Positions 1 through 64,000 of a DNA stretch of 64,000 bases are shown here, piece by piece; position 1 is the stretch's first letter; every line of letters begins with the position of its first letter. A program made the position numbers and the translations under genes. Under the pieces are notes generated by a model. That model was not told where the DNA came from. It ran no database searches and worked only from the letters and a program-made list of their open reading frames with translations. The DNA is taken from NCBI RefSeq assembly GCF_012911565.1, contig NZ_JAAMPU010000098.1, positions 1-64,000 of the forward strand, read 5' to 3'. Origin of the DNA: Flavobacterium silvaticum (GTDB lineage Bacteria; Bacteroidota; Bacteroidia; Flavobacteriales; Flavobacteriaceae).

Positions 1-1407
1 TCGGTTACGGTCACGAATTCCATCGTCCCTGATTTCGCTGCCATTCCGCCATTCTGTTCGGGTTCCTCCGTTCCGGCATTGAATACGACCTCTCCGAATG
101 GGGTTACGGGAAGCTGGAGTCCGTCTACTATCAGCAACACGACTTCCGGGAATTATGTCTTCACGCCTGACGCTGGCCAATGCGCCTCTCCGGTGACATT
201 GTCGGTTACGGTCACGAATTCCATCGTCCCTGATTTCGCTGCGATACCGCCATTCTGTTCGGGTTCCTCCGTTCCTGCATTGAACGCGACCTCTCCGAAC
301 GGTATCACGGGAAGCTGGAGTCCGTCGACTGTCAGCAATACCACTTCCGGCAATTATGTCTTCACGCCTGACGCGGGCCAATGCGCTTCGCCTGTGACAT
401 TGTCGGTTACGGTCACGAATTCCATCGTCCCTGATTTCGCTGCCATTCCGCCATTCTGTTCGGGTTCTTCCGTTCCGGCATTGGACGCGACCTCTCCGAA
501 CGGTATCACGGGAAGCTGGTCGCCGGCCACTGTCAGCAACACGACGAGCGGCAATTATGTCTTCACACCTGATGCGGGCCAATGTGCCTCGCCAGTGACA
601 TTGTCGGTTACGGTCACGAATTCCATCGTCCCTGATTTCGCTGCCATTCCGCCATTCTGTTCGGGTTCCTCCGTTCCTGCATTGAATACGACCTCTCCGA
701 ATGGGGTTACGGGAAGTTGGTCGCCGACGACTGTCAGCAATACGACAAGCGGCAATTATGTCTTCACGCCTGACGCTGGCCAATGTGCCTCGCCGGTGAC
801 GCTGTCCGTCACGGTTACCAATCTGGTCATGCCGAATTTTCCACAATTGCTTTCATTTTGTCAAACTCCTTCTGTTCCAACGCTTTCACCAATTTCGCCG
901 AATGGCGTCACGGGAAGCTGGAATCCATCGGCAATCGACCCGAATAATTCCGGAACGTATCTATTTACACCAGATGCGGGCCAGTGTGCTCAATCCTGGA
1001 CGCTTTCGGTTACCATAATTCCCATTATAACTCCTGATTTTGCTTCGTCTATGACCCTGTGCTCAGTTGATCCGGTGCCAACGTTGCAAACGACCTCACC
1101 TAATGGTATTTCGGGAACCTGGTCGCCATCGGTAATCAGTACTCTGGCAAGTGATACCTATGTATTTACGCCTAATCCCGGACCTTGTGCCAATCCGGTT
1201 ACATTATCGGTGACTATCATGCCAGCCACAATGCCAAATTTCGCTACTGGTTTGCAACTTTGCGAAGGTGATACGGCTCCTGCATTGGATACGACTTCTC
1301 CAAATGGGATTTCAGGAGTCTGGTCGACATCTCTCATAAACAATCAGCAAAGTGGCACTTATATTTTCACGCCGGATACAGGCCAATGTGCTCAGAATAC
1401 TACACTG
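1..1407 (+). repeat. Seven 201-bp tandem coding repeats
   Basis: Units begin at 1, 202, 403, 604, 805, 1006 and 1207 with an exact 201-bp (67-codon) period. Each starts with a codon run for SVTV or SVTI and ends PVTL or a variant of it. Units 1-4 are almost identical at DNA level and units 5-7 are clearly diverged. The array continues upstream of the window. Confidence 0.95.
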
Positions 1408-2157
1408 AATGTGATTGTGAACCCATTACCTGATCCAAACCTTGTCGATGGTTCCATTTGCGTGGATTCGAACGGAAATACATCGGGTTATGTGCTCGAT
1501 TCCGGAATTTCGGGAAGCGGTTACCAGTTTACCTGGACAATGGGCGGAACTGTGGTTGCGACTTCAGGTTCGACTTATACTGCGCTGCAAGCAGGCACAT
1601 ATGAAGTTCTGGTCACGAATATAACTACCGGTTGTTACGGGAGCGATTCAGCTTCGGTGACAGCTTTGAGCCCAATGACGGCTGTAGCGGATGTTCCGGG
1701 AGATTTCAGCGGAAACCGTTCGATAGTGGTTTCTGCAACCGGCGGGTCAGGGAATTATTCGTATCAGTTAGACGATGAGCCGGTGCAATTCAATCCGGTG
1801 CTGTATCCGGTACAACCGGGCGAACATACGATCATCGTGAGGGATGTCGATGGTTGTTCCGAAGTTACCATCGACGCCTATCTTCTCGATTATCCACATT
1901 TCTTTACCCCGAACGGCGACGGATATTCCGATTACTGGAACATCAAAGGACTTTCAAATCAGGCCGGTTCCATCATCAATATTTTTGACCGGTACGGAAA
2001 GCTTCTCAAAGTGATCAAGCCGTCTGATAGCTATGGCTGGGACGGAACCTACAACGGACATGAATTGCCTTCTACCGATTATTGGTTCACGCTCGATTAT
2101 ATTGACAAATCGGGCAATACCAAAGTCTTCAAGGCGCACTTTTCACTCAAGCGATAA
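1..2157 (+). CDS. T9SS type B sorting-domain repeat adhesin (5' partial)
   Basis: The reading frame is open from base 1, so the true start lies upstream of the window. The visible 718 residues hold seven tandem 67-residue units (to base 1407), each with a TSPNGxxGxWSP core, a YxFTPDxGQC stretch and two cysteines, as in Ig-like repeats of flavobacterial surface proteins. A PKD/SprB-like stretch follows, and the last ~90 residues (from about HFFTPNGDGYSDYW to YWFTLDY) match the gliding motility-associated/CHU_C type B sorting domain recognised by the type IX secretion system. The product is therefore expected to be exported and surface-attached or released. Its ligand cannot be read from the sequence. 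The first four units are nearly identical in DNA and later ones diverge, which suggests recent internal amplification. A bidirectional terminator follows. Confidence 0.9.
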   Translation, partial: SVTVTNSIVPDFAAIPPFCSGSSVPALNTTSPNGVTGSWSPSTISNTTSGNYVFTPDAGQCASPVTLSVTVTNSIVPDFAAIPPFCSGSSVPALNATSPNGITGSWSPSTVSNTTSGNYVFTPDAGQCASPVTLSVTVTNSIVPDFAAIPPFCSGSSVPALDATSPNGITGSWSPATVSNTTSGNYVFTPDAGQCASPVTLSVTVTNSIVPDFAAIPPFCSGSSVPALNTTSPNGVTGSWSPTTVSNTTSGNYVFTPDAGQCASPVTLSVTVTNLVMPNFPQLLSFCQTPSVPTLSPISPNGVTGSWNPSAIDPNNSGTYLFTPDAGQCAQSWTLSVTIIPIITPDFASSMTLCSVDPVPTLQTTSPNGISGTWSPSVISTLASDTYVFTPNPGPCANPVTLSVTIMPATMPNFATGLQLCEGDTAPALDTTSPNGISGVWSTSLINNQQSGTYIFTPDTGQCAQNTTLNVIVNPLPDPNLVDGSICVDSNGNTSGYVLDSGISGSGYQFTWTMGGTVVATSGSTYTALQAGTYEVLVTNITTGCYGSDSASVTALSPMTAVADVPGDFSGNRSIVVSATGGSGNYSYQLDDEPVQFNPVLYPVQPGEHTIIVRDVDGCSEVTIDAYLLDYPHFFTPNGDGYSDYWNIKGLSNQAGSIINIFDRYGKLLKVIKPSDSYGWDGTYNGHELPSTDYWFTLDYIDKSGNTKVFKAHFSLKR

Positions 2158-2161
2158 AACA

Positions 2162-2191
2162 AAAAAGCCGGACAATCAAGCCCGGCTTTTT
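2162..2191. terminator. Bidirectional rho-independent terminator
   Basis: Perfect 10-bp arms AAAAAGCCGG (2162-2171) and CCGGCTTTTT (2182-2191) with a 10-nt loop lie between two convergent genes. A-tract and T-tract on either side let it serve both strands. Confidence 0.85.
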
Positions 2192-2213
2192 CGCAATCGT
2201 ATCCATCATCAAT

Positions 2214-3647
2214 TTATTTCCAGCCGCCGCCTAAGTCGCGGTAGACCATAACGGCTGCATTTAGTTGGTCTTTTTTGGTTTCGACGAGTTCGAGCTTGGA
2301 TTCCAAAGCATCGCGCTGTGTCATCAATACTTCGAAATAATCGACGCGCGCAGACCGGAACAAATCATTTGAAACATCTATCGACTTGTTCAAGGCCTCG
2401 ACCTGTTTCGATTTTAGATCATAGCTTTTTCCGAGGTTTTCAATCTTGGAAAGCTGGCTTGATACTTCGAGATACGCATTCAAAATGGTACGCTCGTAAT
2501 TGTACAAGGCCTGCAACTGACGTGAATTGGCACTTTTATATTCGGCTTTGATCGCATTCCGGTTGATGAGCGGAGCAGCCAGATCGCCAATGACATTGTA
2601 CAGCAACGATTCCGGTAGTTCGAACAGATACGACGGTTTGAAAGCCTGTAACCCGAAAGCTGCTGAAATATCAAGCGACGGATAGAATTCGGCACGAGCA
2701 GCTTTTACATCGAGTTTGGATGCGGCCAGTTCGAGTTCCGCTTGCTTCACATCAGGGCGGTTTTCAAGCAATTGGGACGGAATCCCGGATTTGACTTCAG
2801 ACGGCAACAAGTTCAGGAATTCGCTGTTAGTACGCGGGATTTCCTGCGGATAACGTGCCAGCAAAAAGTTGATGCGGTTTTCGGTTTCCCTGATCTGCTG
2901 TGTAATATCGAACTCGAGGCTTTGGGATTTGTTGACTTCGGCCTGGAATTTCTGCACGGCAAGTTCCGTCGCACGCGCGCCTTCTTTCTGGACTTTTACA
3001 ATCTCAAGCGCATTTTGCTGCAAGGCGATGTTTTGCTTTACTATGGCAAGCTGATTGTCGAGCGCAAGCAATTCATAGTAAGACGACGCGACTTCTGAAA
3101 TCAGGTTCGTGATGACGAAGTTTTTGCCTTCAATCGATGCCAGATAGCGGCTCACGGCTGCTTTTTTAGAATTGCGCAGTTTTTTCCAGATATCGACTTC
3201 CCAATTAGCATAAGCGGCCAACGTGAAATCCAACAGCGGATCTGGGGTTTCGACTCCGGGAGCGATATCAGTAGATGCGTCACCAGCCCCTTGGCTTGTG
3301 TATCGGCCCACTTTTTCAACTCCGGCTCCGGCTCGTACACCGACCGTCGGCAGCAAAGCACCTTTTCTCACGCGGATATCGTTTTTCGCGATTTCGATTT
3401 CCTGTAACGTGATCTGCAATTCCTGGTTGTTCTGCAAAGCCGTATCTATCAAAGCGACAAGGTTCGGGTCTTTGAAGAACTGGCGCCATTGGGTTGTGGC
3501 GGTATTGGTGGTATCGGTGCTTTTCGCAAAGCTTTCCGGCATGGGTTTGTTGTCTGCCGATGTCGCAGCTGCCGGAACCTTACATCCGGATACGGCCAAG
3601 CATAATGCGAAAGCCGTCGGGAATAGATATGATTTGAATTTATTCAT
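2214..3647 (-). CDS. RND efflux outer-membrane factor, TolC/NodT family lipoprotein
   Basis: This 477-residue protein has a lipoprotein signal peptide with lipobox LAVSGC near residues 17-22, then the paired alpha-helical hairpin repeats of outer-membrane efflux proteins. The family's ENRPDVKQAELELAA-type motif and a second repeat with DYFEVL are visible. It should form the trimeric outer-membrane duct that connects to the pump and adaptor encoded just upstream. Its ATG overlaps the end of the pump gene by 8 bp (3640-3647), so translation is probably coupled. It is the last gene of a three-gene operon transcribed leftwards. Substrates cannot be deduced. Confidence 0.92.
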   Translation of the reverse strand: MNKFKSYLFPTAFALCLAVSGCKVPAAATSADNKPMPESFAKSTDTTNTATTQWRQFFKDPNLVALIDTALQNNQELQITLQEIEIAKNDIRVRKGALLPTVGVRAGAGVEKVGRYTSQGAGDASTDIAPGVETPDPLLDFTLAAYANWEVDIWKKLRNSKKAAVSRYLASIEGKNFVITNLISEVASSYYELLALDNQLAIVKQNIALQQNALEIVKVQKEGARATELAVQKFQAEVNKSQSLEFDITQQIRETENRINFLLARYPQEIPRTNSEFLNLLPSEVKSGIPSQLLENRPDVKQAELELAASKLDVKAARAEFYPSLDISAAFGLQAFKPSYLFELPESLLYNVIGDLAAPLINRNAIKAEYKSANSRQLQALYNYERTILNAYLEVSSQLSKIENLGKSYDLKSKQVEALNKSIDVSNDLFRSARVDYFEVLMTQRDALESKLELVETKKDQLNAAVMVYRDLGGGWK

Positions 3648-6600
3648 GGCCTTCGATTTCTTCGGTTAACGGATTTTCCGCTTCATTCTTGACAAGGGTA
3701 AACTTCTCCGCTATGCTGCCGAAAATGAAATACAATCCCGGAATGACCAAAACTCCAAAAATGGTCCCGAAAAGCATTCCACCCGCAGCAGCAGTTCCAA
3801 TAGTACGGTTTCCAATTTTTCCCGGGCCTGAAGCGACAACAAGCGGGATCAAACCGGCTATAAAAGCGAAAGAAGTCATTAGAATTGGTCGGAAACGAAC
3901 ATTCGCTCCTTCCATGGCAGCTTTGAGTACCGACATACCCTCACCGTGTTTCTGGACGGCGAATTCCACGATCAGTACCGCGTTCTTACCAAGTAACCCG
4001 ATGAGCATAACCATGGCAATCTGGGCATAGATATTATTTTCGAGCCCGAGCAACTGCAACAGTAGGAACGCCCCGAAAATACCCACAGGAAGCGACAATA
4101 ACACCGCAAACGGAAGCACGAAGCTCTCGTATTGGGCCGATAAAATCAGGTAGACGAAACCAAGGCAAATCAGGAAGATGTAAATAGCCTGATTACCCTG
4201 GGCCACCTGGTCTTTGGAAATACCGGCCCAGTCAATGTCATATCCTCGTGGTAGTGTTTTTTTAGCGACTTCGTTGATTACGTTGATGGCCTCGCCGCTA
4301 CTGTATCCGTTGGATGCGGAACCTGAAATTTCAGAAGCGGTGTACATGTTCTGGCGCGTAATCTCAGACAATCCGTATACTTTCTCCATATGCATAAAGG
4401 CGGAGAATGGAACCATTTCGTCACGGTCGTTTTTGACGTACAACTTCAGGATGTCGTCTGGCAATGCCCGATATTCCGGTGCGGCCTGTACGATAACCTT
4501 ATATGCCTGTCCGAATTTGATAAAGCTGATCTCGTAGTTACTACCTACAAGCGTCGACATCGTGTTCATGGCATTCTCTATCGAAACGCCTTTCTGCTGG
4601 GCGATGTCGTTGTCGATCTTGAGGATAAACTGAGGAAAACTCGCGCTGTAGAAACTGAATACAGACGACAGTTCCTTGCGAGCCTTGAGTTCCTTCACGA
4701 AATCATTGCTGACCTGTTCCATGCGGTGATAATCGCCTGTTCCGGTCTTGTCTAGCAGACGCAGCTCGAAACCACCTGCGGCACCATAACCCGGAACGGC
4801 CGGCGGCTGGAAGAATTCGATGTTCGCACCCGTAATATCCTTACACTGTTTCTCAAGATCTTCCATGATTTCCGTTACAGATTCCTTCCGGTCTTCCCAG
4901 CTTTTACAGTTGATAAGGCACGTACCGGAGTTGGATCCGGTTCCTTCGGTCAGGATTTCATAACCGGCCAGTGATGATACCGATTGTACTCCGTCGATAC
5001 CTTCGGCGATTTTCTGGAGGCGTTCGGAAATTTCGCGTGTACGTTCCAAAGACGATCCCGGAGGTGTCTGGATAATAGCGTAGAACATCCCCTGGTCTTC
5101 GTTCGGGATAAATCCGGAAGGCACGCTGCCGCTGAGGAAATAGGTTCCGATACAAAACAGGATCAGTGTGCCGAATGTAGCGACACGGCGATCGATGATG
5201 GCATTTAGTACTTTCTGATATCTGCCGGATAATTTTTCAAATCCTCTGTTGAACCAGTCGAGGAATTTATCTACCGGAGATTTCTTTTTGGGTTTTCCGT
5301 GGTTGTTCTGAAGGATCATGGCGCACAAGGCCGGTGTCAGTGTCAACGCGACGATACCCGAAAGTATGATCGCTGTTGCCATGGTAATCGAGAACTGCCG
5401 ATAGAAAATACCGACCGGTCCGCTCATAAACGCTACCGGAATGAACACCGCGGCCATCAGGAACGTAATCGCGATGATCGCACCCGAGATTTCGCCCATA
5501 GCTTTTTTGGTTGCTTTTAGCGGAGACAGATGATCGAGTTCCATCTTGGCGTGCACCGCTTCGATGACCACGATCGCATCATCGACGACCACCCCAATCG
5601 CAAGAACCAAGGCAAACAACGTGATGAGGTTGATCGTAATCCCGAAAAACTGCATAAAGAAAAACGTCCCGACCAGTGAAACCGGAACCGCGAGAGCCGG
5701 AATGATCGTCGAACGCCAGTCGCCGAGGAACAGGAATACGACAAGCCCTACGAGTACGAAGGCTTCAAACAGCGTATGCAATACTTTTTCTATGGACGCA
5801 TCGAGGAACTTGGAAACGTCGTAACTGATCTCGTAATCCATTCCTTTAGGGAACGACCTTTCTTTGATCTGGGCCAGTTTCGCCTTGACGTCCTTGATGA
5901 CCTGACTTGCGTTACTTCCGTAGGATTGCTTGAGCACGAGTGCGGCAGAAGGGCGTCCGTTGAGGTTCGAATAAATATCGTACATGGTACTTCCGAATTC
6001 GACACTCGCGATGTCTTTGAGACGAAGGATTTCACCATCCGGATTGGATCGGACAATGATATTCTCATATTGCTCTTTCGTGGTAAAACGTCCAGAATAC
6101 TTCAATACATATTCAAAAGATTGTGAACGTTTACCGGAACTTTCCCCTGTTTTTCCAGGCGATGCTTCAAGACTTTGGGAACTCAGGGCTTCCATGACTT
6201 CATCTGCAGAAATCTTGTAAGCGAGCATCCGGTCGGGCTTAAGCCAGATACGCATGGCATATTCACGTGTTCCCAGGATATCTGCAACACCTACACCATC
6301 AACGCGTTTAAGTTCAGGTAGAATGTTGATTTCGGCAAAGTTGAACAGGAATTTCTGGTCGTCTTTCGGGTTTGTACTGTACAGGTTGACGTACATCAGC
6401 ATGTTCGACTCCTCACGCGTGATCTTGACACCTTCACGGATAACGAGCGGCGGAAGTTTGTTAGTCACCGATGCCACACGGTTCTGTACGTTGAGCGAGG
6501 CCACGTTAGGATCGGTACCTAAGTTAAATACTACCTGAATGGTTCCTTCACCGTCGTTACCGGCATCCGAAGCCATGTATTTCATTCCCGGAACACCATT

Positions 6601-6807
6601 TATGGCACGTTCCAATGGAATGATGGCAGATTTGATGAGCAATTCGTTGTTCGCACCCGGATACTCGACCGTCACGTTCACCTTTGGAGGCGAAACAGAC
6701 GGGAATTGGGTCACCGGAAGCTGGATCAGGGACAGCACGCCCAAAAACACAATAATGAGCGAGATGACGATCGACAGGACTGGCCGTTGTATGAATTTAT
6801 TAAACAT
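3640..6807 (-). CDS. RND multidrug efflux permease, AcrB/MexB (HAE1) family
   Basis: At 1055 residues it has the usual HAE1 length and layout: a first transmembrane helix near residues 10-30, a periplasmic loop, a six-helix bundle, a second large loop and a final bundle. The proton-relay acidic pair is visible in GVVVDDAIVVIEAV, and the closing motif GKNAVLIVEFAV is typical of the second half. It is expected to be the proton-driven inner-membrane pump of a tripartite exporter. The adaptor gene ends 18 bp upstream and the outer-membrane factor overlaps its end by 8 bp, so all three are one operon. No regulator gene is adjacent. Confidence 0.95.
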   Translation of the reverse strand: MFNKFIQRPVLSIVISLIIVFLGVLSLIQLPVTQFPSVSPPKVNVTVEYPGANNELLIKSAIIPLERAINGVPGMKYMASDAGNDGEGTIQVVFNLGTDPNVASLNVQNRVASVTNKLPPLVIREGVKITREESNMLMYVNLYSTNPKDDQKFLFNFAEINILPELKRVDGVGVADILGTREYAMRIWLKPDRMLAYKISADEVMEALSSQSLEASPGKTGESSGKRSQSFEYVLKYSGRFTTKEQYENIIVRSNPDGEILRLKDIASVEFGSTMYDIYSNLNGRPSAALVLKQSYGSNASQVIKDVKAKLAQIKERSFPKGMDYEISYDVSKFLDASIEKVLHTLFEAFVLVGLVVFLFLGDWRSTIIPALAVPVSLVGTFFFMQFFGITINLITLFALVLAIGVVVDDAIVVIEAVHAKMELDHLSPLKATKKAMGEISGAIIAITFLMAAVFIPVAFMSGPVGIFYRQFSITMATAIILSGIVALTLTPALCAMILQNNHGKPKKKSPVDKFLDWFNRGFEKLSGRYQKVLNAIIDRRVATFGTLILFCIGTYFLSGSVPSGFIPNEDQGMFYAIIQTPPGSSLERTREISERLQKIAEGIDGVQSVSSLAGYEILTEGTGSNSGTCLINCKSWEDRKESVTEIMEDLEKQCKDITGANIEFFQPPAVPGYGAAGGFELRLLDKTGTGDYHRMEQVSNDFVKELKARKELSSVFSFYSASFPQFILKIDNDIAQQKGVSIENAMNTMSTLVGSNYEISFIKFGQAYKVIVQAAPEYRALPDDILKLYVKNDRDEMVPFSAFMHMEKVYGLSEITRQNMYTASEISGSASNGYSSGEAINVINEVAKKTLPRGYDIDWAGISKDQVAQGNQAIYIFLICLGFVYLILSAQYESFVLPFAVLLSLPVGIFGAFLLLQLLGLENNIYAQIAMVMLIGLLGKNAVLIVEFAVQKHGEGMSVLKAAMEGANVRFRPILMTSFAFIAGLIPLVVASGPGKIGNRTIGTAAAGGMLFGTIFGVLVIPGLYFIFGSIAEKFTLVKNEAENPLTEEIEGHE

Positions 6808-6825
6808 TTTCTTGGAGTTTTGGAG

Positions 6826-7905
6826 TTATTCCGCTTTGAGTCTGAGGTGGGAAAGCACTTCTTCCGGCTTTTCGTATTTGAATTCGATTTTCTCGTCTTC
6901 TTTTACCTTTTGGACACCTTCAAGCAGGATGCGGTCTTTTTGCGTAATGCCGCTTTCGATTACATACAAGTCCGGTAGTTCACCAGAAACCGTGATTTCA
7001 CGAGATTCCACTTTGTCATTGTTGCCGACTACGAAAACATATTTTTTATCCTGTATCTCATACGTCGCTTTTTGCGGAATGATAAGTGCCCCGTGAATTG
7101 GAAGCGTCATGATTACTTTTCCGGTTTCGCCGTTGCGCAACAATTTATCCGGGTTCGGGAATTTGGCACGGAAGGCAATATTTCCGGTTTCGCTGTCGAA
7201 TTCACTTTCGATCACTTCGACTTTTCCTTTGTATTTAAGCGGCTGCCCATTGGCCAAAAGCAATTTCACGTTACTGTCGCCGCGGCCCTTTACATTCTGC
7301 TGGTAATTGATGTATTCCGGTTCCGATACGTTGAAATACGCGAACATATTGCTGTTGTCCGATAGGCTTGTGAGCAATTCTCCTTCGTCTATAAGACTTC
7401 CGAGCTTTTTAGGGATACGGTCGATGGTTCCGTCGAACGGCGCTTTGATTTGGGTTGCCGTCAGATGGAAATTCGCCATGGCCAATTCGGCTTTCGCCTG
7501 ATCCAGACGTGCTTTTGCTACAGCCTGTTCGTTTTTGGAAACAACGTTCTTATTGGCTAACAACGTGGTATTTGAAAGTTCGATTTCGGCGGCTTTGGCT
7601 TCGGCCTGGGCTTTTTGGTATTCAGCTTCGTACATCTTCGGCATGATCTGGAACAAGACCTGTCCGGCTTTTACGAATTGGCCTTCATCCACGTAAATCT
7701 TCTGGAGATAACCCCGCTCGAGTGCACGAATCTCAATGTTGCGTACCGACCGGATCTGGGATACATATTCTTTGGTAAGTGATGTGTCCAACACGACACC
7801 GTTGGTTACTGTGAATTTACCAACTTCTTCTTTTTCCTCTTCTTTTTTGGCGCAACTGACAAGGCACAACAGGGCGAGGAAGCCCGATAAAACAATCTTT
7901 TTCAT
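6826..7905 (-). CDS. RND efflux periplasmic adaptor, AcrA/MexA family lipoprotein
   Basis: This 359-residue membrane-fusion protein begins with a lipoprotein signal peptide (LALLCLVSC). It continues with a half-lipoyl motif around IRALERGYLQKIYVDEGQFV, a coiled-coil hairpin rich in Ala/Glu/Lys, the returning lipoyl half (IKAPFDGTIDRIPKKLGSLI) and a beta-barrel domain. It should link the AcrB-type pump to the outer-membrane channel encoded downstream. It is the promoter-proximal gene of the operon. The 159 bp upstream hold no clear TAnnTTTG box on this strand. Confidence 0.93.
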   Translation of the reverse strand: MKKIVLSGFLALLCLVSCAKKEEEKEEVGKFTVTNGVVLDTSLTKEYVSQIRSVRNIEIRALERGYLQKIYVDEGQFVKAGQVLFQIMPKMYEAEYQKAQAEAKAAEIELSNTTLLANKNVVSKNEQAVAKARLDQAKAELAMANFHLTATQIKAPFDGTIDRIPKKLGSLIDEGELLTSLSDNSNMFAYFNVSEPEYINYQQNVKGRGDSNVKLLLANGQPLKYKGKVEVIESEFDSETGNIAFRAKFPNPDKLLRNGETGKVIMTLPIHGALIIPQKATYEIQDKKYVFVVGNNDKVESREITVSGELPDLYVIESGITQKDRILLEGVQKVKEDEKIEFKYEKPEEVLSHLRLKAE

Positions 7906-8064
7906 TATAAATGGAGTTTTGGTTCGAATTTTTTGGATTCAGGAAAGTCTCGAAATAAAAAATCAGCGGTAACCGTGGAGAACCAAAACTGTCATATGGG
8001 AAATTCAACATTACGCGAACGCCCTGATGAATCAATTCACCATGGAAAACCAATGTTCAGCGAA

Positions 8065-8451
8065 TCAAATCCGGAGATCGCGCTGCGTAATGTAAATAGG
8101 GGAAGATGAAGCCCGAAGAACCGGCGTTGCCTGGAAATTCCTTCGGATAAAAGTCAATAAAAGCAGGCCTGCAATGGCGAGATACCATTGGTAAGAAATG
8201 TGATAACTGCCACCGAAAAGAGTCGTGGCCGAATCATCTGTTATATCATTGCCTGAGTGATAATCTTCGGACGGATCAAGATCGGCGTATTCACTTATTG
8301 AAAAAGCCGCTTCCTGATTCGAAGATTTTACATGAAGATTTTTGGAATTTTCAGTGGAGAGAGAATAAACAGGACTCGCATTTTCGAATACGGTATGCTC
8401 GCCCCTAAGCAGAAGCGAAAACAAGGAAACGATGAATACAAGTGCTCTCAT
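8065..8451 (-). CDS. Small conserved-type membrane protein, function unknown
   Basis: The gene encodes 128 residues. There is a hydrophobic N-terminus (MRALVFIVSLFSLLL) that could be a signal peptide or anchor, then a polar stretch rich in Ser, Glu and Asp. A second hydrophobic segment lies near residues 88-103 (WYLAIAGLLLLTF), and the C-terminus is basic and ends ITQRDLRI. I recall similar short proteins ending PIYxTxRxLRI in flavobacteria but know no function. It lies upstream of and in the same direction as the efflux operon, separated by 159 bp, so co-transcription is possible but unproven. Confidence 0.6.
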   Translation of the reverse strand: MRALVFIVSLFSLLLRGEHTVFENASPVYSLSTENSKNLHVKSSNQEAAFSISEYADLDPSEDYHSGNDITDDSATTLFGGSYHISYQWYLAIAGLLLLTFIRRNFQATPVLRASSSPIYITQRDLRI

Positions 8452-8521
8452 TACAAGGCCAAAAGTAACTAAAGTTGCAAATCAAAAAACAAAAAGACCA
8501 GTGTTTGCGGGAAAAATCTAC

Positions 8522-8533
8522 GAAAACGTTTTC
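8522..8533. promoter_or_regulatory. Perfect 12-bp palindrome GAAAACGTTTTC
   Basis: The site lies about 70 bp upstream of the small membrane-protein gene that precedes the efflux operon, inside a 216-bp gap that otherwise shows no gene. Its symmetry resembles a dimeric repressor operator. No regulator is encoded beside it, so its role is inferred only. Confidence 0.3.
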
Positions 8534-8667
8534 AGTCAGACACTTCCGTTTTGGCTTTTCTGTTTCAAATTCAGAGCACAAAATTGGCTGTATTTCAGTG
8601 AGTAAAACAAGCGTTTTATTATTTTCTTAACGTGATTGCGCAACTACATCGGGATAGTTGATGCAAA

Positions 8668-9756
8668 TTACATGAAATCAGCGGTTAACGTCAAAAATCC
8701 GGTTGTGGTTCTCAAAACACTTTGGGTCGTTTTTCCGGAAAGAATCGACTGAATGCAGCCGAACAATCTGCCGCAAATCTTCTCCCCTGTCGCATCATAT
8801 GAAATACTGTTCCGGTTGTACGATTCATATTTCAATGGATCGGTCACTTTAAAAAGCCCCAAAACCGGAGTTTGGACGGAACTTGCGAGATGCATGATCC
8901 CGCTGTCGGCACCAATGAAAAGTTCGGTGTTTGCAATGACGGCACCTATTTCCCGAACGTCGCGGCTGTAGAAACTCGTACACCTGAAATCAATCTGGGA
9001 AACATTTTCCATAGGAAGGATTTCGAGGATGTTGTAGTTAGGATAATCAGATTGAAGCTGGTTGTAGAATGTGTCCCACCAATTCCGGTCGAGTTTTTTA
9101 TCGCCTGTGGCAAAAGTAAAAATGCAGATAACCGGGCGCGAATCCGGAAAAAGGCTTTCCAGCAATTGTTTGCCGTGGATTTTTTCGCTTTCGGTCAACC
9201 GCAAATCCGGAGCAGGAACAGGCCCGAAAGCAGAAGGAAGCCCCATTTGCTGGATGTAGTTCCTGAAATTATAAACCGGGATTTTGGCAAAGTGTTTTTC
9301 ATCGGATGGCATATCGGCCTCGCCAAAAAACTTATTCGAACTTTTTGCAAGTGCGGTGGAAAGACGGCCGGAAGACGAATCTTCCTGTAAATTGATCACT
9401 AAATCATAAGAATATTTCCGGAGCCGGATCCACACACTCATGTATTTGATCAATTGTTTGAACGGCTTGCCCGGAAGTTCAATAATGCGGTCAACCTGTG
9501 GATATTGCTGATACAGGATTTTGGCTAATCCGCCGCGAACGAAAAGATCTATTTTGGCCGAAGGGAACGTGTGTTCTATTTCACGTAACAATGGCGTAAC
9601 AAGCAAAAGGTTGCCTAAACGCTTGTTCGGTCTTGAAATCAATATCCGATTGATGCTTGACGGATTCGAAAAATTACCTTTGGATGTGCCTACGTTCTTT
9701 GTCAGGCCTCGCATCAGTTTGCGCCTAAAGGCATTTATCGATTTGGAGAAACTCAT
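8668..9756 (-). CDS. Glycosyltransferase family 9 (heptosyltransferase-like)
   Basis: This 362-residue cytosolic enzyme has the GT9 arrangement. The N-terminal half contains RPNKRLGNLLLVTPLLREIE, equivalent to the family's R-x-x-x-(L/I)GD acceptor region, and a C-terminal nucleotide-sugar half carries ADSGIMHLASSVQTPVLGLF, the classic donor-binding motif. Family members add heptose or other sugars to the lipopolysaccharide core. The donor here is unknown. A basic N-terminal ~20 residues may aid membrane association. It is transcribed alone, with 167 bp to the divergently oriented next gene. Confidence 0.85.
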   Translation of the reverse strand: MSFSKSINAFRRKLMRGLTKNVGTSKGNFSNPSSINRILISRPNKRLGNLLLVTPLLREIEHTFPSAKIDLFVRGGLAKILYQQYPQVDRIIELPGKPFKQLIKYMSVWIRLRKYSYDLVINLQEDSSSGRLSTALAKSSNKFFGEADMPSDEKHFAKIPVYNFRNYIQQMGLPSAFGPVPAPDLRLTESEKIHGKQLLESLFPDSRPVICIFTFATGDKKLDRNWWDTFYNQLQSDYPNYNILEILPMENVSQIDFRCTSFYSRDVREIGAVIANTELFIGADSGIMHLASSVQTPVLGLFKVTDPLKYESYNRNSISYDATGEKICGRLFGCIQSILSGKTTQSVLRTTTGFLTLTADFM

Positions 9757-9923
9757 TTGTAGCTTTTTCCTAAAGATACTTTCGGTTTTGGGATTAAGGC
9801 TTTAAGATTTGGTTAAAAATTAGTGAATTGTGATGAATTGTCAAAAAATAGCGGTGTTTTGAATGTGTCGGAAGTGACAAAATGCTATTGGTATCGGATT
9901 TTATAATTGCGTATTTTTAGTCC

Positions 9924-10907
9924 ATGGATAAAAAAGCGACTCCCATACGTTGGGGAATCATAGGGTGTGGCGATGTCACTGAGCGCAAAAGCGGACCGGC
10001 CTACCAAAAGACGGATGGATTTGAACTAAAGGCAGTCATGAGGCGCGATGCAGATAAAGCGGCCGATTATGCACGCAGACACAACATAGAAAAATCTGGT
10101 TCCGATGCCGACGCACTCATCAATGATCCTGAAATTGATGCCGTGTATATTGCAACTCCGCCCGACACGCATAAACTTTATGCGCTCAAGGTTGCACAGG
10201 CCGGAAAACCATGTTGCATTGAAAAACCAATGGCTCCAAGTTATGCCGATTGTGTCGAAATCACCACTGCTTTTGAAAACGCAAATTTGCCGCTTTTCGT
10301 AGCCTATTACAGAAGGTCTCTTCCGCGTTTTCTCAAAGTCAGGGAATGGATCGATGAAGGTCGAATAGGGACAATCCGGAATATACATTGGCATTTGACC
10401 AAAACAACTTCCCACACAGACTTATCGGGAACATACAATTGGCGGACTGATCCTGAAATTGCCGCCGGTGGGTATTTTGACGACCTCGCCAGCCACGGGA
10501 TTGACCTTTTTACTTTTTTTTTCGGGAATATTATCGCGGTTTCAGGGGTTAGCGATAACCAACAAGGGCTTTATGAGGCAAAAGATACAATCGGCGCGGC
10601 CTGGCTTCATGAATCGGGTGTCATGGGAACCGGAAGCTGGAATTTCGGCGCCTATCAGCGTCAGGATGAAGTGACCGTTTACGGAAGCAAAGGCCGCATC
10701 ACTTTTGCCGTTTTTGAAGAAGTGCCTTTGGTTTTGGTCAACGATTCGGGCATGGAAGAAGTGGTGATCGACCATCCGGAAAATATCCAGTTATACCATG
10801 TTCAAAACATGCGTGACCATCTTTTGGGCAAAACCGGACATCCGTCAACGGGTCATACGGCGACGCATACCACCTGGGTTCTGGATAAGATTTTGGGAAA
10901 AATATGA
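9924..10907 (+). CDS. Gfo/Idh/MocA family oxidoreductase
   Basis: This 327-residue protein has an N-terminal Rossmann fold with IRWGIIGCGDVTE (the GxGxxx nucleotide-binding loop) and the family's CIEKPMA motif (EKP, Lys as active-site acid) near residues 93-99. A C-terminal alpha/beta domain carries GGYFDDLASHGID, with the conserved DxxxH active-site histidine. Family members oxidise or reduce sugars and cyclitols using NAD(P). The substrate cannot be named. The gene converges on the GH3 gene with only 5 bp between stop codons, and no terminator hairpin is visible there. Confidence 0.88.
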   Translation: MDKKATPIRWGIIGCGDVTERKSGPAYQKTDGFELKAVMRRDADKAADYARRHNIEKSGSDADALINDPEIDAVYIATPPDTHKLYALKVAQAGKPCCIEKPMAPSYADCVEITTAFENANLPLFVAYYRRSLPRFLKVREWIDEGRIGTIRNIHWHLTKTTSHTDLSGTYNWRTDPEIAAGGYFDDLASHGIDLFTFFFGNIIAVSGVSDNQQGLYEAKDTIGAAWLHESGVMGTGSWNFGAYQRQDEVTVYGSKGRITFAVFEEVPLVLVNDSGMEEVVIDHPENIQLYHVQNMRDHLLGKTGHPSTGHTATHTTWVLDKILGKI

Positions 10908-10912
10908 ACGGA

Positions 10913-13150
10913 TTATTTGACCGTGATAGTTACTTCCTGTTTGATTGATCTTGATGAATTGCCCAATCTGAGCGCGTATGTTCCAGTTTCGACAATCCAT
11001 TTTCTGGAAGCAGTGTCATAGTATGCTAATTCCTTTATCGGAACTTCGATGGTCGCTTTTTGTGAACTTCCTGCTTTTACAAATACTTTCGTGAAACCTT
11101 TGAGTTCTTTATTCGCCCGATTGACTTTGCTTCCGGGGTTTGACGAATACAACTGGACGACTTCTTTACCATCCATCTTTCCGGTATTTTTTACAGTGAG
11201 TGTGACCACGATGGTTTCGCCTCTCGTATAGGTTGATTTGTCCGATCTCGCATCGCTGAATTCAAAAGTCGTATAAGACAATCCATAGCCAAACGGATAC
11301 AACGGCGTTATGTTTTTGGTGTCGAACCATCGATAACCTACCAAAAGGCCTTCTTTGTATTCTTCTGTCGAAGTGCCCGGAAAACTGTTGGTCGCGTGGG
11401 CAGGTGAATCAGATAATTTTTTAGGCATTGTCCACGGAAGTTTTCCGGATGGATTGACTTTTCCGAGCAAAACATCGGCAAGTGCATTTCCGCCTTCAGA
11501 ACCATTATACCAGCTCCAGACGATGGTAGAATTTTCTTTTTCGGTTTTGTTCAGATCATAAGGAGCGCCGGCAATAAAGACAACGATAGTTTTCGGATTC
11601 GCGGATTTTACGGCAGAAATCATCGCTTCCTGTCCAAAAGGCAAAGTCAGGTCGGCACGGTCGGAAGCTTCCGTTTCATAATTCCGGTTCCCGCCGACAA
11701 AAAGAATGGCTACATCTGATTTTTTAGCTGCCGCCATTGCATCAGCAACCATTTTTGAGTCAAGTTCGTTCACGGTCTGCGCTCTTTCTACGGTCACGTT
11801 TCCGAGTTTGGCACTGCTTGGTTTGAATTCGGTTTTATAACCTTCGGCATAATTTATCGTGACAGATTTGGGCAACTTCGCCTGGAGCGCTTCAAGTGGC
11901 GTGATTTCGCGTTTTGTTTTGACACCGGCACCGAATCCGCCCTGGGCATGTTTAGCCGTCGCATTGGCTCCGATTATTGCAACGCTTTTAAGGTTCTCGA
12001 TTTTAAGCGGAAGCAGGTTTTCTGAATTTTTGAGCAGCACGACAGATTCGGATGCAATGTCATAAGCTTCTTTGAAATGTGCGTCTGTACTGATACTGCC
12101 TTTTACACGGTCTTTCGCATCGCCCATCGCCTTGAGGTTGAACAATACTTTGAGCATGCGTTTTACATGTTTGTCGATTTCAGCTTCAGTCACCTCGCCC
12201 GATTTTACAGCAGCCAAAAGAGGTTTTGCAAAATAGAACTCATCAAAAGATGGCTTGCTGGTTCCCATTTCAAGATCGGTTCCGGCTTCGAGCGCTTTTT
12301 TGGTGGTGTGGACGGCATCCCAATCTGAAATGACAATTCCTTTGAAACCCCATTCGTCCCTTAAGATATTCTGGAGCATATAAGTATTCTCACACAAATA
12401 GTCGCCTCGGAATTTATTGTAAGCACCCATGATGCTATAGGCTTTTGCCTTGGTGATGGCGGCTTCGAACGCGGGAAGATATATTTCACGCAAGGTTCGT
12501 TCATCCATAAGGACATCGACGGTTCCGCGATTGGTTTCCTGGTTATTTGCGGCAAAATGCTTGATACAAGCGGCAACATCCTGGTTCTGGACGCCAATGA
12601 CATAGGGAACCACGAGGCTTTTATTGAGGAACGGATCTTCTGTCATGTATTCGAAAGTCCGACCGCCCAAAGGTGTGCGTATGATGTTGAAAGCCGGAGC
12701 GAGTAATATGTCTTTGCCTCTTGCACGTGCTTCCTGCCCGATCGAAGTTCCAAAAACGCTTGCCATTTCCGGATTCCAGGTCGCCGATAATCCGCCGCCT
12801 GCGGGATAATAGGTGGCAAAATCGGTGTCAAGTTTTAGTGGCGTCCAACTCATGCGCTCCAGTTCTTCGCGAATACCCAGAGGGCCGTCTGCCATATGGA
12901 CTTCAGGGATTTCGAGGCGTTCGACACCCTTGTTGGTAAACATGCTGTATCCGTGGAGCATTCCCACTTTTTCTTCAATCGTCATTTTTGAAACGATGTC
13001 GTTTATTTTGGAATCGAAGGCATCGCTGAGTTCCTTGGTATGGACAGTTTTGTTGGTCTCAATTGGTGTTGTAGTTGTTGCGTCTTTTTTGCACGAAACG
13101 GTCAGTAGCACCAATAGCGTCAATAAAAAGCATAGAATTTCCTTCTTCAT
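10913..13150 (-). CDS. Glycoside hydrolase family 3 beta-glucosidase-type lipoprotein
   Basis: I choose the ATG at 13150 (MKKEILCFLL) because it gives a clean lipoprotein signal with lipobox LLTVSC. A longer frame starts ten codons earlier. The 745-residue protein has the GH3 N-terminal TIM barrel with the KHFAANNQE motif and the nucleophile Asp276 in GIVISDWDAV. The second alpha/beta sandwich domain and a C-terminal fibronectin III-like domain (FGYGLSYTTFEFS onward) follow. It should hydrolyse beta-linked glucosides or oligosaccharides in the periplasm or at the surface. It shows no starch-utilisation partner genes nearby. Confidence 0.9.
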   Translation of the reverse strand: MKKEILCFLLTLLVLLTVSCKKDATTTTPIETNKTVHTKELSDAFDSKINDIVSKMTIEEKVGMLHGYSMFTNKGVERLEIPEVHMADGPLGIREELERMSWTPLKLDTDFATYYPAGGGLSATWNPEMASVFGTSIGQEARARGKDILLAPAFNIIRTPLGGRTFEYMTEDPFLNKSLVVPYVIGVQNQDVAACIKHFAANNQETNRGTVDVLMDERTLREIYLPAFEAAITKAKAYSIMGAYNKFRGDYLCENTYMLQNILRDEWGFKGIVISDWDAVHTTKKALEAGTDLEMGTSKPSFDEFYFAKPLLAAVKSGEVTEAEIDKHVKRMLKVLFNLKAMGDAKDRVKGSISTDAHFKEAYDIASESVVLLKNSENLLPLKIENLKSVAIIGANATAKHAQGGFGAGVKTKREITPLEALQAKLPKSVTINYAEGYKTEFKPSSAKLGNVTVERAQTVNELDSKMVADAMAAAKKSDVAILFVGGNRNYETEASDRADLTLPFGQEAMISAVKSANPKTIVVFIAGAPYDLNKTEKENSTIVWSWYNGSEGGNALADVLLGKVNPSGKLPWTMPKKLSDSPAHATNSFPGTSTEEYKEGLLVGYRWFDTKNITPLYPFGYGLSYTTFEFSDARSDKSTYTRGETIVVTLTVKNTGKMDGKEVVQLYSSNPGSKVNRANKELKGFTKVFVKAGSSQKATIEVPIKELAYYDTASRKWIVETGTYALRLGNSSRSIKQEVTITVK

Positions 13151-13220
13151 ACGAGTTGTCTTTTTGTGAAATTGACACAAAAGATAATTAAAAACTGAAG
13201 ATTTGGCTAATTGCAGAAAT

Positions 13221-13257
13221 AAAAAACCCTTGGAAGTCCGATGATTCCAAGGGTTTT
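13221..13257 (-). terminator. Terminator of the tRNA-Ala gene
   Basis: Perfect 13-bp arms AAAACCCTTGGAA (13223-13235) and TTCCAAGGGTTTT (13245-13257) flank a 9-nt loop. On the minus strand a T-run follows, directly after the tRNA 3' end. Confidence 0.85.
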
Positions 13258-13264
13258 ACTTTGG

Positions 13265-13338
<74 letters not shown>

Positions 13339-13421
13339 AAAGCGAGGGCAAATATAGTTTTTTAAAGACAATACAAAAACAGAATGCCCAAAAAATGTAA
13401 TTTTAGAAAAATTTCAACACT

Positions 13422-14180
13422 ATGCCAGAAGCTGGAAACCTGCAGTCGACAATTACCGATGGAGTTGCCCAAATTGAGTTCTTCCATCCTTCGGGGAATT
13501 CGTTTCCGGCAGTTATGCTTCAGGCGTTGACCCTTGAATTTGAAAAACTTGGCAAAGATGAATCGGTAAAAATAATTGTCCTGAAAAGCGGGGGCGATGG
13601 TGCTTTTTGTGCCGGCGCGTCGTTTGATGAACTTTTGACTGTAGAAAATATCGATCAGGGAACGAGGTTTTTTTCCGGATTTGCATTGGTCATCAACGCC
13701 ATGCGGAAATGTCCGAAACTCATCATCGGAAGAATCCAGGGCAAAACAGTCGGCGGCGGAGTGGGGCTTGCGGCGGCCTGTGATTACACGTTCGCTACGG
13801 AATCGGCACTGGTCAAACTATCGGAACTTGCCATCGGAATTGGACCATTCGTCATTGCTCCGGCAGTAGAGAGGAAGATTGGTCTCGCTGCATTTGCCGA
13901 ACTTACGCTTTGTGCCCATGAATGGAAAAGTGCCTACTGGGCTAAGGAAAAAGGGTTGTATACCTGTCTTTTCAAAAACTCCGATGCCATGGATGACGAA
14001 ATAAGGAATTTTACCGGAATCCTTTCAAGATATAATCCGGAAGCGTTGTTAGAACTTAAGAAAATTTTCTGGCAAGGAACCGAGCATTGGGAATCATTAC
14101 TTTACGAACGGGCGGCTGTTTCCGGAAGACTCGTCCTCAGTGACTTTTCGAGAAATGCACTTGGCGCTTTAAGGAAGTAG
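13422..14180 (+). CDS. Enoyl-CoA hydratase/isomerase family protein
   Basis: This 252-residue crotonase-fold protein has the oxyanion-hole segments GDGAFCAGASFDEL (residues ~63-76) and GKTVGGGVGLAAACDYTFA (~104-122). The second carries the glycine that, with the first, holds the CoA thioester. The likely acid/base residues seen in true hydratases are not clear: the family's second Glu position lies in SELAIGIGP. Substrate could be a methylglutaconyl- or other short branched enoyl-CoA, but that is a guess. It is a single gene between two tRNAs. Confidence 0.85.
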   Translation: MPEAGNLQSTITDGVAQIEFFHPSGNSFPAVMLQALTLEFEKLGKDESVKIIVLKSGGDGAFCAGASFDELLTVENIDQGTRFFSGFALVINAMRKCPKLIIGRIQGKTVGGGVGLAAACDYTFATESALVKLSELAIGIGPFVIAPAVERKIGLAAFAELTLCAHEWKSAYWAKEKGLYTCLFKNSDAMDDEIRNFTGILSRYNPEALLELKKIFWQGTEHWESLLYERAAVSGRLVLSDFSRNALGALRK

Positions 14181-14204
14181 TGTCGCAAATCCCACACAAA
14201 TTAC

Positions 14205-14235
14205 TTGTAACGAATAAAAAATAGTGCTAATATTG
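14205..14235 (+). promoter_or_regulatory. Bacteroidota-type promoter of the CAT tRNA
   Basis: A TTG (14205-14207) lies 20 bp before TAATATTG (14228-14235), close to the TTG-N17-23-TAnnTTTG pattern known for Flavobacterium. The box ends 13 bp before the tRNA 5' end. Confidence 0.55.
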
Positions 14236-14248
14236 CAGCCTCTAAACC

Positions 14249-14322
14249 GGTCCTATAGCTCAGTTGGTTAGAGTCCCTGACTCATAATCAGGTTGTCCTT
14301 GGTTCGAGCCCAAGTGGGACCA
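14249..14322 (+). tRNA. tRNA with anticodon CAT (elongator Met or lysidine-type Ile2)
   Basis: The cloverleaf is: acceptor GGTCCTA/TGGGACC, D-arm GCTC/GAGT, anticodon arm CCTGA-CTCATAA-TCAGG and T-arm CTTGG-TTCGAGC-CCAAG. It lacks the initiator's 1:72 mismatch and GGG/CCC anticodon stem, so it is not fMet. Elongator Met and Ile (CAU modified by TilS) cannot be separated by eye. CCA is not encoded. Confidence 0.9.
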
Positions 14323-14328
14323 CATCAT

Positions 14329-14358
14329 AAAGCCTTGCAGAAATGCGGGGCTTTTTTT
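14329..14358 (+). terminator. Terminator after the CAT tRNA
   Basis: Arms AAAGCCTTGC (14329-14338) and GCGGGGCTTT (14345-14354), with two G-U pairs in RNA, are followed by four more T residues. Confidence 0.75.
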
Positions 14359-14390
14359 ATTCAAAAGAGCTAACTTTAAAAAAAGCTTTT

Positions 14391-15164
14391 ATGAGAATCG
14401 CCACCTACAATGTCAACGGAGTCAATGGTCGCTTGCCGATTTTGTTGAAATGGCTCGAAGAAACCCAGCCTGATATTGTCTGTCTCCAGGAGCTCAAAGC
14501 ACCTGACGAAAAATTCCCAATAGATCAAATCAGCGCCGCCGGCTACAATGCTGTTTGGCAGGGACAAAAATCCTGGAATGGTGTCGCGATTCTTTCAAAA
14601 GGACATGAAATCAAAGAAGTCACCCGTGTTCTTCCAGGTGATCCCGACGACATCCAGAGCCGCTACCTCGAAGCCGTCGTCAACGATATTCTGATTGTCT
14701 GCCTCTACCTTCCAAACGGCAATCCATCACCCGGCCCTAAGTTCGATTATAAACTCAGTTGGTTTGAACGGTTGCACAAAAGGGCTGTAACACTACTCGA
14801 ATTCGATATGCCGATCGCACTTATAGGCGATTTCAACGTTATGCCCACAGAATTCGACGTATATAAGCCCGAACGCTGGCTCAATGATGCCTTGTTCCGG
14901 GTTGAAGTGCGCGAGGCATTCCATAAACTGATTGCCCAAGGTTGGACAGATGCCATCCGCAAACTCCATCCGGATGAAGTCATTTATACCTTCTGGGATT
15001 ATTTCCGTCAGGCCTATGAACGCAATGCAGGTCTTCGCATCGATCATTTCCTGCTCAATCCGAAACTTGAAAAACGTCTCAAATCGTGCGGCGTGGACAA
15101 ATATGTTCGCGGTTGGGAAAAGACGAGCGATCATGCTCCGGTTTGGATTGATGTGGAAAAGTAA
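14391..15164 (+). CDS. xth: Exodeoxyribonuclease III (AP endonuclease)
   Basis: The ATG at 14391 is chosen because it starts the family's MRIATYNVNGVNGR. An in-frame ATG 48 bp earlier lies inside the preceding terminator. The 257-residue product has the endonuclease/exonuclease/phosphatase fold: LQELKAP (metal-binding Glu), IGDFNVMP (catalytic Asp/Asn) and the closing SDHAPVW (catalytic Asp-His). Exonuclease III nicks DNA at abasic sites and degrades 3' ends during base-excision repair. It is monocistronic as far as can be seen. Confidence 0.93.
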   Translation: MRIATYNVNGVNGRLPILLKWLEETQPDIVCLQELKAPDEKFPIDQISAAGYNAVWQGQKSWNGVAILSKGHEIKEVTRVLPGDPDDIQSRYLEAVVNDILIVCLYLPNGNPSPGPKFDYKLSWFERLHKRAVTLLEFDMPIALIGDFNVMPTEFDVYKPERWLNDALFRVEVREAFHKLIAQGWTDAIRKLHPDEVIYTFWDYFRQAYERNAGLRIDHFLLNPKLEKRLKSCGVDKYVRGWEKTSDHAPVWIDVEK

Positions 15165-15631
15165 ATTGCGGAAAACTTCCTGCATCGGCCAGCGCCCCAT
15201 GGTTTCTTCGTTAAAGCCAAAAGCGGGTCAAATTCCCAACTGCCGGCAAAAATATTTTGCAAAACTTCCAGTATATAAAATCAGTGACTTTTTGTTAAAA
15301 CTCACATCATCTGACTCTACTGACTTTTGTGTAAATAAGTTCAAACCTGACGTCCGGAAATTTTAAGAATTTCTCGAAATCCGGATAATTGCCGTTCATC
15401 GAAAATCCCTGTCATTCCGAGCCTTCGCGAATTTTATGATTTTTTAAGTATTTAAAATACAGTGAATTGCGTTTGTATATTTCGGCCTATTTGGAATCAC
15501 TCTTTGTTAAAAACTACGCCCGATTGTGGAAAAGTTTGCCTTTTTTAAAACCTTCCAAATCCTAATCTTTGTAATCCCGACAATTAGCAAATATTTTGTT
15601 AAAACGGACCTCGAAAATTACCCAGAAAATT
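15165..15631. other. 467-bp intergenic region, no gene seen
   Basis: No credible reading frame is present. A stretch near 15181-15245 contains GGCCAGC and AAAAGCGGGTCAAAT, faintly like the ends of the dispersed repeat at 29407 and 39237, but the match is too weak to call a copy. The promoter of the nrdB-nrdA unit should lie here. I cannot identify an exact TAnnTTTG box. Confidence 0.5.
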
Positions 15632-16609
15632 ATGTCAGCGATAGAACCGATTCTTCAGGAAAACAAAAACCGTTTCGTGATATTCCCTATAAAACATCAC
15701 GATATCTGGGAATGGTACAAAAAGATGGAAGCGTCGTTCTGGACTGCCGAGGAAATCGACCTGCATCAAGATCTTAATGACTGGAACAACAAGCTTAACG
15801 CAGACGAAAAATATTTCATCAAACACATCCTGGCATTTTTTGCTGCTTCAGATGGTATCGTCAATGAAAACCTCGCCGAGAATTTCGTAAATGAAGTCCA
15901 ATACGCCGAAGCAAAATTCTTCTACGGTTTCCAGATTATGATGGAGAACATCCACAGTGAGACCTATTCGCTGTTGATTGATACGTATGTAAAGGACGAT
16001 GTGGAGAAAGATCAGCTTTTCCATGCGCTTGAAGTATTTCCGGCCATCAGGAAAAAAGCTGATTGGGCTTTGAAATGGATTGAATCGGATTCATTTGCCG
16101 AAAGACTTATTGCATTTGCAGCGGTTGAAGGAATTTTCTTCTCTGGTGCGTTCTGTTCGATTTTCTGGCTTAAAAAACGGGGCCTTATGCCAGGATTGAC
16201 TTTTTCAAACGAATTGATTTCGCGTGACGAAGGCGTGCATTGTGACTTTGCCGTCCATTTGCACAACCATCATTTGGTGAATAAGGTTCCGAAATCGAGA
16301 ATCAAGGAAATCATTGTAGATGCGTTGGCCATCGAGCGTGAATTCATCACCGAGTCGCTTCCGGTAAGCCTTATCGGGATGAATGCAAACCTGATGACTC
16401 AATACCTTGAATTCGTGACAGATCGTTTGCTTGTGGAATTAGGCTGCGATCGTGTTTATAACGGAAGCAACCCATTCGATTTCATGGATATGATCTCGCT
16501 TCAGGGCAAAACGAATTTCTTCGAGAAGCGCGTTTCCGAATACCAAAAAGCCGGGGTCATGGACAAAGGCACCGATTCACAAAAGATTAGTTTCGACGCC
16601 GATTTTTAG
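15632..16609 (+). CDS. nrdB: Class Ia ribonucleotide reductase small subunit (beta)
   Basis: The start at 15632 ([10 protein letters not shown]) fits the family; 12 codons of open frame precede it. The 325-residue protein carries the diiron/tyrosyl-radical site. Glu105, His108 and the radical Tyr112 are in [10 protein letters not shown], and the second E-x-x-H pair is in [12 protein letters not shown]. It houses the stable radical that starts reduction of ribonucleoside diphosphates. The large subunit follows 139 bp downstream in the same direction, in the beta-then-alpha order common in Bacteroidota. Confidence 0.95.
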
Positions 16610-16748
16610 ATAAAAAGGCTTGTCATATCAATACAATCCAAGCCCAGATTTCTTTATGGGCAAGGAAATATTATCCCGATTTCATTTTACAAAAGTTCCG
16701 GAACTCGTTTCCAAACACCTGAAAAATAATTTAATAAGCTCATGACGT

Positions 16749-19157
16749 ATGTTTGTAGTTAAAAGAGACGGCAAGAAAGAACCGGTGATGTTCGACAAAA
16801 TCACCGACCGTATCAAAATCCTGTGCTACGGCCTCAATGACCTGGTTGATCCGGTAAAAGTGGCCATGCGCGTTATCGAAGGCTTATATGATGGCGTAAC
16901 GACCTCAGAACTCGACAACCTGGCTGCCGAAACCGCAGCGTCGATGACCGTTACACACCCCGATTTTGCCCAGTTGGCTGCGCGTATCGCCGTGTCCAAC
17001 CTGCACAAGAACACCAAAAAGTCGTTCAGCGAAACCATGAGCGATATGTATCATTACGTGAACCCGCGCACCAATCAGGAAGCGCCGCTTTTGAGTGATG
17101 AGGTTCATGAAGCGATACAGGCGAATGCGGAAAAGCTGGATTCGGCTATCATTTACAACCGTGATTTCAACTACGATTACTTCGGATTCAAGACTTTGGA
17201 ACGTTCGTACCTGCTGAAAATCAACGGTAAAATCGTGGAGCGTCCGCAACATATGCTGATGCGTGTTTCTGTCGGAATCCACATCAATGACATGGACGCC
17301 GCCATTGAAACGTATGAACTCATGTCGAAAAAGTTCTTTACGCATGCCACACCAACATTGTTCAATGCCGGAACGCCGAAGCCGCAAATGTCTTCCTGCT
17401 TCCTTTTGGCTATGCAGGATGACTCGATCGACGGTATTTACGATACGCTTAAACAAACGGCTAAGATTTCACAATCGGCCGGAGGAATCGGTCTTTCTAT
17501 CCATAATGTACGTGCGACAGGATCCTATATCCGCGGCACGAACGGAACTTCAAACGGAATTGTTCCAATGCTTCGCGTGTATAACGACACAGCCCGTTAC
17601 GTAGACCAGGGCGGTGGAAAACGCAAAGGAAGTTTTGCGGTTTACATCGAACCTTGGCATGCCGATATCTTCGATTTCCTCGACCTGAGAAAGAACCACG
17701 GAAAAGAAGAGATGCGTACGCGTGACTTGTTTTTGGGTATGTGGATCCCGGATTTGTTCATGAAACGTGTCCAGGAAGATTCTTTCTGGACCTTGATGTG
17801 CCCGAACGAATGTCCTGGATTGTATGATGTCCACAGTGAAGAATTCGATGCCTTGTACCTCAAATACGAGTCGGAAAACCGCGGACGCAAAACCATCAAG
17901 GCACGTGAGATCTGGGAAAAAATCCTTGAATCACAAATCGAGACCGGTTTGCCTTACATGTTGTACAAAGACGCGGCAAATCGTAAATCGAACCAGAAAA
18001 ACCTGGGGACAATCCGTTCTTCCAACTTGTGTACGGAAATCCTTGAGTTTACTTCTGCAGATGAAATCGCGGTGTGTAACCTTGCGTCTATTTCGCTTCC
18101 GATGTTCGTCGAAAACGGAAAATTCGACCACAAGCGTCTTTTCGACGTGACCAAACGCGTAACCCGTAACCTGAACAAGGTAATCGACAGGAACTACTAT
18201 CCGCTCAAAGAAGCAGAAAATTCCAATATGCGCCACCGTCCGGTAGGATTGGGCGTTCAGGGATTGGCCGATGCGTTCATCAAAATGCGTCTGCCGTTTA
18301 CAAGTGACGAGGCGAAACAAGTGAACCAGGATGTGTTCGAGACACTTTATTTTGCTGCCGTAACCGCGTCAATGGAGATGGCCAAGGAAGAAGGTCCATA
18401 TTCGACTTTTGCGGGTTCTCCAATATCGCAAGGTGAATTCCAGTATAACCTTTGGGGCTTGAAAGACAGCGATCTGTCCGGACGTTGGGACTGGGCCGCC
18501 TTGCGTAAGCAGGTTATGGAACATGGGGTTCGCAATTCGCTTCTCGTGGCTCCGATGCCTACGGCTTCAACTTCGCAAATCCTTGGAAACAACGAAGCTT
18601 TCGAACCATATACATCGAATATTTATACACGTCGTACATTGTCCGGAGAGTTCATCGTTGTCAACAAGCACTTACTTGAAGACCTGGTAGAACTCGGAAT
18701 CTGGAATGAAACCCTGAAGCAGGAAATCATGCGTCACAACGGTTCGATCCAAAACATAGACGGTATTCCGGATCATATCAAGGAATTGTACAAAACCGTT
18801 TGGGAAATGTCCATGAAAGACATTCTTGATATGGCACGCCACAGAGGTTATTTCATCGACCAGTCGCAATCACTCAACCTGTTCATGGAAGGAGCTACGT
18901 TTGCCAAATTGACTTCGATGCACTTCTATGCCTGGCAGTCTGGATTGAAAACGGGAATGTATTATCTGCGTACCAAATCTGCAGTCGATGCGATCAAGTT
19001 TACGCTGAATAACGATAAGAAAACCGAACCGACAGCGGAACCCGTTGCCGTTGAGGTAGAGCCGGACACCGATGCAATGACAGCAGAGGAATTCAAGGCG
19101 ATGGTCGAACGTTCCCGTAATGCCGAACCGGACGATTGCGAAATGTGCGGATCATAA
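16749..19157 (+). CDS. nrdA: Class Ia ribonucleotide reductase large subunit (alpha)
   Basis: This 802-residue catalytic subunit has an N-terminal ATP-cone ([17 protein letters not shown] onward, ~residues 1-90), which predicts allosteric overall activity control by ATP/dATP. The core contains the active-site motif SSNLCTEI and the signature [20 protein letters not shown], and the tail ends DDCEMCGS with the redox-shuttling Cys pair. It reduces NDPs to dNDPs together with the beta subunit encoded upstream. A strong terminator follows at 19178, so the downstream 75-aa gene and dGTPase form a separate unit. Confidence 0.96.
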
Positions 19158-19177
19158 CCAGTAGTATATTTATGTTC

Positions 19178-19206
19178 AAAAAGGAAGTTTCGGCTTCCTT
19201 TTTTTT
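19178..19206 (+). terminator. Terminator of the nrdBA unit
   Basis: Arms AAAAAGGAAG (19178-19187) and CTTCCTTTTT (19194-19203) with a TTTCGG loop and a long T-tract. Confidence 0.85.
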
Positions 19207-19317
19207 GGTTTATAGCTTATAGGATTTCTGGAATGAATCTAAAATTCACAAATCTCAATTATCTGCCAACCATACTGTAACTTAGCCTCAGAATCGGGTT
19301 TTCAAATTCAATTAAAC

Positions 19318-19545
19318 ATGTCAAAAGAAAAAAAGGGCGTTTACACCGGAGTAATCAGGAAAGATGAAAAAGGCAACTACTTCTGTGGGCCGTATCTGCT
19401 CGATTACCAATATACCGAAGCCGGAAATTTCAAGGAAGGCGACAAAGTCAACCTTAAAACGGTAATCGCGAATCCGAGTAATGCAAGCGTGGAAAAATAC
19501 CCGCAAAAGAGCCGGAATTTCTTTTTGGCGAACGATAAAAAATAA
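19318..19545 (+). CDS. Conserved-type 75-aa protein, function unknown
   Basis: This is a small soluble protein with a basic N-terminus (MSKEKKGVY), several Gly/Tyr residues and a FKEGDKVNLKTVIANP stretch that could form a small beta-barrel. It has no signal peptide or membrane segment. It lies 18 bp upstream of the dGTPase gene in the same direction, so it is probably co-transcribed with it. I recognise no domain. The tight spacing suggests a role connected to the downstream enzyme or simply shared expression. Confidence 0.7.
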   Translation: MSKEKKGVYTGVIRKDEKGNYFCGPYLLDYQYTEAGNFKEGDKVNLKTVIANPSNASVEKYPQKSRNFFLANDKK

Positions 19546-19563
19546 TTTCCTCCAATCATTATG

Positions 19564-20904
19564 ATGCACTGGGAACAACTGCTTTCACTTAAAAAGCAAG
19601 GTGACAAAAACAAACGGCTTCGCAAGGAAGAAGCAGATACACGCCTCGGTTTCGAAGTAGATTACGACCGGATCATCTTTTCATCGGCGTTCCGGAGCCT
19701 TCAGGACAAGACACAGGTGATTCCGTTGTCAAAGACCGATTTTGTCCATACACGGCTTACGCATTCGCTCGAAGTTTCTGTCGTAGGTCGTTCGTTGGGA
19801 CGTTTAGCCGGGAAACAGATTCTTGAAAAATACCCGCATCTAAGCGAAGTCCATGGTTTCCATATGAACGATTTCGGGGCGATAGTAGCTGCAGCTGCAT
19901 TGGCCCACGACATCGGGAATCCGCCTTTCGGTCATTCGGGTGAAAAAGCTATAGGCGAATATTTCAAAAGCGGTAAAGGACAGCGTTTTAAAGAATCGTT
20001 GACCGACAAGCAATGGCAGGATTTAACCGAATTCGAAGGCAATGCCAACGGTTTCTCAGTGCTTACTGCCTCGCGTGCCGGTGCTCAGGGAGGTTTACGC
20101 ATTTCGTATGCGACGCTTGGTGCTTTTATGAAGTATCCTAAAGAAAGCCTTCCGAAGAAACCGACTAAAAACATATCCGATAAGAAATTCGGGTTTTTCC
20201 AGTCCGATAAGGATTTCTTTGCAGAAGTGGCATCGGAACTTGGTCTGATAGCAAACAAAACCGGAAACGATATTGGTTTCGAAAGACATCCGTTGGCATT
20301 TTTGGTCGAAGCCGCCGATGACATCTGCTATACGATCATCGACTTTGAAGACGGGATAAATCTGGGGCTTATCGCAGAAGATTATGCTCTCGAATATCTG
20401 ATAAAACTGGTAAAGGATAGTATCGACAGCAAAAAATATAACGAACTGTCGACCAAAGAAGAACGGATTTCCTATTTGCGGGCACTTGCCATCGGAAGCC
20501 TTATAAATGATGCCGTAAAGGTATTCATGGAAAATGAAGATGCCATACTCAAAGGCGAATTCCATGTTTCCCTGAATGATAAAAGCAAGTATAAAGCGCA
20601 AATGGACGACATCATCGCGCTCAGCATCAAGAATATCTACCGAAGCCGAGAGGTCGTTGAAAAAGAATTGCGTGGATATCAGGTGATTAACAATCTTCTC
20701 GAAGCATTTATAAGTGCTTATAACAACCAATTTGAAGGGAAAGCCACAAATTACGACAAGTTGTTGCTTGAGGTGTTACCGGAAAAGCATCGGGTGGAAA
20801 AGGAAAACCTGTATGAAAGGTTGCTTCATATTTGCCATTTCATATCGATGCTGACTGATGGGAAAGCGATTATTTACCATGAAATGATTGGAAGTTTCAG
20901 ATGA
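19564..20904 (+). CDS. dgt: dGTP triphosphohydrolase (HD domain)
   Basis: The first two codons of the frame are both ATG (19561, 19564). I take the second, which yields MHWEQLLSLKKQG. The 446-residue enzyme has the HD-domain metal ligands in HTRLTHSLEVSVVGRSLG and in AHDIGNPPFGHSGE, the dGTPase signature. It splits dGTP into deoxyguanosine and triphosphate and so lowers the dNTP pool. Its location right after the ribonucleotide reductase genes puts dNTP synthesis and breakdown side by side. A perfect palindrome (20941-20977) follows before the convergent gene. Confidence 0.93.
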   Translation: MHWEQLLSLKKQGDKNKRLRKEEADTRLGFEVDYDRIIFSSAFRSLQDKTQVIPLSKTDFVHTRLTHSLEVSVVGRSLGRLAGKQILEKYPHLSEVHGFHMNDFGAIVAAAALAHDIGNPPFGHSGEKAIGEYFKSGKGQRFKESLTDKQWQDLTEFEGNANGFSVLTASRAGAQGGLRISYATLGAFMKYPKESLPKKPTKNISDKKFGFFQSDKDFFAEVASELGLIANKTGNDIGFERHPLAFLVEAADDICYTIIDFEDGINLGLIAEDYALEYLIKLVKDSIDSKKYNELSTKEERISYLRALAIGSLINDAVKVFMENEDAILKGEFHVSLNDKSKYKAQMDDIIALSIKNIYRSREVVEKELRGYQVINNLLEAFISAYNNQFEGKATNYDKLLLEVLPEKHRVEKENLYERLLHICHFISMLTDGKAIIYHEMIGSFR

Positions 20905-20940
20905 TGGATTGAGGATTTTACCACATCAAAATCTGAGGTT

Positions 20941-20977
20941 TCACACATAACAAGTTTCAAAAACTTGTTATGTGTGA
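20941..20977. repeat. Dispersed palindrome, copy A (REP-like)
   Basis: Perfect 17-bp arms, TCACACATAACAAGTTT and its complement, surround a CAA loop. The inner 13 bp (ACATAACAAGTTT) are shared with copies at 35464 and 49298. The outer bases differ but remain complementary. It lies between convergent genes and could also end transcription. Confidence 0.85.
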
Positions 20978-21074
20978 AGTTCGGAAATTCTGCCACATCA
21001 TCATTACAGAAAAAATGTACATTTTGTTAAAAAACACATTGGATCTATTCGCCTATAAACCTATTGAAAACACA

Positions 21075-22022
21075 TCAGAAGTTATAAACCAACCCAATAC
21101 TCAGCCACTGACGCAACTGTACTTTTGGTCCAACCGTCACTTGTTGGCCATCGACTTCTTCCTTTGCCTTGATGTCGTCGTCATAAATCACCTGCGCGCC
21201 AATGGTCGCCTTGACATATTCATTCACGACAAAATCCATCTGGAATGTCCAATCCACGTCTATATTTCCAAAATTATTGAGGTAATCGGTATAAAACTGT
21301 ACGCGGTCTTCTAGGAAAATATTGCGATAAACTTCGTGTTTATGGTGAGCCGTGACCAAAATACCAAGTTCGGTTTTTGATCGTTTACCGTTTCGGATCA
21401 CTTCTCCGGTTACGGGATCTATCAAAGCCGGATCCACACCAAACGCACCCTGGTTTGCCAATCGCTGGTCTGCAACCATGGTATGTTTGAGCGTCAAAGG
21501 CGATACATAAGCGTTCACATGTTTGACTTTGTTCGAATATTCGGTACCGACACCCAGGAATGTATACGCAGGGGCAAACGGTTTTGAAATAGGTTCGCTT
21601 GTATTCGGATAATTATAACCGTTGCTGAATTGGGTGTTGAAGTTGAATTTAGCCGAATAGAACCAATTCGAAATCGTATCTGTCCGATACCCGAAAGTCG
21701 AGGTCAGCAAAAAAGCGTCGTCTGTCTTTCTCCATTCGATGCCGTCCTGCTTGTTGAGGCCATAACGCATGATAAGTTCATTGCCCCATTTGAGATTGCC
21801 ATTCGTATAGACGCGGACAAATTGCGTTTTGGCCAAACCTGTAATGGCACTTACTCCACCGGCGCTCCAGTTCAGGAAAGCAATTTCGCTCAAATCAAAA
21901 CTGACCTGGTTCTTTTTGTCCCAATGGGAAACCACCGAATCTTTTGGAATGGGCTTTATGTCCTGGGCCGATGCAATCGTAGTAATAAAAGTCAGCAGAA
22001 TGGCAATCCGGAATACTTTCAT
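21075..22022 (-). CDS. DUF3078 domain-containing secreted protein
   Basis: The ATG at 22022 gives MKVFRIAILLTFITTIASAQ, a good signal peptide cleaved after SA; 12 codons of open frame lie upstream. The 315-residue protein matches what I know of the flavobacterial DUF3078 family. It has SFDLSEIAFLNWSAGGVSAITGLAK near the start, alternating aromatic beta-strand segments and a terminal LSIGLVYNF that looks like an outer-membrane beta-barrel C-terminus. Function is unknown. It lies 38 bp downstream of dxs in the same direction, so it may be co-transcribed. Confidence 0.85.
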   Translation of the reverse strand: MKVFRIAILLTFITTIASAQDIKPIPKDSVVSHWDKKNQVSFDLSEIAFLNWSAGGVSAITGLAKTQFVRVYTNGNLKWGNELIMRYGLNKQDGIEWRKTDDAFLLTSTFGYRTDTISNWFYSAKFNFNTQFSNGYNYPNTSEPISKPFAPAYTFLGVGTEYSNKVKHVNAYVSPLTLKHTMVADQRLANQGAFGVDPALIDPVTGEVIRNGKRSKTELGILVTAHHKHEVYRNIFLEDRVQFYTDYLNNFGNIDVDWTFQMDFVVNEYVKATIGAQVIYDDDIKAKEEVDGQQVTVGPKVQLRQWLSIGLVYNF

Positions 22023-22060
22023 GAAGTTGGTTTTTGTTCGCGATGCAAAAATCTGCAATT

Positions 22061-23830
22061 TCAGTATTCCCCGAAAATTAATCGGAGGTTTTCGGCATCG
22101 ATTTTACAAATTTTAAGCAATTCCAATGGTGTTCCCTGTGGCATAAAGTCATCCGGAATTCCGAGAATGCGGATTGTTTTAAAAAACCCATTACTGACTG
22201 CGAATTCCGCAATCGAGCTACCGAAGCCGCCTTTTACGGTTCCTTCTTCAACCGTGATTAGGGTTTTGTATTTGGTGAAGATTTGTTTCAGGAGCGATTC
22301 ATCCAACGGTTTGATGAACGGAAAATCATAATGGGAATAACGGCTCGCATCAGACATTCCATCCAACGCTTTGATGACTTCATTTCCGATGAATCCGCAA
22401 GACAAAATCGCGATTTCAGATCCTTCACGAAGCATTTCAGCTTTTCCGATTGTGACTTTTTCATAAGTTTTTTCCCAATCGACCGAAATACCGCGACCTC
22501 GCGGATAACGTATCGCAATTGGTTGTTCAAGACCGAGTTGGGCGGTAAACATCATATTCCGGAGTTGATTTTCATCCCGAGGTGCGTACACCATCATATT
22601 CGGGATGCAACGCAAATAGGCAATATCGAAAACCCCGTGATGCGTAGCGCCATCCTGACCAACCAAACCGGCACGGTCAAGACAAAATAGTACAGGCAAA
22701 TTCTGCAAAGCCACATCATGTATCAGTTGATCATAAGCGCGTTGCAGAAAGGTAGAGTAGATATTGCAGAAAACCACGAAACCATCGGTTGCCATTCCGG
22801 CGGCTAAAGTGACGGCGTGTTGTTCCGCGATTCCCACGTCAAAAGCCCTTTCAGGTAACGCTTCAATCATGTATTTCATGGAACTTCCCGTTGGCATTGC
22901 CGGTGTGATTCCGATTATTTTAGGATTTTTGATGGCCAGATCGAGTAATGTCTTTCCAAAAACATCCTGGAATTTTGGTGGCAGATGGGCATCTGAAACT
23001 GCAATGATTTCACCCGTTTCTTTGTTGAACTTTCCGGGCGCATGATATTTCACCTGATCGGCTTCGGCCAGTTGCATTCCTTTTCCTTTAGTTGTGATAA
23101 TGTGCAGGAAACGCGGGCCTTTTATTTTTTTGAGACGATCTAATTCTTTGATCAACGCTGGGATATCATGTCCGTCGATCGGGCCCGAATAATCGAAATT
23201 GAGCGACTTGATCATGTTGTTCTGACGCGGATTCTTTCCTTCCTTGACAGCTGTCAGATACTCTTTCAAAGCCCCGACGCTCGGGTCGATACCGATGGCA
23301 TTATCGTTCAAAATCACAAGCAGGTTCGCATCGGTTACTCCGGCGTGGTTCAAACCTTCAAACGCCATTCCCGCGGCAATCGATGCGTCACCGATCACGG
23401 CAATATGCTGTCGATTCTCGTCTCCATTGAGTTTTGCGGCAATCGCCATTCCCAGTGCAGCAGAAATAGACGTGGAAGAATGCCCGGTTCCGAAAGCATC
23501 GTAGTCACTTTCACTTCGTTTGGGAAAACCCGAAATTCCCCCGAATTCACGAATCGTGTTAAAAGTGTCGCGGCGGCCGGTAATTATTTTGTGTCCGTAA
23601 GCCTGGTGACCTACGTCCCAAATGAGCTTGTCGTGTGGTGTATTGAAAACATAGTGAATCGCGAGTGTCAATTCAACAACACCGAGACTAGCGCCCAAGT
23701 GGCCTTCACGCGAGGAAATAACATCAATGATGAATTCGCGCAATTCCGCCGCAAGTTCCGGAAGCTGTTTTTGGTCTAGCTTGCGTAAGTCTTTTGGGGA
23801 ATTTATTTCTTTTAGGATTGAATATGCCAT
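22061..23830 (-). CDS. dxs: 1-deoxy-D-xylulose-5-phosphate synthase
   Basis: The start at 23830 (MAYSILKEINSPKDL) is the family start; six extra codons precede it. The 589-residue enzyme carries the thiamine-diphosphate motif GDASIAAGMAFEGLNHAG, GTGHSSTSISAALG, and the pyrimidine-domain stretch DRAGLVGQDGATHHGVFD. It joins pyruvate and glyceraldehyde 3-phosphate to make DXP, the entry to the MEP isoprenoid pathway. It is slightly shorter than the ~620-residue enterobacterial enzyme. The isoprenoid-using GGGP synthase gene lies 32 kb away in this window. Confidence 0.95.
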   Translation of the reverse strand: MAYSILKEINSPKDLRKLDQKQLPELAAELREFIIDVISSREGHLGASLGVVELTLAIHYVFNTPHDKLIWDVGHQAYGHKIITGRRDTFNTIREFGGISGFPKRSESDYDAFGTGHSSTSISAALGMAIAAKLNGDENRQHIAVIGDASIAAGMAFEGLNHAGVTDANLLVILNDNAIGIDPSVGALKEYLTAVKEGKNPRQNNMIKSLNFDYSGPIDGHDIPALIKELDRLKKIKGPRFLHIITTKGKGMQLAEADQVKYHAPGKFNKETGEIIAVSDAHLPPKFQDVFGKTLLDLAIKNPKIIGITPAMPTGSSMKYMIEALPERAFDVGIAEQHAVTLAAGMATDGFVVFCNIYSTFLQRAYDQLIHDVALQNLPVLFCLDRAGLVGQDGATHHGVFDIAYLRCIPNMMVYAPRDENQLRNMMFTAQLGLEQPIAIRYPRGRGISVDWEKTYEKVTIGKAEMLREGSEIAILSCGFIGNEVIKALDGMSDASRYSHYDFPFIKPLDESLLKQIFTKYKTLITVEEGTVKGGFGSSIAEFAVSNGFFKTIRILGIPDDFMPQGTPLELLKICKIDAENLRLIFGEY

Positions 23831-23837
23831 CGTGTGG

Positions 23838-23845
23838 CAAAGGTA
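23838..23845 (-). promoter_or_regulatory. Possible -7 box of dxs (TACCTTTG)
   Basis: TACCTTTG on the minus strand matches TAnnTTTG and ends 7 bp before the dxs ATG, which would make the transcript nearly leaderless. No TTG is found at the right upstream distance, so this is weak. Confidence 0.3.
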
Positions 23846-23867
23846 CAACTTTGGATCGGTGGGAAAA

Positions 23868-24455
23868 CTACTCTTCCAAATCGGGGAGTTTTAATGTATC
23901 TGTTTCCTCTTCAAAAGAAATCATTTCGGCAGCAGTGGTATCGGCGATCGCAGTAGTATCGGCTTCCCAGTAATAATCGGCAGCATCTTCATATACCAAC
24001 GGCTCATACTCCTTAGTCACATCTGCCTCTTGAGGTGTATAATAATACGGCACCATGATGGCACCGGCAGTCATGCCATATCGTGGCTGATCTATGATTT
24101 CTACAGAATCGATGCTTTGCCGCTCGCCATCATCATTCGAACAACTGAACAAAAAGCTTCCCATAGTTGCAAAAAGCACCAGTAAAAAGGCTCTTTTGAA
24201 AGGCATTTTCTGGTAGAATATGTGTTCCGGAATCTGGATCTTCAAACCCTCGAGCTGTTCGTTCCTGAACCTGCCACAGACTTCTTTACCCCGATTCTGA
24301 TACAGATACTTGTGGATTTCTTCATTCGATTTGTTGCTGAAATCGATTACATTCTTGGCGCAAGTAGCGCAAAACCTTCCGTTTGTTTGAACGGACATGC
24401 TGTTCCAATCCTCATGGCAGGGCACGGGGATGGAAACTTTTGTGAAGTTGTCCAT
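23868..24455 (-). CDS. Membrane protein with N-terminal Cys motif, function unknown
   Basis: The gene encodes 195 residues. The N-terminal ~45 have PCHEDWNSM then GRFCATCAKNVIDFS, a His/Cys pattern seen at the cytosolic start of several Bacteroidota membrane proteins and some TonB-like proteins. It may bind metal. A single hydrophobic segment follows at about residues 88-104 (AFLLVLFATMGSFLFSC). The remainder is acidic, Tyr/Asp/Glu/Thr-rich and of low complexity, and ends DTLKLPDLEE. It is therefore probably an inner-membrane protein with a short cytosolic metal-site domain and an acidic periplasmic tail. Confidence 0.7.
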   Translation of the reverse strand: MDNFTKVSIPVPCHEDWNSMSVQTNGRFCATCAKNVIDFSNKSNEEIHKYLYQNRGKEVCGRFRNEQLEGLKIQIPEHIFYQKMPFKRAFLLVLFATMGSFLFSCSNDDGERQSIDSVEIIDQPRYGMTAGAIMVPYYYTPQEADVTKEYEPLVYEDAADYYWEADTTAIADTTAAEMISFEEETDTLKLPDLEE

Positions 24456-24530
24456 TTTGAGTGAATTAGGTTATGGATTGCTAACGCAGATGTGAATCGG
24501 AATCGTATTTTTGCGCTTCGAATTCATCTT

Positions 24531-24983
24531 ATGGAGAACATTTTCACCGACGAATATTTCATGAAAAAAGCCTTGCAGGAAGCTGAAGCCGCGTATGAAA
24601 AAGGCGAAATTCCCGTAGGTGCCTTAATCGTGGTAAATGACAGGATTATCGCGCGTTCCCACAACCTTACCGAAATGCTCAACGACGTAACTGCCCATGC
24701 AGAAATGCAGTCGATAACAGCTGCTGCGAATTTCCTCGGCGGAAAATATCTCAAAGGTTGTACGCTCTATGTAACGTTAGAGCCTTGTCAGATGTGCGCC
24801 GGAGCTTTGTACTGGAGCCAGGTTTCGCGTGTAGTTTACGGAGCTGGGGACAACCAGCGCGGTTTTACGGCTATGGGCGGTAAACTGCATCCGAAGACCG
24901 AAGTCAAATCCGGAGTTCTGGAAAATGAGGCTGCCTCTTTAGTGCTTCGTTTTTTTGAAGAGCGCCGAGGCAGAAAATACTGA
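24531..24983 (+). CDS. tadA: tRNA(adenine-34) deaminase
   Basis: The ATG at 24531 (MENIFTDEYFM) is chosen over an in-frame ATG 39 bp earlier that overlaps the divergent promoter region. The 150-residue protein has the cytidine-deaminase-type zinc site: His56-Ala-Glu58 (catalytic Glu) and Pro85-Cys86-Gln-Met-Cys89. TadA converts the wobble adenosine of tRNA-Arg(ACG) to inosine. The length and motifs are normal for the family. Confidence 0.94.
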   Translation: MENIFTDEYFMKKALQEAEAAYEKGEIPVGALIVVNDRIIARSHNLTEMLNDVTAHAEMQSITAAANFLGGKYLKGCTLYVTLEPCQMCAGALYWSQVSRVVYGAGDNQRGFTAMGGKLHPKTEVKSGVLENEAASLVLRFFEERRGRKY

Positions 24984-25044
24984 AAATCAATTTTTTGGAG
25001 TAGGGTAACTTACAAGTCGGCTGTTACTCAAAAAACCTGATTAA

Positions 25045-27165
25045 ATGAAGAAACTACTACTCCTTTTTGTGGGGCTTGCCTCGTTTTCGATGTCTGCCCA
25101 AGTTACGGCCAATCAACCGGCAAATATGTACGAATGCGGTACGAATGCGGTCGATTTGAATACGCAGATTCCGCAAATCATCCTGAGCCAGAATCTCGCG
25201 ACTCTTTCTGTAACATTTTATCTTTCAGAATTCGATGCCCAAAGTCAAACGAACCAGCTTACGTCTACCTTGGCTTATTCCGGAACGCAATTGGTAACGG
25301 TATATGTGCGCGTAAATAATCTGGCCAATACAGATGCTGATTTCACAAGCTTTAAAGTACTTTGGAATACGCAATCATACTATCCACCCAATATTTTTGA
25401 CGTAACGGTATGCGATTTCTACATTCTTCCGGAACTTGAAGTAGGGTCGTATCACACCGGGCCTGACGGTAGTGGCGCACAGTTGTTTCCGGGCGATTTC
25501 ATTTCCAATTCCACCCTGTTGTTCGTGCTTATCGGAGATGAGGAATGTCATGTGGAATATACGTACTTTATCCAGATTAACTATTCCCCTTACTACGGTG
25601 GTACCATAACGAGCTGTACCGACAACCCGGTTTTTGATTTAAACCAGGCTACATTTTCATGGGGCGACCAAATCTTTTTTTATGAAACCATGGACGACGC
25701 ATTCAACAATGTCAATCCTATTCTCAATACGTCTACTTATTCCGGAACGAACGGCCAGATTGTGTATGCCAATGCGCCTTTTGCCATGTGTAATATGATG
25801 GGAGTCCAACCTATTACTCTGGCACTTTCAGATTGTACCAACGCCACTATTTCAGGTACGGCCCGCCTCAGTTCCAACGGAAACGATTGTTCACCTACTG
25901 ATCCGGGCATTCCGGGCATCATCATTTCGAAAGAACAAGCCGGAGCGACCATGTATGCTTACACCAACGCCCAGGGCCATTATCAGTTCAGTAATGTGGC
26001 GACATCCGGACTTGCAACCATAAATGTCGCAGACACGTATCCCGGCCTATATAACATGACACCTGCTTATGTGCATAATGTAGCGGAAGGACAGACTATT
26101 ACAGATGATTTTTGTCTGGCGCAGATTGATTTTACAGATGCTACTGTTTCATTGTATCCGCTTGTGAATGCACGTCCGGGCCAGCCGGCCAACTATTCGC
26201 TTCGGGTCTTTAATGGCGGAAGCCTTCCGGTAAGCGGAACCGTGACATTGACGTACGATGCAAGCGTATTCACGTTTGTTTCTTCAGATATCGCACCGAC
26301 TTCGAATACGCCGGGACAATTGGTGTTTTCGTTTGCAGATATCGCCCAGTTTGGTTCGGTCTGGAACACGTTGACCTTTGATACGGCTTTGACTGCGACA
26401 TTGGGCCAGCAGGTAACATTTACGGCTGAATTGCCAACGGCCGATACTATTATGTATAACAATGTTTCCGTAGTGAATCAGGTTATCGTGAATTCATTCG
26501 ACCCGAATGATATGCTTGTGGCCGAAGGCGCATACATCAGCGAAGACCAGGCTGACGGTTATCTGCATTACACCATCAACTTCCAGAACCTGGGAACGGC
26601 AGATGCTATTGATGTCGAAATTACCAATATCCTCAGCGATTTCCTCGATTGGAGTACGTTCCGTCCGGTTGCTTCAAGCCATACGTATTTTACCGAAAGA
26701 TATATGAGCGATGTGCTTTTCCGTTTCCCGGACATCCATCTTCCGGCAGAACAGGACGACTCAGCGGGCAGCCACGGATACATTACCTACGAAATCAAGC
26801 CGATAGCCGGACTCGCAGTGGGAGATATCATTGAAAACGAAGCGTATATTGTTTTCGACCAGAATCCGTTTATCGCAACCAATCAGGTCACGACGCAAAT
26901 CCAGCCATTGAGCGTTGGCTCAAATCAATCCGGGCATATTCTTATGTATCCGAACCCGGCCAAAGGAAAAGTGTTCTTCTCAGGAATTTCTGCCGATTCC
27001 CACATTACGGTTACCGATTTGAGCGGGAAACAATTACTGCAACAAAACCCTGAAATTAACGGGAACATTGGTACAGTTGATATTTCAGGATTGTCCGCCG
27101 GAATTTATGTGATGAAACTTACGTCCGCAAATCAATCAACTACACAAAAACTGGTTATAAAATAA
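25045..27165 (+). CDS. T9SS type A sorting-domain secreted protein (paralogue 1)
   Basis: This 706-residue protein starts with a signal peptide (MKKLLLLFVGLASFSMSAQ). A segment of Cys-containing beta-rich modules is followed by a carboxypeptidase-regulatory/SdrD-B-like module near residues 270-330 (ATISGTARLSSNGNDC to GHYQFSNV). A conserved-repeat (DUF11-like/DUF7619) region then carries SFDPNDMLV and LHYTINFQNLGTADA. The last ~75 residues (MYPNPAKGKVFF to GIYVMKLTS...KLVIK) are a type A sorting domain for T9SS export. It is a close relative of the next gene, and the pair looks like a tandem duplication. Ligand unknown. Confidence 0.88.
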   Translation: MKKLLLLFVGLASFSMSAQVTANQPANMYECGTNAVDLNTQIPQIILSQNLATLSVTFYLSEFDAQSQTNQLTSTLAYSGTQLVTVYVRVNNLANTDADFTSFKVLWNTQSYYPPNIFDVTVCDFYILPELEVGSYHTGPDGSGAQLFPGDFISNSTLLFVLIGDEECHVEYTYFIQINYSPYYGGTITSCTDNPVFDLNQATFSWGDQIFFYETMDDAFNNVNPILNTSTYSGTNGQIVYANAPFAMCNMMGVQPITLALSDCTNATISGTARLSSNGNDCSPTDPGIPGIIISKEQAGATMYAYTNAQGHYQFSNVATSGLATINVADTYPGLYNMTPAYVHNVAEGQTITDDFCLAQIDFTDATVSLYPLVNARPGQPANYSLRVFNGGSLPVSGTVTLTYDASVFTFVSSDIAPTSNTPGQLVFSFADIAQFGSVWNTLTFDTALTATLGQQVTFTAELPTADTIMYNNVSVVNQVIVNSFDPNDMLVAEGAYISEDQADGYLHYTINFQNLGTADAIDVEITNILSDFLDWSTFRPVASSHTYFTERYMSDVLFRFPDIHLPAEQDDSAGSHGYITYEIKPIAGLAVGDIIENEAYIVFDQNPFIATNQVTTQIQPLSVGSNQSGHILMYPNPAKGKVFFSGISADSHITVTDLSGKQLLQQNPEINGNIGTVDISGLSAGIYVMKLTSANQSTTQKLVIK

Positions 27166-27185
27166 ATCAGATTCTACTTACCATG

Positions 27186-27230
27186 AAAGCCCTAACTCGT
27201 TAATTATCTGAAACGAAGTAGGGCTTTTTT
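27186..27230 (+). terminator. Terminator between the two T9SS paralogues
   Basis: Arms AAAGCCCTA (27186-27194) and TAGGGCTTT (27219-27227), with extra partial pairing inside (CTCGTT/AACGAAG), then more T residues. Confidence 0.8.
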
Positions 27231-27263
27231 GCGGTAACTTGTTTCGGCTAAAACGACCAACCT

Positions 27264-29399
27264 ATGAAAAAACTTTTACTCTTTGTTTTATTGATTGTTG
27301 CCGTGCCTGCCTTCGCTGTTCCGGTGGCTTATCCTGTACCCAATTTGCATAGTTGCAGCGGGGTTTTTGATTTGACTGTTCAGACACCTGTCACTTTGGG
27401 CAATCAAAATCCGAACGAGTTCGCAGCCCACTATTACATGACTGAGATTGATGCCAATTCAGATGTCAATCCTATAAACAACCCGGAATCTTATACGGCA
27501 CTCGAAAGCGGCCAGATGATTTTTATCCGGGTATTCAACATCTTCAACGGTCAATTCGACACCACCTCTTTCGCTCTTTTTACGAATGCAGTCGATGTCC
27601 CGGAATTTCCCGATGTAACCTATTGCGGATCATATGCATTGCCACCGCTTGAAATCGGGCATTACTACACGCAACCCGGCGGAGAGGGCGATTTGTTTCC
27701 TTCCGGCTGGGTAATAACGACTACGCGAATCATTTATATTTATTCAGGCGAAGGCGATTGCGCTTCCGAAACGTCTTTTCACATTACCATAAATCCGTTG
27801 CCGGTCATCCAGACACCGATTAACTTGTATGCCTGTGCCGAAACGACATTCAATCTGGCAAATCTTGCAGAACAGATTGTGGCATATAACGATGCAGCTG
27901 TAGAAGTTCATTTCTATCATACCATGGCAGATGCCACAGCAAACGTGAACGCAATCGAAAACCTGCAATATGCCGGAACGAACAATGAAAATGTGTTTGT
28001 CAAAGTGACTGATATAGGATCGAACTGCTATAAAATCGAAGATTTCCATTTACACGTCCAGAATTGTTCCGAAGCGACTATTTCCGGTATTGTGCGTTTC
28101 GATGCCAACGGAAATGGCTGTAATGACGAAGATCCTGTTTTGGCAGGCGTTACCGTGGTTGCCATCCATAACAACGATACGTTTTATGCCTATACGAACG
28201 AATCTGGTGAATACCAGTTTTCAGGATTGCCGACCGGTGAATACCACGTGTTCCTGTTGGCGAACGGTCAGCCGTTCAATGTGGTGACACCGGAAATCTA
28301 TACATTCAACGTGACCGGCGACAGTGCGGGAACGGGTAATTTTTGTGTCACGTTCAACGAATACCATGACCTTGGGATAGAATTTTACTCGTCTTTGGCT
28401 CCCGTTATCGGAAATAATCGCGGCTACATTCTCAAAATCCACAACCACGGCACCGTTCCTGCATCTGGAACTGTCAATGTAACGTTTGATTCAGATGCGT
28501 TTTCAGTCGTAAACAACGCAGGCGGAACCGTAAATGGAAACACAATCGACTTTGCCGTAAACGCATTGGCACCGGGACAAACCATTACGCTTGAAATTGT
28601 ACTTCATGTGGGTGAACCACCTGTTGCGGAGGCCGGAGACGAGGTTTCGTTTATAGCCCATCTGGAATATGAGTTGGATGAAAACCTGGATAACAATCAC
28701 GTGGTTTTGGTACAAACCTTAGTCAGTTCACTTGACCCGAATGATATTGCGGTTCATGAAGGCGCTTTGATTACTTATGAGCAGGCCCAGGGTTATCTGC
28801 ATTACACGGTCCGGTTCCAGAACACGGGAACTGCCGTCGCTGATACTATTCGTATCGAAAACCAATTGAGCCCTTTGTTGAATGCGGCTACGTTCCGTCC
28901 GGTCGCATCAAGCCATCCGTTTTTTGTGCAACGCGTAGATGGAAATGTGACGTTTCGTTTCAACAACATCAACTTGCCTGCGGAACAGGATAACGAAGAA
29001 GCCAGCCACGGATTCATCACCTATGAAGTAAAACCGATGGAAGGATTGACCGTAGATCAACTCATAGAAAACAACGCCAATATTTATTTTGACTTCAATG
29101 AAGCAGTCGTGACCAATACGGTCGGTACAGAGATCATCAATCTTGGAACTCCGGAAAATACTTCGGATGCCGTAGTAATGTATCCGAATCCGGCCAAAGA
29201 AAAACTGTTCCTCGTCGGAATACAAAATAAGGCTACGTTAACCGTGGCCGATTTGAGCGGAAAGATGCTTTTCGTACGTGAAGTAAACGCTGCGGAAGGA
29301 ACTTCAGGAATCGATGTTTCAAACCTTTCTACCGGAATGTATGTGATTAAGATAGTTTCTGACGGAAAAACGTTCAACAAGAAACTGATAGTCCAATAA
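27264..29399 (+). CDS. T9SS type A sorting-domain secreted protein (paralogue 2)
   Basis: This 711-residue protein has the same architecture as the preceding gene. It has a signal peptide (MKKLLLFVLLIVAVPAFA), a Cys-containing beta-rich half, an SdrD-B-like module (ATISGIVRFDANGNGC to GEYQFSGLPTGEYHV) and a region with SLDPNDIAV and LHYTVRFQNTGTAVA. It ends in a type A sorting domain (MYPNPAKEKLFLVG to MYVIKIVS...KKLIVQ). C-terminal halves of the two paralogues are strikingly similar and N-terminal halves are less so, suggesting diversification of the exposed part. An internal terminator separates their transcripts. Confidence 0.88.
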   Translation: MKKLLLFVLLIVAVPAFAVPVAYPVPNLHSCSGVFDLTVQTPVTLGNQNPNEFAAHYYMTEIDANSDVNPINNPESYTALESGQMIFIRVFNIFNGQFDTTSFALFTNAVDVPEFPDVTYCGSYALPPLEIGHYYTQPGGEGDLFPSGWVITTTRIIYIYSGEGDCASETSFHITINPLPVIQTPINLYACAETTFNLANLAEQIVAYNDAAVEVHFYHTMADATANVNAIENLQYAGTNNENVFVKVTDIGSNCYKIEDFHLHVQNCSEATISGIVRFDANGNGCNDEDPVLAGVTVVAIHNNDTFYAYTNESGEYQFSGLPTGEYHVFLLANGQPFNVVTPEIYTFNVTGDSAGTGNFCVTFNEYHDLGIEFYSSLAPVIGNNRGYILKIHNHGTVPASGTVNVTFDSDAFSVVNNAGGTVNGNTIDFAVNALAPGQTITLEIVLHVGEPPVAEAGDEVSFIAHLEYELDENLDNNHVVLVQTLVSSLDPNDIAVHEGALITYEQAQGYLHYTVRFQNTGTAVADTIRIENQLSPLLNAATFRPVASSHPFFVQRVDGNVTFRFNNINLPAEQDNEEASHGFITYEVKPMEGLTVDQLIENNANIYFDFNEAVVTNTVGTEIINLGTPENTSDAVVMYPNPAKEKLFLVGIQNKATLTVADLSGKMLFVREVNAAEGTSGIDVSNLSTGMYVIKIVSDGKTFNKKLIVQ

Positions 29400-29406
29400 A
29401 CAAAGT

Positions 29407-29546
29407 GGTGCGGCCCTGATGCGAGCGGCCAGCCCTTTTGAGAAAAAGACCTGCTTTTGCCCGTGCGTTACGGCGACCAAAGGAAGCCGGATAAGCCGGT
29501 CGCAAATGCGGATTTTTGAGAAAGGCTACTAGCGGGTCAGCAGGAA
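29407..29546 (+). repeat. Dispersed GC-rich repeat 'GGTGCGG' family, copy 1
   Basis: About 140 bp, starting 7 bp after a stop codon. It matches the segment at 39237-39365 in ordered blocks: GTGCGGyCCwGAT, AGCGGyCAGCCCTT, CCAAmGGAAG, GGATTTTT, AAAGGC or AAGGCC, and AGCGGG. It contains no reading frame of note. Confidence 0.7.
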
Positions 29547-29573
29547 TTTGCCGCCAAAAAAATAAATACTATG

Positions 29574-29608
29574 AAGACCGTCCATCAAAAGTGGGCGGTC
29601 TTTTTTTT
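29574..29608 (+). terminator. Terminator downstream of paralogue 2
   Basis: Arms AAGACCGTCC (29574-29583) and GGGCGGTCTT (29593-29602), with one G-U pair in RNA, are followed by a T-run. Confidence 0.8.
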
Positions 29609-29701
29609 AACAGAATGAGCAACGGCGCGGCCTCAAAAAAAATCTTCACCGGAACCAAAAAATAGTTGATATTTAATATAATAAATGAGAGCCGTTTTGT
29701 G

Positions 29702-29713
29702 TTATCGCGATAA
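29702..29713. promoter_or_regulatory. Perfect palindrome TTATCGCGATAA upstream of the macroglobulin gene
   Basis: A 12-bp perfect palindrome 45 bp before the start codon, in an A/T-rich leader. It could be an operator for a dimeric regulator. No binding protein can be named. Confidence 0.3.
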
Positions 29714-29758
29714 TAACGGAAATCGTTTATAACCAACAACCTAACCTCTCAAAACACC

Positions 29759-32700
29759 ATGAAAACCGGAAAACTCCTGGGTGTAATCTGTGCGCTTGTG
29801 ATGCTGCACGGCTGTTCTAAAAAATCAGATGCTGATTTTAATTCCAATCCTGAACTTTTCAAAGAATTCATCTCCGGTTTTACCGCCGGACCTGTGCCTG
29901 CAAAGTCGGATTTTCGCGTCCAGTTGGCTTTTTCCAAAAAGGAATGGAAGCCAGATGATGAGTTGCCGTCTTCCTTGTTCGATATTTCGCCTTCGGTGAG
30001 CGGAAAGGTGAAGGTTTTAAGTGCGAATACCGTGGCGTTCATCCCAGATAAAAAACTCGATCAGGATACGCCGTACCAGGTGAAATTCAACTTGTCGCAA
30101 ATCATCGAAGTCCCAAAGGATTTGCGGGAATTCCGGTTTACGGTACGAACCATCAGACAGGATATCGCGGTTTCGGTCCTCGATCTGCAATCATACTCAA
30201 GCGAATACCAGTACCTCAATGCGCGACTTCGCAGTGCGGACCAACTGGATGCTGAAACGGCCAAAAAACTCGTCAGTGCTCAATTCGAAGGTCAGCCGCT
30301 TAAAATCAAATATGACAAACAACACAGTTCGCCAACCGATTTTAGGTTTATCGTCGATAGCATCAAACGCGGTTCTGCCGACGGAAAACTGGAATTGTCG
30401 TGGGATGGTGATGAAGCCGATATCGATCGCACAGGAAAACTCGAATTCCCGATTGCGGCGGTCGATAATTTCAAAGTCCTTCGAATTTCTGCGGGTGACG
30501 ATACGAACCAGATGATCCGTATAAACTTCTCTGATAGATTGGACAAAGACCAGGATTTTAGCGGATTGGTGTCGATATCCAATGCTTCGAACCTGCGTTT
30601 TATGACAGAAGGAAACGTGTTGAAAGTATTTTTTGACAACGGATCGGCGGCTGTGGCAACTGCCGTGACCGAAGCCGCTATTGATACAGCGGTAGTCTAT
30701 GCTGAAAGTGTGACGACCGATTCCAATGATCCGGAAAGTACCAAACTGGTCGAAGTTTTTCAGGGAATCAAGAACAGCGACGGGAAAAAGATGGAGAAAG
30801 TCTATACCCAGAAAATCACGTTCGAGCAGATAAAGCCGGGTGTAAGATTCCTTAAAAGTGGCTCGATTCTGCCTTCATCAGCCAACCTCAAACTCAATTT
30901 CGAAGCTGCGAACCTGAATGCCGTAGATGTAAAAATCTATAAGATCTACAAGAACAACATCATGCAGTTCCTCCAGGACAATGAGCTCAACGGAAGCCGG
31001 AACATGCGTCAGGTTTCCCAGCCGATTGCCGTAAAGAAAATCGTCCTCAAGCAGAATTCGTTGCTCGATTATTCCAAATGGAATACGTACGCTTTGGATT
31101 TGTCAAAGCTGATTACACCGGACGCGGGAGCGATTTACCGTGTTGAGTTCGGCATGAAGCGCGCGTATTCGCTTTACAAATGCGAAGGAAGTTCTCCTGA
31201 ATTCGAAAATGAAGATGAATCTGAGGAAGAATTCAATGAAGACGACGTAAACTACAGCGGCTACGGATACGACGGCTATTACTACGACGACGATTACGAT
31301 TGGTATGAAGAAGAAGATCCGTGTTCGAATTATTTCTATCACAACAAGATTGCGACTAACGTACTGGCTTCAGATATTGGCATCATCGCCAAACGCGGCC
31401 TCGACAAATCATACTTCATTGCCGTAAACGACATCCTCACGACAGATCCGATCCAGGGCGCGACGGTCAAATTGTACAATTACCAGCAGCAGGAAATCGC
31501 TTCGGGAATGACAAATCCGCTTGGGACTATTTCGTTCAAGTCGAATAAATACGCCTATTTCGCCATTGTCACCAAAGGCAAGCAAAGCAGCTATCTCAAG
31601 CTTGACGATGAAAAATCCTTGTCGATGAGCAATTTCGATGTGTCCGGCGAAACACTCGAAAAAGGCCTCAAAGGTTTTATCTACGGAGAGCGTGGCGTGT
31701 GGCGTCCGGGTGATACGATGTTCCTGTCGTTTATCCTGAACGATAATGCAAACAAGCTTCCGGCGGCACATCCTATTAAATTCAGATTGACCGATCCGCG
31801 CGGAAAAGTGGTCTATGAAACCGTAAAACCTACGAATGCGCTCAATCATTATGTATTTGAGGTCAGCACCGAAGCATCGGCCCAAACCGGAAGCTGGGAA
31901 GCCATGGTATCTGTCGGAGGCGCACATTTCTACAAGAACATCAAGGTGGAAACCATCAAGCCGAATCGTCTCAAAATCAAGAATTCGTTCAATGGGAACT
32001 TCCTTTCTGCCACTCGTGAAAATTTCAATACCATTACGGCAACCTGGCTTCACGGTGCGATCGCCAAGGATTTGAAGGTTGAAGTCCAGATGAAACTGAG
32101 TTCGCAAGCGACAGCTTTTAAAGGATACGACGGCTATAATTTTGACGATGCGACACGTAATTTTTCAACCGAAGAAATAAATCTGTTTTCCGGAAAAGTC
32201 AATGGGAACGGACAGGCGACTTATCCGATTCTGCCAAACCTTTCGACCCAATCTCCGGGAATGCTCAAAGCCGCTTTCATCACAAAAGTATATGAAACCG
32301 GTGGCGACGTAAGTACCGACGTGAGTGCTGCCGATTACTCGCCTTACGTCACTTACATAGGTTTGAAAGTGGCAGGAACGAACCGATACGGTATGCTCGA
32401 AACCGAAAAACCGAACAAATTCAGCATTGTCAGCGTCGATGAAAACGGAAAGCCAAAAGGAAATACGGCCGTTGATGTCAAAGTCTATCGATTGGAATCG
32501 AGATGGTGGTGGGATGCCTCGTCCGATAATTTGTCGCGATACAGCTCTTCGACTTCAATCACACCGTACAAGCAATTTCAGACGACAACCAATGCTTCAG
32601 GTAATGCTGCAGTTTCTTTGACCGTTCCTCAGGCGGAATGGGGTCGGTTCCTGATTCGGGTGTCTGATGCGAAAGGCGGCCATGCGACATCGGAAACTGT

Positions 32701-35347
32701 GTTCATCGACTGGCCGTCATGGTCAGGAAAAACACGTAACGCCGATGGGGAATCGGCCAATATGCTGATGTTTACCACAGATAAGAAAAAGTACGCGACA
32801 GGTGAAAAAGCCAAGATATTTTTCCCGTCGAGTGCAGGCGGACGCGCATTGATTTCGGTTGAAAACGGAACCAAAGTACTTAAAACCTTCTGGGCGAAAT
32901 CACAAGCTGGAGAAACCCAGATGGAAATTCCGGTGACGCCTGAGATGGCACCGAACGTCTACATCAATATTACGTTGCTTCAACCGCACGCTAATACCAA
33001 AAACGATTCGCCGATCCGGATGTATGGTGTCGTTCCGATAGAAGTGGTCGATAAAAATACCATCCTTGAACCGACTGCGGTTTTACCATCGGAACTCAAA
33101 CCTGACCGGAATTTCGATATAAAAGTGGCCGAGAAAAACGGTAAACCAATGACGTATACCATTGCTATTGTCGACGAAGGCTTGCTCGACCTGACACGTT
33201 TCAAAACCCCGAATGCGTGGGATGCGTTTTATGTTCGTGAGGCTTTGGGTGTAAGAAGCTGGGATTTGTATGACGATGTGATTGGCGCTTATGGCGGAAA
33301 AATCAACCAGGTGTTTGCCATTGGTGGAGATGCGGCACTTGGTGGCGGAAAAGCGAAGAAAGCCAATCGATTCAAACCTGTCGTGAAATTCATCGGGCCG
33401 TTTGAGCTTGGAGCCGGGCAGAACCGCACGCATAAAATCAAGATGCCGAATTACGTTGGTTCCGTGCGTGCTATGGTGGTTGCCGCCAATGCAAAATCCG
33501 GGGCTTACGGAAGTTTTGAAAAAGCGGTTCCGGTGAAAAGCCCGTTGATGGTGCTGGCATCGTTGCCTAGAAAAATCACACCCTCGGAAAAAGTCGTGTT
33601 GCCGGTTACGGTGTTCGCGATGAAGAATTCGGTTAAAAATGTATCGGTGGAGGTTAAGACCAGCCCGAATATCAAAGTCGTCGGTCCATCGAAACAATCG
33701 CTTTCGTTCTCGAACCCGGATGAAAAAATGGCGTATTTCAGCCTCGGAGTTGCCAAAGCCACGGGAATTGGCAAAATAACCGTTACGGCGACCTCAGGCT
33801 CTGAAAAATCGACGTATGATGTGGAAATCGATGTGATGAACCCGAATCCGGTGACGCAGACATTCCAGGATTTTATCCTCGGCCCGAATGCTTCAAAGAC
33901 TATGGATTGGCAGCCATTCGGTGAAAACGGGACTTCAAAGGCGACGCTCGAAGTTTCCTCTTTCCCAACTATAGATCTGAATCGCCGACTCAATTATCTG
34001 ATCCAATATCCGCATGGTTGCGTGGAACAGACGACATCTTCGGTATTTCCGCAATTGTACCTGGCCGATGTGATGGATATTGAAGCATCTCGTCAAAAGG
34101 CCATGCAGGGTTATATCACTGCCGCAATCCAGCGTCTCGGTGGCTTTCAACAACCGAATGGCGGATTGTCTTATTGGCCGGGCGGAACTTATGCAGATGA
34201 TTGGGGAACGACTTATGCCGGACATTTTATGATTGAAGCGGAACGAAAAGGATATGTACTGCCGATTGGTTTCAAACAGAAATGGATCAATTATCAAAAG
34301 AAAACTTCAGGTGCGTGGCGTTATGTGCGTGAATTCGGGACAGATCAGGCTCAGGCGTATCGATTGTATACACTGGCGCTTGCAGGTTCGCCGGATTTGC
34401 CTTCGATGAACCGTCTGCGTGAAACCCCGGGAATTTCGAATGAAGGCAAAATGAGGCTTGCAGCGGCTTATGCATTGGTCAAACAGACAGATGCTGCCAA
34501 GTCACTTTTGGCGAAATCGGCTCTTGAATCGTATGAAACCCACTATTTCTATTATGGTTCACCAGAACGGAACAGGGCGATGGAACTGGAAACGCTGATG
34601 CTTTTGGGCCAGCAGAAACAGGCATTCCAGACTGCTGCGAAATTGGCGAAGGAACTGTCATCCAGCCGTTGGATGAGCACGCAAACCACCGCTTACGGAT
34701 TGTATGCCATGTCTAAGTTCGCTTTGGCAAACGGCCGGGACGGAATTCAGGTTGATTTGAGTCAGGGCGGAAAAGTAATGTCTGTTTCGACCAAAAAATC
34801 ACTGGCTTCGCGGAACCTGTCGGTTACATCTGGCAAGAATGGCATCAGCCTTAAAAACAAAAAAGGGAATAGTGTTTATGTGCGGATTTTGAACAGCGGT
34901 ATTTTGCCTGTCGGAAAAGAACTGGCGGAACAACGAAACATTAGCGTGTCCACAATTTTCAAAGACAGCAAAGGCCAAACGATCAATGTGTCCAAAATTG
35001 CACAAGGGACTGAATTTACCGCTGAGGTTTACGTGACCAATTCAAGTAAGGAATTTTTGAGCAATATGGCCTTGACGCAGATTCTGCCTTCCGGATTCGA
35101 GATTGTCAACACACGTTACACAGATTATGGCGCAACGACGGAAAATAACGTCGATTATATTGACATTCGCGATGACAGGGCGAATTATTATTTCTGGATC
35201 AAACCTGGTGAAACGAGAAAGTTCAGCATGAGATTGAATGCGTCGTATCCTGGGATTTATTATATGCCGGGCGTGCAGTGTGAGGCGATGTATGATACTA
35301 ATTACCTGGCTCGGAATAAGGGGCAGTGGGTTGAAGTGGAGCGTTGA
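29759..35347 (+). CDS. Bacterial alpha-2-macroglobulin lipoprotein
   Basis: This 1862-residue protein begins with a lipoprotein signal (lipobox VMLHGC). It has serial macroglobulin beta-domains, a bait-like region, the A2M core with GERGVWRPGDTMFL and VRSWDLYDDVIGAYGG, and the thioester motif Cys1421-Val-Glu-Gln in GCVEQTTSSVFPQLYL. Thioester-domain helices and a C-terminal receptor-like domain follow. Bacterial A2Ms trap incoming proteases in the periplasm, and the retained CxEQ suggests covalent trapping. An unusual acidic Tyr/Asp/Glu-rich insert lies near residues 480-525. Downstream is pbpC, the classic partner that repairs the cell wall after a breach, with one chimeric gene in between. 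Confidence 0.94.
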   Translation: MKTGKLLGVICALVMLHGCSKKSDADFNSNPELFKEFISGFTAGPVPAKSDFRVQLAFSKKEWKPDDELPSSLFDISPSVSGKVKVLSANTVAFIPDKKLDQDTPYQVKFNLSQIIEVPKDLREFRFTVRTIRQDIAVSVLDLQSYSSEYQYLNARLRSADQLDAETAKKLVSAQFEGQPLKIKYDKQHSSPTDFRFIVDSIKRGSADGKLELSWDGDEADIDRTGKLEFPIAAVDNFKVLRISAGDDTNQMIRINFSDRLDKDQDFSGLVSISNASNLRFMTEGNVLKVFFDNGSAAVATAVTEAAIDTAVVYAESVTTDSNDPESTKLVEVFQGIKNSDGKKMEKVYTQKITFEQIKPGVRFLKSGSILPSSANLKLNFEAANLNAVDVKIYKIYKNNIMQFLQDNELNGSRNMRQVSQPIAVKKIVLKQNSLLDYSKWNTYALDLSKLITPDAGAIYRVEFGMKRAYSLYKCEGSSPEFENEDESEEEFNEDDVNYSGYGYDGYYYDDDYDWYEEEDPCSNYFYHNKIATNVLASDIGIIAKRGLDKSYFIAVNDILTTDPIQGATVKLYNYQQQEIASGMTNPLGTISFKSNKYAYFAIVTKGKQSSYLKLDDEKSLSMSNFDVSGETLEKGLKGFIYGERGVWRPGDTMFLSFILNDNANKLPAAHPIKFRLTDPRGKVVYETVKPTNALNHYVFEVSTEASAQTGSWEAMVSVGGAHFYKNIKVETIKPNRLKIKNSFNGNFLSATRENFNTITATWLHGAIAKDLKVEVQMKLSSQATAFKGYDGYNFDDATRNFSTEEINLFSGKVNGNGQATYPILPNLSTQSPGMLKAAFITKVYETGGDVSTDVSAADYSPYVTYIGLKVAGTNRYGMLETEKPNKFSIVSVDENGKPKGNTAVDVKVYRLESRWWWDASSDNLSRYSSSTSITPYKQFQTTTNASGNAAVSLTVPQAEWGRFLIRVSDAKGGHATSETVFIDWPSWSGKTRNADGESANMLMFTTDKKKYATGEKAKIFFPSSAGGRALISVENGTKVLKTFWAKSQAGETQMEIPVTPEMAPNVYINITLLQPHANTKNDSPIRMYGVVPIEVVDKNTILEPTAVLPSELKPDRNFDIKVAEKNGKPMTYTIAIVDEGLLDLTRFKTPNAWDAFYVREALGVRSWDLYDDVIGAYGGKINQVFAIGGDAALGGGKAKKANRFKPVVKFIGPFELGAGQNRTHKIKMPNYVGSVRAMVVAANAKSGAYGSFEKAVPVKSPLMVLASLPRKITPSEKVVLPVTVFAMKNSVKNVSVEVKTSPNIKVVGPSKQSLSFSNPDEKMAYFSLGVAKATGIGKITVTATSGSEKSTYDVEIDVMNPNPVTQTFQDFILGPNASKTMDWQPFGENGTSKATLEVSSFPTIDLNRRLNYLIQYPHGCVEQTTSSVFPQLYLADVMDIEASRQKAMQGYITAAIQRLGGFQQPNGGLSYWPGGTYADDWGTTYAGHFMIEAERKGYVLPIGFKQKWINYQKKTSGAWRYVREFGTDQAQAYRLYTLALAGSPDLPSMNRLRETPGISNEGKMRLAAAYALVKQTDAAKSLLAKSALESYETHYFYYGSPERNRAMELETLMLLGQQKQAFQTAAKLAKELSSSRWMSTQTTAYGLYAMSKFALANGRDGIQVDLSQGGKVMSVSTKKSLASRNLSVTSGKNGISLKNKKGNSVYVRILNSGILPVGKELAEQRNISVSTIFKDSKGQTINVSKIAQGTEFTAEVYVTNSSKEFLSNMALTQILPSGFEIVNTRYTDYGATTENNVDYIDIRDDRANYYFWIKPGETRKFSMRLNASYPGIYYMPGVQCEAMYDTNYLARNKGQWVEVER

Positions 35348-35463
35348 TTGAATTGTCGGATAACATTTTTGAAGCTGATTTTTTCGTTAGGATCGATATA
35401 AGGCGATTTTAACAAAATAGGCAGAAAAAGTGTACTTAGGTTTAAACTTTTTGGATGAGGTTT

Positions 35464-35502
35464 GTAATACATAACAAGTTTTCAAAACTTGTTATGTATT
35501 AC
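35464..35502. repeat. Dispersed palindrome, copy B (REP-like), next to RAYT-like gene
   Basis: Perfect 18-bp arms (35464-35481 and 35485-35502) with a TCA loop. The inner arm is the same ACATAACAAGTTT as in copies A and C. The outer arm is GTAAT, complementary to ATTAC on the other side. It lies 58 bp before the start of the RAYT-like chimeric gene. Confidence 0.88.
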
Positions 35503-35560
35503 GGCTCAAAAAAAGCCGAAAAATCATCATACTAAACCGCCATTCAAAAAAATCCAAGCC

Positions 35561-36847
35561 ATGAAACGAGAACCCTTCCTCCCAGACAATTATTACCACC
35601 TCAAAAATTCCGGCAACAACTTCGAACCACTATTTTACGAAGACGAGAATTACATTTATTTTCTAAGCCTTCTCAAAAAACACATCCATCAAATTGCCAC
35701 ATTACAATCGTTCCGGTTATATAAAAACAGTTTCGAGATTATAGTAAAGATCAAGAAGACCAATGTGATTCCCGATAAATACAAAGACCGAATGCATCAA
35801 CCGTTTGCCAATTTTTTCATTGCCTATACCAAGAGCATCAACAAAAGATATTGTCGCAGCGGCAGTTTATTCAGGGAACATTTCAAAAGGCAACGACTTG
35901 ATTTTGGTCAAATGAAAAGAATGAAGGCAGAAATGGAATCGAAAATCATGACATCGTCAAGTAGTAAGACTTCGATTGTTTGGACAAATCCTGAAAGAAG
36001 GGTGAAAAATATAATTCCGGATCATCCTGGATTGCGGAAATCCAGATTCCATGGCTTATTCAGGATAGCTGTTTGTTCAGTCATCACGATTTGTATGCTG
36101 AGTTCATTCAGGTCAGTCAAGGTATCATCTAAAAGTTTCAAAATCAAGGATACGATTCCACAATTTCTGTATTCAGTATTTCCTAAACTGAAAGAAACTG
36201 CCGGAAAAGACTCGCTTTTTTTTGCCTACGAACCTTTTTATGATGAAGAAGATGGCCAATACCTGGTCGCTGGCGATTTTATGAAACACGGTCAATTCAA
36301 TGCCATTTCCGCATCGGCGAAAGACAGTCTTATGGTGTTTTATGAGTATCAAAATGCCAGTTGGAATATTATTGGAACAGAAAAGCTATGTGGTTTTGAT
36401 CAGATGGAATTCGAAGACCTAACCGGTGACGGACAAAAGGAAATTCTCGCTGTGTCTGGTCCAAATATGAATGGCAACAGGTCATACACTATTTATCTCA
36501 AGTCAGCCATTTCTGGAAATGTGCATGAAGCCGGTGGTTTTTTTGGAAGATATGAAGTCTTTTCTGCAACTAAACTCAAGTATATCTACGAAGGAAGCTG
36601 GTATGCCGATTATATACAGACGCTTTACGAATGGAGAGAGGAACACTTAATTCCCGTGCGTAGTGTTTCTGTCGGATTGAAAAATGCCGATGGGCGACAC
36701 AGTGGCCAATGGATAAAATTTGAGCGTAATCCGGCTTTAGGAACAAATACTTTGGTAGAAGTTTTCAAAGAAACCTATCGCGAAAACAGCCAAAAACACA
36801 ATTACATCGTAAACCACATCTTTGACGACAATTTTCATTTCAGGTGA
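35561..36847 (+). CDS. Degenerate RAYT (Y1 transposase-like) domain fused to membrane-anchored FG-GAP-like domain
   Basis: I take the ATG at 35561 (MKREPFLPDNYYHL); the frame also runs upstream into the palindrome, but only from a TTG. Residues 1-115 follow the pattern of REP-associated tyrosine transposases: NYYHLKNSGNN, then FFIAYTKSINKRYCRSGSLF and FKRQR. However, the HUH position reads NSFEIIVKI instead of NHFHxxI, and the C-terminal part with the catalytic Tyr is absent, so transposase activity is not expected. A membrane segment lies at ~166-183 (LFRIAVCSVITICMLSSF), then ~245 outer residues with DLTGDGQKEI, a calcium-loop/FG-GAP-like motif. The stop overlaps the GTG start of pbpC by 4 bp. 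Internal ATGs (residues 121, 125, 130) could instead start a plain signal-anchored protein. Confidence 0.7.
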   Translation: MKREPFLPDNYYHLKNSGNNFEPLFYEDENYIYFLSLLKKHIHQIATLQSFRLYKNSFEIIVKIKKTNVIPDKYKDRMHQPFANFFIAYTKSINKRYCRSGSLFREHFKRQRLDFGQMKRMKAEMESKIMTSSSSKTSIVWTNPERRVKNIIPDHPGLRKSRFHGLFRIAVCSVITICMLSSFRSVKVSSKSFKIKDTIPQFLYSVFPKLKETAGKDSLFFAYEPFYDEEDGQYLVAGDFMKHGQFNAISASAKDSLMVFYEYQNASWNIIGTEKLCGFDQMEFEDLTGDGQKEILAVSGPNMNGNRSYTIYLKSAISGNVHEAGGFFGRYEVFSATKLKYIYEGSWYADYIQTLYEWREEHLIPVRSVSVGLKNADGRHSGQWIKFERNPALGTNTLVEVFKETYRENSQKHNYIVNHIFDDNFHFR

Positions 36848-39219
36848 AAAAAATCTCTTCATTTTTTGGGAAAATAATAAAACATATCAGGAGACATCCG
36901 ATTAAATCAACCGTATTCCTGATCGCGTTGATTGCCTATTATTTATGTCTGCCTGAGACACTTTTCGACGAACCTTATTCCACCGTAATCGAAAGCCGTG
37001 AAGGGGAATTGCTTGGGGCTAAAATAGCTTCTGACGGTCAATGGCGTTTTCCGGCAGCCGACAGCATTTCCGCTAAATATGCCCAATGTGTCGTGATGTA
37101 TGAAGATGAGAATTTCAGGCGACATCCGGGTTTCAACCCAATCTCAATGTACAAGGCATTTGTCCAGAACAGGAAAGCAGGCAAAGTCATTCGAGGCGGA
37201 AGCACCATAACACAGCAGGTAATCCGCCTGTCCCGAAAAAATAAACAACGGACGTATTTCGAAAAATTGATTGAAATAATTCTCGCTACACGTCTTGAAC
37301 TGCGTATGTCCAAAGATGAAATCCTTCAAACGTATGCTGCCCATGCGCCTTTTGGCGGAAATGTCGTGGGGCTTGAAATGGCTTCGTGGCGGTATTTCGG
37401 AGTTCCTTCACATCAATTATCGTGGGCCCAAAATGCAACCTTGGCCGTTTTACCGAATGCTCCGGGGTTGATTTTTCCGGGTCGGAACCAAGAACCGTTA
37501 AAAAGAAAGCGCGATGCGCTATTGAAAAAACTGTTTCAAAAAGGGTGTATCGACAAAATGAGCTACGAACTCGCATTGGTTGAACCGTTGCCGCAAAAGC
37601 CGTTCAATCTTCCTCAAACTGCTCCACACTTGCTTTCCCGCGTGTCAAAAGAGCATGATGGAAAGCGGATTCAGACGACTGTTGATTTAGCACTCCAGGA
37701 ACGGTTGAACCAGATTGCGAGAACCTATTACAACCAATTCCGCCAGAATGAAGTGTATAATTTATCCATTATGGTTATCGATGTCAAGACAAGGAATATT
37801 GTCGGATATGTTGGCAATTCCCCAACTGATAAGGACCACAAGAAAGATGTCGACATCATTACAGCGCCACGAAGTACCGGAAGTATTCTGAAACCGTTGT
37901 TGTTTGCTTCGATGCTTGACGAAGGTGAAATACTTCCGAATTCGCTTGTCGCCGATATTCCGGTACAAATTTCCGGTTTCATGCCGCAGAATTTCGATAT
38001 GACTTACGACGGAGCTGTTCCTGCACAAAAGGCACTTTCCAGATCGTTGAATATTCCGGCGGTTCTGATGCTCCAGCAACACGGCGTCAATAAATTCTAC
38101 GAGACCTTGCAGCATTTCAAATTGCGCGATATCAACAAGCATCCGGATCATTATGGTCTATCGCTGATTCTGGGTGGAGCTGAATCGAATTTGTGGGATT
38201 TGTGCCGAACGTACGCCAATCTTTCCTCAACACTCAGCTATTTCACTTGCAACGATGCCAAATATCGGAACCATGAATTTTCAGAATTGAATTATATCGA
38301 TGGCTTAAAACCTGATTTTGGGAAGGATTCTTTTGAAAAACCAATCGTGGGGGCCGGTGCAATTTGGCTGACTTTTAACGCGATGAAAGAAGTCAACCGG
38401 CCGCAAGGAGACGAAGCCTGGAAATTCTATGATTCATCTGTAGAAATTGCCTGGAAAACCGGAACAAGCTTTGGGAACCGCGATGCCTGGGCGATTGGTG
38501 TAAATTCAAATTATGTCGTAGGGGTTTGGGTCGGAAATGCATCCGGAGAAGGAAGACCCGAACTTACAGGTGTCAATTGTGCCGCGCCGGTTTTATTCGA
38601 TGCGTTCAATCTGCTGCCCAAAAAGAAATGGTTCGCTGCACCTCTCAATGATCTTGAACAAGTTGAGGTTTGTGCCGAAAGCGGATTTCTGGCGCTCGAT
38701 GATTGTCCTAAAGTAAAACAATACGTTTCCATCAAGGGTAAAAACAGTAAGACGTGTCCGTATCATAAGTTGGTTCAGCTGGATTTATCGGGAAATTTTC
38801 GTGTCAATTCCAATTGTGAAGAGGTGTCGCAGATGATTTCCCAAAACTGGTTTGTACTTCCTCCGGTCATGGAATATTATTACAAAAGCAGCCATGTGGA
38901 TTATCGGCCTTTGCCACCTTTGAGAAAGGATTGTTCCGGAACAGAAAAAGCGCGCATGGATTTTATCTATCCCAAAACACTGACGCCGAAAATTTACCTG
39001 ACCAAAGATTTCAGGGGAAAAATACAGCCGCTTATTGTAAAGGTAGCACATTCAGATTCTAATGCGGTTTTGTTTTGGTACGTCGATGATGTGTTCAAAG
39101 GAAAGACACAGACGTTCCATGAGATGCAACTCGCCGTTTCTTCCGGAAAACATGTGATTACTGTTGTGGATGACAAAGGCAATGAAGTCCGGCGGAATCT
39201 GGAAATCATAAGGGAATAA
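36844..39219 (+). CDS. pbpC: Penicillin-binding protein 1C
   Basis: This 791-residue bifunctional peptidoglycan synthase starts at a GTG overlapping the previous stop. It has an N-terminal anchor (~residues 19-37) and a GT51 glycosyltransferase domain with EDENFRRHPGFNP and RGGSTITQQVIRLSR. The transpeptidase domain has Ser347-Ile-Leu-Lys350 (SxxK) and WKTGTSFGNRDAWAIG (KTG), and a PBP1C-specific C-terminal domain follows. It polymerises and cross-links glycan strands, and genomes often pair it with bacterial alpha-2-macroglobulin as a wall-breach response. Here the two are separated by the chimeric RAYT-like gene, to which pbpC is translationally coupled. Confidence 0.94.
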   Translation: MKKISSFFGKIIKHIRRHPIKSTVFLIALIAYYLCLPETLFDEPYSTVIESREGELLGAKIASDGQWRFPAADSISAKYAQCVVMYEDENFRRHPGFNPISMYKAFVQNRKAGKVIRGGSTITQQVIRLSRKNKQRTYFEKLIEIILATRLELRMSKDEILQTYAAHAPFGGNVVGLEMASWRYFGVPSHQLSWAQNATLAVLPNAPGLIFPGRNQEPLKRKRDALLKKLFQKGCIDKMSYELALVEPLPQKPFNLPQTAPHLLSRVSKEHDGKRIQTTVDLALQERLNQIARTYYNQFRQNEVYNLSIMVIDVKTRNIVGYVGNSPTDKDHKKDVDIITAPRSTGSILKPLLFASMLDEGEILPNSLVADIPVQISGFMPQNFDMTYDGAVPAQKALSRSLNIPAVLMLQQHGVNKFYETLQHFKLRDINKHPDHYGLSLILGGAESNLWDLCRTYANLSSTLSYFTCNDAKYRNHEFSELNYIDGLKPDFGKDSFEKPIVGAGAIWLTFNAMKEVNRPQGDEAWKFYDSSVEIAWKTGTSFGNRDAWAIGVNSNYVVGVWVGNASGEGRPELTGVNCAAPVLFDAFNLLPKKKWFAAPLNDLEQVEVCAESGFLALDDCPKVKQYVSIKGKNSKTCPYHKLVQLDLSGNFRVNSNCEEVSQMISQNWFVLPPVMEYYYKSSHVDYRPLPPLRKDCSGTEKARMDFIYPKTLTPKIYLTKDFRGKIQPLIVKVAHSDSNAVLFWYVDDVFKGKTQTFHEMQLAVSSGKHVITVVDDKGNEVRRNLEIIRE

Positions 39220-39236
39220 AGCATCAATCTGAATTG

Positions 39237-39365
39237 GGTGCGGTCCAGATTCAAGCGGTCAGCCCTTGCCGGAAAAAAAACTGTGTTGCCGGCGGTTCGC
39301 AGCGGCCAACGGAAGTCTTGGAAAAACAGGATTTTTACAAAAGGCCAGGAGCGGGCAGTGGGAAG
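39237..39365 (+). repeat. Dispersed GC-rich repeat 'GGTGCGG' family, copy 2
   Basis: About 129 bp starting 18 bp after the pbpC stop. It shares ordered blocks with 29407-29546 (GTGCGGyCCwGAT, AGCGGyCAGCCCTT, CCAAmGGAAG, GGATTTTT, AGCGGG). Like copy 1 it lies just 3' of a gene on the same strand. Confidence 0.7.
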
Positions 39366-39625
39366 ATGCAACTCAGATTTTCAAATGCGATGTGTTCCGT
39401 TTAGTAATTTTGGACGAGAACGATCTGAGTGTGAATTTTAACACCCGAGGCTTTAGCCGAACTGAGCGAAGCTAAAAAATACATAAAAAATGTACTTTGT
39501 AAACTTTGGAATTTTGTAGGGAAAACCCAATTATCCCCTACCCGGTATAAAATTAAGAGTCCAGTAAATACGACGCATACAGGAAAAATGCCGAAAATGT
39601 TAATTTTTTGTCGAGTCACTTCATA
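39366..39625. other. Intergenic A/T-rich stretch, no gene seen
   Basis: No credible reading frame or RNA gene. A short imperfect hairpin (GAGGCTTTAGCC) lies near 39447-39458. Nothing else stands out. Confidence 0.4.
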
Positions 39626-39667
39626 AAAAAACCGCCATACTCCCATTTTCAGGGCGATTGGCGGTTA
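39626..39667 (-). terminator. Terminator of the RNase G gene
   Basis: Read on the minus strand, AACCGCCA (39660-39667) pairs with TGGCGGTT (39631-39638) and is followed by a T-run (39626-39632). The loop is 21 nt. Confidence 0.75.
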
Positions 39668-39671
39668 ATTT

Positions 39672-41219
39672 TTACTCTGCAACGACTTCTTCTCCCGTAG
39701 GATTGTAAAAGTGGTATTCGAGGAACGTGTAAGCGTCACGTGGTATGATTTTCACCCATTTACGATGCTCCAAAAACCATTTGGAACGCGGAGATGGAAA
39801 ACCTTTACGGAGGTAAGCCGCCACAAAAGGGTGTGTGTTGAGCACGATATTTTTGTGGGTTTTTAAAATGCGTTCAAGATCACTTTCTATTTTGTCGATA
39901 ATCAGGATTGGCGCTTCTATTTCGCCATTGCTGTTATTCGGGTCTTCTTCGCGTGTCTTGATGTTAACTTCCGGCCGTACGCGCTGTCTCGTGATTTGGA
40001 CAAGCCCGAATTTGCTCGGCGGAAGTATTTTGTGTTTTGCCTTATCGTCGCTCATTTCCTGGCGAAGATGGTCGAAAAGAACCTTCCGGTTATCCGGATT
40101 GGTCATGTCTATGAAATCGATGACGATGATGCCACCCATGTCGCGCAGCCTTAACTGCCGCGCAATTTCAGCAGCCGCGATCATGTTTACCTCAAGTGCC
40201 GTTTCTTCCTGGTTAGATGCTTTGTTGGAACGGTTTCCGGAGTTGACGTCAATGACGTGCAAGGCTTCGGTGTGCTCGATGATCAGATAAGCGCCTCGTT
40301 GCATGGAAACGGTTTTCCCGAATGAGGTCTTGATCTGGCGCTCGATGTGGTATCGTTCAAAGATCGGATTGTCCTTGGCGTTATAGAACCGTACGATGTT
40401 TTGTTTGGCAGGGGCAATTTCTGACAAATATTCCTTGATCTGGTAGAACAAGTCTTCGTCATCAACGACTATCCCTGTAAAAGTGTCGTTAAATACGTCG
40501 CGAAGTATGGAGGAAGCCCGGTTGACTTCTCCTAAAACTTTGGACGGATGATGTGCCGTGGGAATCTTTTTGCACATGGAATTCCAACGCGCCATAAGGT
40601 TATGGAGGTCTTTTTCCAGTTCTGCAACGGTTTGATTCTCGGCAACGGTGCGCACAATTACCCCGAATCCTTTAGGTCGGAACGATTGCACGAGTTTTTT
40701 CAAACGGTCTTTTTCTTCTTTGGACTCGATTTTTTGCGATATCGATACACGGTCTGAGAATGGCACCAGGACTATGAACCTTCCGGCGAGCGATAACTCA
40801 GATGAGATACGCGGACCTTTAGTGGAAATAGGTTCTTTTACGACCTGGACAAGCAAGGATTGGTTAGATCCCAGAATGTCTGTTATGACACCATTCTTGT
40901 CGATTTCTTTTTCGAATTGAAAATTCTTGAGTGAAGAATCTTTTAGTTTACCTGCGCTTACAAGTTTTAAGAATTTCAGTTGGGAAGCTAAGTTGGGGCC
41001 GAGGTCGTGATAATGCAAGAAGGCATCTTTCTCGAACCCGACATTTACAAAGGCTGCATTGAGCCCGGCGACCGGTTTACGGATTTTCGCTATGAAAATA
41101 TCGCCGACCTGGAAATCGCTTTTTTCTTCTTCCCTGTGTAATTCTATGAGTTTTCCATCTTTCAATAAGGCAAAATCTACGGCTTCAGAACTGGATCTGA
41201 TGATTAATTCTTTATTCAC
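39672..41219 (-). CDS. rng: Ribonuclease G/E family endoribonuclease
   Basis: This 515-residue protein has an N-terminal S1-type RNA-binding domain (VGDIFIAKIRKPVAGLNAAFVNVG...), then the RNase E/G catalytic core with IIVIDFIDMTNPDNRKVL carrying the metal-binding Asp residues, and the QITRQRVRPEV motif. It lacks the long C-terminal scaffold of E. coli RNase E, so it is RNase G-like in length. It cuts single-stranded A/U-rich RNA in rRNA maturation and mRNA decay. It lies downstream of the 30-aa basic protein and HU genes in the same direction, but a terminator separates them. Confidence 0.93.
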   Translation of the reverse strand: MNKELIIRSSSEAVDFALLKDGKLIELHREEEKSDFQVGDIFIAKIRKPVAGLNAAFVNVGFEKDAFLHYHDLGPNLASQLKFLKLVSAGKLKDSSLKNFQFEKEIDKNGVITDILGSNQSLLVQVVKEPISTKGPRISSELSLAGRFIVLVPFSDRVSISQKIESKEEKDRLKKLVQSFRPKGFGVIVRTVAENQTVAELEKDLHNLMARWNSMCKKIPTAHHPSKVLGEVNRASSILRDVFNDTFTGIVVDDEDLFYQIKEYLSEIAPAKQNIVRFYNAKDNPIFERYHIERQIKTSFGKTVSMQRGAYLIIEHTEALHVIDVNSGNRSNKASNQEETALEVNMIAAAEIARQLRLRDMGGIIVIDFIDMTNPDNRKVLFDHLRQEMSDDKAKHKILPPSKFGLVQITRQRVRPEVNIKTREEDPNNSNGEIEAPILIIDKIESDLERILKTHKNIVLNTHPFVAAYLRKGFPSPRSKWFLEHRKWVKIIPRDAYTFLEYHFYNPTGEEVVAE

Positions 41220-41246
41220 ACTGTAAATTTTTATCCGATACTGCAG

Positions 41247-41273
41247 AGATATGAGTCGTCAGATATGAGTCGT
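41247..41273. repeat. Short 14-bp tandem repeat upstream of rng
   Basis: AGATATGAGTCGT occurs at 41247-41259 and 41261-41273. A related pair CTCAATAC occurs at 41282 and 41303. The block is in the 5' leader region of the RNase G gene. Confidence 0.6.
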
Positions 41274-41435
41274 GAGAGATTCTCAATACTAAATACTCGG
41301 TACTCAATACTTTGGTACGGGATGGATTAAACAATAGTTAACAGGTAATTTGTTTACCCGGTGGATTCAACCAAGCCATTAAGGCCTTTTCTTTCGTTTG
41401 AATCCAATTTCAATGAACGTTTTTTACAAAAAAGA

Positions 41436-41461
41436 AAAAAGTAGTTAAAGAACTACTTTTT
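41436..41461 (-). terminator. Terminator overlapping the 3' end of the 30-aa gene
   Basis: Perfect 11-bp arms AAAAAGTAGTT and AACTACTTTTT with an AAAG loop. On the minus strand the first arm includes the last Lys codons and the TAG stop of the small gene. Confidence 0.8.
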
Positions 41462-41545
41462 CTTCTTGTGACGGTTAGCTCTTGCACGTTTTTTACGCTT
41501 GTGCGTCGCTACCTTATGTCTTTTTCTTTTTTTACCACTTGGCAT
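41453..41545 (-). CDS. Tiny basic protein, probable ribosome-associated
   Basis: A 30-residue frame starts MPSGKKRKRHKVATHKRK and ends KKKK. It is almost entirely Lys, Arg and His with a few Ala. It lies 31 bp downstream of the HU gene, on the same strand, and its end is formed by a terminator hairpin, which supports a real transcript. Very similar short proteins starting PSGKKRKRHK occur across Bacteroidota and are, to my knowledge, annotated variously as hypothetical or ribosomal (THX-like). It may be a small structural ribosomal protein. The exact name is uncertain. Confidence 0.8.
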   Translation of the reverse strand: MPSGKKRKRHKVATHKRKKRARANRHKKKK

Positions 41546-41576
41546 ACATTGCGAAATTTAGTGATTAATTATTGGT

Positions 41577-41867
41577 TTATTTTGCTTCGTTGTTTGTCTT
41601 AACACCTTCAACGAAAATTTTTGCAGGTTTGAATGCCGGAATGTTGTGAGCAGGAATTTTGATTGTCGTATTTTTAGAAATGTTACGACCTGTCTTTTCA
41701 GCACGTGTCTTGATGATGAAACTTCCGAAACCTCTAAGGTATACGTTGTCTCCTGTTTCAAGAGATGTTTTTACTTCATCCATAAAAGATTCTACTGTAG
41801 CTTGAACATCTCCCTTTTCAAGTCCTAACTTCTCAGAAATTTTCGCTACGATATCTGCTTTCGTCAT
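41577..41867 (-). CDS. HU/IHF family DNA-binding protein
   Basis: The start at 41867 (MTKADIVAKISEKLGLEKGDV) is the family start; upstream codons in frame run into the promoter. The 96-residue protein has the two N-terminal helices, the GDNVYLRGFGSF motif, the flexible DNA-clamping arm (TGRNISKNTTIKIPAHNIPAFKPA) and a short C-terminal tail. It should bend and compact DNA as a dimer. A good promoter lies 41 bp upstream and the 30-aa basic protein gene follows. Confidence 0.94.
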   Translation of the reverse strand: MTKADIVAKISEKLGLEKGDVQATVESFMDEVKTSLETGDNVYLRGFGSFIIKTRAEKTGRNISKNTTIKIPAHNIPAFKPAKIFVEGVKTNNEAK

Positions 41868-41907
41868 GTTAATTTGATTTAATAATTGTGTGATATTTTT
41901 TGAGGTG

Positions 41908-41939
41908 CAAATATAAGAATTAAAATACCATATATTCAA
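41908..41939 (-). promoter_or_regulatory. Promoter of the HU gene
   Basis: On the minus strand TTG (41937-41939) is followed after 21 bp by TATATTTG (41908-41915), the Bacteroidota -33/-7 pattern. The predicted leader is ~34 nt. Confidence 0.7.
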
Positions 41940-41973
41940 CCATAATTAATTAAAATTTAAGAACATAAACCGT

Positions 41974-41981
41974 TACATTTG
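41974..41981 (+). promoter_or_regulatory. -7 box of mutY (TACATTTG)
   Basis: Exact TAnnTTTG match 19 bp before the mutY ATG. The -33 element is not clear. It is divergent to the HU promoter. Confidence 0.55.
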
Positions 41982-42000
41982 ACGTCAGCCCCTTTAAATA

Positions 42001-43029
42001 ATGGACTTTGCTAACCGTCTAATTCATTGGTATTTACAAAATAAACGCGAATTGCCTTGGCGTAAAACCAATGATCCGTACCGAATTTGGCTGTCAGAAG
42101 TAATGTTGCAGCAAACCCGCGTTGCACAGGCATTGCCGTACTATTTTTCGTTCACTTCAAACTTTCAATCGATTGAAGAGCTCGCTGCCGCAGATGAAGA
42201 AAAAATCCTCAAGTTATGGCAAGGCCTCGGTTATTATTCGCGTGCAAGGAATATGCACGGAACTGCAAAAGCGATTGTATCAGGATATAACGCAAAATTT
42301 CCGGATTCGTATGCGGGCCTTCTGCATTTAAAAGGAATCGGGCCTTATACCGCAGCCGCTGTGGCTTCTTTCAGTTACAACGAATGTGTTCCGGTTGTAG
42401 ATGGAAACGTCTATCGGGTTTTGTCACGGTATTTTGGGGTTGAGACCGATATAGCTTCCTCATCGGCCCGAAAAGAATTCACCCAGCTCGCATCGGAACT
42501 GATCCCAAAAGACAAGCCGGCGCTATTCAATCAGGCCATAATGGAATTCGGAGCATTGCAATGTGTTCCGAAAAATCCGGATTGTACCAAATGTCCGCTC
42601 AATGACAGTTGTATCGCATTGCAAAAAAATAAGGTTTCGGCTCTTCCTGTAAAATCCAAAAAGCAAAAGATCACGGAACGGTTTTTTAATTATCTGGTCG
42701 TCAACGATAGTAATCATAAGACCATGCTGGTCAAACGCGAGGGCAAAGGAATCTGGCAGAACCTGTATGAATTTCCGCTTGTCGAGACACATAAAACCGC
42801 CGAACCGGAAGCCATATATGACGCTATCAAACTCCCGAATCCAATCCTTTCGATCCGGGAAACCAACAGGAAAGAAGTACTGCACAAATTATCGCATCAG
42901 CATTTGCATGTAAAATTCTGGGATGTAGAAGTTGAGGGAAATCTGGAAAATGGAATATCGGCGCAAGAAATCCACGACTTTCCCGTTCCTGTAGTGCTGG
43001 AAAAATTTATCGAAGAACGGTGGAAGTAA
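42001..43029 (+). CDS. mutY: A/G-specific adenine glycosylase
   Basis: This 342-residue base-excision enzyme has Glu34 in SEVMLQQT, the helix-hairpin-helix LKGIGPYTAAAV (~110-121), the catalytic Asp134 in VVDGNVYRV and the [4Fe-4S] ligands Cys188, Cys195, Cys198 and Cys204 (C-x6-C-x2-C-x5-C). A C-terminal NUDIX-like domain recognises 8-oxoguanine. It removes adenine mispaired with 8-oxoG. It is followed after 91 bp by ssb and then gldD, the gene order known from gliding flavobacteria. Confidence 0.95.
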   Translation: MDFANRLIHWYLQNKRELPWRKTNDPYRIWLSEVMLQQTRVAQALPYYFSFTSNFQSIEELAAADEEKILKLWQGLGYYSRARNMHGTAKAIVSGYNAKFPDSYAGLLHLKGIGPYTAAAVASFSYNECVPVVDGNVYRVLSRYFGVETDIASSSARKEFTQLASELIPKDKPALFNQAIMEFGALQCVPKNPDCTKCPLNDSCIALQKNKVSALPVKSKKQKITERFFNYLVVNDSNHKTMLVKREGKGIWQNLYEFPLVETHKTAEPEAIYDAIKLPNPILSIRETNRKEVLHKLSHQHLHVKFWDVEVEGNLENGISAQEIHDFPVPVVLEKFIEERWK

Positions 43030-43088
43030 AAGTTTCATGCCAGATTTCTGACAGTCTGTTAATCTGATAATCGACCTTCTAAAATCAC

Positions 43089-43096
43089 TATATTTG
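43089..43096 (+). promoter_or_regulatory. -7 box of ssb (TATATTTG)
   Basis: Exact TAnnTTTG match 24 bp before the ssb ATG. No good TTG lies at the expected upstream distance. Confidence 0.55.
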
Positions 43097-43120
43097 ACCA
43101 TCTAATCTAAACCATACAAA

Positions 43121-43543
43121 ATGAGTGGGACATTGAATAAAGTAATGCTGATAGGCCATTTGGGCGATGAAGTGAAGATGCATTATTTTGACGGAGGCAA
43201 CTGCATTGGCCGTTTTCCGTTGGCAACAAACGAAACGTATATCAATAAAACGACAAACGAGAAAATCACTTCCACCGAATGGCACAATCTGGTCGTTCGC
43301 AACAAAGCGGCTGAAATCTGCGAGAAGTATCTTTCAAAAGGAGACAAGATTTACGTGGAAGGCCGAATCAAGTCTCGCCAATGGCAGGCGGAAGACGGAA
43401 GTACCAAATTCACCACTGAAATCCAGGTAACCGAATTCACGTTCCTCACTGTGAAAAAAGACCTCGATGCGAACCGCCAGACGCCTCAACCGCCAAAGAA
43501 TGCCTTTGAAAATGAGCTGCCTCAAAACGATTTGCCGTTTTAA
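43121..43543 (+). CDS. ssb: Single-stranded DNA-binding protein
   Basis: This 140-residue protein has the OB-fold typical of bacterial SSB: TLNKVMLIGHLGDEVKMHY, TEWHNLVVRNKAAEICEKYLSKG and GRIKSRQWQAEDG. It ends in the acidic tail NDLPF that binds partner proteins. It is shorter than E. coli SSB. It has its own promoter and precedes gldD by only 9 bp. Confidence 0.94.
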   Translation: MSGTLNKVMLIGHLGDEVKMHYFDGGNCIGRFPLATNETYINKTTNEKITSTEWHNLVVRNKAAEICEKYLSKGDKIYVEGRIKSRQWQAEDGSTKFTTEIQVTEFTFLTVKKDLDANRQTPQPPKNAFENELPQNDLPF

Positions 43544-43552
43544 TTCCTGAAT

Positions 43553-44140
43553 ATGCAGCTGCGTTTTACAGAAATCCTCAAAAAGAGCGTCGGGTTTGGT
43601 TTTGCAACGGTTATAGCCTTGTCTGTTTCGGGTTGCGGTAATGGTGATGTGTTACCGAAACCATCGTCTTATTTGCGGCTCGATTATCCGGTAGCGCGAT
43701 ATGTTGATTTTGAAAGCGATTGCCCGTATGGTTTCTTCATGAATTCATCTGCTAAGATCGAAGTGAGTAAAAATTGTGGTTTTGCGATTCACTATCCCAA
43801 AATGAAAGCGACGGTTTATTTGTCCTATATGCCTGTGAATGGTAATATCGAAGCATTGTTAAACGATGCGCAGACGTTGACCTATAAGCACGTCATAAAG
43901 GCAGATAATATCACGGAACAACCGTATTTGAATCCGGATAAAAAGACGTACGGCATGTTTTATTCGGTCGGAGGAAATGCGGCTACGAATTCCCAGTTCT
44001 ATCTAACCGACAGTACCAAGCATTTTGTTCGCGGCTCCTTGTATTTCTACGCAAAGCCCAATTTCGATTCCATAATGCCTGCCGCAGATTATATCAAAAA
44101 TGATATGCAGACACTTATGGAAACCATCCACTGGAAATAA
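43553..44140 (+). CDS. gldD: Gliding motility lipoprotein GldD
   Basis: This 195-residue protein has a lipoprotein signal (ALSVSGC near residues 22-28) followed by the GldD family body: LPKPSSYLRLDYP, DCPYGFFMNSSAKI, IHYPKMKATVYLSYMPV and GGNAATNSQFYLTDSTKHFVRGSLYF. GldD is needed for gliding in F. johnsoniae and is linked to the T9SS/gliding machinery. In that species gldE sits between ssb and gldD. Here gldD follows ssb directly. The gene ends in a bidirectional terminator. Confidence 0.94.
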   Translation: MQLRFTEILKKSVGFGFATVIALSVSGCGNGDVLPKPSSYLRLDYPVARYVDFESDCPYGFFMNSSAKIEVSKNCGFAIHYPKMKATVYLSYMPVNGNIEALLNDAQTLTYKHVIKADNITEQPYLNPDKKTYGMFYSVGGNAATNSQFYLTDSTKHFVRGSLYFYAKPNFDSIMPAADYIKNDMQTLMETIHWK

Positions 44141-44169
44141 AAAAGGAATCTCGATTGAGATTCCTTTTT
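44139..44169. terminator. Bidirectional terminator between gldD and the HMA gene
   Basis: Perfect 13-bp arms AAAAAGGAATCTC and GAGATTCCTTTTT around a GATT loop. It overlaps the gldD stop codon. Confidence 0.85.
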
Positions 44170-44187
44170 ACTTATATTCCTTTGGAA

Positions 44188-44706
44188 TTATGCTTTCTCC
44201 GCTTTTTTGGCGCAGCAGCTTTTTCCCTCTTTAGACTCGCTGCAGCCTTCTTTCCCCTTTTTAGTATTTTCGGGGGCTTTGGCTTTTTTATCTTTCTTCT
44301 TGTCTTTTTCTTTCTCCTTTTCCTTTTCGTGGGAATAGACCATCGCCTGATTTCCGGAAGCCTTCATGTCATGTACTTTGTAGGTCTTTCCATCGGCGGT
44401 CGATTCTACTGCAGCGGCCAGTTTTTCCGGAGTCTGTTTGTTGGCATCGAATTCAACTACAGCTTCTTTTTTCTCAAAGTCGATCGAAACTTTTGAAACA
44501 CCGTCCATGGCGGCGAGTTTCTTTTCTAATGTTTTGGCACATCCTACAGCGCAAACCATTCCGTCAATTTTAAACGAAGCAGTTTCAGGCTTGGCAGCAG
44601 CCATAGTCATGGATTTCTTTTTTTCTGCCGGAGCACTTTCGGTTTGTTTGCATGCCATCATGGCGAAAGGCAAAGCAACAAGCGCGATAATTTTTTTAAG
44701 ATTCAT
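44188..44706 (-). CDS. Heavy-metal-associated (HMA) domain lipoprotein
   Basis: This 172-residue protein has a lipoprotein signal (PFAMMAC), a Lys/Ala linker, an HMA fold at ~residues 42-115 (FKIDGMVCAVGCAKTLEKKL...GVSKVSIDFEKKEAVVEFD) and a highly charged Lys/Glu tail with a terminal CSESKEGKSCC cluster. The metal site is CxxxC (CAVGC), not the usual CxxC, a spacing I recall from flavobacterial relatives. It may bind copper or zinc in the periplasm. No transporter gene is adjacent. Confidence 0.85.
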   Translation of the reverse strand: MNLKKIIALVALPFAMMACKQTESAPAEKKKSMTMAAAKPETASFKIDGMVCAVGCAKTLEKKLAAMDGVSKVSIDFEKKEAVVEFDANKQTPEKLAAAVESTADGKTYKVHDMKASGNQAMVYSHEKEKEKEKDKKKDKKAKAPENTKKGKEGCSESKEGKSCCAKKAEKA

Positions 44707-44845
44707 AACAAAGGGAGTTTCTTGGGTTATGCGTAAATACTTGGTGAACGGAAGGACTAAAATCTAGTCCACCCACAAAAATATGAAAATTGAATACCGT
44801 CAATCATAAAATTATTACAAATTTGAGCCAATTAATACAACGCAG

Positions 44846-45712
44846 ATGCCTTCTAACCTGACCAAATGGTTTTTACTGATTCCGCTCGCCCTGATTTGGG
44901 GAAGTTCCTTTATCCTGATAAAACGCGGGCTCCTGGGCCTTTCTCCTTTTGAGCTTGGCGCGTTAAGGCTTACATGTGCGTCAACTTTTCTCATTGTGAT
45001 CGGATGGCGCTCTCTTTTGACGATTCCAACCCAAAAATGGAAATATCTGGCGCTTACTGCGGCTTGCGGATCTTTTTTTCCTGCATTCCTGTTTGCTTTG
45101 GGGCAGACGCATATCAGCAGTACGGTTAGTGCAATCATGAATTCACTGACGCCTCTGAATGTATTGATAATCGGGATATGGGCGTATAAAATTGACTTCA
45201 AGCGCATCCAGGTTTTTGGAGTGCTTATCGGGATGATCGGCAGCTGTGTACTGATTCTTTGCGGATCCAAAGCGGTTACGGTGGAAGATTTCAGCTACGT
45301 ACTGCTCGTCTATGTAGCGTGTATTTGTTATGCGGCCAATATCAATTTTATCAAAACCTATCTTTCAGACCTGAAGCCATTGGCGATCAGTGCAGGAAAC
45401 GCGACCTTAATGTTGTTGCCTGCGTTGGCAATTTTATTCACTTGCGGATTCTTCCATAAACTCGATAATGATACCGTCCTGACTTCTGCAGGTTATATCA
45501 TAATTCTTGGCATTGTTGGAACAGGAGTCGCCAATATTTTGTTTTTCCGCCTGATACAGATTTCGACACCGGTTTTTGCATCTGCCGTGACGTATCTGAT
45601 TCCGATTGTCGCTTTTGGCTGGGGTGTGCTTGACGGGGAAGCGCTGAATGTGGTTCAATGTCTTGGTGCTCTCATTGTACTTTGCGGCGTATATCTGTCG
45701 AGCAAAAAATAA
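44846..45712 (+). CDS. EamA/DMT-superfamily transporter
   Basis: This 288-residue protein has about ten hydrophobic helices in two EamA repeats: the first begins LIPLALIWGSSFILIKRGL and the second near residue 150 (YVLLVYVACICYAANINFIK). The second-half motif VTYLIPIVAFGWGVLDGE is typical. Family members export amino acids, metabolites or drugs. The substrate is unknown. It is a single gene with a shared terminator toward the convergent M16 gene. Confidence 0.88.
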   Translation: MPSNLTKWFLLIPLALIWGSSFILIKRGLLGLSPFELGALRLTCASTFLIVIGWRSLLTIPTQKWKYLALTAACGSFFPAFLFALGQTHISSTVSAIMNSLTPLNVLIIGIWAYKIDFKRIQVFGVLIGMIGSCVLILCGSKAVTVEDFSYVLLVYVACICYAANINFIKTYLSDLKPLAISAGNATLMLLPALAILFTCGFFHKLDNDTVLTSAGYIIILGIVGTGVANILFFRLIQISTPVFASAVTYLIPIVAFGWGVLDGEALNVVQCLGALIVLCGVYLSSKK

Positions 45713-45742
45713 AAAAGGCCGCCCGTGAGAGCAGCCTTTTAT
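45711..45742. terminator. Bidirectional terminator
   Basis: AAAAGGC (45713-45719) pairs with GCCTTTT (45734-45740), with an inner GC pair. It sits between convergent genes. Confidence 0.7.
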
Positions 45743-45759
45743 TATAAGTGATATGCTGA

Positions 45760-47799
45760 TTATTGGAAATCGGCATCGGTAACACCTTCGTTTACCTTAA
45801 CCTCGCTTACAATGAATTCAAGGTCAACACCTACACTCATGGTCATTTTGTGTGGGAATTTGATTCCTTTGACATCTTTGTAATCAGAGAAATTCATGGT
45901 TTGTGTCATGGTCTGGCCGCCTTCTGAAACCGTTTTGGCTTCGGCTACTTTCAAACCTGATTTGGTGTCGTAGTACAAAGTGGTCTTTCCGTCTTTAATG
46001 ACATAAGCATCGGCTCCGTTAACAGATTCGATTCCGTCTACTTTTACGCCCGCTTTGTTGGCAAGCGTCAATTCCGGGAAAGGCTGGGCGTTGTCTTTCA
46101 GTTCGGCAAGATCGTCTCCGGTAACGTCGGCACGTTGTCCTTGTTGTTCTTTATATCCGCCTTTTTCATTAAGCACTTGTTTCATCATCGTCATTCCCAT
46201 AACATTCATCGTCATGGCGAATTTTCCTGCCGAAGATTTTTTCATGTTCAATACAAGTGGCGTTCCCTGTACGGTTCCGCTTGCTGTAGTTGAAGTGGTT
46301 TTAACAGCTTTAAGAGCCTTTTCTCCGCCTATTGCCTTGATGTAGCTTTCGAATACAGATTTGGCGGTCACGTTTGCAGGAACGGCTTTCTTGGCTACAG
46401 GCTTGTCAACCGGATTCGCGAATTTGTCGAAATAGAAAATCGGAATACCCAATTTTTCAAGTCCTGGCAATACTTCCGATCCTTTTCCTACAATTACGAT
46501 ACGCATATTGTCTGCAAGGAAATATTTGTTGGCGACACGTTGGATATCGGCTGGCGTAACGGCATTGATGCTCTTGATGTAGTTGGTGTAGAAATCTGCA
46601 GGAAGACCTTCTGTTTCGATGTTCAGGGCATAACGGGCGATAGTCTGAGGTTTTGCAACCTGCATCACGAAACGCCCTACATAACCTGCTTTTACGTTGT
46701 TCAGAGCTTCTGCAGAAACCGGTTCGGTACGGATTCTCTTGATTTCTTTAAGGAATTCAACCACCGCACTATCGGTAACGGCATTACGTACTTGTGAAGA
46801 TGCTGTAAAATCGGTCACCCAACGGCTTCCTGAAATTCCGGAACGCGCACCATAAGTCCATCCGTGGGCTTCACGAAGGTTCATGTTGAGGTAGCTGTTG
46901 AAATCTCCACCCAAAACCTGGTTTGCGATAATGGTCGGGAAGAAGTCAGGATCTTTCATTTCGAGGTGTGTCGTGTTCAGCAAAGCGATTTCAGATTGAA
47001 CCGCATTCGGCATATCGACAAAGTTGATCTGGGTAAACTGTACGTTCGTCGGGTCGGTGTATGTCACTTTTGGAGCAGTCGCTTTTTTCCATGTTCCGAA
47101 AAGTTTTTGGGCCTGTTTCTCGATGTCTTTGTATTTCACATCACCGATTACAACTAAGTAAGCATTTGCAGGAACAAAGTACGTGTTGTAGTTTGATTTT
47201 ACATCGGCCAATGTTACGTTGTTGAGTGTTTGCTCAGTTACATATTCACCAGACGGACTGTTCTTTCCGTAAGCGAGTGCATTCTGGACGCGACCGGCAA
47301 CTGCAGGGACACTTTTCTCTTGTGTCTTAAGGCTTTCGATCATTTTTTCTTTTTCCTTGTCGAACTCATCCTGTGTAAAGTTTGGGTTCAAGGCTCCGTC
47401 ACTCATCAATTCCATGATGCGTGTTCCGTATTTGGAAAGTCCGCTGGCGTATGCTCCGTTTGCACTGAAGTTTATGTTGGCCCCAAGGAAGTCGATTTCT
47501 TCGTCAAAAGCGTCTTTAGCGATTTTCTGGCTACCTTTTCCAAGCATCGCGCTTAAAAGATCGGAAACTCCTTTTTTGTCGCCTTCGGCATATGGTGTAT
47601 TGTCTATGGTAAGATTATAGGATACCCGTGGCAATTTGTGGTCTTCTACCACCATGACCTTCAGTCCGTTGCTCAGGGTAAAGGTTTGCGGCTTTTTGAC
47701 ATTGACAATCGGCGACGGTCCTTGTTTTGGCTGAGGCCTGTCTTGTGCATGCATGGCTAGGGTTAAAAAACCGGTTAATGCGATTATATATTTTTTCAT
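45760..47799 (-). CDS. M16 peptidase family protein, non-catalytic subunit with extra C-terminal domain
   Basis: The 679-residue protein begins with a signal peptide (MKKYIIALTGFLTLAMHAQ). Residues ~30-470 follow the two-lobed insulinase/M16 fold (FTLSNGLKVMVVEDHKLPRVS, MNLREAHGWTYGARSG). The zinc motif HxxEH is absent: the equivalent place reads GVSDLLSAML. The R/Y pair of the partner lobe (REAHGWTYGAR) is kept. Residues ~495-679 form a beta-rich module like outer-membrane lipoprotein carrier/DUF4292-type domains. It lies 12 bp downstream of the HxxEH-bearing subunit, so the two should form a heterodimeric periplasmic peptidase. Confidence 0.88.
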   Translation of the reverse strand: MKKYIIALTGFLTLAMHAQDRPQPKQGPSPIVNVKKPQTFTLSNGLKVMVVEDHKLPRVSYNLTIDNTPYAEGDKKGVSDLLSAMLGKGSQKIAKDAFDEEIDFLGANINFSANGAYASGLSKYGTRIMELMSDGALNPNFTQDEFDKEKEKMIESLKTQEKSVPAVAGRVQNALAYGKNSPSGEYVTEQTLNNVTLADVKSNYNTYFVPANAYLVVIGDVKYKDIEKQAQKLFGTWKKATAPKVTYTDPTNVQFTQINFVDMPNAVQSEIALLNTTHLEMKDPDFFPTIIANQVLGGDFNSYLNMNLREAHGWTYGARSGISGSRWVTDFTASSQVRNAVTDSAVVEFLKEIKRIRTEPVSAEALNNVKAGYVGRFVMQVAKPQTIARYALNIETEGLPADFYTNYIKSINAVTPADIQRVANKYFLADNMRIVIVGKGSEVLPGLEKLGIPIFYFDKFANPVDKPVAKKAVPANVTAKSVFESYIKAIGGEKALKAVKTTSTTASGTVQGTPLVLNMKKSSAGKFAMTMNVMGMTMMKQVLNEKGGYKEQQGQRADVTGDDLAELKDNAQPFPELTLANKAGVKVDGIESVNGADAYVIKDGKTTLYYDTKSGLKVAEAKTVSEGGQTMTQTMNFSDYKDVKGIKFPHKMTMSVGVDLEFIVSEVKVNEGVTDADFQ

Positions 47800-47811
47800 T
47801 GTTGTTGCTTC

Positions 47812-49140
47812 TTAGTTTTGACCTTTGTCTTTAGATGGGATGTAATCGAGTACCAAACGTTGGTTCGGGTTCAGGTACTTACGGGCAACGTCGCGGATTT
47901 CTTCGCGGGTGATGCTGCGGTAAATATCGATTTCTGTGTTGATGAGGTTTACATCTCCGTAAAGCAGATAGAACGAAGCCAGGTTTTCGGCAACTCCTTC
48001 GATAGATGAATTGGCATTCACATATTGGTTTTCGAATTTGTTCTTCAGCTTGGTAAGGTCTTTCTCAGATATAAGGTCCGTTTGGATTTTTACGATTTCT
48101 TCATCGGCTTCCTTAAGAATCTGTGCGCTTGTGTTGCTGCCTTGTGGCATTCCGTACAAAATGTACATTCCGTAATCTTCCTGGTTGAATCCAACGGCTC
48201 CCATTTGAAGTGCCATTTTTTTGTCGTCCACAATTTTCTTGTAAAGTTTTGAACTGTTACCATCGCTTAAATAAGTCGAAATCATATCCAAAACACGTGC
48301 ATCGCGGGTTTTCATTGATGGCGTACGATAAGCGGCGATTACCATTGGAATCTGGATGTTCGGATCCTGATATTCTGCAGTGCGTGGTGTGGTGATAGGG
48401 TCTTCGGTGAATGTCTGGCGCTTGATGTCGGCACCTCTTGGAATAGTTCCGAAGTACTTTTGGATCCATTCTTTTGTTTTCTTAATGTCACCCAAATCCC
48501 CAGCTACTACAAGGACAGCATTGTTAGGAACGTAGAATTTCTTGTTGAAAGCCTGGAATTCCTCAAGTTTCGACGCATCAAGGTGTTCCATGGAGCCGAT
48601 TGTCGCCCAACGGTACGGGTGATTGGTGAACATGTTTTTCTTGACTTCGGCAATCAGGTTTCCATAAGGTTGGTTGTCTACACGCAGCCGTTTTTCTTCT
48701 TTGACGACTTCGTTTTGCGTGTCAACTCCAATTTGGTTGATTACCGGATGCATCAAACGCTCCGATTCCATCCAAAGACCAAGCTCGAGGCTGTTTGACG
48801 GGAAAACTTCAAAATAATAGGTACGGTCGTCGCTGGTGTTGGCATTGTTGACGCCTCCGTTTGATGTTACGATCTTGAACCATTCGCCACGTTTGATGTT
48901 TTCGGTGCCTTCAAACAAAAGGTGTTCGAAAAAGTGAGCGAAACCCGTGCGGTTTGGTTGTTCGTCTTTTGAACCTACGTGGTACATGACAGACGTGATC
49001 ACGGTTGGAGCCGTGTTGTCGTTGTGCAGGATAACGTGCATTCCGTTGTCGAGGTTGTACTCTTCGAAAGCAACTTTTTGCGCGGTAGCACCGCCGGACA
49101 GCAAAAGTGCAGAGCCCAAAGCCATTATTGCATTTTTCAT
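47812..49140 (-). CDS. M16 family zinc metallopeptidase, catalytic subunit
   Basis: This 442-residue protein has a signal peptide ending GGATAQ near residue 21 and the inverted zinc motif His69-Phe-Phe-Glu72-His73 in GFAHFFEHLLFEGTEN. The downstream conserved Glu is probably in NEVVKEEKRLR. It should be the active subunit of a periplasmic M16 pair with the next gene, degrading peptides. The two genes are 12 bp apart on the same strand. The 517 bp upstream are rich in repeats (palindrome C and a dispersed element). Confidence 0.9.
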   Translation of the reverse strand: MKNAIMALGSALLLSGGATAQKVAFEEYNLDNGMHVILHNDNTAPTVITSVMYHVGSKDEQPNRTGFAHFFEHLLFEGTENIKRGEWFKIVTSNGGVNNANTSDDRTYYFEVFPSNSLELGLWMESERLMHPVINQIGVDTQNEVVKEEKRLRVDNQPYGNLIAEVKKNMFTNHPYRWATIGSMEHLDASKLEEFQAFNKKFYVPNNAVLVVAGDLGDIKKTKEWIQKYFGTIPRGADIKRQTFTEDPITTPRTAEYQDPNIQIPMVIAAYRTPSMKTRDARVLDMISTYLSDGNSSKLYKKIVDDKKMALQMGAVGFNQEDYGMYILYGMPQGSNTSAQILKEADEEIVKIQTDLISEKDLTKLKNKFENQYVNANSSIEGVAENLASFYLLYGDVNLINTEIDIYRSITREEIRDVARKYLNPNQRLVLDYIPSKDKGQN

Positions 49141-49297
49141 ATTAAAAATTGAGTGTTGATTTTCGTGTGTTTGTTCAGCAGAACGGCAGTTAGTTGCGGC
49201 CGTTTTGAAAATGTTACGCCAAAAGTACCTTTTTTTGGTGAATGCTTCAAGTTTAGGGAGTTATTTCGGCGATTTGCGGCGCATGTAATTTGAAGAC

Positions 49298-49338
49298 TTC
49301 GAAACATAACAAGTTTCCAAAACTTGTTATGTTTCGAA
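49298..49338. repeat. Dispersed palindrome, copy C (REP-like)
   Basis: Perfect 19-bp arms (49298-49316 and 49320-49338) with a CCA loop. The inner arm ACATAACAAGTTT matches copies A and B. The outer arm TTCGAA is different but perfectly complementary. Confidence 0.88.
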
Positions 49339-49433
49339 AGTAACGATTTGGCCGCACATTTTGCTGTAGTTTTTATGTATCAATTGTTAAACTTTCTGAC
49401 CTGATACGTAATGTCAAATCCTACCTTTGTGCC

Positions 49434-49564
49434 GCGTGAGGGATGGCAGCGGCATCCTTTTTCCTGCATCCTTTTGCAGGGAAAAGATAAAGCGGAGAGC
49501 CCGACCGCATTCCTCAAAAAATGGTTATATTTTAATTGAAGGTGATGGAATGCGGGCACGTCCC
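49434..49564 (-). repeat. Dispersed 'GGGCGT...ATCCCTCACGC' element, copy 1
   Basis: Read on the minus strand this 131-bp segment matches 59540-59667 in order: GGGaCGTGCC, AACCATTTTTT, GTCGGGCT, ATCTTTT, AAAAGGAT and CATCCCTCACGC. Between ATCTTTT and AAAAGGAT sits a hairpin whose stem sequence (CCTGC/GCAGG) differs from the other copy. It lies upstream of rplU. Confidence 0.8.
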
Positions 49565-49595
49565 GAAAATCCTCAAAACTTTTTTGGTTAACCGG

Positions 49596-49625
49596 TTGCG
49601 TCATTGAGATATAATTGTATATTTG
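49596..49625 (+). promoter_or_regulatory. Promoter of rplU-rpmA
   Basis: TTG (49596-49598), 19-bp spacer, TATATTTG (49618-49625). It is an excellent match to the Flavobacterium promoter pattern. The predicted leader is ~27 nt. Confidence 0.75.
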
Positions 49626-49657
49626 CAGCCATTTTTAATAATAATCAAACATTTGTT

Positions 49658-50029
49658 ATGTACGCAATCGTAGAGATAGCAGGGCAACAATTTAAAGTAA
49701 GCAAAGACCTTAAGGTTTATGTTCACCGTTTGGCAGACAAAGAAGGAGACGCGGTTTCATTCGCGAAAGTGCTTCTTCTGGATGACAACGGGACTGTGAC
49801 TTTGGGCGCCCCGGCTGTAGAAGGTGCTTCGGTAGAAGCGAAAGTTTTGCAACACCTTCAAGGAGACAAAGTAATCGTTTTCAAGAAAAAACGCAGAAAA
49901 GGTTACAAAAAGAAAAACGGACACCGTCAGGCTTTGACGCAGATCCAGATTTCAGGAATCACTTTCGGTGGTGCTGCGCCTAAGAAAAAGGCTGCCGCTA
50001 AGAAAGAAGAAGCTACAACAGAAGAATAA
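49658..50029 (+). CDS. rplU: 50S ribosomal protein L21
   Basis: The start at 49658 (MYAIVEIAGQQFKVSKDLKVYV) is the universal L21 start. Earlier codons in frame lie in the promoter. The 123-residue protein has the L21 body plus a Lys/Ala/Glu-rich C-terminal extension (KKKAAAKKEEATTEE) longer than in E. coli. L21 binds 23S rRNA. L27 follows after 22 bp in the conserved rplU-rpmA order. Confidence 0.96.
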   Translation: MYAIVEIAGQQFKVSKDLKVYVHRLADKEGDAVSFAKVLLLDDNGTVTLGAPAVEGASVEAKVLQHLQGDKVIVFKKKRRKGYKKKNGHRQALTQIQISGITFGGAAPKKKAAAKKEEATTEE

Positions 50030-50051
50030 TTAATTTTAAAAGATATACGTC

Positions 50052-50312
50052 ATGGCTCACAAAAAAGGTGTCGGTAGTTCCAAGAACGGACGCGAATCAG
50101 AATCGAAACGCTTAGGTGTCAAGATTTACGGTGGTCAGGCTGCCATTGCTGGAAACATCATTGTTCGTCAGCGTGGTTCAAAGCACAACCCTGGAGAAAA
50201 TGTTTACATGGGGAAAGATCACACGCTTCACGCTAAAGTGGACGGAGTTGTGAAATTCCAGAAAAAAGGAGATAACAAAAGTTTTGTTTCTGTCCTTCCT
50301 TTCGAAGCATAA
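50052..50312 (+). CDS. rpmA: 50S ribosomal protein L27
   Basis: This 86-residue protein starts [20 protein letters not shown]. It has no N-terminal cleavable extension of the Firmicutes type, so the flexible N-terminus reaching the peptidyl-transferase centre is made directly. The rest ([22 protein letters not shown]) is canonical. It is co-transcribed with rplU, followed by a strong terminator. Confidence 0.97.
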
Positions 50313-50335
50313 TCAACTGCTTCCTGATAAAATAG

Positions 50336-50365
50336 AAAAGCCACTCGATTCGGGTGGCTTTTTTT
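50336..50365 (+). terminator. Terminator of rplU-rpmA
   Basis: AAAAGCCAC (50336-50344) pairs with GTGGCTTTT (50354-50362), followed by T residues. Confidence 0.85.
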
Positions 50366-50388
50366 ATGGAATACTTTACTTTAAAAAG

Positions 50389-50414
50389 AAAAGCCGCTAT
50401 TTACAGCGGCTTTT
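50389..50414. terminator. Second hairpin, probable bidirectional terminator
   Basis: Perfect 10-bp arms AAAAGCCGCT and AGCGGCTTTT with a 6-nt loop, 100 bp beyond the 3' end of the convergent lipoprotein gene and 24 bp after the first terminator. Confidence 0.65.
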
Positions 50415-50514
50415 ACATATTATACTCAGGTTAGTCCTGTCTTCCAATCTTATTCCGCTGCGCTCTATACAATTCGGCTAACGCCTCGGGTTCCGGACTT
50501 TTGAACTTCCGATC

Positions 50515-50940
50515 TTATTTTGCCTTCGCTTTCTCAAGCGTGTTGTTATAACCTTCTTTCACATCTTCTTTGGCGTTTTTCAAAGCTTCTTTCGTATCGG
50601 CAGCGGCTTCATTGACACCGGCTTTTGTTTTTTCCCAGGCGGCTTTGGCTTCGTCGGCTGTTTTTTGGGCGGCTTCCTGAGCTTTTTTATCGCCTTTGGC
50701 AATCGCTTCTTTTACTTTGGCTTCGGCAGCATCATAATCTGCTTTTGCCTTTTCTTTGGCTTCGTGCCAGGCGGTGGTGTCAGGTGCAGAAGTTGTCGTT
50801 TCTGTGGTTTCTGTAGTTACGGTTGTAGTGTCGCCAACAGTCGTTGTGTCTGTCATAGTTTCTGTTTCAGTCGTTTTTTTGTTGCAGGAAGACAGTACAA
50901 CGAGTGCCAATGCTGCGAGGGAAAGAGTGATTTTTTTCAT
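50515..50940 (-). CDS. Lys/Ala/Glu-rich lipoprotein, function unknown
   Basis: This 141-residue protein has a lipoprotein signal (LVVLSSC near residues 13-19) and a low-complexity Thr/Glu/Asp spacer (~20-55). The remaining ~85 residues form predicted continuous amphipathic helix of the KAKADYDAAEAKVKEA and ALKNAKEDVKEGYNN kind, reminiscent of CsbD/late-embryogenesis-type stress proteins. Such proteins are often induced by osmotic or cell-envelope stress, but that is only by analogy. It is preceded on the same strand by another secreted protein, 40 bp away. Confidence 0.75.
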   Translation of the reverse strand: MKKITLSLAALALVVLSSCNKKTTETETMTDTTTVGDTTTVTTETTETTTSAPDTTAWHEAKEKAKADYDAAEAKVKEAIAKGDKKAQEAAQKTADEAKAAWEKTKAGVNEAAADTKEALKNAKEDVKEGYNNTLEKAKAK

Positions 50941-50980
50941 GATTTCTTATTGTTAAGTAGATTAAAGGTAATTAAAAAAA

Positions 50981-52387
50981 TTACAGCATATCGACTTCGA
51001 TAAATACAGTTTTTGATTTGTAATCCTGATAAATCACCCGAATTTCATTTGATGTAAAGCCTGAGGAAGCCTCTTCGATTTTAGTAGTCTTGTATTTTTC
51101 CATATATTTTCCCTGATCGAGATTGCGGAATTGAAGTTCATCTTCTCCCGTAGCCAATTTGAAATCTGGCGAAATCGTGAATTCGATAGCCTTAACTTCT
51201 TTTGATTTTTCGGGCAATAAGAAAAAATCGGAATCTTGTTGGGCCGGCCCGCGGGTCATCATTTGTTGTTGGCGTTGCATTTGAAGCAGTTGTAGTTGCT
51301 GCTGTTGTTGCATCATCATCATTTGCTGCATGTGCCAATGTATATACCACCAATTGTAATTGTAACTGTAATTGCGCGAGTCGACGCTATCGGCACGCAA
51401 CGCCAGGTTTCCGGATTTGGTTTTGTTCACCGTAAGCGTTGGCTTCATGGCAGATTTTAGGGCGTTCTTAATATACTCCGTAAGCAATTCCGAATTGACC
51501 GATGCATTTAAATCTGAAGCGAACGATAAATTTCCTTCTGATTTTCCGCTCGCCAGATCAAACGACTTGAGTTTCACATCTTGCTTTTCCACACCAAGAA
51601 AAAGCATCTTTTTTCCAAAGACATAATTGCTGATTTCCTTGGTTTCCTTTGAAAATTCGGGATTGATTTTAGTTTGGGTAAAACCCGATGTCGATGCCAG
51701 GTCAAAATCATACAGCCCAAAATCATCCTCATCTTTTTCAAACGTGTAAATCAAATGATTGTCCTGCAGGTAACCTTTGCGTTTTGAAATCGATCCGTTC
51801 TTGACAAACTCATTCTGGTTGACGGTTTGAGGCACTTCAGCTACCAATTCCTTGAAAGCCTTCTGTTGTTCTTTAGGTATTTCGATGGAACCCGAGATCT
51901 GGTTTGAACCGGAAAAAATCGTACGGGTTTCGACCTTTTTGCTTTTATCCAGAAAATGGACCAGGACTGTTTTGTCATCAAGCCGGAAAATATTGTCCGG
52001 TCGGTAAGCTTCAGGTGTCAGCGTAATTGTGTTCTGGCCTGAAACCATATCAAAATCTATAATCTGGAGCTGATTGCTTTTTTCACTGTAACTCACCAAA
52101 GTTGTCACATTACCGTTGTTATGATAGGAGAGAATTGCAAAAAGTTCCTTTGAAACGCCTGGGTTCATTTTATGTACAGATTTGTCCGCATCGACAAGAA
52201 AAGGAATCAGCAGGAATTCTTTTGTATCGGTGTTTTTTATAGAAATCAGATGCAGGGTTTTTCCATTCCCGAGTTCGGCCGTAAACGTTCCCTGGAGTTT
52301 TTCGTGCTTCCCGAGTTTGTATTCAAAAATTGGATTGGCGAAAATGCTGTTGCAGATAAGTGTCAGAAGTAACAGGATTTTTTTCAT
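50981..52387 (-). CDS. Secreted protein with Met/Gln-rich tract, function unknown
   Basis: This 468-residue protein has a signal peptide (MKKILLLLTLICNSIFA). The body shows beta-propeller-like repeating segments (LQIIDFDMVSGQNTITLT, FGLYDFDLASTSGFTQT, LKSFDLASGKSEG). Around residues 350-375 there is a His/Met/Gln-rich low-complexity tract preceded by a Tyr/Trp-rich YNYNWWYIHWH. The Met/His content could bind copper, which is speculation. I recognise no family. It lies 40 bp upstream of the small lipoprotein gene on the same strand. Confidence 0.7.
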   Translation of the reverse strand: MKKILLLLTLICNSIFANPIFEYKLGKHEKLQGTFTAELGNGKTLHLISIKNTDTKEFLLIPFLVDADKSVHKMNPGVSKELFAILSYHNNGNVTTLVSYSEKSNQLQIIDFDMVSGQNTITLTPEAYRPDNIFRLDDKTVLVHFLDKSKKVETRTIFSGSNQISGSIEIPKEQQKAFKELVAEVPQTVNQNEFVKNGSISKRKGYLQDNHLIYTFEKDEDDFGLYDFDLASTSGFTQTKINPEFSKETKEISNYVFGKKMLFLGVEKQDVKLKSFDLASGKSEGNLSFASDLNASVNSELLTEYIKNALKSAMKPTLTVNKTKSGNLALRADSVDSRNYSYNYNWWYIHWHMQQMMMMQQQQQLQLLQMQRQQQMMTRGPAQQDSDFFLLPEKSKEVKAIEFTISPDFKLATGEDELQFRNLDQGKYMEKYKTTKIEEASSGFTSNEIRVIYQDYKSKTVFIEVDML

Positions 52388-52704
52388 AATCGGTCGGTTT
52401 TCAGGATAGTAGGAGTAATTTGAGAGCCAGTGATGCCAGTGAAAAGAAAAGAATCAAGAAAAAGATGCTGATCCCGCTGGTTAATTTGAAAGTTTAACAA
52501 AATATACATTTTTTCTACAGCTGCAAAAATTTTAGATTGTGTAGGGTCATGCACCGGCCCCTTCCCTGTGACAAGATAATGATTCTGTCGATAAGCCAGT
52601 TACATGAAAAATGTACTTAACATTTTTTGCCGCTGAATTTCAAAAATTTCCCGAAGCCAAAATGAAAAGGCTATAAGTCTGTAAATCCAAATCTGCATAA
52701 AATT
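52388..52704. other. 317-bp intergenic region, no gene supported
   Basis: A hydrophobic open stretch exists on the minus strand (52401-52493) but has no start codon. No RNA gene or clear promoter box is recognised. Confidence 0.4.
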
Positions 52705-52731
52705 AAAAACCCTCTCGTTTCCGAAAGGGTC
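52705..52731 (-). terminator. Terminator of ahcY
   Basis: On the minus strand ACCCTTTCG pairs with CGAGAGGGT (one mismatch) around a GAAA loop, followed by T residues. Confidence 0.65.
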
Positions 52732-52754
52732 TTATCTGTAATCCAAAAAGATTA

Positions 52755-54071
52755 TTAATATCTGTAATACTCCGGCTTAAACGGCCCCTGAACTTCAACG
52801 CCAATGTAGGCAGCCTGATCTTCTCTTAAAACTTCAAGCTCGACGCCTAGTTTCGCAAGGTGCAAAGCAGCTACTTTCTCGTCCAGGTGTTTCGGCAACA
52901 TATAGACTTCGTTATTGTATTTGTCGCTGTGTTTCCACAATTCGATCTGAGCCAATGTCTGGTTCGTAAATGAATTCGACATTACGAAACTCGGGTGGCC
53001 TGTGGCACAACCAAGATTCACCAAACGACCTTCAGCCAGAATGATGATGTCTTTACCTGCTATTGTGTATTTGTCCACCTGAGGCTTGATTTCTACTTTA
53101 GACAATCCGTGGTTTTTGTTGAGCCACGCCATATCGATTTCATTATCGAAGTGACCGATATTACAAACTACGGTTTTGTCTTTCATCTTTTCGAAATGGC
53201 TTCCCACAACGATATCTTTATTTCCGGTAGTTGTGATGATGATATCGGCGTTCCCGACAACCGTATCCAGTTTCTTCACTTCGTATCCGTCCATTGCAGC
53301 TTGCAACGCACAGATTGGATCGATTTCAGTAACCGTTACAATTGAGCCTGCGCCACGGAAAGAAGCCGCAGTTCCTTTTCCGACATCACCGTATCCGCAA
53401 ACCACGACACGTTTTCCGGCAAGCATCAAGTCTGTCGCACGGCGAATAGCATCAACAGCCGATTCCTTACAGCCGTATTTATTGTCGAATTTCGATTTCG
53501 TAACCGAATCGTTCACGTTGATCGCAGGCATTGGAAGCGTTCCGTTTTTCACACGCTCGTAAAGCCTGTGGACACCGGTAGTCGTTTCTTCAGACAAACC
53601 TTTGATATCGGACACCAATTCCGGATAACGGTCCAGGACCATATTGGTCAAATCTCCGCCATCGTCCAGAATCATGTTCAACGGCTTGCGATCTTCACCA
53701 AAGAAAAGCGTTTGCTCAATGCACCAGTCGAATTCCTCTTCATTCAGGCCTTTCCATGCATAAACCTGGATTCCCGCATCGGCAATTGCAGCTGCAGCGT
53801 GATCCTGGGTCGAGAAAATATTACAGGAAGACCAGGTTACTTCGGCTCCAAGCGCTTGCAATGTCTCTATCAGGACAGCAGTCTGGATGGTCATGTGCAG
53901 ACATCCGGCAATACGTGCACCTTTCAACGGTTGTTCTGCGCCGAATTCCTTGCGAAGCGACATCAATCCCGGCATTTCAGCCTCGGCCAGTTCAATTTCT
54001 TTACGTCCCCAGGCAGCCAGGGAAATATCCTTCACTTTGTACGCCACATAAGGCATGGTCGATGTACTCAT
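52755..54071 (-). CDS. ahcY: Adenosylhomocysteinase
   Basis: The ATG at 54071 ([15 protein letters not shown]) is chosen; the frame extends 21 codons further without family similarity. The 438-residue enzyme has the family motifs [16 protein letters not shown], the NAD-binding loop [18 protein letters not shown] and the C-terminal [13 protein letters not shown] with the terminal FKPEYYRY. It hydrolyses S-adenosylhomocysteine to adenosine and homocysteine, relieving inhibition of methyltransferases. Single gene with its own terminator. Confidence 0.97.
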
Positions 54072-54131
54072 TATAGTATCTTTAATTTTAAATTCAGACA
54101 ATGATAATTGCCGCCATATGGCAAAGCGCCG

Positions 54132-54139
54132 CAAAAGTA
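54132..54139 (-). promoter_or_regulatory. -7 box of ahcY (TACTTTTG)
   Basis: Exact TAnnTTTG match on the minus strand, 60 bp upstream of the ahcY ATG. No TTG at the expected distance. Confidence 0.45.
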
Positions 54140-54298
54140 AGCATTAAGTCTGTATTTAAAAACCCATTTTTGCAATAAGTGATGCTTCGGAAAGCGTTAA
54201 ATATTTGTAATTTAAATGATTGGAGCTGTTCCCGCTAACCACTCACATCAGGCCTAATCCAGCATTGTTGAACCTTTTAGGTTCCTAAAAGAATCGTT

Positions 54299-55024
54299 AT
54301 GAAAATTCCGCTTTATTATGATCCGCGAATAAGATACTGGAGGTTTCTTTACATAGAAAAAAAGTACCAATCTAATGTTGAAATTGTTCCCATAGGTTGC
54401 GATTGTCATCCGGCTTATATGCTGCAAAGCCTAAGGATACGCAATAAAAGCCTGCCATTCGACTGGCTGAATACCGAACCTAAATTCGCATTAGAATATG
54501 TATCGGAAAACCTGCTTCACAAATTCGAAAAGTATCTTGCAAATCTTACCCGAAATCAAAACGGGAACGTCATTTCGGCGAATTATCCGTATGCCGAATT
54601 CATCCATGAGCCTCATTTGCCCGAAGATCAAATCGCTCAAGAAAGAATGTCGCGCCGCGCCAAACGGTTTCTTGATGTGACGAAATCGAATCCTGTTGCC
54701 TTTTTACATATGATTCCGGCTGATGCATTTCAGGACAAAGAAAGTCTGGATCGTTACATCAGCTCGATTACTGGATTCATTCAAAATCTGGAGCCACGCC
54801 AAGCACTTTATGTTTATATCCGGTTTGATGAAAACGATCGGGAAAACGATGAGGTCATTTCAATCCTCGAGCAGAAACTTTTGGAATACAATGTCCGTTC
54901 TTGCCGTTACGTTAGGAATTTATCCGATTTTGGACTGTGGGGAAATCCGGCTCAATATGTCTCGCTTTTCAAAAAACTCCGGATAAAAATAAAACACACT
55001 TTTCCAAAAATCCATATTCAATAA
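54299..55024 (+). CDS. DUF1796 family putative cysteine peptidase
   Basis: This 241-residue protein matches the DUF1796 (papain-like) pattern near residues 32-57: PIGCDCHPAYMLQSLRIR then SLPFDWLNT, where the Cys after GCD may be the nucleophile. A His in FLHMIPADAF and a basic end follow. No signal peptide. Biological role unknown. It lies 18 bp upstream of the phosphopantetheinyl transferase gene, so it is probably the first gene of the operon that runs to ArfB. Confidence 0.7.
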   Translation: MKIPLYYDPRIRYWRFLYIEKKYQSNVEIVPIGCDCHPAYMLQSLRIRNKSLPFDWLNTEPKFALEYVSENLLHKFEKYLANLTRNQNGNVISANYPYAEFIHEPHLPEDQIAQERMSRRAKRFLDVTKSNPVAFLHMIPADAFQDKESLDRYISSITGFIQNLEPRQALYVYIRFDENDRENDEVISILEQKLLEYNVRSCRYVRNLSDFGLWGNPAQYVSLFKKLRIKIKHTFPKIHIQ

Positions 55025-55042
55025 AATTGCGAAATTTACGGC

Positions 55043-55693
55043 ATGGCTTTATTCAAATACGAACATATAGGAACCCATACCCATCTCTATATTTGGAAAA
55101 TCGAAGAGGAATTCGACGACCTTTTTGACGAGATCCATCTGACCGATATGAACATGATCCGGCTCATGTCTATGAAATCTGTCCAGCACCAACGCGGATT
55201 TTTATCTGTCCGGAAATTATTCCAGGCCGCCGGTTACACAGATTTTGATGTGACTTATGACGCAACCGGAAAACCGCATTTGAATGACGGCCATCATATT
55301 TCCATTTCACATTCGCATGGTTTTTCGGCAATCATGATCAGTGATACCACGGTTGGAATCGACCTGGAACTCATGCGCGAAAAAATAATTCGCATCGCCG
55401 ATAAATTTACCAGCGAAGAAGAAGAAAAATACCTCGACGCGTCCGATGATAATTATGTCAAGATTCTTACCGTGCTGTGGGGCGTCAAAGAATCCATTTT
55501 CAAGATCCGGAACGAAATCGGCATCAGTTTTAAAGATCACATCACTACATTTGCGTTCGATATAAATTCCGGAATCGCCCACGCACGTCTTGATTTTGAA
55601 GACATCCACAGGCATTTCGAGGTCAAATTCCAAACGATAGAAGATCATATGCTGGTCTACGCGTTTGAAACCGCAAATGAAAAAGCTCTATAA
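55043..55693 (+). CDS. 4'-phosphopantetheinyl transferase superfamily protein
   Basis: This 216-residue protein carries the family's two signature stretches, TVGIDLELMREKI (Mg2+ ligand Asp and Glu, ~residues 109-121) and LWGVKESIFKI (~149-159). The length and internal repeat match the Sfp type more than the short AcpS type. It would transfer phosphopantetheine from CoA to a carrier-protein serine. No carrier protein or synthase is encoded nearby. Its last 17 bp overlap the next gene, implying coupled translation. Confidence 0.88.
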   Translation: MALFKYEHIGTHTHLYIWKIEEEFDDLFDEIHLTDMNMIRLMSMKSVQHQRGFLSVRKLFQAAGYTDFDVTYDATGKPHLNDGHHISISHSHGFSAIMISDTTVGIDLELMREKIIRIADKFTSEEEEKYLDASDDNYVKILTVLWGVKESIFKIRNEIGISFKDHITTFAFDINSGIAHARLDFEDIHRHFEVKFQTIEDHMLVYAFETANEKAL

Positions 55694-56390
55694 CGACATT
55701 CTTTCGGCTAGGCAAATAGGTCGGAAATTACTCGCAATCCTTCTCGATCCGGATAAGATCGATTGGGAAACACTTGATATTCTGGTCGGGAAAATCAATT
55801 CGTCCGGAGCGACACATATTCTCATTGGTGGAAGCCATGTGTTTACCGATCGCATGGATGAACTCATTGTCGAGATCAAAGATTCGTGTCAGTTGCCCGT
55901 GATTCTGTTTCCCGGAAACCCGTCCCAGATTTCGCATAAGGCCGATGGTATTTTGTTTTTGTCCTTGTTATCCGGAAGAAATCCGGATTTTTTGATCGGA
56001 CATCATGTAAAAGCAGCATCGGTCTTACATCAATCTGAACTTGAAATCATTCCGACAGGTTATATTTTAGTGGAAAGCCAAAGTGAAACCGCCGTGGCAA
56101 AAGTCAGCGGGACAAAACCGCTTGAAAATCCCGATGAAATTGTCAACACAGCCCTTGCGGGTCAAATGCTCGGAAAAAAACTCATTTACCTGGAAGCAGG
56201 AAGCGGTGCGAAGAATCCAGTGCCGTTGTCTTTGGTCAAATCGGTTTCCCAAAAACTTGAAATTCCACTGATTGTAGGTGGTGGAATCAGAAGCAAAAAA
56301 GGAATCGAAAACGCATTTGAATCGGGCGCAGACATGGTTGTCATAGGGACCGCTTTTGAAAACGACATGAATTTCTTTGATCGTGGATAA
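55677..56390 (+). CDS. Geranylgeranylglyceryl/heptaprenylglyceryl phosphate synthase (PcrB/GGGPS)
   Basis: The ATG at 55677 (MKKLYNDILSARQIGRK) lies inside the end of the previous gene. The 237-residue TIM-barrel enzyme has AILLDPDKIDWE (N-terminal Asp motif), HILIGGSHV, FPGNPSQIS and the phosphate-binding end VGGGIRSKKGIENAFESGADMVVIGTAF. It condenses sn-glycerol 1-phosphate with a polyprenyl diphosphate to make an archaeal-type ether. Group II enzymes occur in flavobacteria, where the product's purpose is unsettled. It overlaps both neighbours. Confidence 0.93.
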   Translation: MKKLYNDILSARQIGRKLLAILLDPDKIDWETLDILVGKINSSGATHILIGGSHVFTDRMDELIVEIKDSCQLPVILFPGNPSQISHKADGILFLSLLSGRNPDFLIGHHVKAASVLHQSELEIIPTGYILVESQSETAVAKVSGTKPLENPDEIVNTALAGQMLGKKLIYLEAGSGAKNPVPLSLVKSVSQKLEIPLIVGGGIRSKKGIENAFESGADMVVIGTAFENDMNFFDRG

Positions 56391-57006
56391 TCTGTATAGC
56401 CTTTTTTTTGAATCGTATAGAAATACACCGACCCTTGACATTGTCATAGAAGCCATCGTTTTCCTGTTCGGAATCGTAAGTGTCTGGTTTGCCAAAAAAC
56501 AAAATATTTGGGTTTTTCCAACTGGTCTGGTTGCGACAATTCTTACGGTTTACCTGTTGTACAAAGCGGGCTATTTAGCCGAAATGGCACTTAATGTCTA
56601 TTATTCCGTCATGAGTATTTACGGCTGGATCGTATGGTTGCGACCTTCAGCGAACGGCCAATTGCCTGTCACACGAACAAATAGAAACCAAAAATTAACA
56701 GGGTTCGGTCTGTTTATCCTCACAATTCTGGTTACTTTCGCAATCTATGCTTTGTTTGGTGCCGAAGTAAAGCCAGCGAATTACATCGATATTTTCATCT
56801 CGGGTATTTTCTTTACGGCAATGTGGTTTATGGCACTCAAAAAGATAGAAAACTGGACGTTGTACATTATTGCAGATGCCATTGCCGTTCCGCTTTACCT
56901 GCATCGCGGCCTCGGAATGCTCTCGTTGCAATATGTGATTTTTACGATGCTCGCCATCATAGCGTACGTTGAATGGAGAAAAATTTTACACACACAAAAA
57001 CAGTAG
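56383..57006 (+). CDS. pnuC: PnuC family vitamin transporter
   Basis: A GTG at 56383 (VDNLYSLFFESY) is the likeliest start; an in-frame TTG lies 6 bp earlier. The ~207-residue protein has about seven hydrophobic helices with the PnuC motifs IYGWIVWLR and NWTLYIIADAIAVPLYL. PnuC proteins import nicotinamide riboside, while the sister group PnuT imports thiamine. A thiamine (TPP) riboswitch and TonB receptor lie 3 kb downstream, so a thiamine role is possible but not shown. It overlaps the preceding gene by 8 bp and the next by 34 bp. Confidence 0.85.
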   Translation: MDNLYSLFFESYRNTPTLDIVIEAIVFLFGIVSVWFAKKQNIWVFPTGLVATILTVYLLYKAGYLAEMALNVYYSVMSIYGWIVWLRPSANGQLPVTRTNRNQKLTGFGLFILTILVTFAIYALFGAEVKPANYIDIFISGIFFTAMWFMALKKIENWTLYIIADAIAVPLYLHRGLGMLSLQYVIFTMLAIIAYVEWRKILHTQKQ

Positions 57007-58580
57007 ATCAAATGCCGGATCACGAAACGGTTGGATTTACGAATAACGATCTTGATCAAATCCTGGAACACGGACTTTCCATTGAGGAAGCCATCCGCCA
57101 GATGACCATATTTTCAAAAGGAATTCCCAAAACATTTCTCGACCGGCCCGCCGTTGTGGGCGATGGTATCGTCCGTTTGACCGCACTCGAGTTCCAGGTC
57201 GCCGCCGACTTTTTCGACCAGCACAAAAATGGCCTCAAGCTCAAGAAATTCGTTCCTGCTTCTGGTGCTGCGAGCCGGATGTTCAAATTCATGTCGGTCT
57301 TTCTAAAGGAATTCGACGTCAGTAATGACACGATCAATTCCTACATAAACAGACATAAGGCGACAGATCTTTCTATTTTCATGGCCGCGCGGGAAAAGTT
57401 TCCTTTTTTCGAAGCCGTCAATTCCCGTCTTGATGAGAGTTATACCGATGGGGAAATCCGCGAAAAAGACCGACGCAGTTTTGAGTTCATTAAAATGATG
57501 CTCGATGAAAATGAATTCGATTTTGCAAATAAACCCAAAGGGATTTTGCCTTTCCACCGTTATGCTGACAGGATCGCTACACCTGTAGAAGAACATTTGC
57601 GCGAAGGTGCCCGATATGCCTCATCTGACGGCATTTCCAATTTGCATTTCACGATTTCCGAAGGCCATCGGCAAGGTTTTGAAGAAATCGTCTCCAAAGT
57701 CAAACCGGCAATCGAACAACGCACCGGAATCGATATCAAAATAAATTTCTCCTATCAACACCAAAGTACCGATACTATTGCGGTTGATATGGACAACAAA
57801 CCGTTCCGCGACAAAGAAGGCAATCTGGTTTTTCGTCCTGGCGGGCACGGTGCGCTCATCCGCAACCTAAGTGAAATAGATGCCGATATTGTCTTCATCA
57901 AAAACATCGACAACGTCATCCAGAACCATGACGCGATCATTACATTATACAAAAAAGCACTCGGCGGATTGTTGCTCGAATTGCAGCAGGAAGTGTTTTC
58001 ATTGCTGAATCAGATAGAGGCCGGAAATGCCAACGAAGCGTTTGCCGAAGAAGCCATCTCATTCCTTAAGAAAAAACTCCATGTAACCATTCCGCCAGAT
58101 TTTGGGAAATACACCCGCGAAAACAAAATCGACTTCATCTTTGAAAAACTGAACCGGCCGTTGCGCATCTGCGGTATGGTAAAGAACGAAGGCGAACCCG
58201 GAGGCGGACCTTTTTGGGTCGTAGGCCAGCAAGGGAATGTGTCGCTCCAGATCGTAGAAACCAGCCAGGTCGAAATGCGCGATCCGCAACAAACGGCAAT
58301 CGTGGAAAAATCGACCCATTTCAATCCGGTCGATATTGTATGCAGCGTCAAGGATTACAAAGGCAAGAAATTCAACCTGCCAGATTTTGTGGACCACGAA
58401 CGCGGCTTCATCGTCCAGAAACAAAAAGACGGGCGCGACCTCAAAGGCTACGAACTTCCCGGATTGTGGAACGGTGCCATGGCCAAATGGAATACCGTTT
58501 TCGTAGAAGTTCCGCTCGTGACATTCAATCCGGTAAAAACGGTAAACGACCTGCTCAAACCGGCGCATCAGCCGCAATAA
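56973..58580 (+). CDS. DUF4301 family protein
   Basis: The gene encodes 535 residues from ATG 56973. An alternative ATG is at 57012, just past the pnuC stop. The DUF4301 pattern is visible: FVPASGAASRMFKFMSVFLKEF (a nucleotidyltransferase-like glycine-rich loop, ~residues 89-110), KGILPFHRYADRIATPVEEHL, and GHGALIRNLSEIDADIVFIKNIDN. The loops resemble those of sugar-1-phosphate nucleotidyltransferases, so it may act on a phosphorylated sugar. No function is established to my knowledge. No membrane segments. ArfB follows after 5 bp. Confidence 0.85.
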   Translation: MEKNFTHTKTVDQMPDHETVGFTNNDLDQILEHGLSIEEAIRQMTIFSKGIPKTFLDRPAVVGDGIVRLTALEFQVAADFFDQHKNGLKLKKFVPASGAASRMFKFMSVFLKEFDVSNDTINSYINRHKATDLSIFMAAREKFPFFEAVNSRLDESYTDGEIREKDRRSFEFIKMMLDENEFDFANKPKGILPFHRYADRIATPVEEHLREGARYASSDGISNLHFTISEGHRQGFEEIVSKVKPAIEQRTGIDIKINFSYQHQSTDTIAVDMDNKPFRDKEGNLVFRPGGHGALIRNLSEIDADIVFIKNIDNVIQNHDAIITLYKKALGGLLLELQQEVFSLLNQIEAGNANEAFAEEAISFLKKKLHVTIPPDFGKYTRENKIDFIFEKLNRPLRICGMVKNEGEPGGGPFWVVGQQGNVSLQIVETSQVEMRDPQQTAIVEKSTHFNPVDIVCSVKDYKGKKFNLPDFVDHERGFIVQKQKDGRDLKGYELPGLWNGAMAKWNTVFVEVPLVTFNPVKTVNDLLKPAHQPQ

Positions 58581-58585
58581 TTGTC

Positions 58586-58990
58586 GTGGAAAAAGAACGA
58601 ATCGTATCGGAACTGAACTACAAAGCAGTTCGAAGCAGCGGTGCCGGTGGCCAAAATGTCAATAAAGTTTCCTCAAAGGTGGAACTGACTTTCGATGTTG
58701 AAAAATCCCAGAGCTTTTCTGTCGAAGAAAAAGTTTTGCTGCTCGAAAAACTGCAGTCACGGCTCACGAATTCGGGCTTGCTCATCTTAAAAAGCGACGA
58801 AGACCGAAGCCAGCTCAAGAACAAAGAAATCGTTACACGACGTTTTTTTGAACTGATTGAAAAGGCGCTGCATGTGCCAAAAATCCGTAAAGCGACAAAA
58901 ATCCCGAGATCTGTGGTTGAGAAACGACTGAAGAATAAGAATGTGAATTCAGAATTGAAGCAATCGCGAAGAAAGCCTGATTTGAGTTAG
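58586..58990 (+). CDS. arfB: Alternative ribosome-rescue factor ArfB (YaeJ)
   Basis: The GTG at 58586 gives (M)EKERIVSELNYKAVRSSGAGGQNVNK, with the peptidyl-tRNA hydrolysis GGQ motif at residues 21-23. The 134-residue product has the short release-factor fold and the basic C-terminal tail (KNVNSELKQSRRKPDLS) that senses an empty mRNA channel. It frees ribosomes stalled without a stop codon. It lies 5 bp after DUF4301 and ends the overlapping operon. The frame is also open far upstream inside the DUF4301 gene, but that part is not conserved-looking. Confidence 0.92.
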   Translation: MEKERIVSELNYKAVRSSGAGGQNVNKVSSKVELTFDVEKSQSFSVEEKVLLLEKLQSRLTNSGLLILKSDEDRSQLKNKEIVTRRFFELIEKALHVPKIRKATKIPRSVVEKRLKNKNVNSELKQSRRKPDLS

Positions 58991-59056
58991 TAATTAACAG
59001 TTAACGATTAACAATTAATAATTGCCTTTCGGGATTTTGGGTTTAAAACACATAAT

Positions 59057-59240
59057 ATGGAAAATAAAAGACCAAAAAATCCCGGAATTCTTCTGATAGT
59101 AATCAGTCTTGTCGCGCTTTAAAACCAAGGATTTCCAAAATCTGAGGAATAACCAAATTGCACTGCTCGCCGCTCTGATGGTATTTTTATTCTTAGGGTT
59201 TTACGCCAATTATAAAGCCAGCCAAAAATTGAAGGACTGA
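59057..59240 (+). pseudogene. Frameshifted ~60-aa two-helix membrane protein
   Basis: The ATG at 59057 opens MENKRPKNPGILLIVISLVAL, then TAA at 59120. In the +1 frame the sequence continues directly from 59121 with KTKDFQNLRNNQIALLAALM... and a second helix to YKASQKLKD and TGA (59238-59240). Joined, this makes a short two-helix membrane protein of about 61 residues, so a 2-bp deletion or 1-bp insertion near CTTTAAAA has broken it. A sequencing error or a programmed frameshift is an alternative. It lies just upstream of the TPP riboswitch. Confidence 0.7.
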
Positions 59241-59293
59241 ATACTCCTGGAATTAATTGTTAATTATTAATCATTAATTATTAATTTCGCCAT

Positions 59294-59372
59294 GTCTCAA
59301 AGGGGTGCTCGAAAGGGCTGAGATTATACCCATAGAACCTGGGCAGGTAATGCTGCCAAGGAATTCAAAGAC
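59294..59372 (+). promoter_or_regulatory. TPP (thiamine) riboswitch
   Basis: The THI-box core is clear: GGGGTGCTC, the conserved GGGCTGAGATTATACCC, AACCTG and GGTAATGCTGCCAAGGAA. P1 closes between GTCT (59294-59297) and AGAC (59369-59372). It should bind thiamine pyrophosphate and repress the TonB-dependent receptor that begins 84 bp further on. Confidence 0.93.
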
Positions 59373-59435
59373 AACGCTGCGTGCACACAGTGCTGTCAAA
59401 CACATATTTTTAAACCAAGAATAATTGCCCCTTTT

Positions 59436-59457
59436 ATTCGTAATTCATTTTACGAAT
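59436..59457 (+). promoter_or_regulatory. Hairpin covering the receptor start codon
   Basis: Perfect 8-bp arms ATTCGTAA and TTACGAAT with a 6-nt loop. The second arm includes the first two bases of the ATG at 59456. It could hide the start when the upstream riboswitch is ligand-bound. No alternative pairing with the riboswitch was worked out. Confidence 0.5.
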
Positions 59458-61828
59458 GAAACTTTTATTTTTAAGACGCGAAGTTTTTCGACACGAAGAC
59501 ACAGAGGCGCAAAGTCACCAAGTTTTTTTTAATTTTTCTGGGCGTGCCGGCACCCATGACCAATCCGGAAACCGAAACCATTTTTTAGGCTGCCGTCGGG
59601 CTGCCCGTTTCAATCTTTTAGAAACCTTTGGGGTTTCTAAAAGGATTTTCACTCGCATCCCTCACGCGGCCGTATGCTCCGGAATCGCCTTTTTGTCGCA
59701 AACCAACCTTTTTGCCCAACAACAACCGCAAGATTCCATCGCCGGACAAAAACTCGACGATGTCATTGTCCAATCGGTGCGAGCGACGTCCAAAACACCG
59801 GTTACGTTTTCCAATGTTACGGCACAGGAAATAGCTCCGAGGAATCTGGGGCAGGACATTCCGCAATTGCTCAACTTTCTGCCGTCTGTCGTCACTACGA
59901 GCGATGCAGGCGCAGGAATCGGTTATTCCGGGATCAGAGTCCGCGGAAGCGATGCCACGCGGGTCAACGTCACCGTAAACGGCGTACCATACAACGATGC
60001 CGAATCACAGGGAACATTCTGGGTCAATATGCCCGATTTTGCTTCGTCGGCACAAAGTATCCAATTGCAGCGCGGCGTCGGAACATCTACAAACGGATCA
60101 GGTGCTTTTGGGGCGAGCCTCAACGTGTTGACCGATTCGTATTCTGATAAGGCATCGGGTGAAATCTCGAATTCATTCGGAAGTTTCAATACCCGGAAAC
60201 ATACGGTCAAATTCAGTACGGGTTTGCTCGGTGACCATTTTGAACTTGCCGGTCGTCTGTCGAACATCGAATCGGACGGATATATCGATAGGGCATCGTC
60301 CAGCCTCAAAAGTTATTTTCTTCAGGGAACTTACGTGAACAAAGGCACGATGATCAAGGCGCTCGTCTTTGGCGGCACCGAAAAAACCTATCAGGCCTGG
60401 TATGGCCTCGAAGATCCGGAGAAGCTCGAATATGACCGGACTTACAATCCGGCAGGGCAATACACAGATGATAACGGGAACGTCGCTTTTTATGACAACC
60501 AGACCGATAATTACCAACAGGATCACTATCAGCTGCACTGGACGCAGCGGTTCGGGAAAGGCTGGAGTTCGGCGTTGGCAATGCATTACACCAAAGGCAA
60601 AGGTTATTACGAGAATTATAAAGTAGGTGAGTCGGTGGGTGATTATGGCATCGAGCCGCAAATCATCAATGGCGTGGAAGTTTCAGGAAGTGACCTGATC
60701 GACCAGAAATGGCTTGATAATGATTTTTACGGCACTACGTTTTCGGTCAACTACAAAAATACAATCGTCGATGCGATGATTGGCGGCGGTTGGAACGAAT
60801 ATGACGGCGATCATTTCGGTAACGTGCTTTGGACCAGAAGCGTTGTCCTGCCTCAATATGGCCAGCGGTATTATTTTGATTCGGCGGTTAAAAAAGATGC
60901 GAATGTGTTTGCGCGGGCATCGGTCAACCTGTCTAAAAAATGGAATGTGTTTGCCGATATGCAATTCCGTAAGGTATCGTATGATGCCGACAGTGATGAA
61001 ACCGGTTATGTGCGCGACCGTTTTGACTTTTTCAATCCTAAAGCCGGAATTACGTTTACGTCATCGGACAAAAGCAATATCTATCTGTCTTATGCCCGCG
61101 CCAATCGGGAACCTAATAGGACAGACTACGAAGGCGGAAACCCGAAGCCGGAACGCCTTGACGACTTTGAACTCGGCTGGCGGTATGCTACTCCAAAGAC
61201 GCGGCTCAACATCAATGCCTACTTTATGAATTATAAGGATCAGTTGGTTTTGACGGGTGCTTTGGATGATGTCGGGAATCCGTTACGGGCCAACAGCGGC
61301 AGTAGTTATCGTTTGGGGTTGGAAATTGATGCAGCTTTCCAGATCACCGAAAAATGGTCTATCCGCCCGAATGTAACGCTGAGCCAGAACAAAAACCGCG
61401 ATTTTTATTTCCAGCGCGACGGTTCGCTCCAGAATTTGGGTGATACGGATATCGCTTTTTCCCCGAATATCATCTTTGGTAACGCCATTACTTTTGTGCC
61501 GGTCAGCGGATTGCAGCTTTCGCTATTGTCAAAATTCGTCGGCGACCAGTATATGGGAAATATAGATTCAGCTGTTTCCAAACTTCAGAGTTACGCCACT
61601 TCCGATCTGAACGTGTCGTATGAATGGAAAACCAGGACGTTCTTTCAGTCGGTTATCCTTAGCGGGCTGGTAAACAACATCTTCAATTACGAATATGAAT
61701 CGAACGGATATTTCTATACCTATGATGATGATTTTTCCAATCCGGGAACTATTACGACCGTGGAAGGAGCCGGGTTTTATCCGCAGGCAAAATTGAATTT
61801 CCTTGTTGGATTGACGCTTAAATTCTAA
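59456..61828 (+). CDS. TonB-dependent outer-membrane receptor, TPP-riboswitch controlled (probable thiamine uptake)
   Basis: The frame encodes 790 residues. The recognisable protein starts near residue 75 (AFLSQTNLFAQQQPQDS), which looks like the end of a signal peptide. A TonB box/plug follows (LDDVIVQSVRATSKTPVTFSNV, IRVRGSDATRVNVTVNGVPYNDAESQG), then a long beta-barrel ending FLVGLTLKF. Receptors under THI-box control in Bacteroidota are thought to import thiamine. The first ~75 residues are odd: they read through a dispersed repeat (59540-59667) and end RIPHAA from its terminal ATCCCTCACGC. No other in-frame ATG exists, so the N-terminus may be extended, remade or impaired. Confidence 0.88.
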   Translation: MKLLFLRREVFRHEDTEAQSHQVFFNFSGRAGTHDQSGNRNHFLGCRRAARFNLLETFGVSKRIFTRIPHAAVCSGIAFLSQTNLFAQQQPQDSIAGQKLDDVIVQSVRATSKTPVTFSNVTAQEIAPRNLGQDIPQLLNFLPSVVTTSDAGAGIGYSGIRVRGSDATRVNVTVNGVPYNDAESQGTFWVNMPDFASSAQSIQLQRGVGTSTNGSGAFGASLNVLTDSYSDKASGEISNSFGSFNTRKHTVKFSTGLLGDHFELAGRLSNIESDGYIDRASSSLKSYFLQGTYVNKGTMIKALVFGGTEKTYQAWYGLEDPEKLEYDRTYNPAGQYTDDNGNVAFYDNQTDNYQQDHYQLHWTQRFGKGWSSALAMHYTKGKGYYENYKVGESVGDYGIEPQIINGVEVSGSDLIDQKWLDNDFYGTTFSVNYKNTIVDAMIGGGWNEYDGDHFGNVLWTRSVVLPQYGQRYYFDSAVKKDANVFARASVNLSKKWNVFADMQFRKVSYDADSDETGYVRDRFDFFNPKAGITFTSSDKSNIYLSYARANREPNRTDYEGGNPKPERLDDFELGWRYATPKTRLNINAYFMNYKDQLVLTGALDDVGNPLRANSGSSYRLGLEIDAAFQITEKWSIRPNVTLSQNKNRDFYFQRDGSLQNLGDTDIAFSPNIIFGNAITFVPVSGLQLSLLSKFVGDQYMGNIDSAVSKLQSYATSDLNVSYEWKTRTFFQSVILSGLVNNIFNYEYESNGYFYTYDDDFSNPGTITTVEGAGFYPQAKLNFLVGLTLKF
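59540..59667 (+). repeat. Dispersed 'GGGCGT...ATCCCTCACGC' element, copy 2 (inside the receptor frame)
   Basis: A 128-bp segment matching 49434-49564 (opposite strand) in order: GGGCGTGCC, AACCATTTTTT, GTCGGGCT, CAATCTTTT, AAAAGGAT, CATCCCTCACGC. Its central hairpin is CTTTTAGAAACC/GGTTTCTAAAAG, a different stem from the other copy. Confidence 0.8.
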
Positions 61829-61902
61829 AGATTCGCCGCGGCGGGAAGCAGCGACCGAAAGGTTAGGGACAAATGCTGTTTCCCAAAGCGGCTTTTAGCA
61901 TA

Positions 61903-62319
61903 TCAATTATACACCCGAAGTACGGTTCCGATGACTTCCACACGATATTGGTACAACGGATATTCTTTTCCCGGAGAATCGGCGGTGTAAAGGCTGTAAA
62001 TGGCTTCGTCACAAGGGCAGGTTACAGAAGAACCGCCGTCATACTCAAGTGTTGAACAGCTTGAAATGGCCTGGTTCGGACAAGTCGCCTCGAAGGCGTT
62101 GTAGCCGCTTCCGGTGTAAAATACTACAATTCCACGTACGCCTGCATTCGGGATGTATTTTCCGTTTCCGGCGAATTGCAATTGGTTGTAGAGCGGCAGA
62201 TTGGTGTCTATCTCAATAGAAAAAGCCACACTCGGAATGTACGGATTGTTTCGTGCAGGCCCTGAATCGTCGCATGAAACCAAAAGGCTGAAAAGAAGAA
62301 GTGTGATTGCTGTTCTCAT
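61903..62319 (-). CDS. Rieske-like lipoprotein lacking cluster histidines
   Basis: This 138-residue protein has a lipoprotein signal (FSLLVSC, residues ~9-15). The body resembles small Rieske-fold proteins in layout: strands around VRGIVVFYTGSGYNAFEATCPNQ, then SVTCPCDEAIYSLYTADSPGKEYPLYQYRVEVIGTVLRVYN. The Cys-x-His pairs that bind a [2Fe-2S] cluster are not present as such (CPNQ and CPCDEA), so a cluster is doubtful. It is divergent from greA. Function unknown. Confidence 0.7.
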   Translation of the reverse strand: MRTAITLLLFSLLVSCDDSGPARNNPYIPSVAFSIEIDTNLPLYNQLQFAGNGKYIPNAGVRGIVVFYTGSGYNAFEATCPNQAISSCSTLEYDGGSSVTCPCDEAIYSLYTADSPGKEYPLYQYRVEVIGTVLRVYN

Positions 62320-62427
62320 TAAAAATGTCAGAAATTTGATGGTGGCAAATTTAATTTTTTTAAATTTGGAAGGCTTATGATTGTCATATTATTATAAGCC
62401 AGACAAAATAATAGGTTTAAAAAACTT

Positions 62428-62435
62428 TATATTTG
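62428..62435 (+). promoter_or_regulatory. -7 box of greA (TATATTTG)
   Basis: Exact TAnnTTTG match. The predicted transcript starts near 62441, giving a leader of about 95 nt. A -33 TTG is not obvious. Confidence 0.6.
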
Positions 62436-62442
62436 CGACTTG

Positions 62443-62468
62443 AAATCCCCTGCGAGTGGGATTTTTTT
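62443..62468 (+). terminator. Terminator-like hairpin in the greA leader
   Basis: AAATCCC (62443-62449) pairs with GGGATTT (62458-62464), followed by four more T residues. It lies just after the predicted start of the greA transcript. The neighbouring upstream gene is divergent and does not need a terminator on this strand. Confidence 0.6.
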
Positions 62469-62536
62469 CTGTTTATAACGGATGCAGGGCTGCGTTATTG
62501 CCGCCCAAATGAAGAACGAAAAATAAAACTAAAAAC

Positions 62537-63013
62537 ATGAGTGCAGTATCATACTATACAGAAGACGGCCTAAAAAAACTCCGTGAAGAATTGGATCACC
62601 TTAAAAGCGTAATGCGTCCTAAAGCGTCAGCAGATATTGCTGAAGCGCGTGATAAAGGTGATTTATCTGAAAATGCCGAATACGATGCGGCAAAAGAAGC
62701 CCAAGGACTTTTGGAAATGCGAATTGCCAAGCTTGAGGAATTACACGCAAATGCCCGCTTGATAGATGAATCGCAACTTGACACCTCAAAGGCACTGGTA
62801 TTATCAAAAGTTAAAATACGCAATCAGGCCAATAAAATGGAAATGACCTATACCTTGGTGGCCGAAAGTGAAGCCGATTTGAAAGCCGGAAAAATTTCTG
62901 TAACGTCTCCAATCGGGAAAGGTTTGCTTGGGAAATCTGTTGGTGATCTGGCGGAAATCACGGTTCCGAACGGAAAATTGAACTTCGAGGTTCTTGAGAT
63001 ATCACGTGACTAA
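62537..63013 (+). CDS. greA: Transcription elongation factor GreA
   Basis: This 158-residue protein has the N-terminal antiparallel coiled coil with the tip motif DLSENAEYDAAKEAQGLLE (acidic residues that stimulate RNA cleavage by RNA polymerase). The C-terminal FKBP-like domain has ITVPNGKLNFEVLEI. It rescues backtracked transcription complexes. Its promoter is followed by a terminator-like hairpin. A HIT protein gene follows 53 bp downstream. Confidence 0.96.
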   Translation: MSAVSYYTEDGLKKLREELDHLKSVMRPKASADIAEARDKGDLSENAEYDAAKEAQGLLEMRIAKLEELHANARLIDESQLDTSKALVLSKVKIRNQANKMEMTYTLVAESEADLKAGKISVTSPIGKGLLGKSVGDLAEITVPNGKLNFEVLEISRD

Positions 63014-63066
63014 AGGTTATTATTTATTGTTATTCTTATTTTTTATTCCAGACAACCGATAGCCAA

Positions 63067-63462
63067 ATGTCCATATTCACCAAAATAATCGACGGGGAAA
63101 TCCCAGCCTATAAAATTACCGAGGATCAGCATTACTTGGCGTTTCTCGATATCAATCCGAACGCAAAAGGCCATACGCTTTGCATTCCAAAGAAAGAGGT
63201 GGACAAGATTTTCGATATGGACGAACATGAATATCTGGGCCTGATGAAGTTCGCCCATCGTGTCGCCAACGCACTGGAAAAAGCAATTCCGTGCAAAAGA
63301 GTAGGCATGGCGGTCATTGGTTTGGAAGTTCCGCATGCGCACGTTCATTTGATTCCGCTGAACCATATGGACGAAATACGTTTTCAGGACAAAGTCAAAT
63401 TATCACCTGAAGAATTCGAAGAAACAGTCAGGACAATTCGGTCTGAGTTGTTAAAATCGTAA
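63067..63462 (+). CDS. HIT (histidine triad) family protein
   Basis: This 131-residue protein has CIPKKEV and the histidine triad His90-Ala-His92-Val-His94 in PHAHVHLIPL. It resembles the HINT branch, which hydrolyses nucleoside phosphoramidates or AMP-lysine type substrates. The precise substrate is unknown. The greA-HIT order is one I recall from flavobacteria. A strong terminator follows. Confidence 0.92.
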   Translation: MSIFTKIIDGEIPAYKITEDQHYLAFLDINPNAKGHTLCIPKKEVDKIFDMDEHEYLGLMKFAHRVANALEKAIPCKRVGMAVIGLEVPHAHVHLIPLNHMDEIRFQDKVKLSPEEFEETVRTIRSELLKS

Positions 63463-63482
63463 AATTCCTGATGAATTAGTAT

Positions 63483-63518
63483 AAAAAAAAGGCTATCGGT
63501 AACGATAGCCTTTTTTGT
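63483..63518. terminator. Strong rho-independent terminator
   Basis: Perfect 14-bp arms AAAAAAGGCTATCG and CGATAGCCTTTTTT with a GTAA loop, right after the HIT gene. Confidence 0.9.
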
Positions 63519-63692
63519 TTCTAAAAATTGCTTTACTCCCGTAATTATTTAACGCTGGATTTTGTGAAATCTGCAGGCTTTATCAGATAGTTAAGGTTTT
63601 TTGACGCTATTCCATCTCTTTACTTTATCAAATAGTTAACGAATTGTTTAATTCGCTGCGGCTAACTTGTAGGGATTAAAAACTCAATTTTC

Positions 63693-64000
63693 ATGAAAAA
63701 AACTATTTTAAGCGCGTTACTCGCAATGGCATCCTTTGGGGCCAATGCACAGTTTACGCAGAATTTTGATGCATCTGCCTCAATGCCTGCAGGTTGGTCC
63801 ATCATAAACCAGGGAAGTCCCAACGGATGGACTGTTTCCGATGAAGTCGAAGGCGGCGCACACAGCGGAAACAATGCCGCAGCCATCGAGTATGACAGCA
63901 CAGTAGCACATAACGATTATCTGATTACGCCTCACATTGCGGTTACGGCAACGTCAAACCGTTTTTCATTCTGGATCAAATCTGCTTCGGAATATTATCT
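63693..64000 (+). CDS. Secreted choice-of-anchor J / cleaved-adhesin-type protein (3' partial)
   Basis: An open frame from ATG 63693 runs off the window. It begins with a signal peptide (MKKTILSALLAMASFGANAQ), then FTQNFDASASMPAGWSIINQGSPNGW and later NDYLITPHIAV. This is the jelly-roll start of choice-of-anchor J/cleaved adhesin domains, usually found in T9SS-exported proteins of flavobacteria. A C-terminal sorting domain is expected beyond the window. The 230 bp upstream contain the terminator of the HIT gene and no other gene. Confidence 0.85.
   Translation, partial: MKKTILSALLAMASFGANAQFTQNFDASASMPAGWSIINQGSPNGWTVSDEVEGGAHSGNNAAAIEYDSTVAHNDYLITPHIAVTATSNRFSFWIKSASEYY

Follow-up and report, generated by a model that had tools for sequence, protein, structure and literature searches.

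A RAYT domain without catalytic residues, joined in frame to a predicted membrane-anchored envelope protein at the MG2-pbpC locus of Flavobacterium

What becomes of a REP-associated tyrosine transposase (RAYT) once its catalytic residues are gone is the question raised by a gene of Flavobacterium silvaticum, which lies in a stretch of 64,000 nucleotides (positions 1 to 64,000 of NZ_JAAMPU010000098.1, assembly GCF_012911565.1), here called the window. An earlier note on this DNA had described residues 1-115 of the product as RAYT-like, had seen a dispersed palindrome in front of the gene as its candidate REP and had taken the gene to be unable to mobilise DNA and in need of an active paralogue. 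The fusion of the RAYT part to a second protein, its recurrence in a second species, the composite repeat, the purifying selection and the inheritance of the MG2-pbpC locus by vertical descent, all described below, were absent from that note. The locus contains the following features:

29759-35347, + strand: MG2, presumably alpha-2-macroglobulin-like, as we name it from the A2M-pbpC pair; landmark upstream of the locus
35561-36847, + strand: the fusion gene, 428 aa, from the ORF map; the same fusion is one ORF in G361
35561-35905, + strand: RAYT (Y1) domain according to alignments and a weak AF2 model, residues 1-115, catalytically dead
35726-35740, + strand: residues 56-60, NSFEI replacing NHFHI, with both HUH histidines lost in the alignments
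35837-35884, + strand: residues 93-108, INKRYCRSGSLFREHF, in the alignments the best-kept block of the domain
36053-36109, + strand: hydrophobic segment, residues 165-183, predicted membrane anchor (Kyte-Doolittle maximum 1.99)
36158-36844, + strand: envelope (LP) domain, approximately residues 200-428, a stand-alone gene in the slot of five genomes
36844-39219, + strand: pbpC, which we take to encode penicillin-binding protein 1C; landmark downstream of the locus

Judged by homology, residues 1-115 are a RAYT (TnpA-REP, Y1) domain. A search with the protein itself found matches in 60 of 150 genomes of the genus, its own included (E<=0.001), and most of the matches listed pair residues of about 1-116 with ORFs of about 200 aa. 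The best one aligns residues 1-116 with a 197-aa ORF of G097 (50% identity, E 1.5e-32), followed by residues 6-115 with G044 (52%, E 1.9e-30), so that the RAYT similarity claimed earlier is borne out, at 50-52% identity to full-length Flavobacterium RAYTs with E values down to 1.5e-32. The HMM search proposed for these residues had a divided outcome, since the family models gave no match and the direct comparison with relatives did: Pfam recognised no Y1_Tnp in the window protein and none in its own genome at E<=10, and no RAYT model of NCBIfam matches the protein. Here, it should be considered that among six full-length relatives Pfam Y1_Tnp scored only one above its cut-off, four below it, and left one unlisted at E<=1. 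In G090, G023 and G067 it is residues 215-424 of the window protein that are matched, not the RAYT part. Outside the genus, a scan of a genome collection returned one distant RAYT only (Cloacimonadota, L043, 36%), and no RAYT was found in a scan of viral contigs.

On the structural level, a phmmer search of the window protein against the PDB gave nothing useful. A profile of the RAYT family has TnpA-REP 4er8 as its sole PDB match at E<=1 (E 2.3e-4), a match which rests mostly on the half absent from the window gene. With a profile of the dead domains only, no Y1 structure was found in the PDB; its matches to SUMO (best E 3.2e-4) were dismissed as chance-like. AF2 reached a pLDDT of 30.6 on the whole protein, and on the domain, with one homologue used, it gave a weak model (pLDDT 59, pTM 0.49) with the order beta-alpha-beta-beta-alpha-beta. 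Rows 1-15 of a fold comparison with this weak model are all Y1 transposases, among them those of ISDra2, IS608, IS200 and S. tokodaii, at Z 7.6-9.0, followed by other proteins at 7.3 and 5.9, on a scale where a Z under 8 may mean a common fold. Foldseek placed its best match at E 6.3e-3, none at or below 0.001, with 4er8 on rank 6 (E 0.032), and 4er8 is missing from the 50 rows of the above fold comparison. As modelled, the dead domain sorts with the Y1 fold.

The loss of catalysis had been recognised correctly in the earlier note, and the alignments agree on both parts of it. NHFH of the relatives reads NSFE at residues 56-59, which leaves the HUH (HxH) motif absent. Beyond GSLFREHFKR (the GSLFREHFxR block) the window protein is unrelated to RAYTs; the domain stops at about residue 115, and no catalytic Tyr motif Y[IV]HxNP was found in the protein. 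An alignment of six dead domains (window, G361:C24, G241:C64, G361:C15, G000:C98 and G034:C175, G000 being the window's own genome) has the second His changed to Glu in four. Among 72 RAYT rows, which were drawn from the best profile matches, so that dead copies elsewhere may be under-sampled, 61 keep both His and Tyr. Seven are without HUH and come from only four genomes (G000, G241, G361, G034), two have Tyr changed to Phe (G097, G176), one has Ser (L108 of G241), and the remaining one, L163, is cut off before it reaches the Tyr. The dead group as aligned is present in 4 of 398 sampled genomes, and no report of a conserved catalytically dead RAYT was found in open papers. Residues of the E. 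coli protein that touch the REP foot include Q95, E100 or D100, and R104, according to the available parts of PMC6006769 and PMC8266576. Since LF of GSLF corresponds to chain positions 93-94 in the 4er8 alignment, the kept block GSLFREHFxR would fall into this contact region, which in the accessible text of PMC6006769 is described as not conserved in RAYT subclass 2.6.

L009 (G097) and L148 (G176), the two loci with Phe in place of the catalytic Tyr, carry full-length RAYTs in which HUH is present, a possible intermediate of the loss. Since at the MG2-pbpC locus they differ only by this residue, stages of loss may be sampled here.

As read from the sequence, the gene is an in-frame join of the dead RAYT domain and an envelope protein with a predicted membrane anchor, for which residues 165-183 are the sole candidate, as no other segment exceeds 1.6 on the Kyte-Doolittle scale. 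Its stop at 36847 overlaps the GTG start of pbpC by 4 nt, and the envelope part overlaps the start of pbpC by these 4 nt in all three species (window, G241 and G361). In G361, the fusion is a single ORF of 424 aa, counted from its own ATG, with 42% identity to the window protein over 438 aligned positions. In G241, a dead RAYT of 143 aa is followed by TAA-g-ATG and the envelope gene, hence two ORFs one base apart. The linker between the RAYT and envelope parts is poorly conserved (21% identity, window vs G361). By eye, the hydrophobic segment of the window protein has its nearest preceding ATG at codon 130, a distance of 35 residues, and any closer start would need TTG or GTG. In G361, the hydrophobic segment closes in a lipobox-like LNAC, and an internal Met lies 32 residues before its Cys, which is why the envelope part may have a separate start there. 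No report of a RAYT-envelope fusion was found in open papers.

For the envelope domain, the NCBIfam model NF047539 (XAC2610 family) gave 14.6-22.6 bits in 8/8 members, all below its cut-off of 35, and the best PDB match of the family profile (E 0.021) is not convincing. XAC2610 itself is described in the available part of PMC10933484 as an immunity protein, similar in fold to a lysozyme inhibitor of the periplasm. The likeness to such periplasmic inhibitors (X-Tfi; PMC10933484, as far as available) is a weak but consistent profile match, a lead only. An XAC2610-like domain beside A2M and PBP1C would fit an envelope-defence operon.

The position of the gene points to its origin. Matches to both MG2 and pbpC were found at 33 of the 72 RAYT loci, of which 27 hold a catalytically complete RAYT, two the full-length Tyr to Phe forms of G097 and G176, one a truncated copy (G249) and three a HUH-less one. 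Hence, a full-length RAYT stands at this locus in 29 other genomes. At eleven loci (L009, L011-L020) the RAYT is alone between MG2 and pbpC, flanked by palindromes of the CCTAACAGG...CCTGTTAGG type. The envelope protein occupies this slot with no RAYT match in G090, G023, G067, G285 and G161, and in G241 and G361, the nearest species by pbpC (74% identity), the slot contains a dead RAYT together with the envelope protein. A HUH-less RAYT at the locus is known in three species only. The RAYT tree places the window copy as sister to its G361 orthologue (99/88), and long branches leave the placement of the other dead copies uncertain. These comparisons show, on the level of sequence, that the window gene derives from the RAYT found between MG2 and pbpC in many Flavobacterium. 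The simplest history would be that a resident, vertically inherited RAYT died, was truncated and became joined to its neighbour.

The dead domain is, by sequence comparison, under purifying selection and not a decaying fossil. Between the window and G361, the RAYT part is 62% identical and the envelope (LP) part 42%. Differences in the RAYT part fall on the three codon positions at 33/21/55%, with pN/pS of 0.246/0.851; synonymous differences are saturated, so dN/dS gives no number. A full-length pair at like distance (G097-G102, 64% identity) has 32/17/57%, and the pairs of complete RAYTs compared, which are closer (78-86%), have a similar third-position bias. In a neutral simulation over 115 codons at the observed distance, only 0.8% of 2000 runs stayed stop-free, with a mean of 4.4 stops. 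It follows from identity, codon positions and simulation that the dead domain is the best-conserved part of the fusion.

In front of the gene lies a repeat, of which the window contains three copies:

35400-35506, + strand: whole composite repeat (block, spacer and palindrome), covariance model R1, 90.8 bits
35409-35435, + strand: its left block, TTAACAAAATAGGCAGAAAAAGTGTAC
35464-35502, no strand: REP-like perfect palindrome GTAATACATAACAAGTTTTCAAAACTTGTTATGTATTAC, 39 bp, with 19-bp arms and a 1-nt centre
20936-21039, - strand: further copy of the composite repeat, covariance model R1
49295-49399, - strand: further copy of the composite repeat, covariance model R1

The training set of R1 included all three window copies. 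The palindrome ends at 35502, 58 bp before the ATG at 35561, precisely where the earlier note had placed it. Its dispersal is confirmed as well: the core occurs three times in the window (six strand matches; expected 0.00, reached in 0 of 100 shuffles) and seven times in the genome, compared with none for a reversed control. In the ORF maps read, the palindromes of the own genome sit between genes or at the border of a gene start. G241 and G361 have palindromes at the corresponding position before the dead RAYT, and the window palindrome is a variant of the one that flanks full-length RAYTs at the same locus, corresponding to the 5' REP. A 3' palindrome of the window RAYT gene was not found. 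The view of a RAYT beside its own REP therefore stands in so far as this palindrome class accompanies the RAYT clade, and for the 5' side only.

This association extends over the genus. A palindrome is present on at least one side in 63 of 65 HUH-bearing RAYT rows and on both sides in 52; counted by flank (arms>=10), 115/130 have one vs 9/260 control windows of the same loci. By eye, each of the RAYT-flanking palindromes consists of two short hairpins, with central bases that vary by RAYT clade. On a tree of 70 RAYTs, the palindrome class, assigned by our own patterns, changes 12 times, compared with a mean of 28.8 after shuffling (0/200 as low). The median number of palindrome copies is 18 in the 29 genomes in which an AAC-clade RAYT was fetched, which make up the list of this clade, vs 0 in the other 369 (Mann-Whitney p 4e-22). 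Among these 369, 114 are above 0 and 17 have 10 or more copies, which means that the repeats also occur without a listed AAC-clade RAYT. A GT[AG]G foot is absent at the window copy and carried by 3/28 copies. All Rfam matches around the palindrome are far below the gathering scores. A general role of the palindromes as transcription terminators was rejected, as several of them separate divergent genes or sit directly upstream of a gene start.

From its sequence, the palindrome is the right end of a composite repeat of about 100 bp. All seven genome copies have a block starting with TTAACA and resembling TTAACAAAATAGGCAGAAAAAATGTAC, which begins 56-60 bp before the 29-bp core, and block and palindrome are paired likewise in G241 (18 copies) and G361 (3 copies), where the distance to the inner core is 58-64 bp. 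When spacing is ignored, a block score of at least 18/27 is reached by 20/28 copies (the other eight score 14-17) vs 9/3000 random window stretches; the consensus was built from the own genome, so the independent share of this result is the 15/21 from G241 and G361. At ten palindrome loci of genomes with other RAYTs, the left block was not seen (best 12-17, spacing not fixed). The partner of the window palindrome is thus a conserved block about 60 bp away, and the inverted doublet of two palindromes is absent. Variants are genome-specific, with ACATAACAAG in 6/7 own copies and CCTAACAG[GA] in G241. Sites correspond in identical orientation at the RAYT locus (three species) and upstream of a gene that we take to be GumN-like (G000 and G361). 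A recJ site was not counted as orthologous between G000 and G241, since the repeat is inverted there.

Within the palindrome, 4/15 pairs have changes on both sides. Across the seven copies, pairing of the outer arms is better within a copy (5.1/6) than between copies (3.0). A second hairpin inside the left block was considered and discarded, its stem length of 4.5 being hardly above the 3.9 of shuffles. A TAnnTTTG-like -7 motif (<=1 mismatch) stands just before the palindrome in 14/28 copies vs 15% in shuffles, the copies being homologous and not independent. With 150 candidates scored per genome, the covariance model gave at least 21 matches in the own genome, including opposite-strand shadows, at no fewer than 11 distinct places, four of which have the same left block and another palindrome class. 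G361 has at least 127 matches, the most of ten genomes searched. Weaker matches (up to 64 bits vs 97) in genomes with other RAYTs (G157, G042, G097, G161) may be driven by the palindrome alone. Of the first-class repeats of the own genome, 6/7 are upstream of the next gene and co-oriented with it; in G241 the orientation is mixed (8/17 co-directional, one more copy having no gene on that side), as for an ordinary mobile repeat.

Some further arrangements of the repeat were observed. In L216, L217, L218 and L219 of the own genome (C93, C105, C107), the left block is joined to the different palindrome class (CCTTCCAGG...CCTGGAAGG), and the block is therefore common to two repeat families. At window 52488-52516, a left block (TTTAACAAAATATACATTTTTTCTACAGC) is present with the palindrome unrecognisable at the usual distance, possibly a half-copy. 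In G361 (L211:873-1989, L212, L213, L215), the composite repeat forms non-coding tandem arrays with a unit of about 285 bp (read in L211 and L212), several of the matches lying near contig ends.

The idea that a defunct copy is served by an active paralogue finds no support in this genome. In the assembly, which is 99.97% complete, the RAYT family profile, with all 21 candidates scored, recognised two RAYT-like genes, the fusion gene and C98:27415-27861, and the latter is likewise without HxH and Tyr; both are dead. No catalytically complete RAYT was found with this profile, and the proposed search for an intact RAYT with the same palindrome ended without one; very divergent Y1 proteins may escape such a search. 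Neither outcome named beforehand as speaking against the RAYT claim, a lack of RAYT similarity or intact RAYTs beside unrelated palindromes, occurred. With only dead RAYTs found, two repeat classes have no cognate RAYT that could be recognised; they are either relics or maintained by something else. The second dead, truncated RAYT (L106, the C98 gene, and L042/L107 at G034:C175) has similar neighbour ORFs in two species, presumably a glycoside phosphorylase and a neopullulanase-like gene, and at G034:C175 there is a CCTCAAAGG palindrome on either side of it.

We consider it probable, at about two chances in three, that the gene represents a domesticated, cleavage-dead RAYT whose putative hairpin-binding domain has become tethered to the membrane. 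In the lineage of this species and its two nearest sampled relatives, the comparisons show that the RAYT at the MG2-pbpC locus lost its two HUH histidines together with the C-terminal half that carries the Tyr, that its N-terminal domain was retained by purifying selection, and that this domain was joined to the envelope protein (two species) or lies one base before its gene (one species). The dead domain would keep the Y1 fold and may bind the single-stranded hairpins of the palindrome without cutting, and the fusion would be held at the inner membrane, its RAYT domain facing the cytoplasm and its XAC2610-like domain the periplasm.

The stand-alone envelope gene of five other genomes, the separate ORFs of G241 and the internal Met of G361 would also fit an unlikely reading, in which the RAYT part only delivers ribosomes, while the envelope protein has an internal start and a signal peptide of its own and functions by itself. 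A leader of this kind would not need 62% amino-acid conservation, better than that of the gene it serves, and the distance of the nearest ATG in the window speaks against it as well. The missing catalytic residues, C-terminal half and 3' palindrome might likewise suggest a fossil by accident, that is a recent truncation with a chance in-frame reading into the neighbour and no role, the more so as an open frame is required only if the ATG at 35561 is used. Nevertheless, the identity to the G361 orthologue, above that of the envelope part, the codon-position pattern, the rarity of stop-free neutral drift and the occurrence of the fusion in two species, next to a third in which only one base separates the two ORFs, make such an accident distinctly improbable. 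That the dead domain is a dominant-negative guard, which attaches to REP hairpins or to subunits of live RAYTs and so prevents the spread of the repeat, with the membrane fusion being incidental, would agree with the confinement of all seven HUH-less copies among 72 rows to four genomes and with two dead copies and no complete one found in G000. However, G000 has, as far as found, no complete RAYT to inhibit, and G361, with three HUH-less copies, has the most repeats, which leaves this reading very improbable.

Beyond a tethered binding domain, the fusion could make a dead transposase part of a one-component regulator that spans the membrane. Its RAYT domain would read the repeats, including that of its own gene, as operators or 5' hairpins, with the XAC2610-like domain sensing cell-wall attack in the periplasm for an envelope-defence operon with A2M and PBP1C. 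The co-orientation of 6/7 own repeats with the next gene, the -7 motif and the correspondence of two repeat sites in relatives despite the genome-wide change of palindrome sequence would be compatible with this reading, which we regard as rather improbable and against which the mixed orientation in G241 speaks. Its predicted layout would be that of the ToxR/CadC one-component regulators, in which a cytoplasmic nucleic-acid-binding domain, a winged helix, is connected through one membrane segment to a periplasmic domain, except that the putative binding domain here is a transposase domain.

Among known RAYTs, the closest likeness is to subclass 2.6 (Quansah et al., 2018), which corresponds to group 5 of Bertels et al. 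(2017) according to the available text of PMC6006769. The likeness consists of a shared Bacteroidota distribution and the same sequence family, assigned by phylum and motif text and not by profile. In the part of that paper available, genes of this subclass are flanked by atypical hairpins without the GT[AG]G consensus that have copies elsewhere in the genome, as here. In contrast, the window gene has neither HUH nor Tyr, a predicted membrane-anchored envelope protein replaces its C-terminal half, its 3' palindrome was not found, and its palindrome lies within a composite repeat. The palindromes also resemble REP/REPIN (BIME) sequences as short, dispersed, intergenic palindromes tied to a RAYT. 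Beside full-length relatives, in the cases read, palindrome doublets with mirrored centres occur about 72-78 bp apart, whereas in the dead-RAYT clade the partner is the conserved block and not an inverted palindrome.

According to the accessible part of PMC8049555, RAYTs owe the term domesticated to their vertical inheritance as single-copy genes, and their host role is given as unknown. A RAYT domain kept by selection after catalysis was lost would mean that hairpin binding is separable from cutting, and the envelope protein in the A2M-pbpC operon would be a concrete partner for seeking this host role. Furthermore, a change of RAYT clade goes along with a change of palindrome class in Flavobacterium, and in the present genome repeats persist with no complete RAYT detectable.

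A RAYT in frame with another gene was also observed in G528, where L162:298-1839 is one 514-aa ORF in which a RAYT that has both the HUH and the Tyr motif continues into HemF (PF01218, E 4e-134), a coproporphyrinogen III oxidase. The same arrangement may be present in eight genomes of other genera (G553, G522, G530:C38, G564, G433:C27, G549, G531, G471), whose RAYT matches lie within open frames 490-553 aa long. Elsewhere in the window, seven head-to-tail 201-bp repeats lie at 1-1400 inside a large surface-protein-like gene, which presumably has a C-terminal end of the gliding-motility type. Two adjacent paralogous secreted proteins of about 700 aa at 25045-29399 are probably a tandem duplication (repeat spacing about 2234 bp), and at 58987-59284 two AT-rich 33-bp arms of TTAATTAACA-like units, 82% complementary, stand 232 bp apart.
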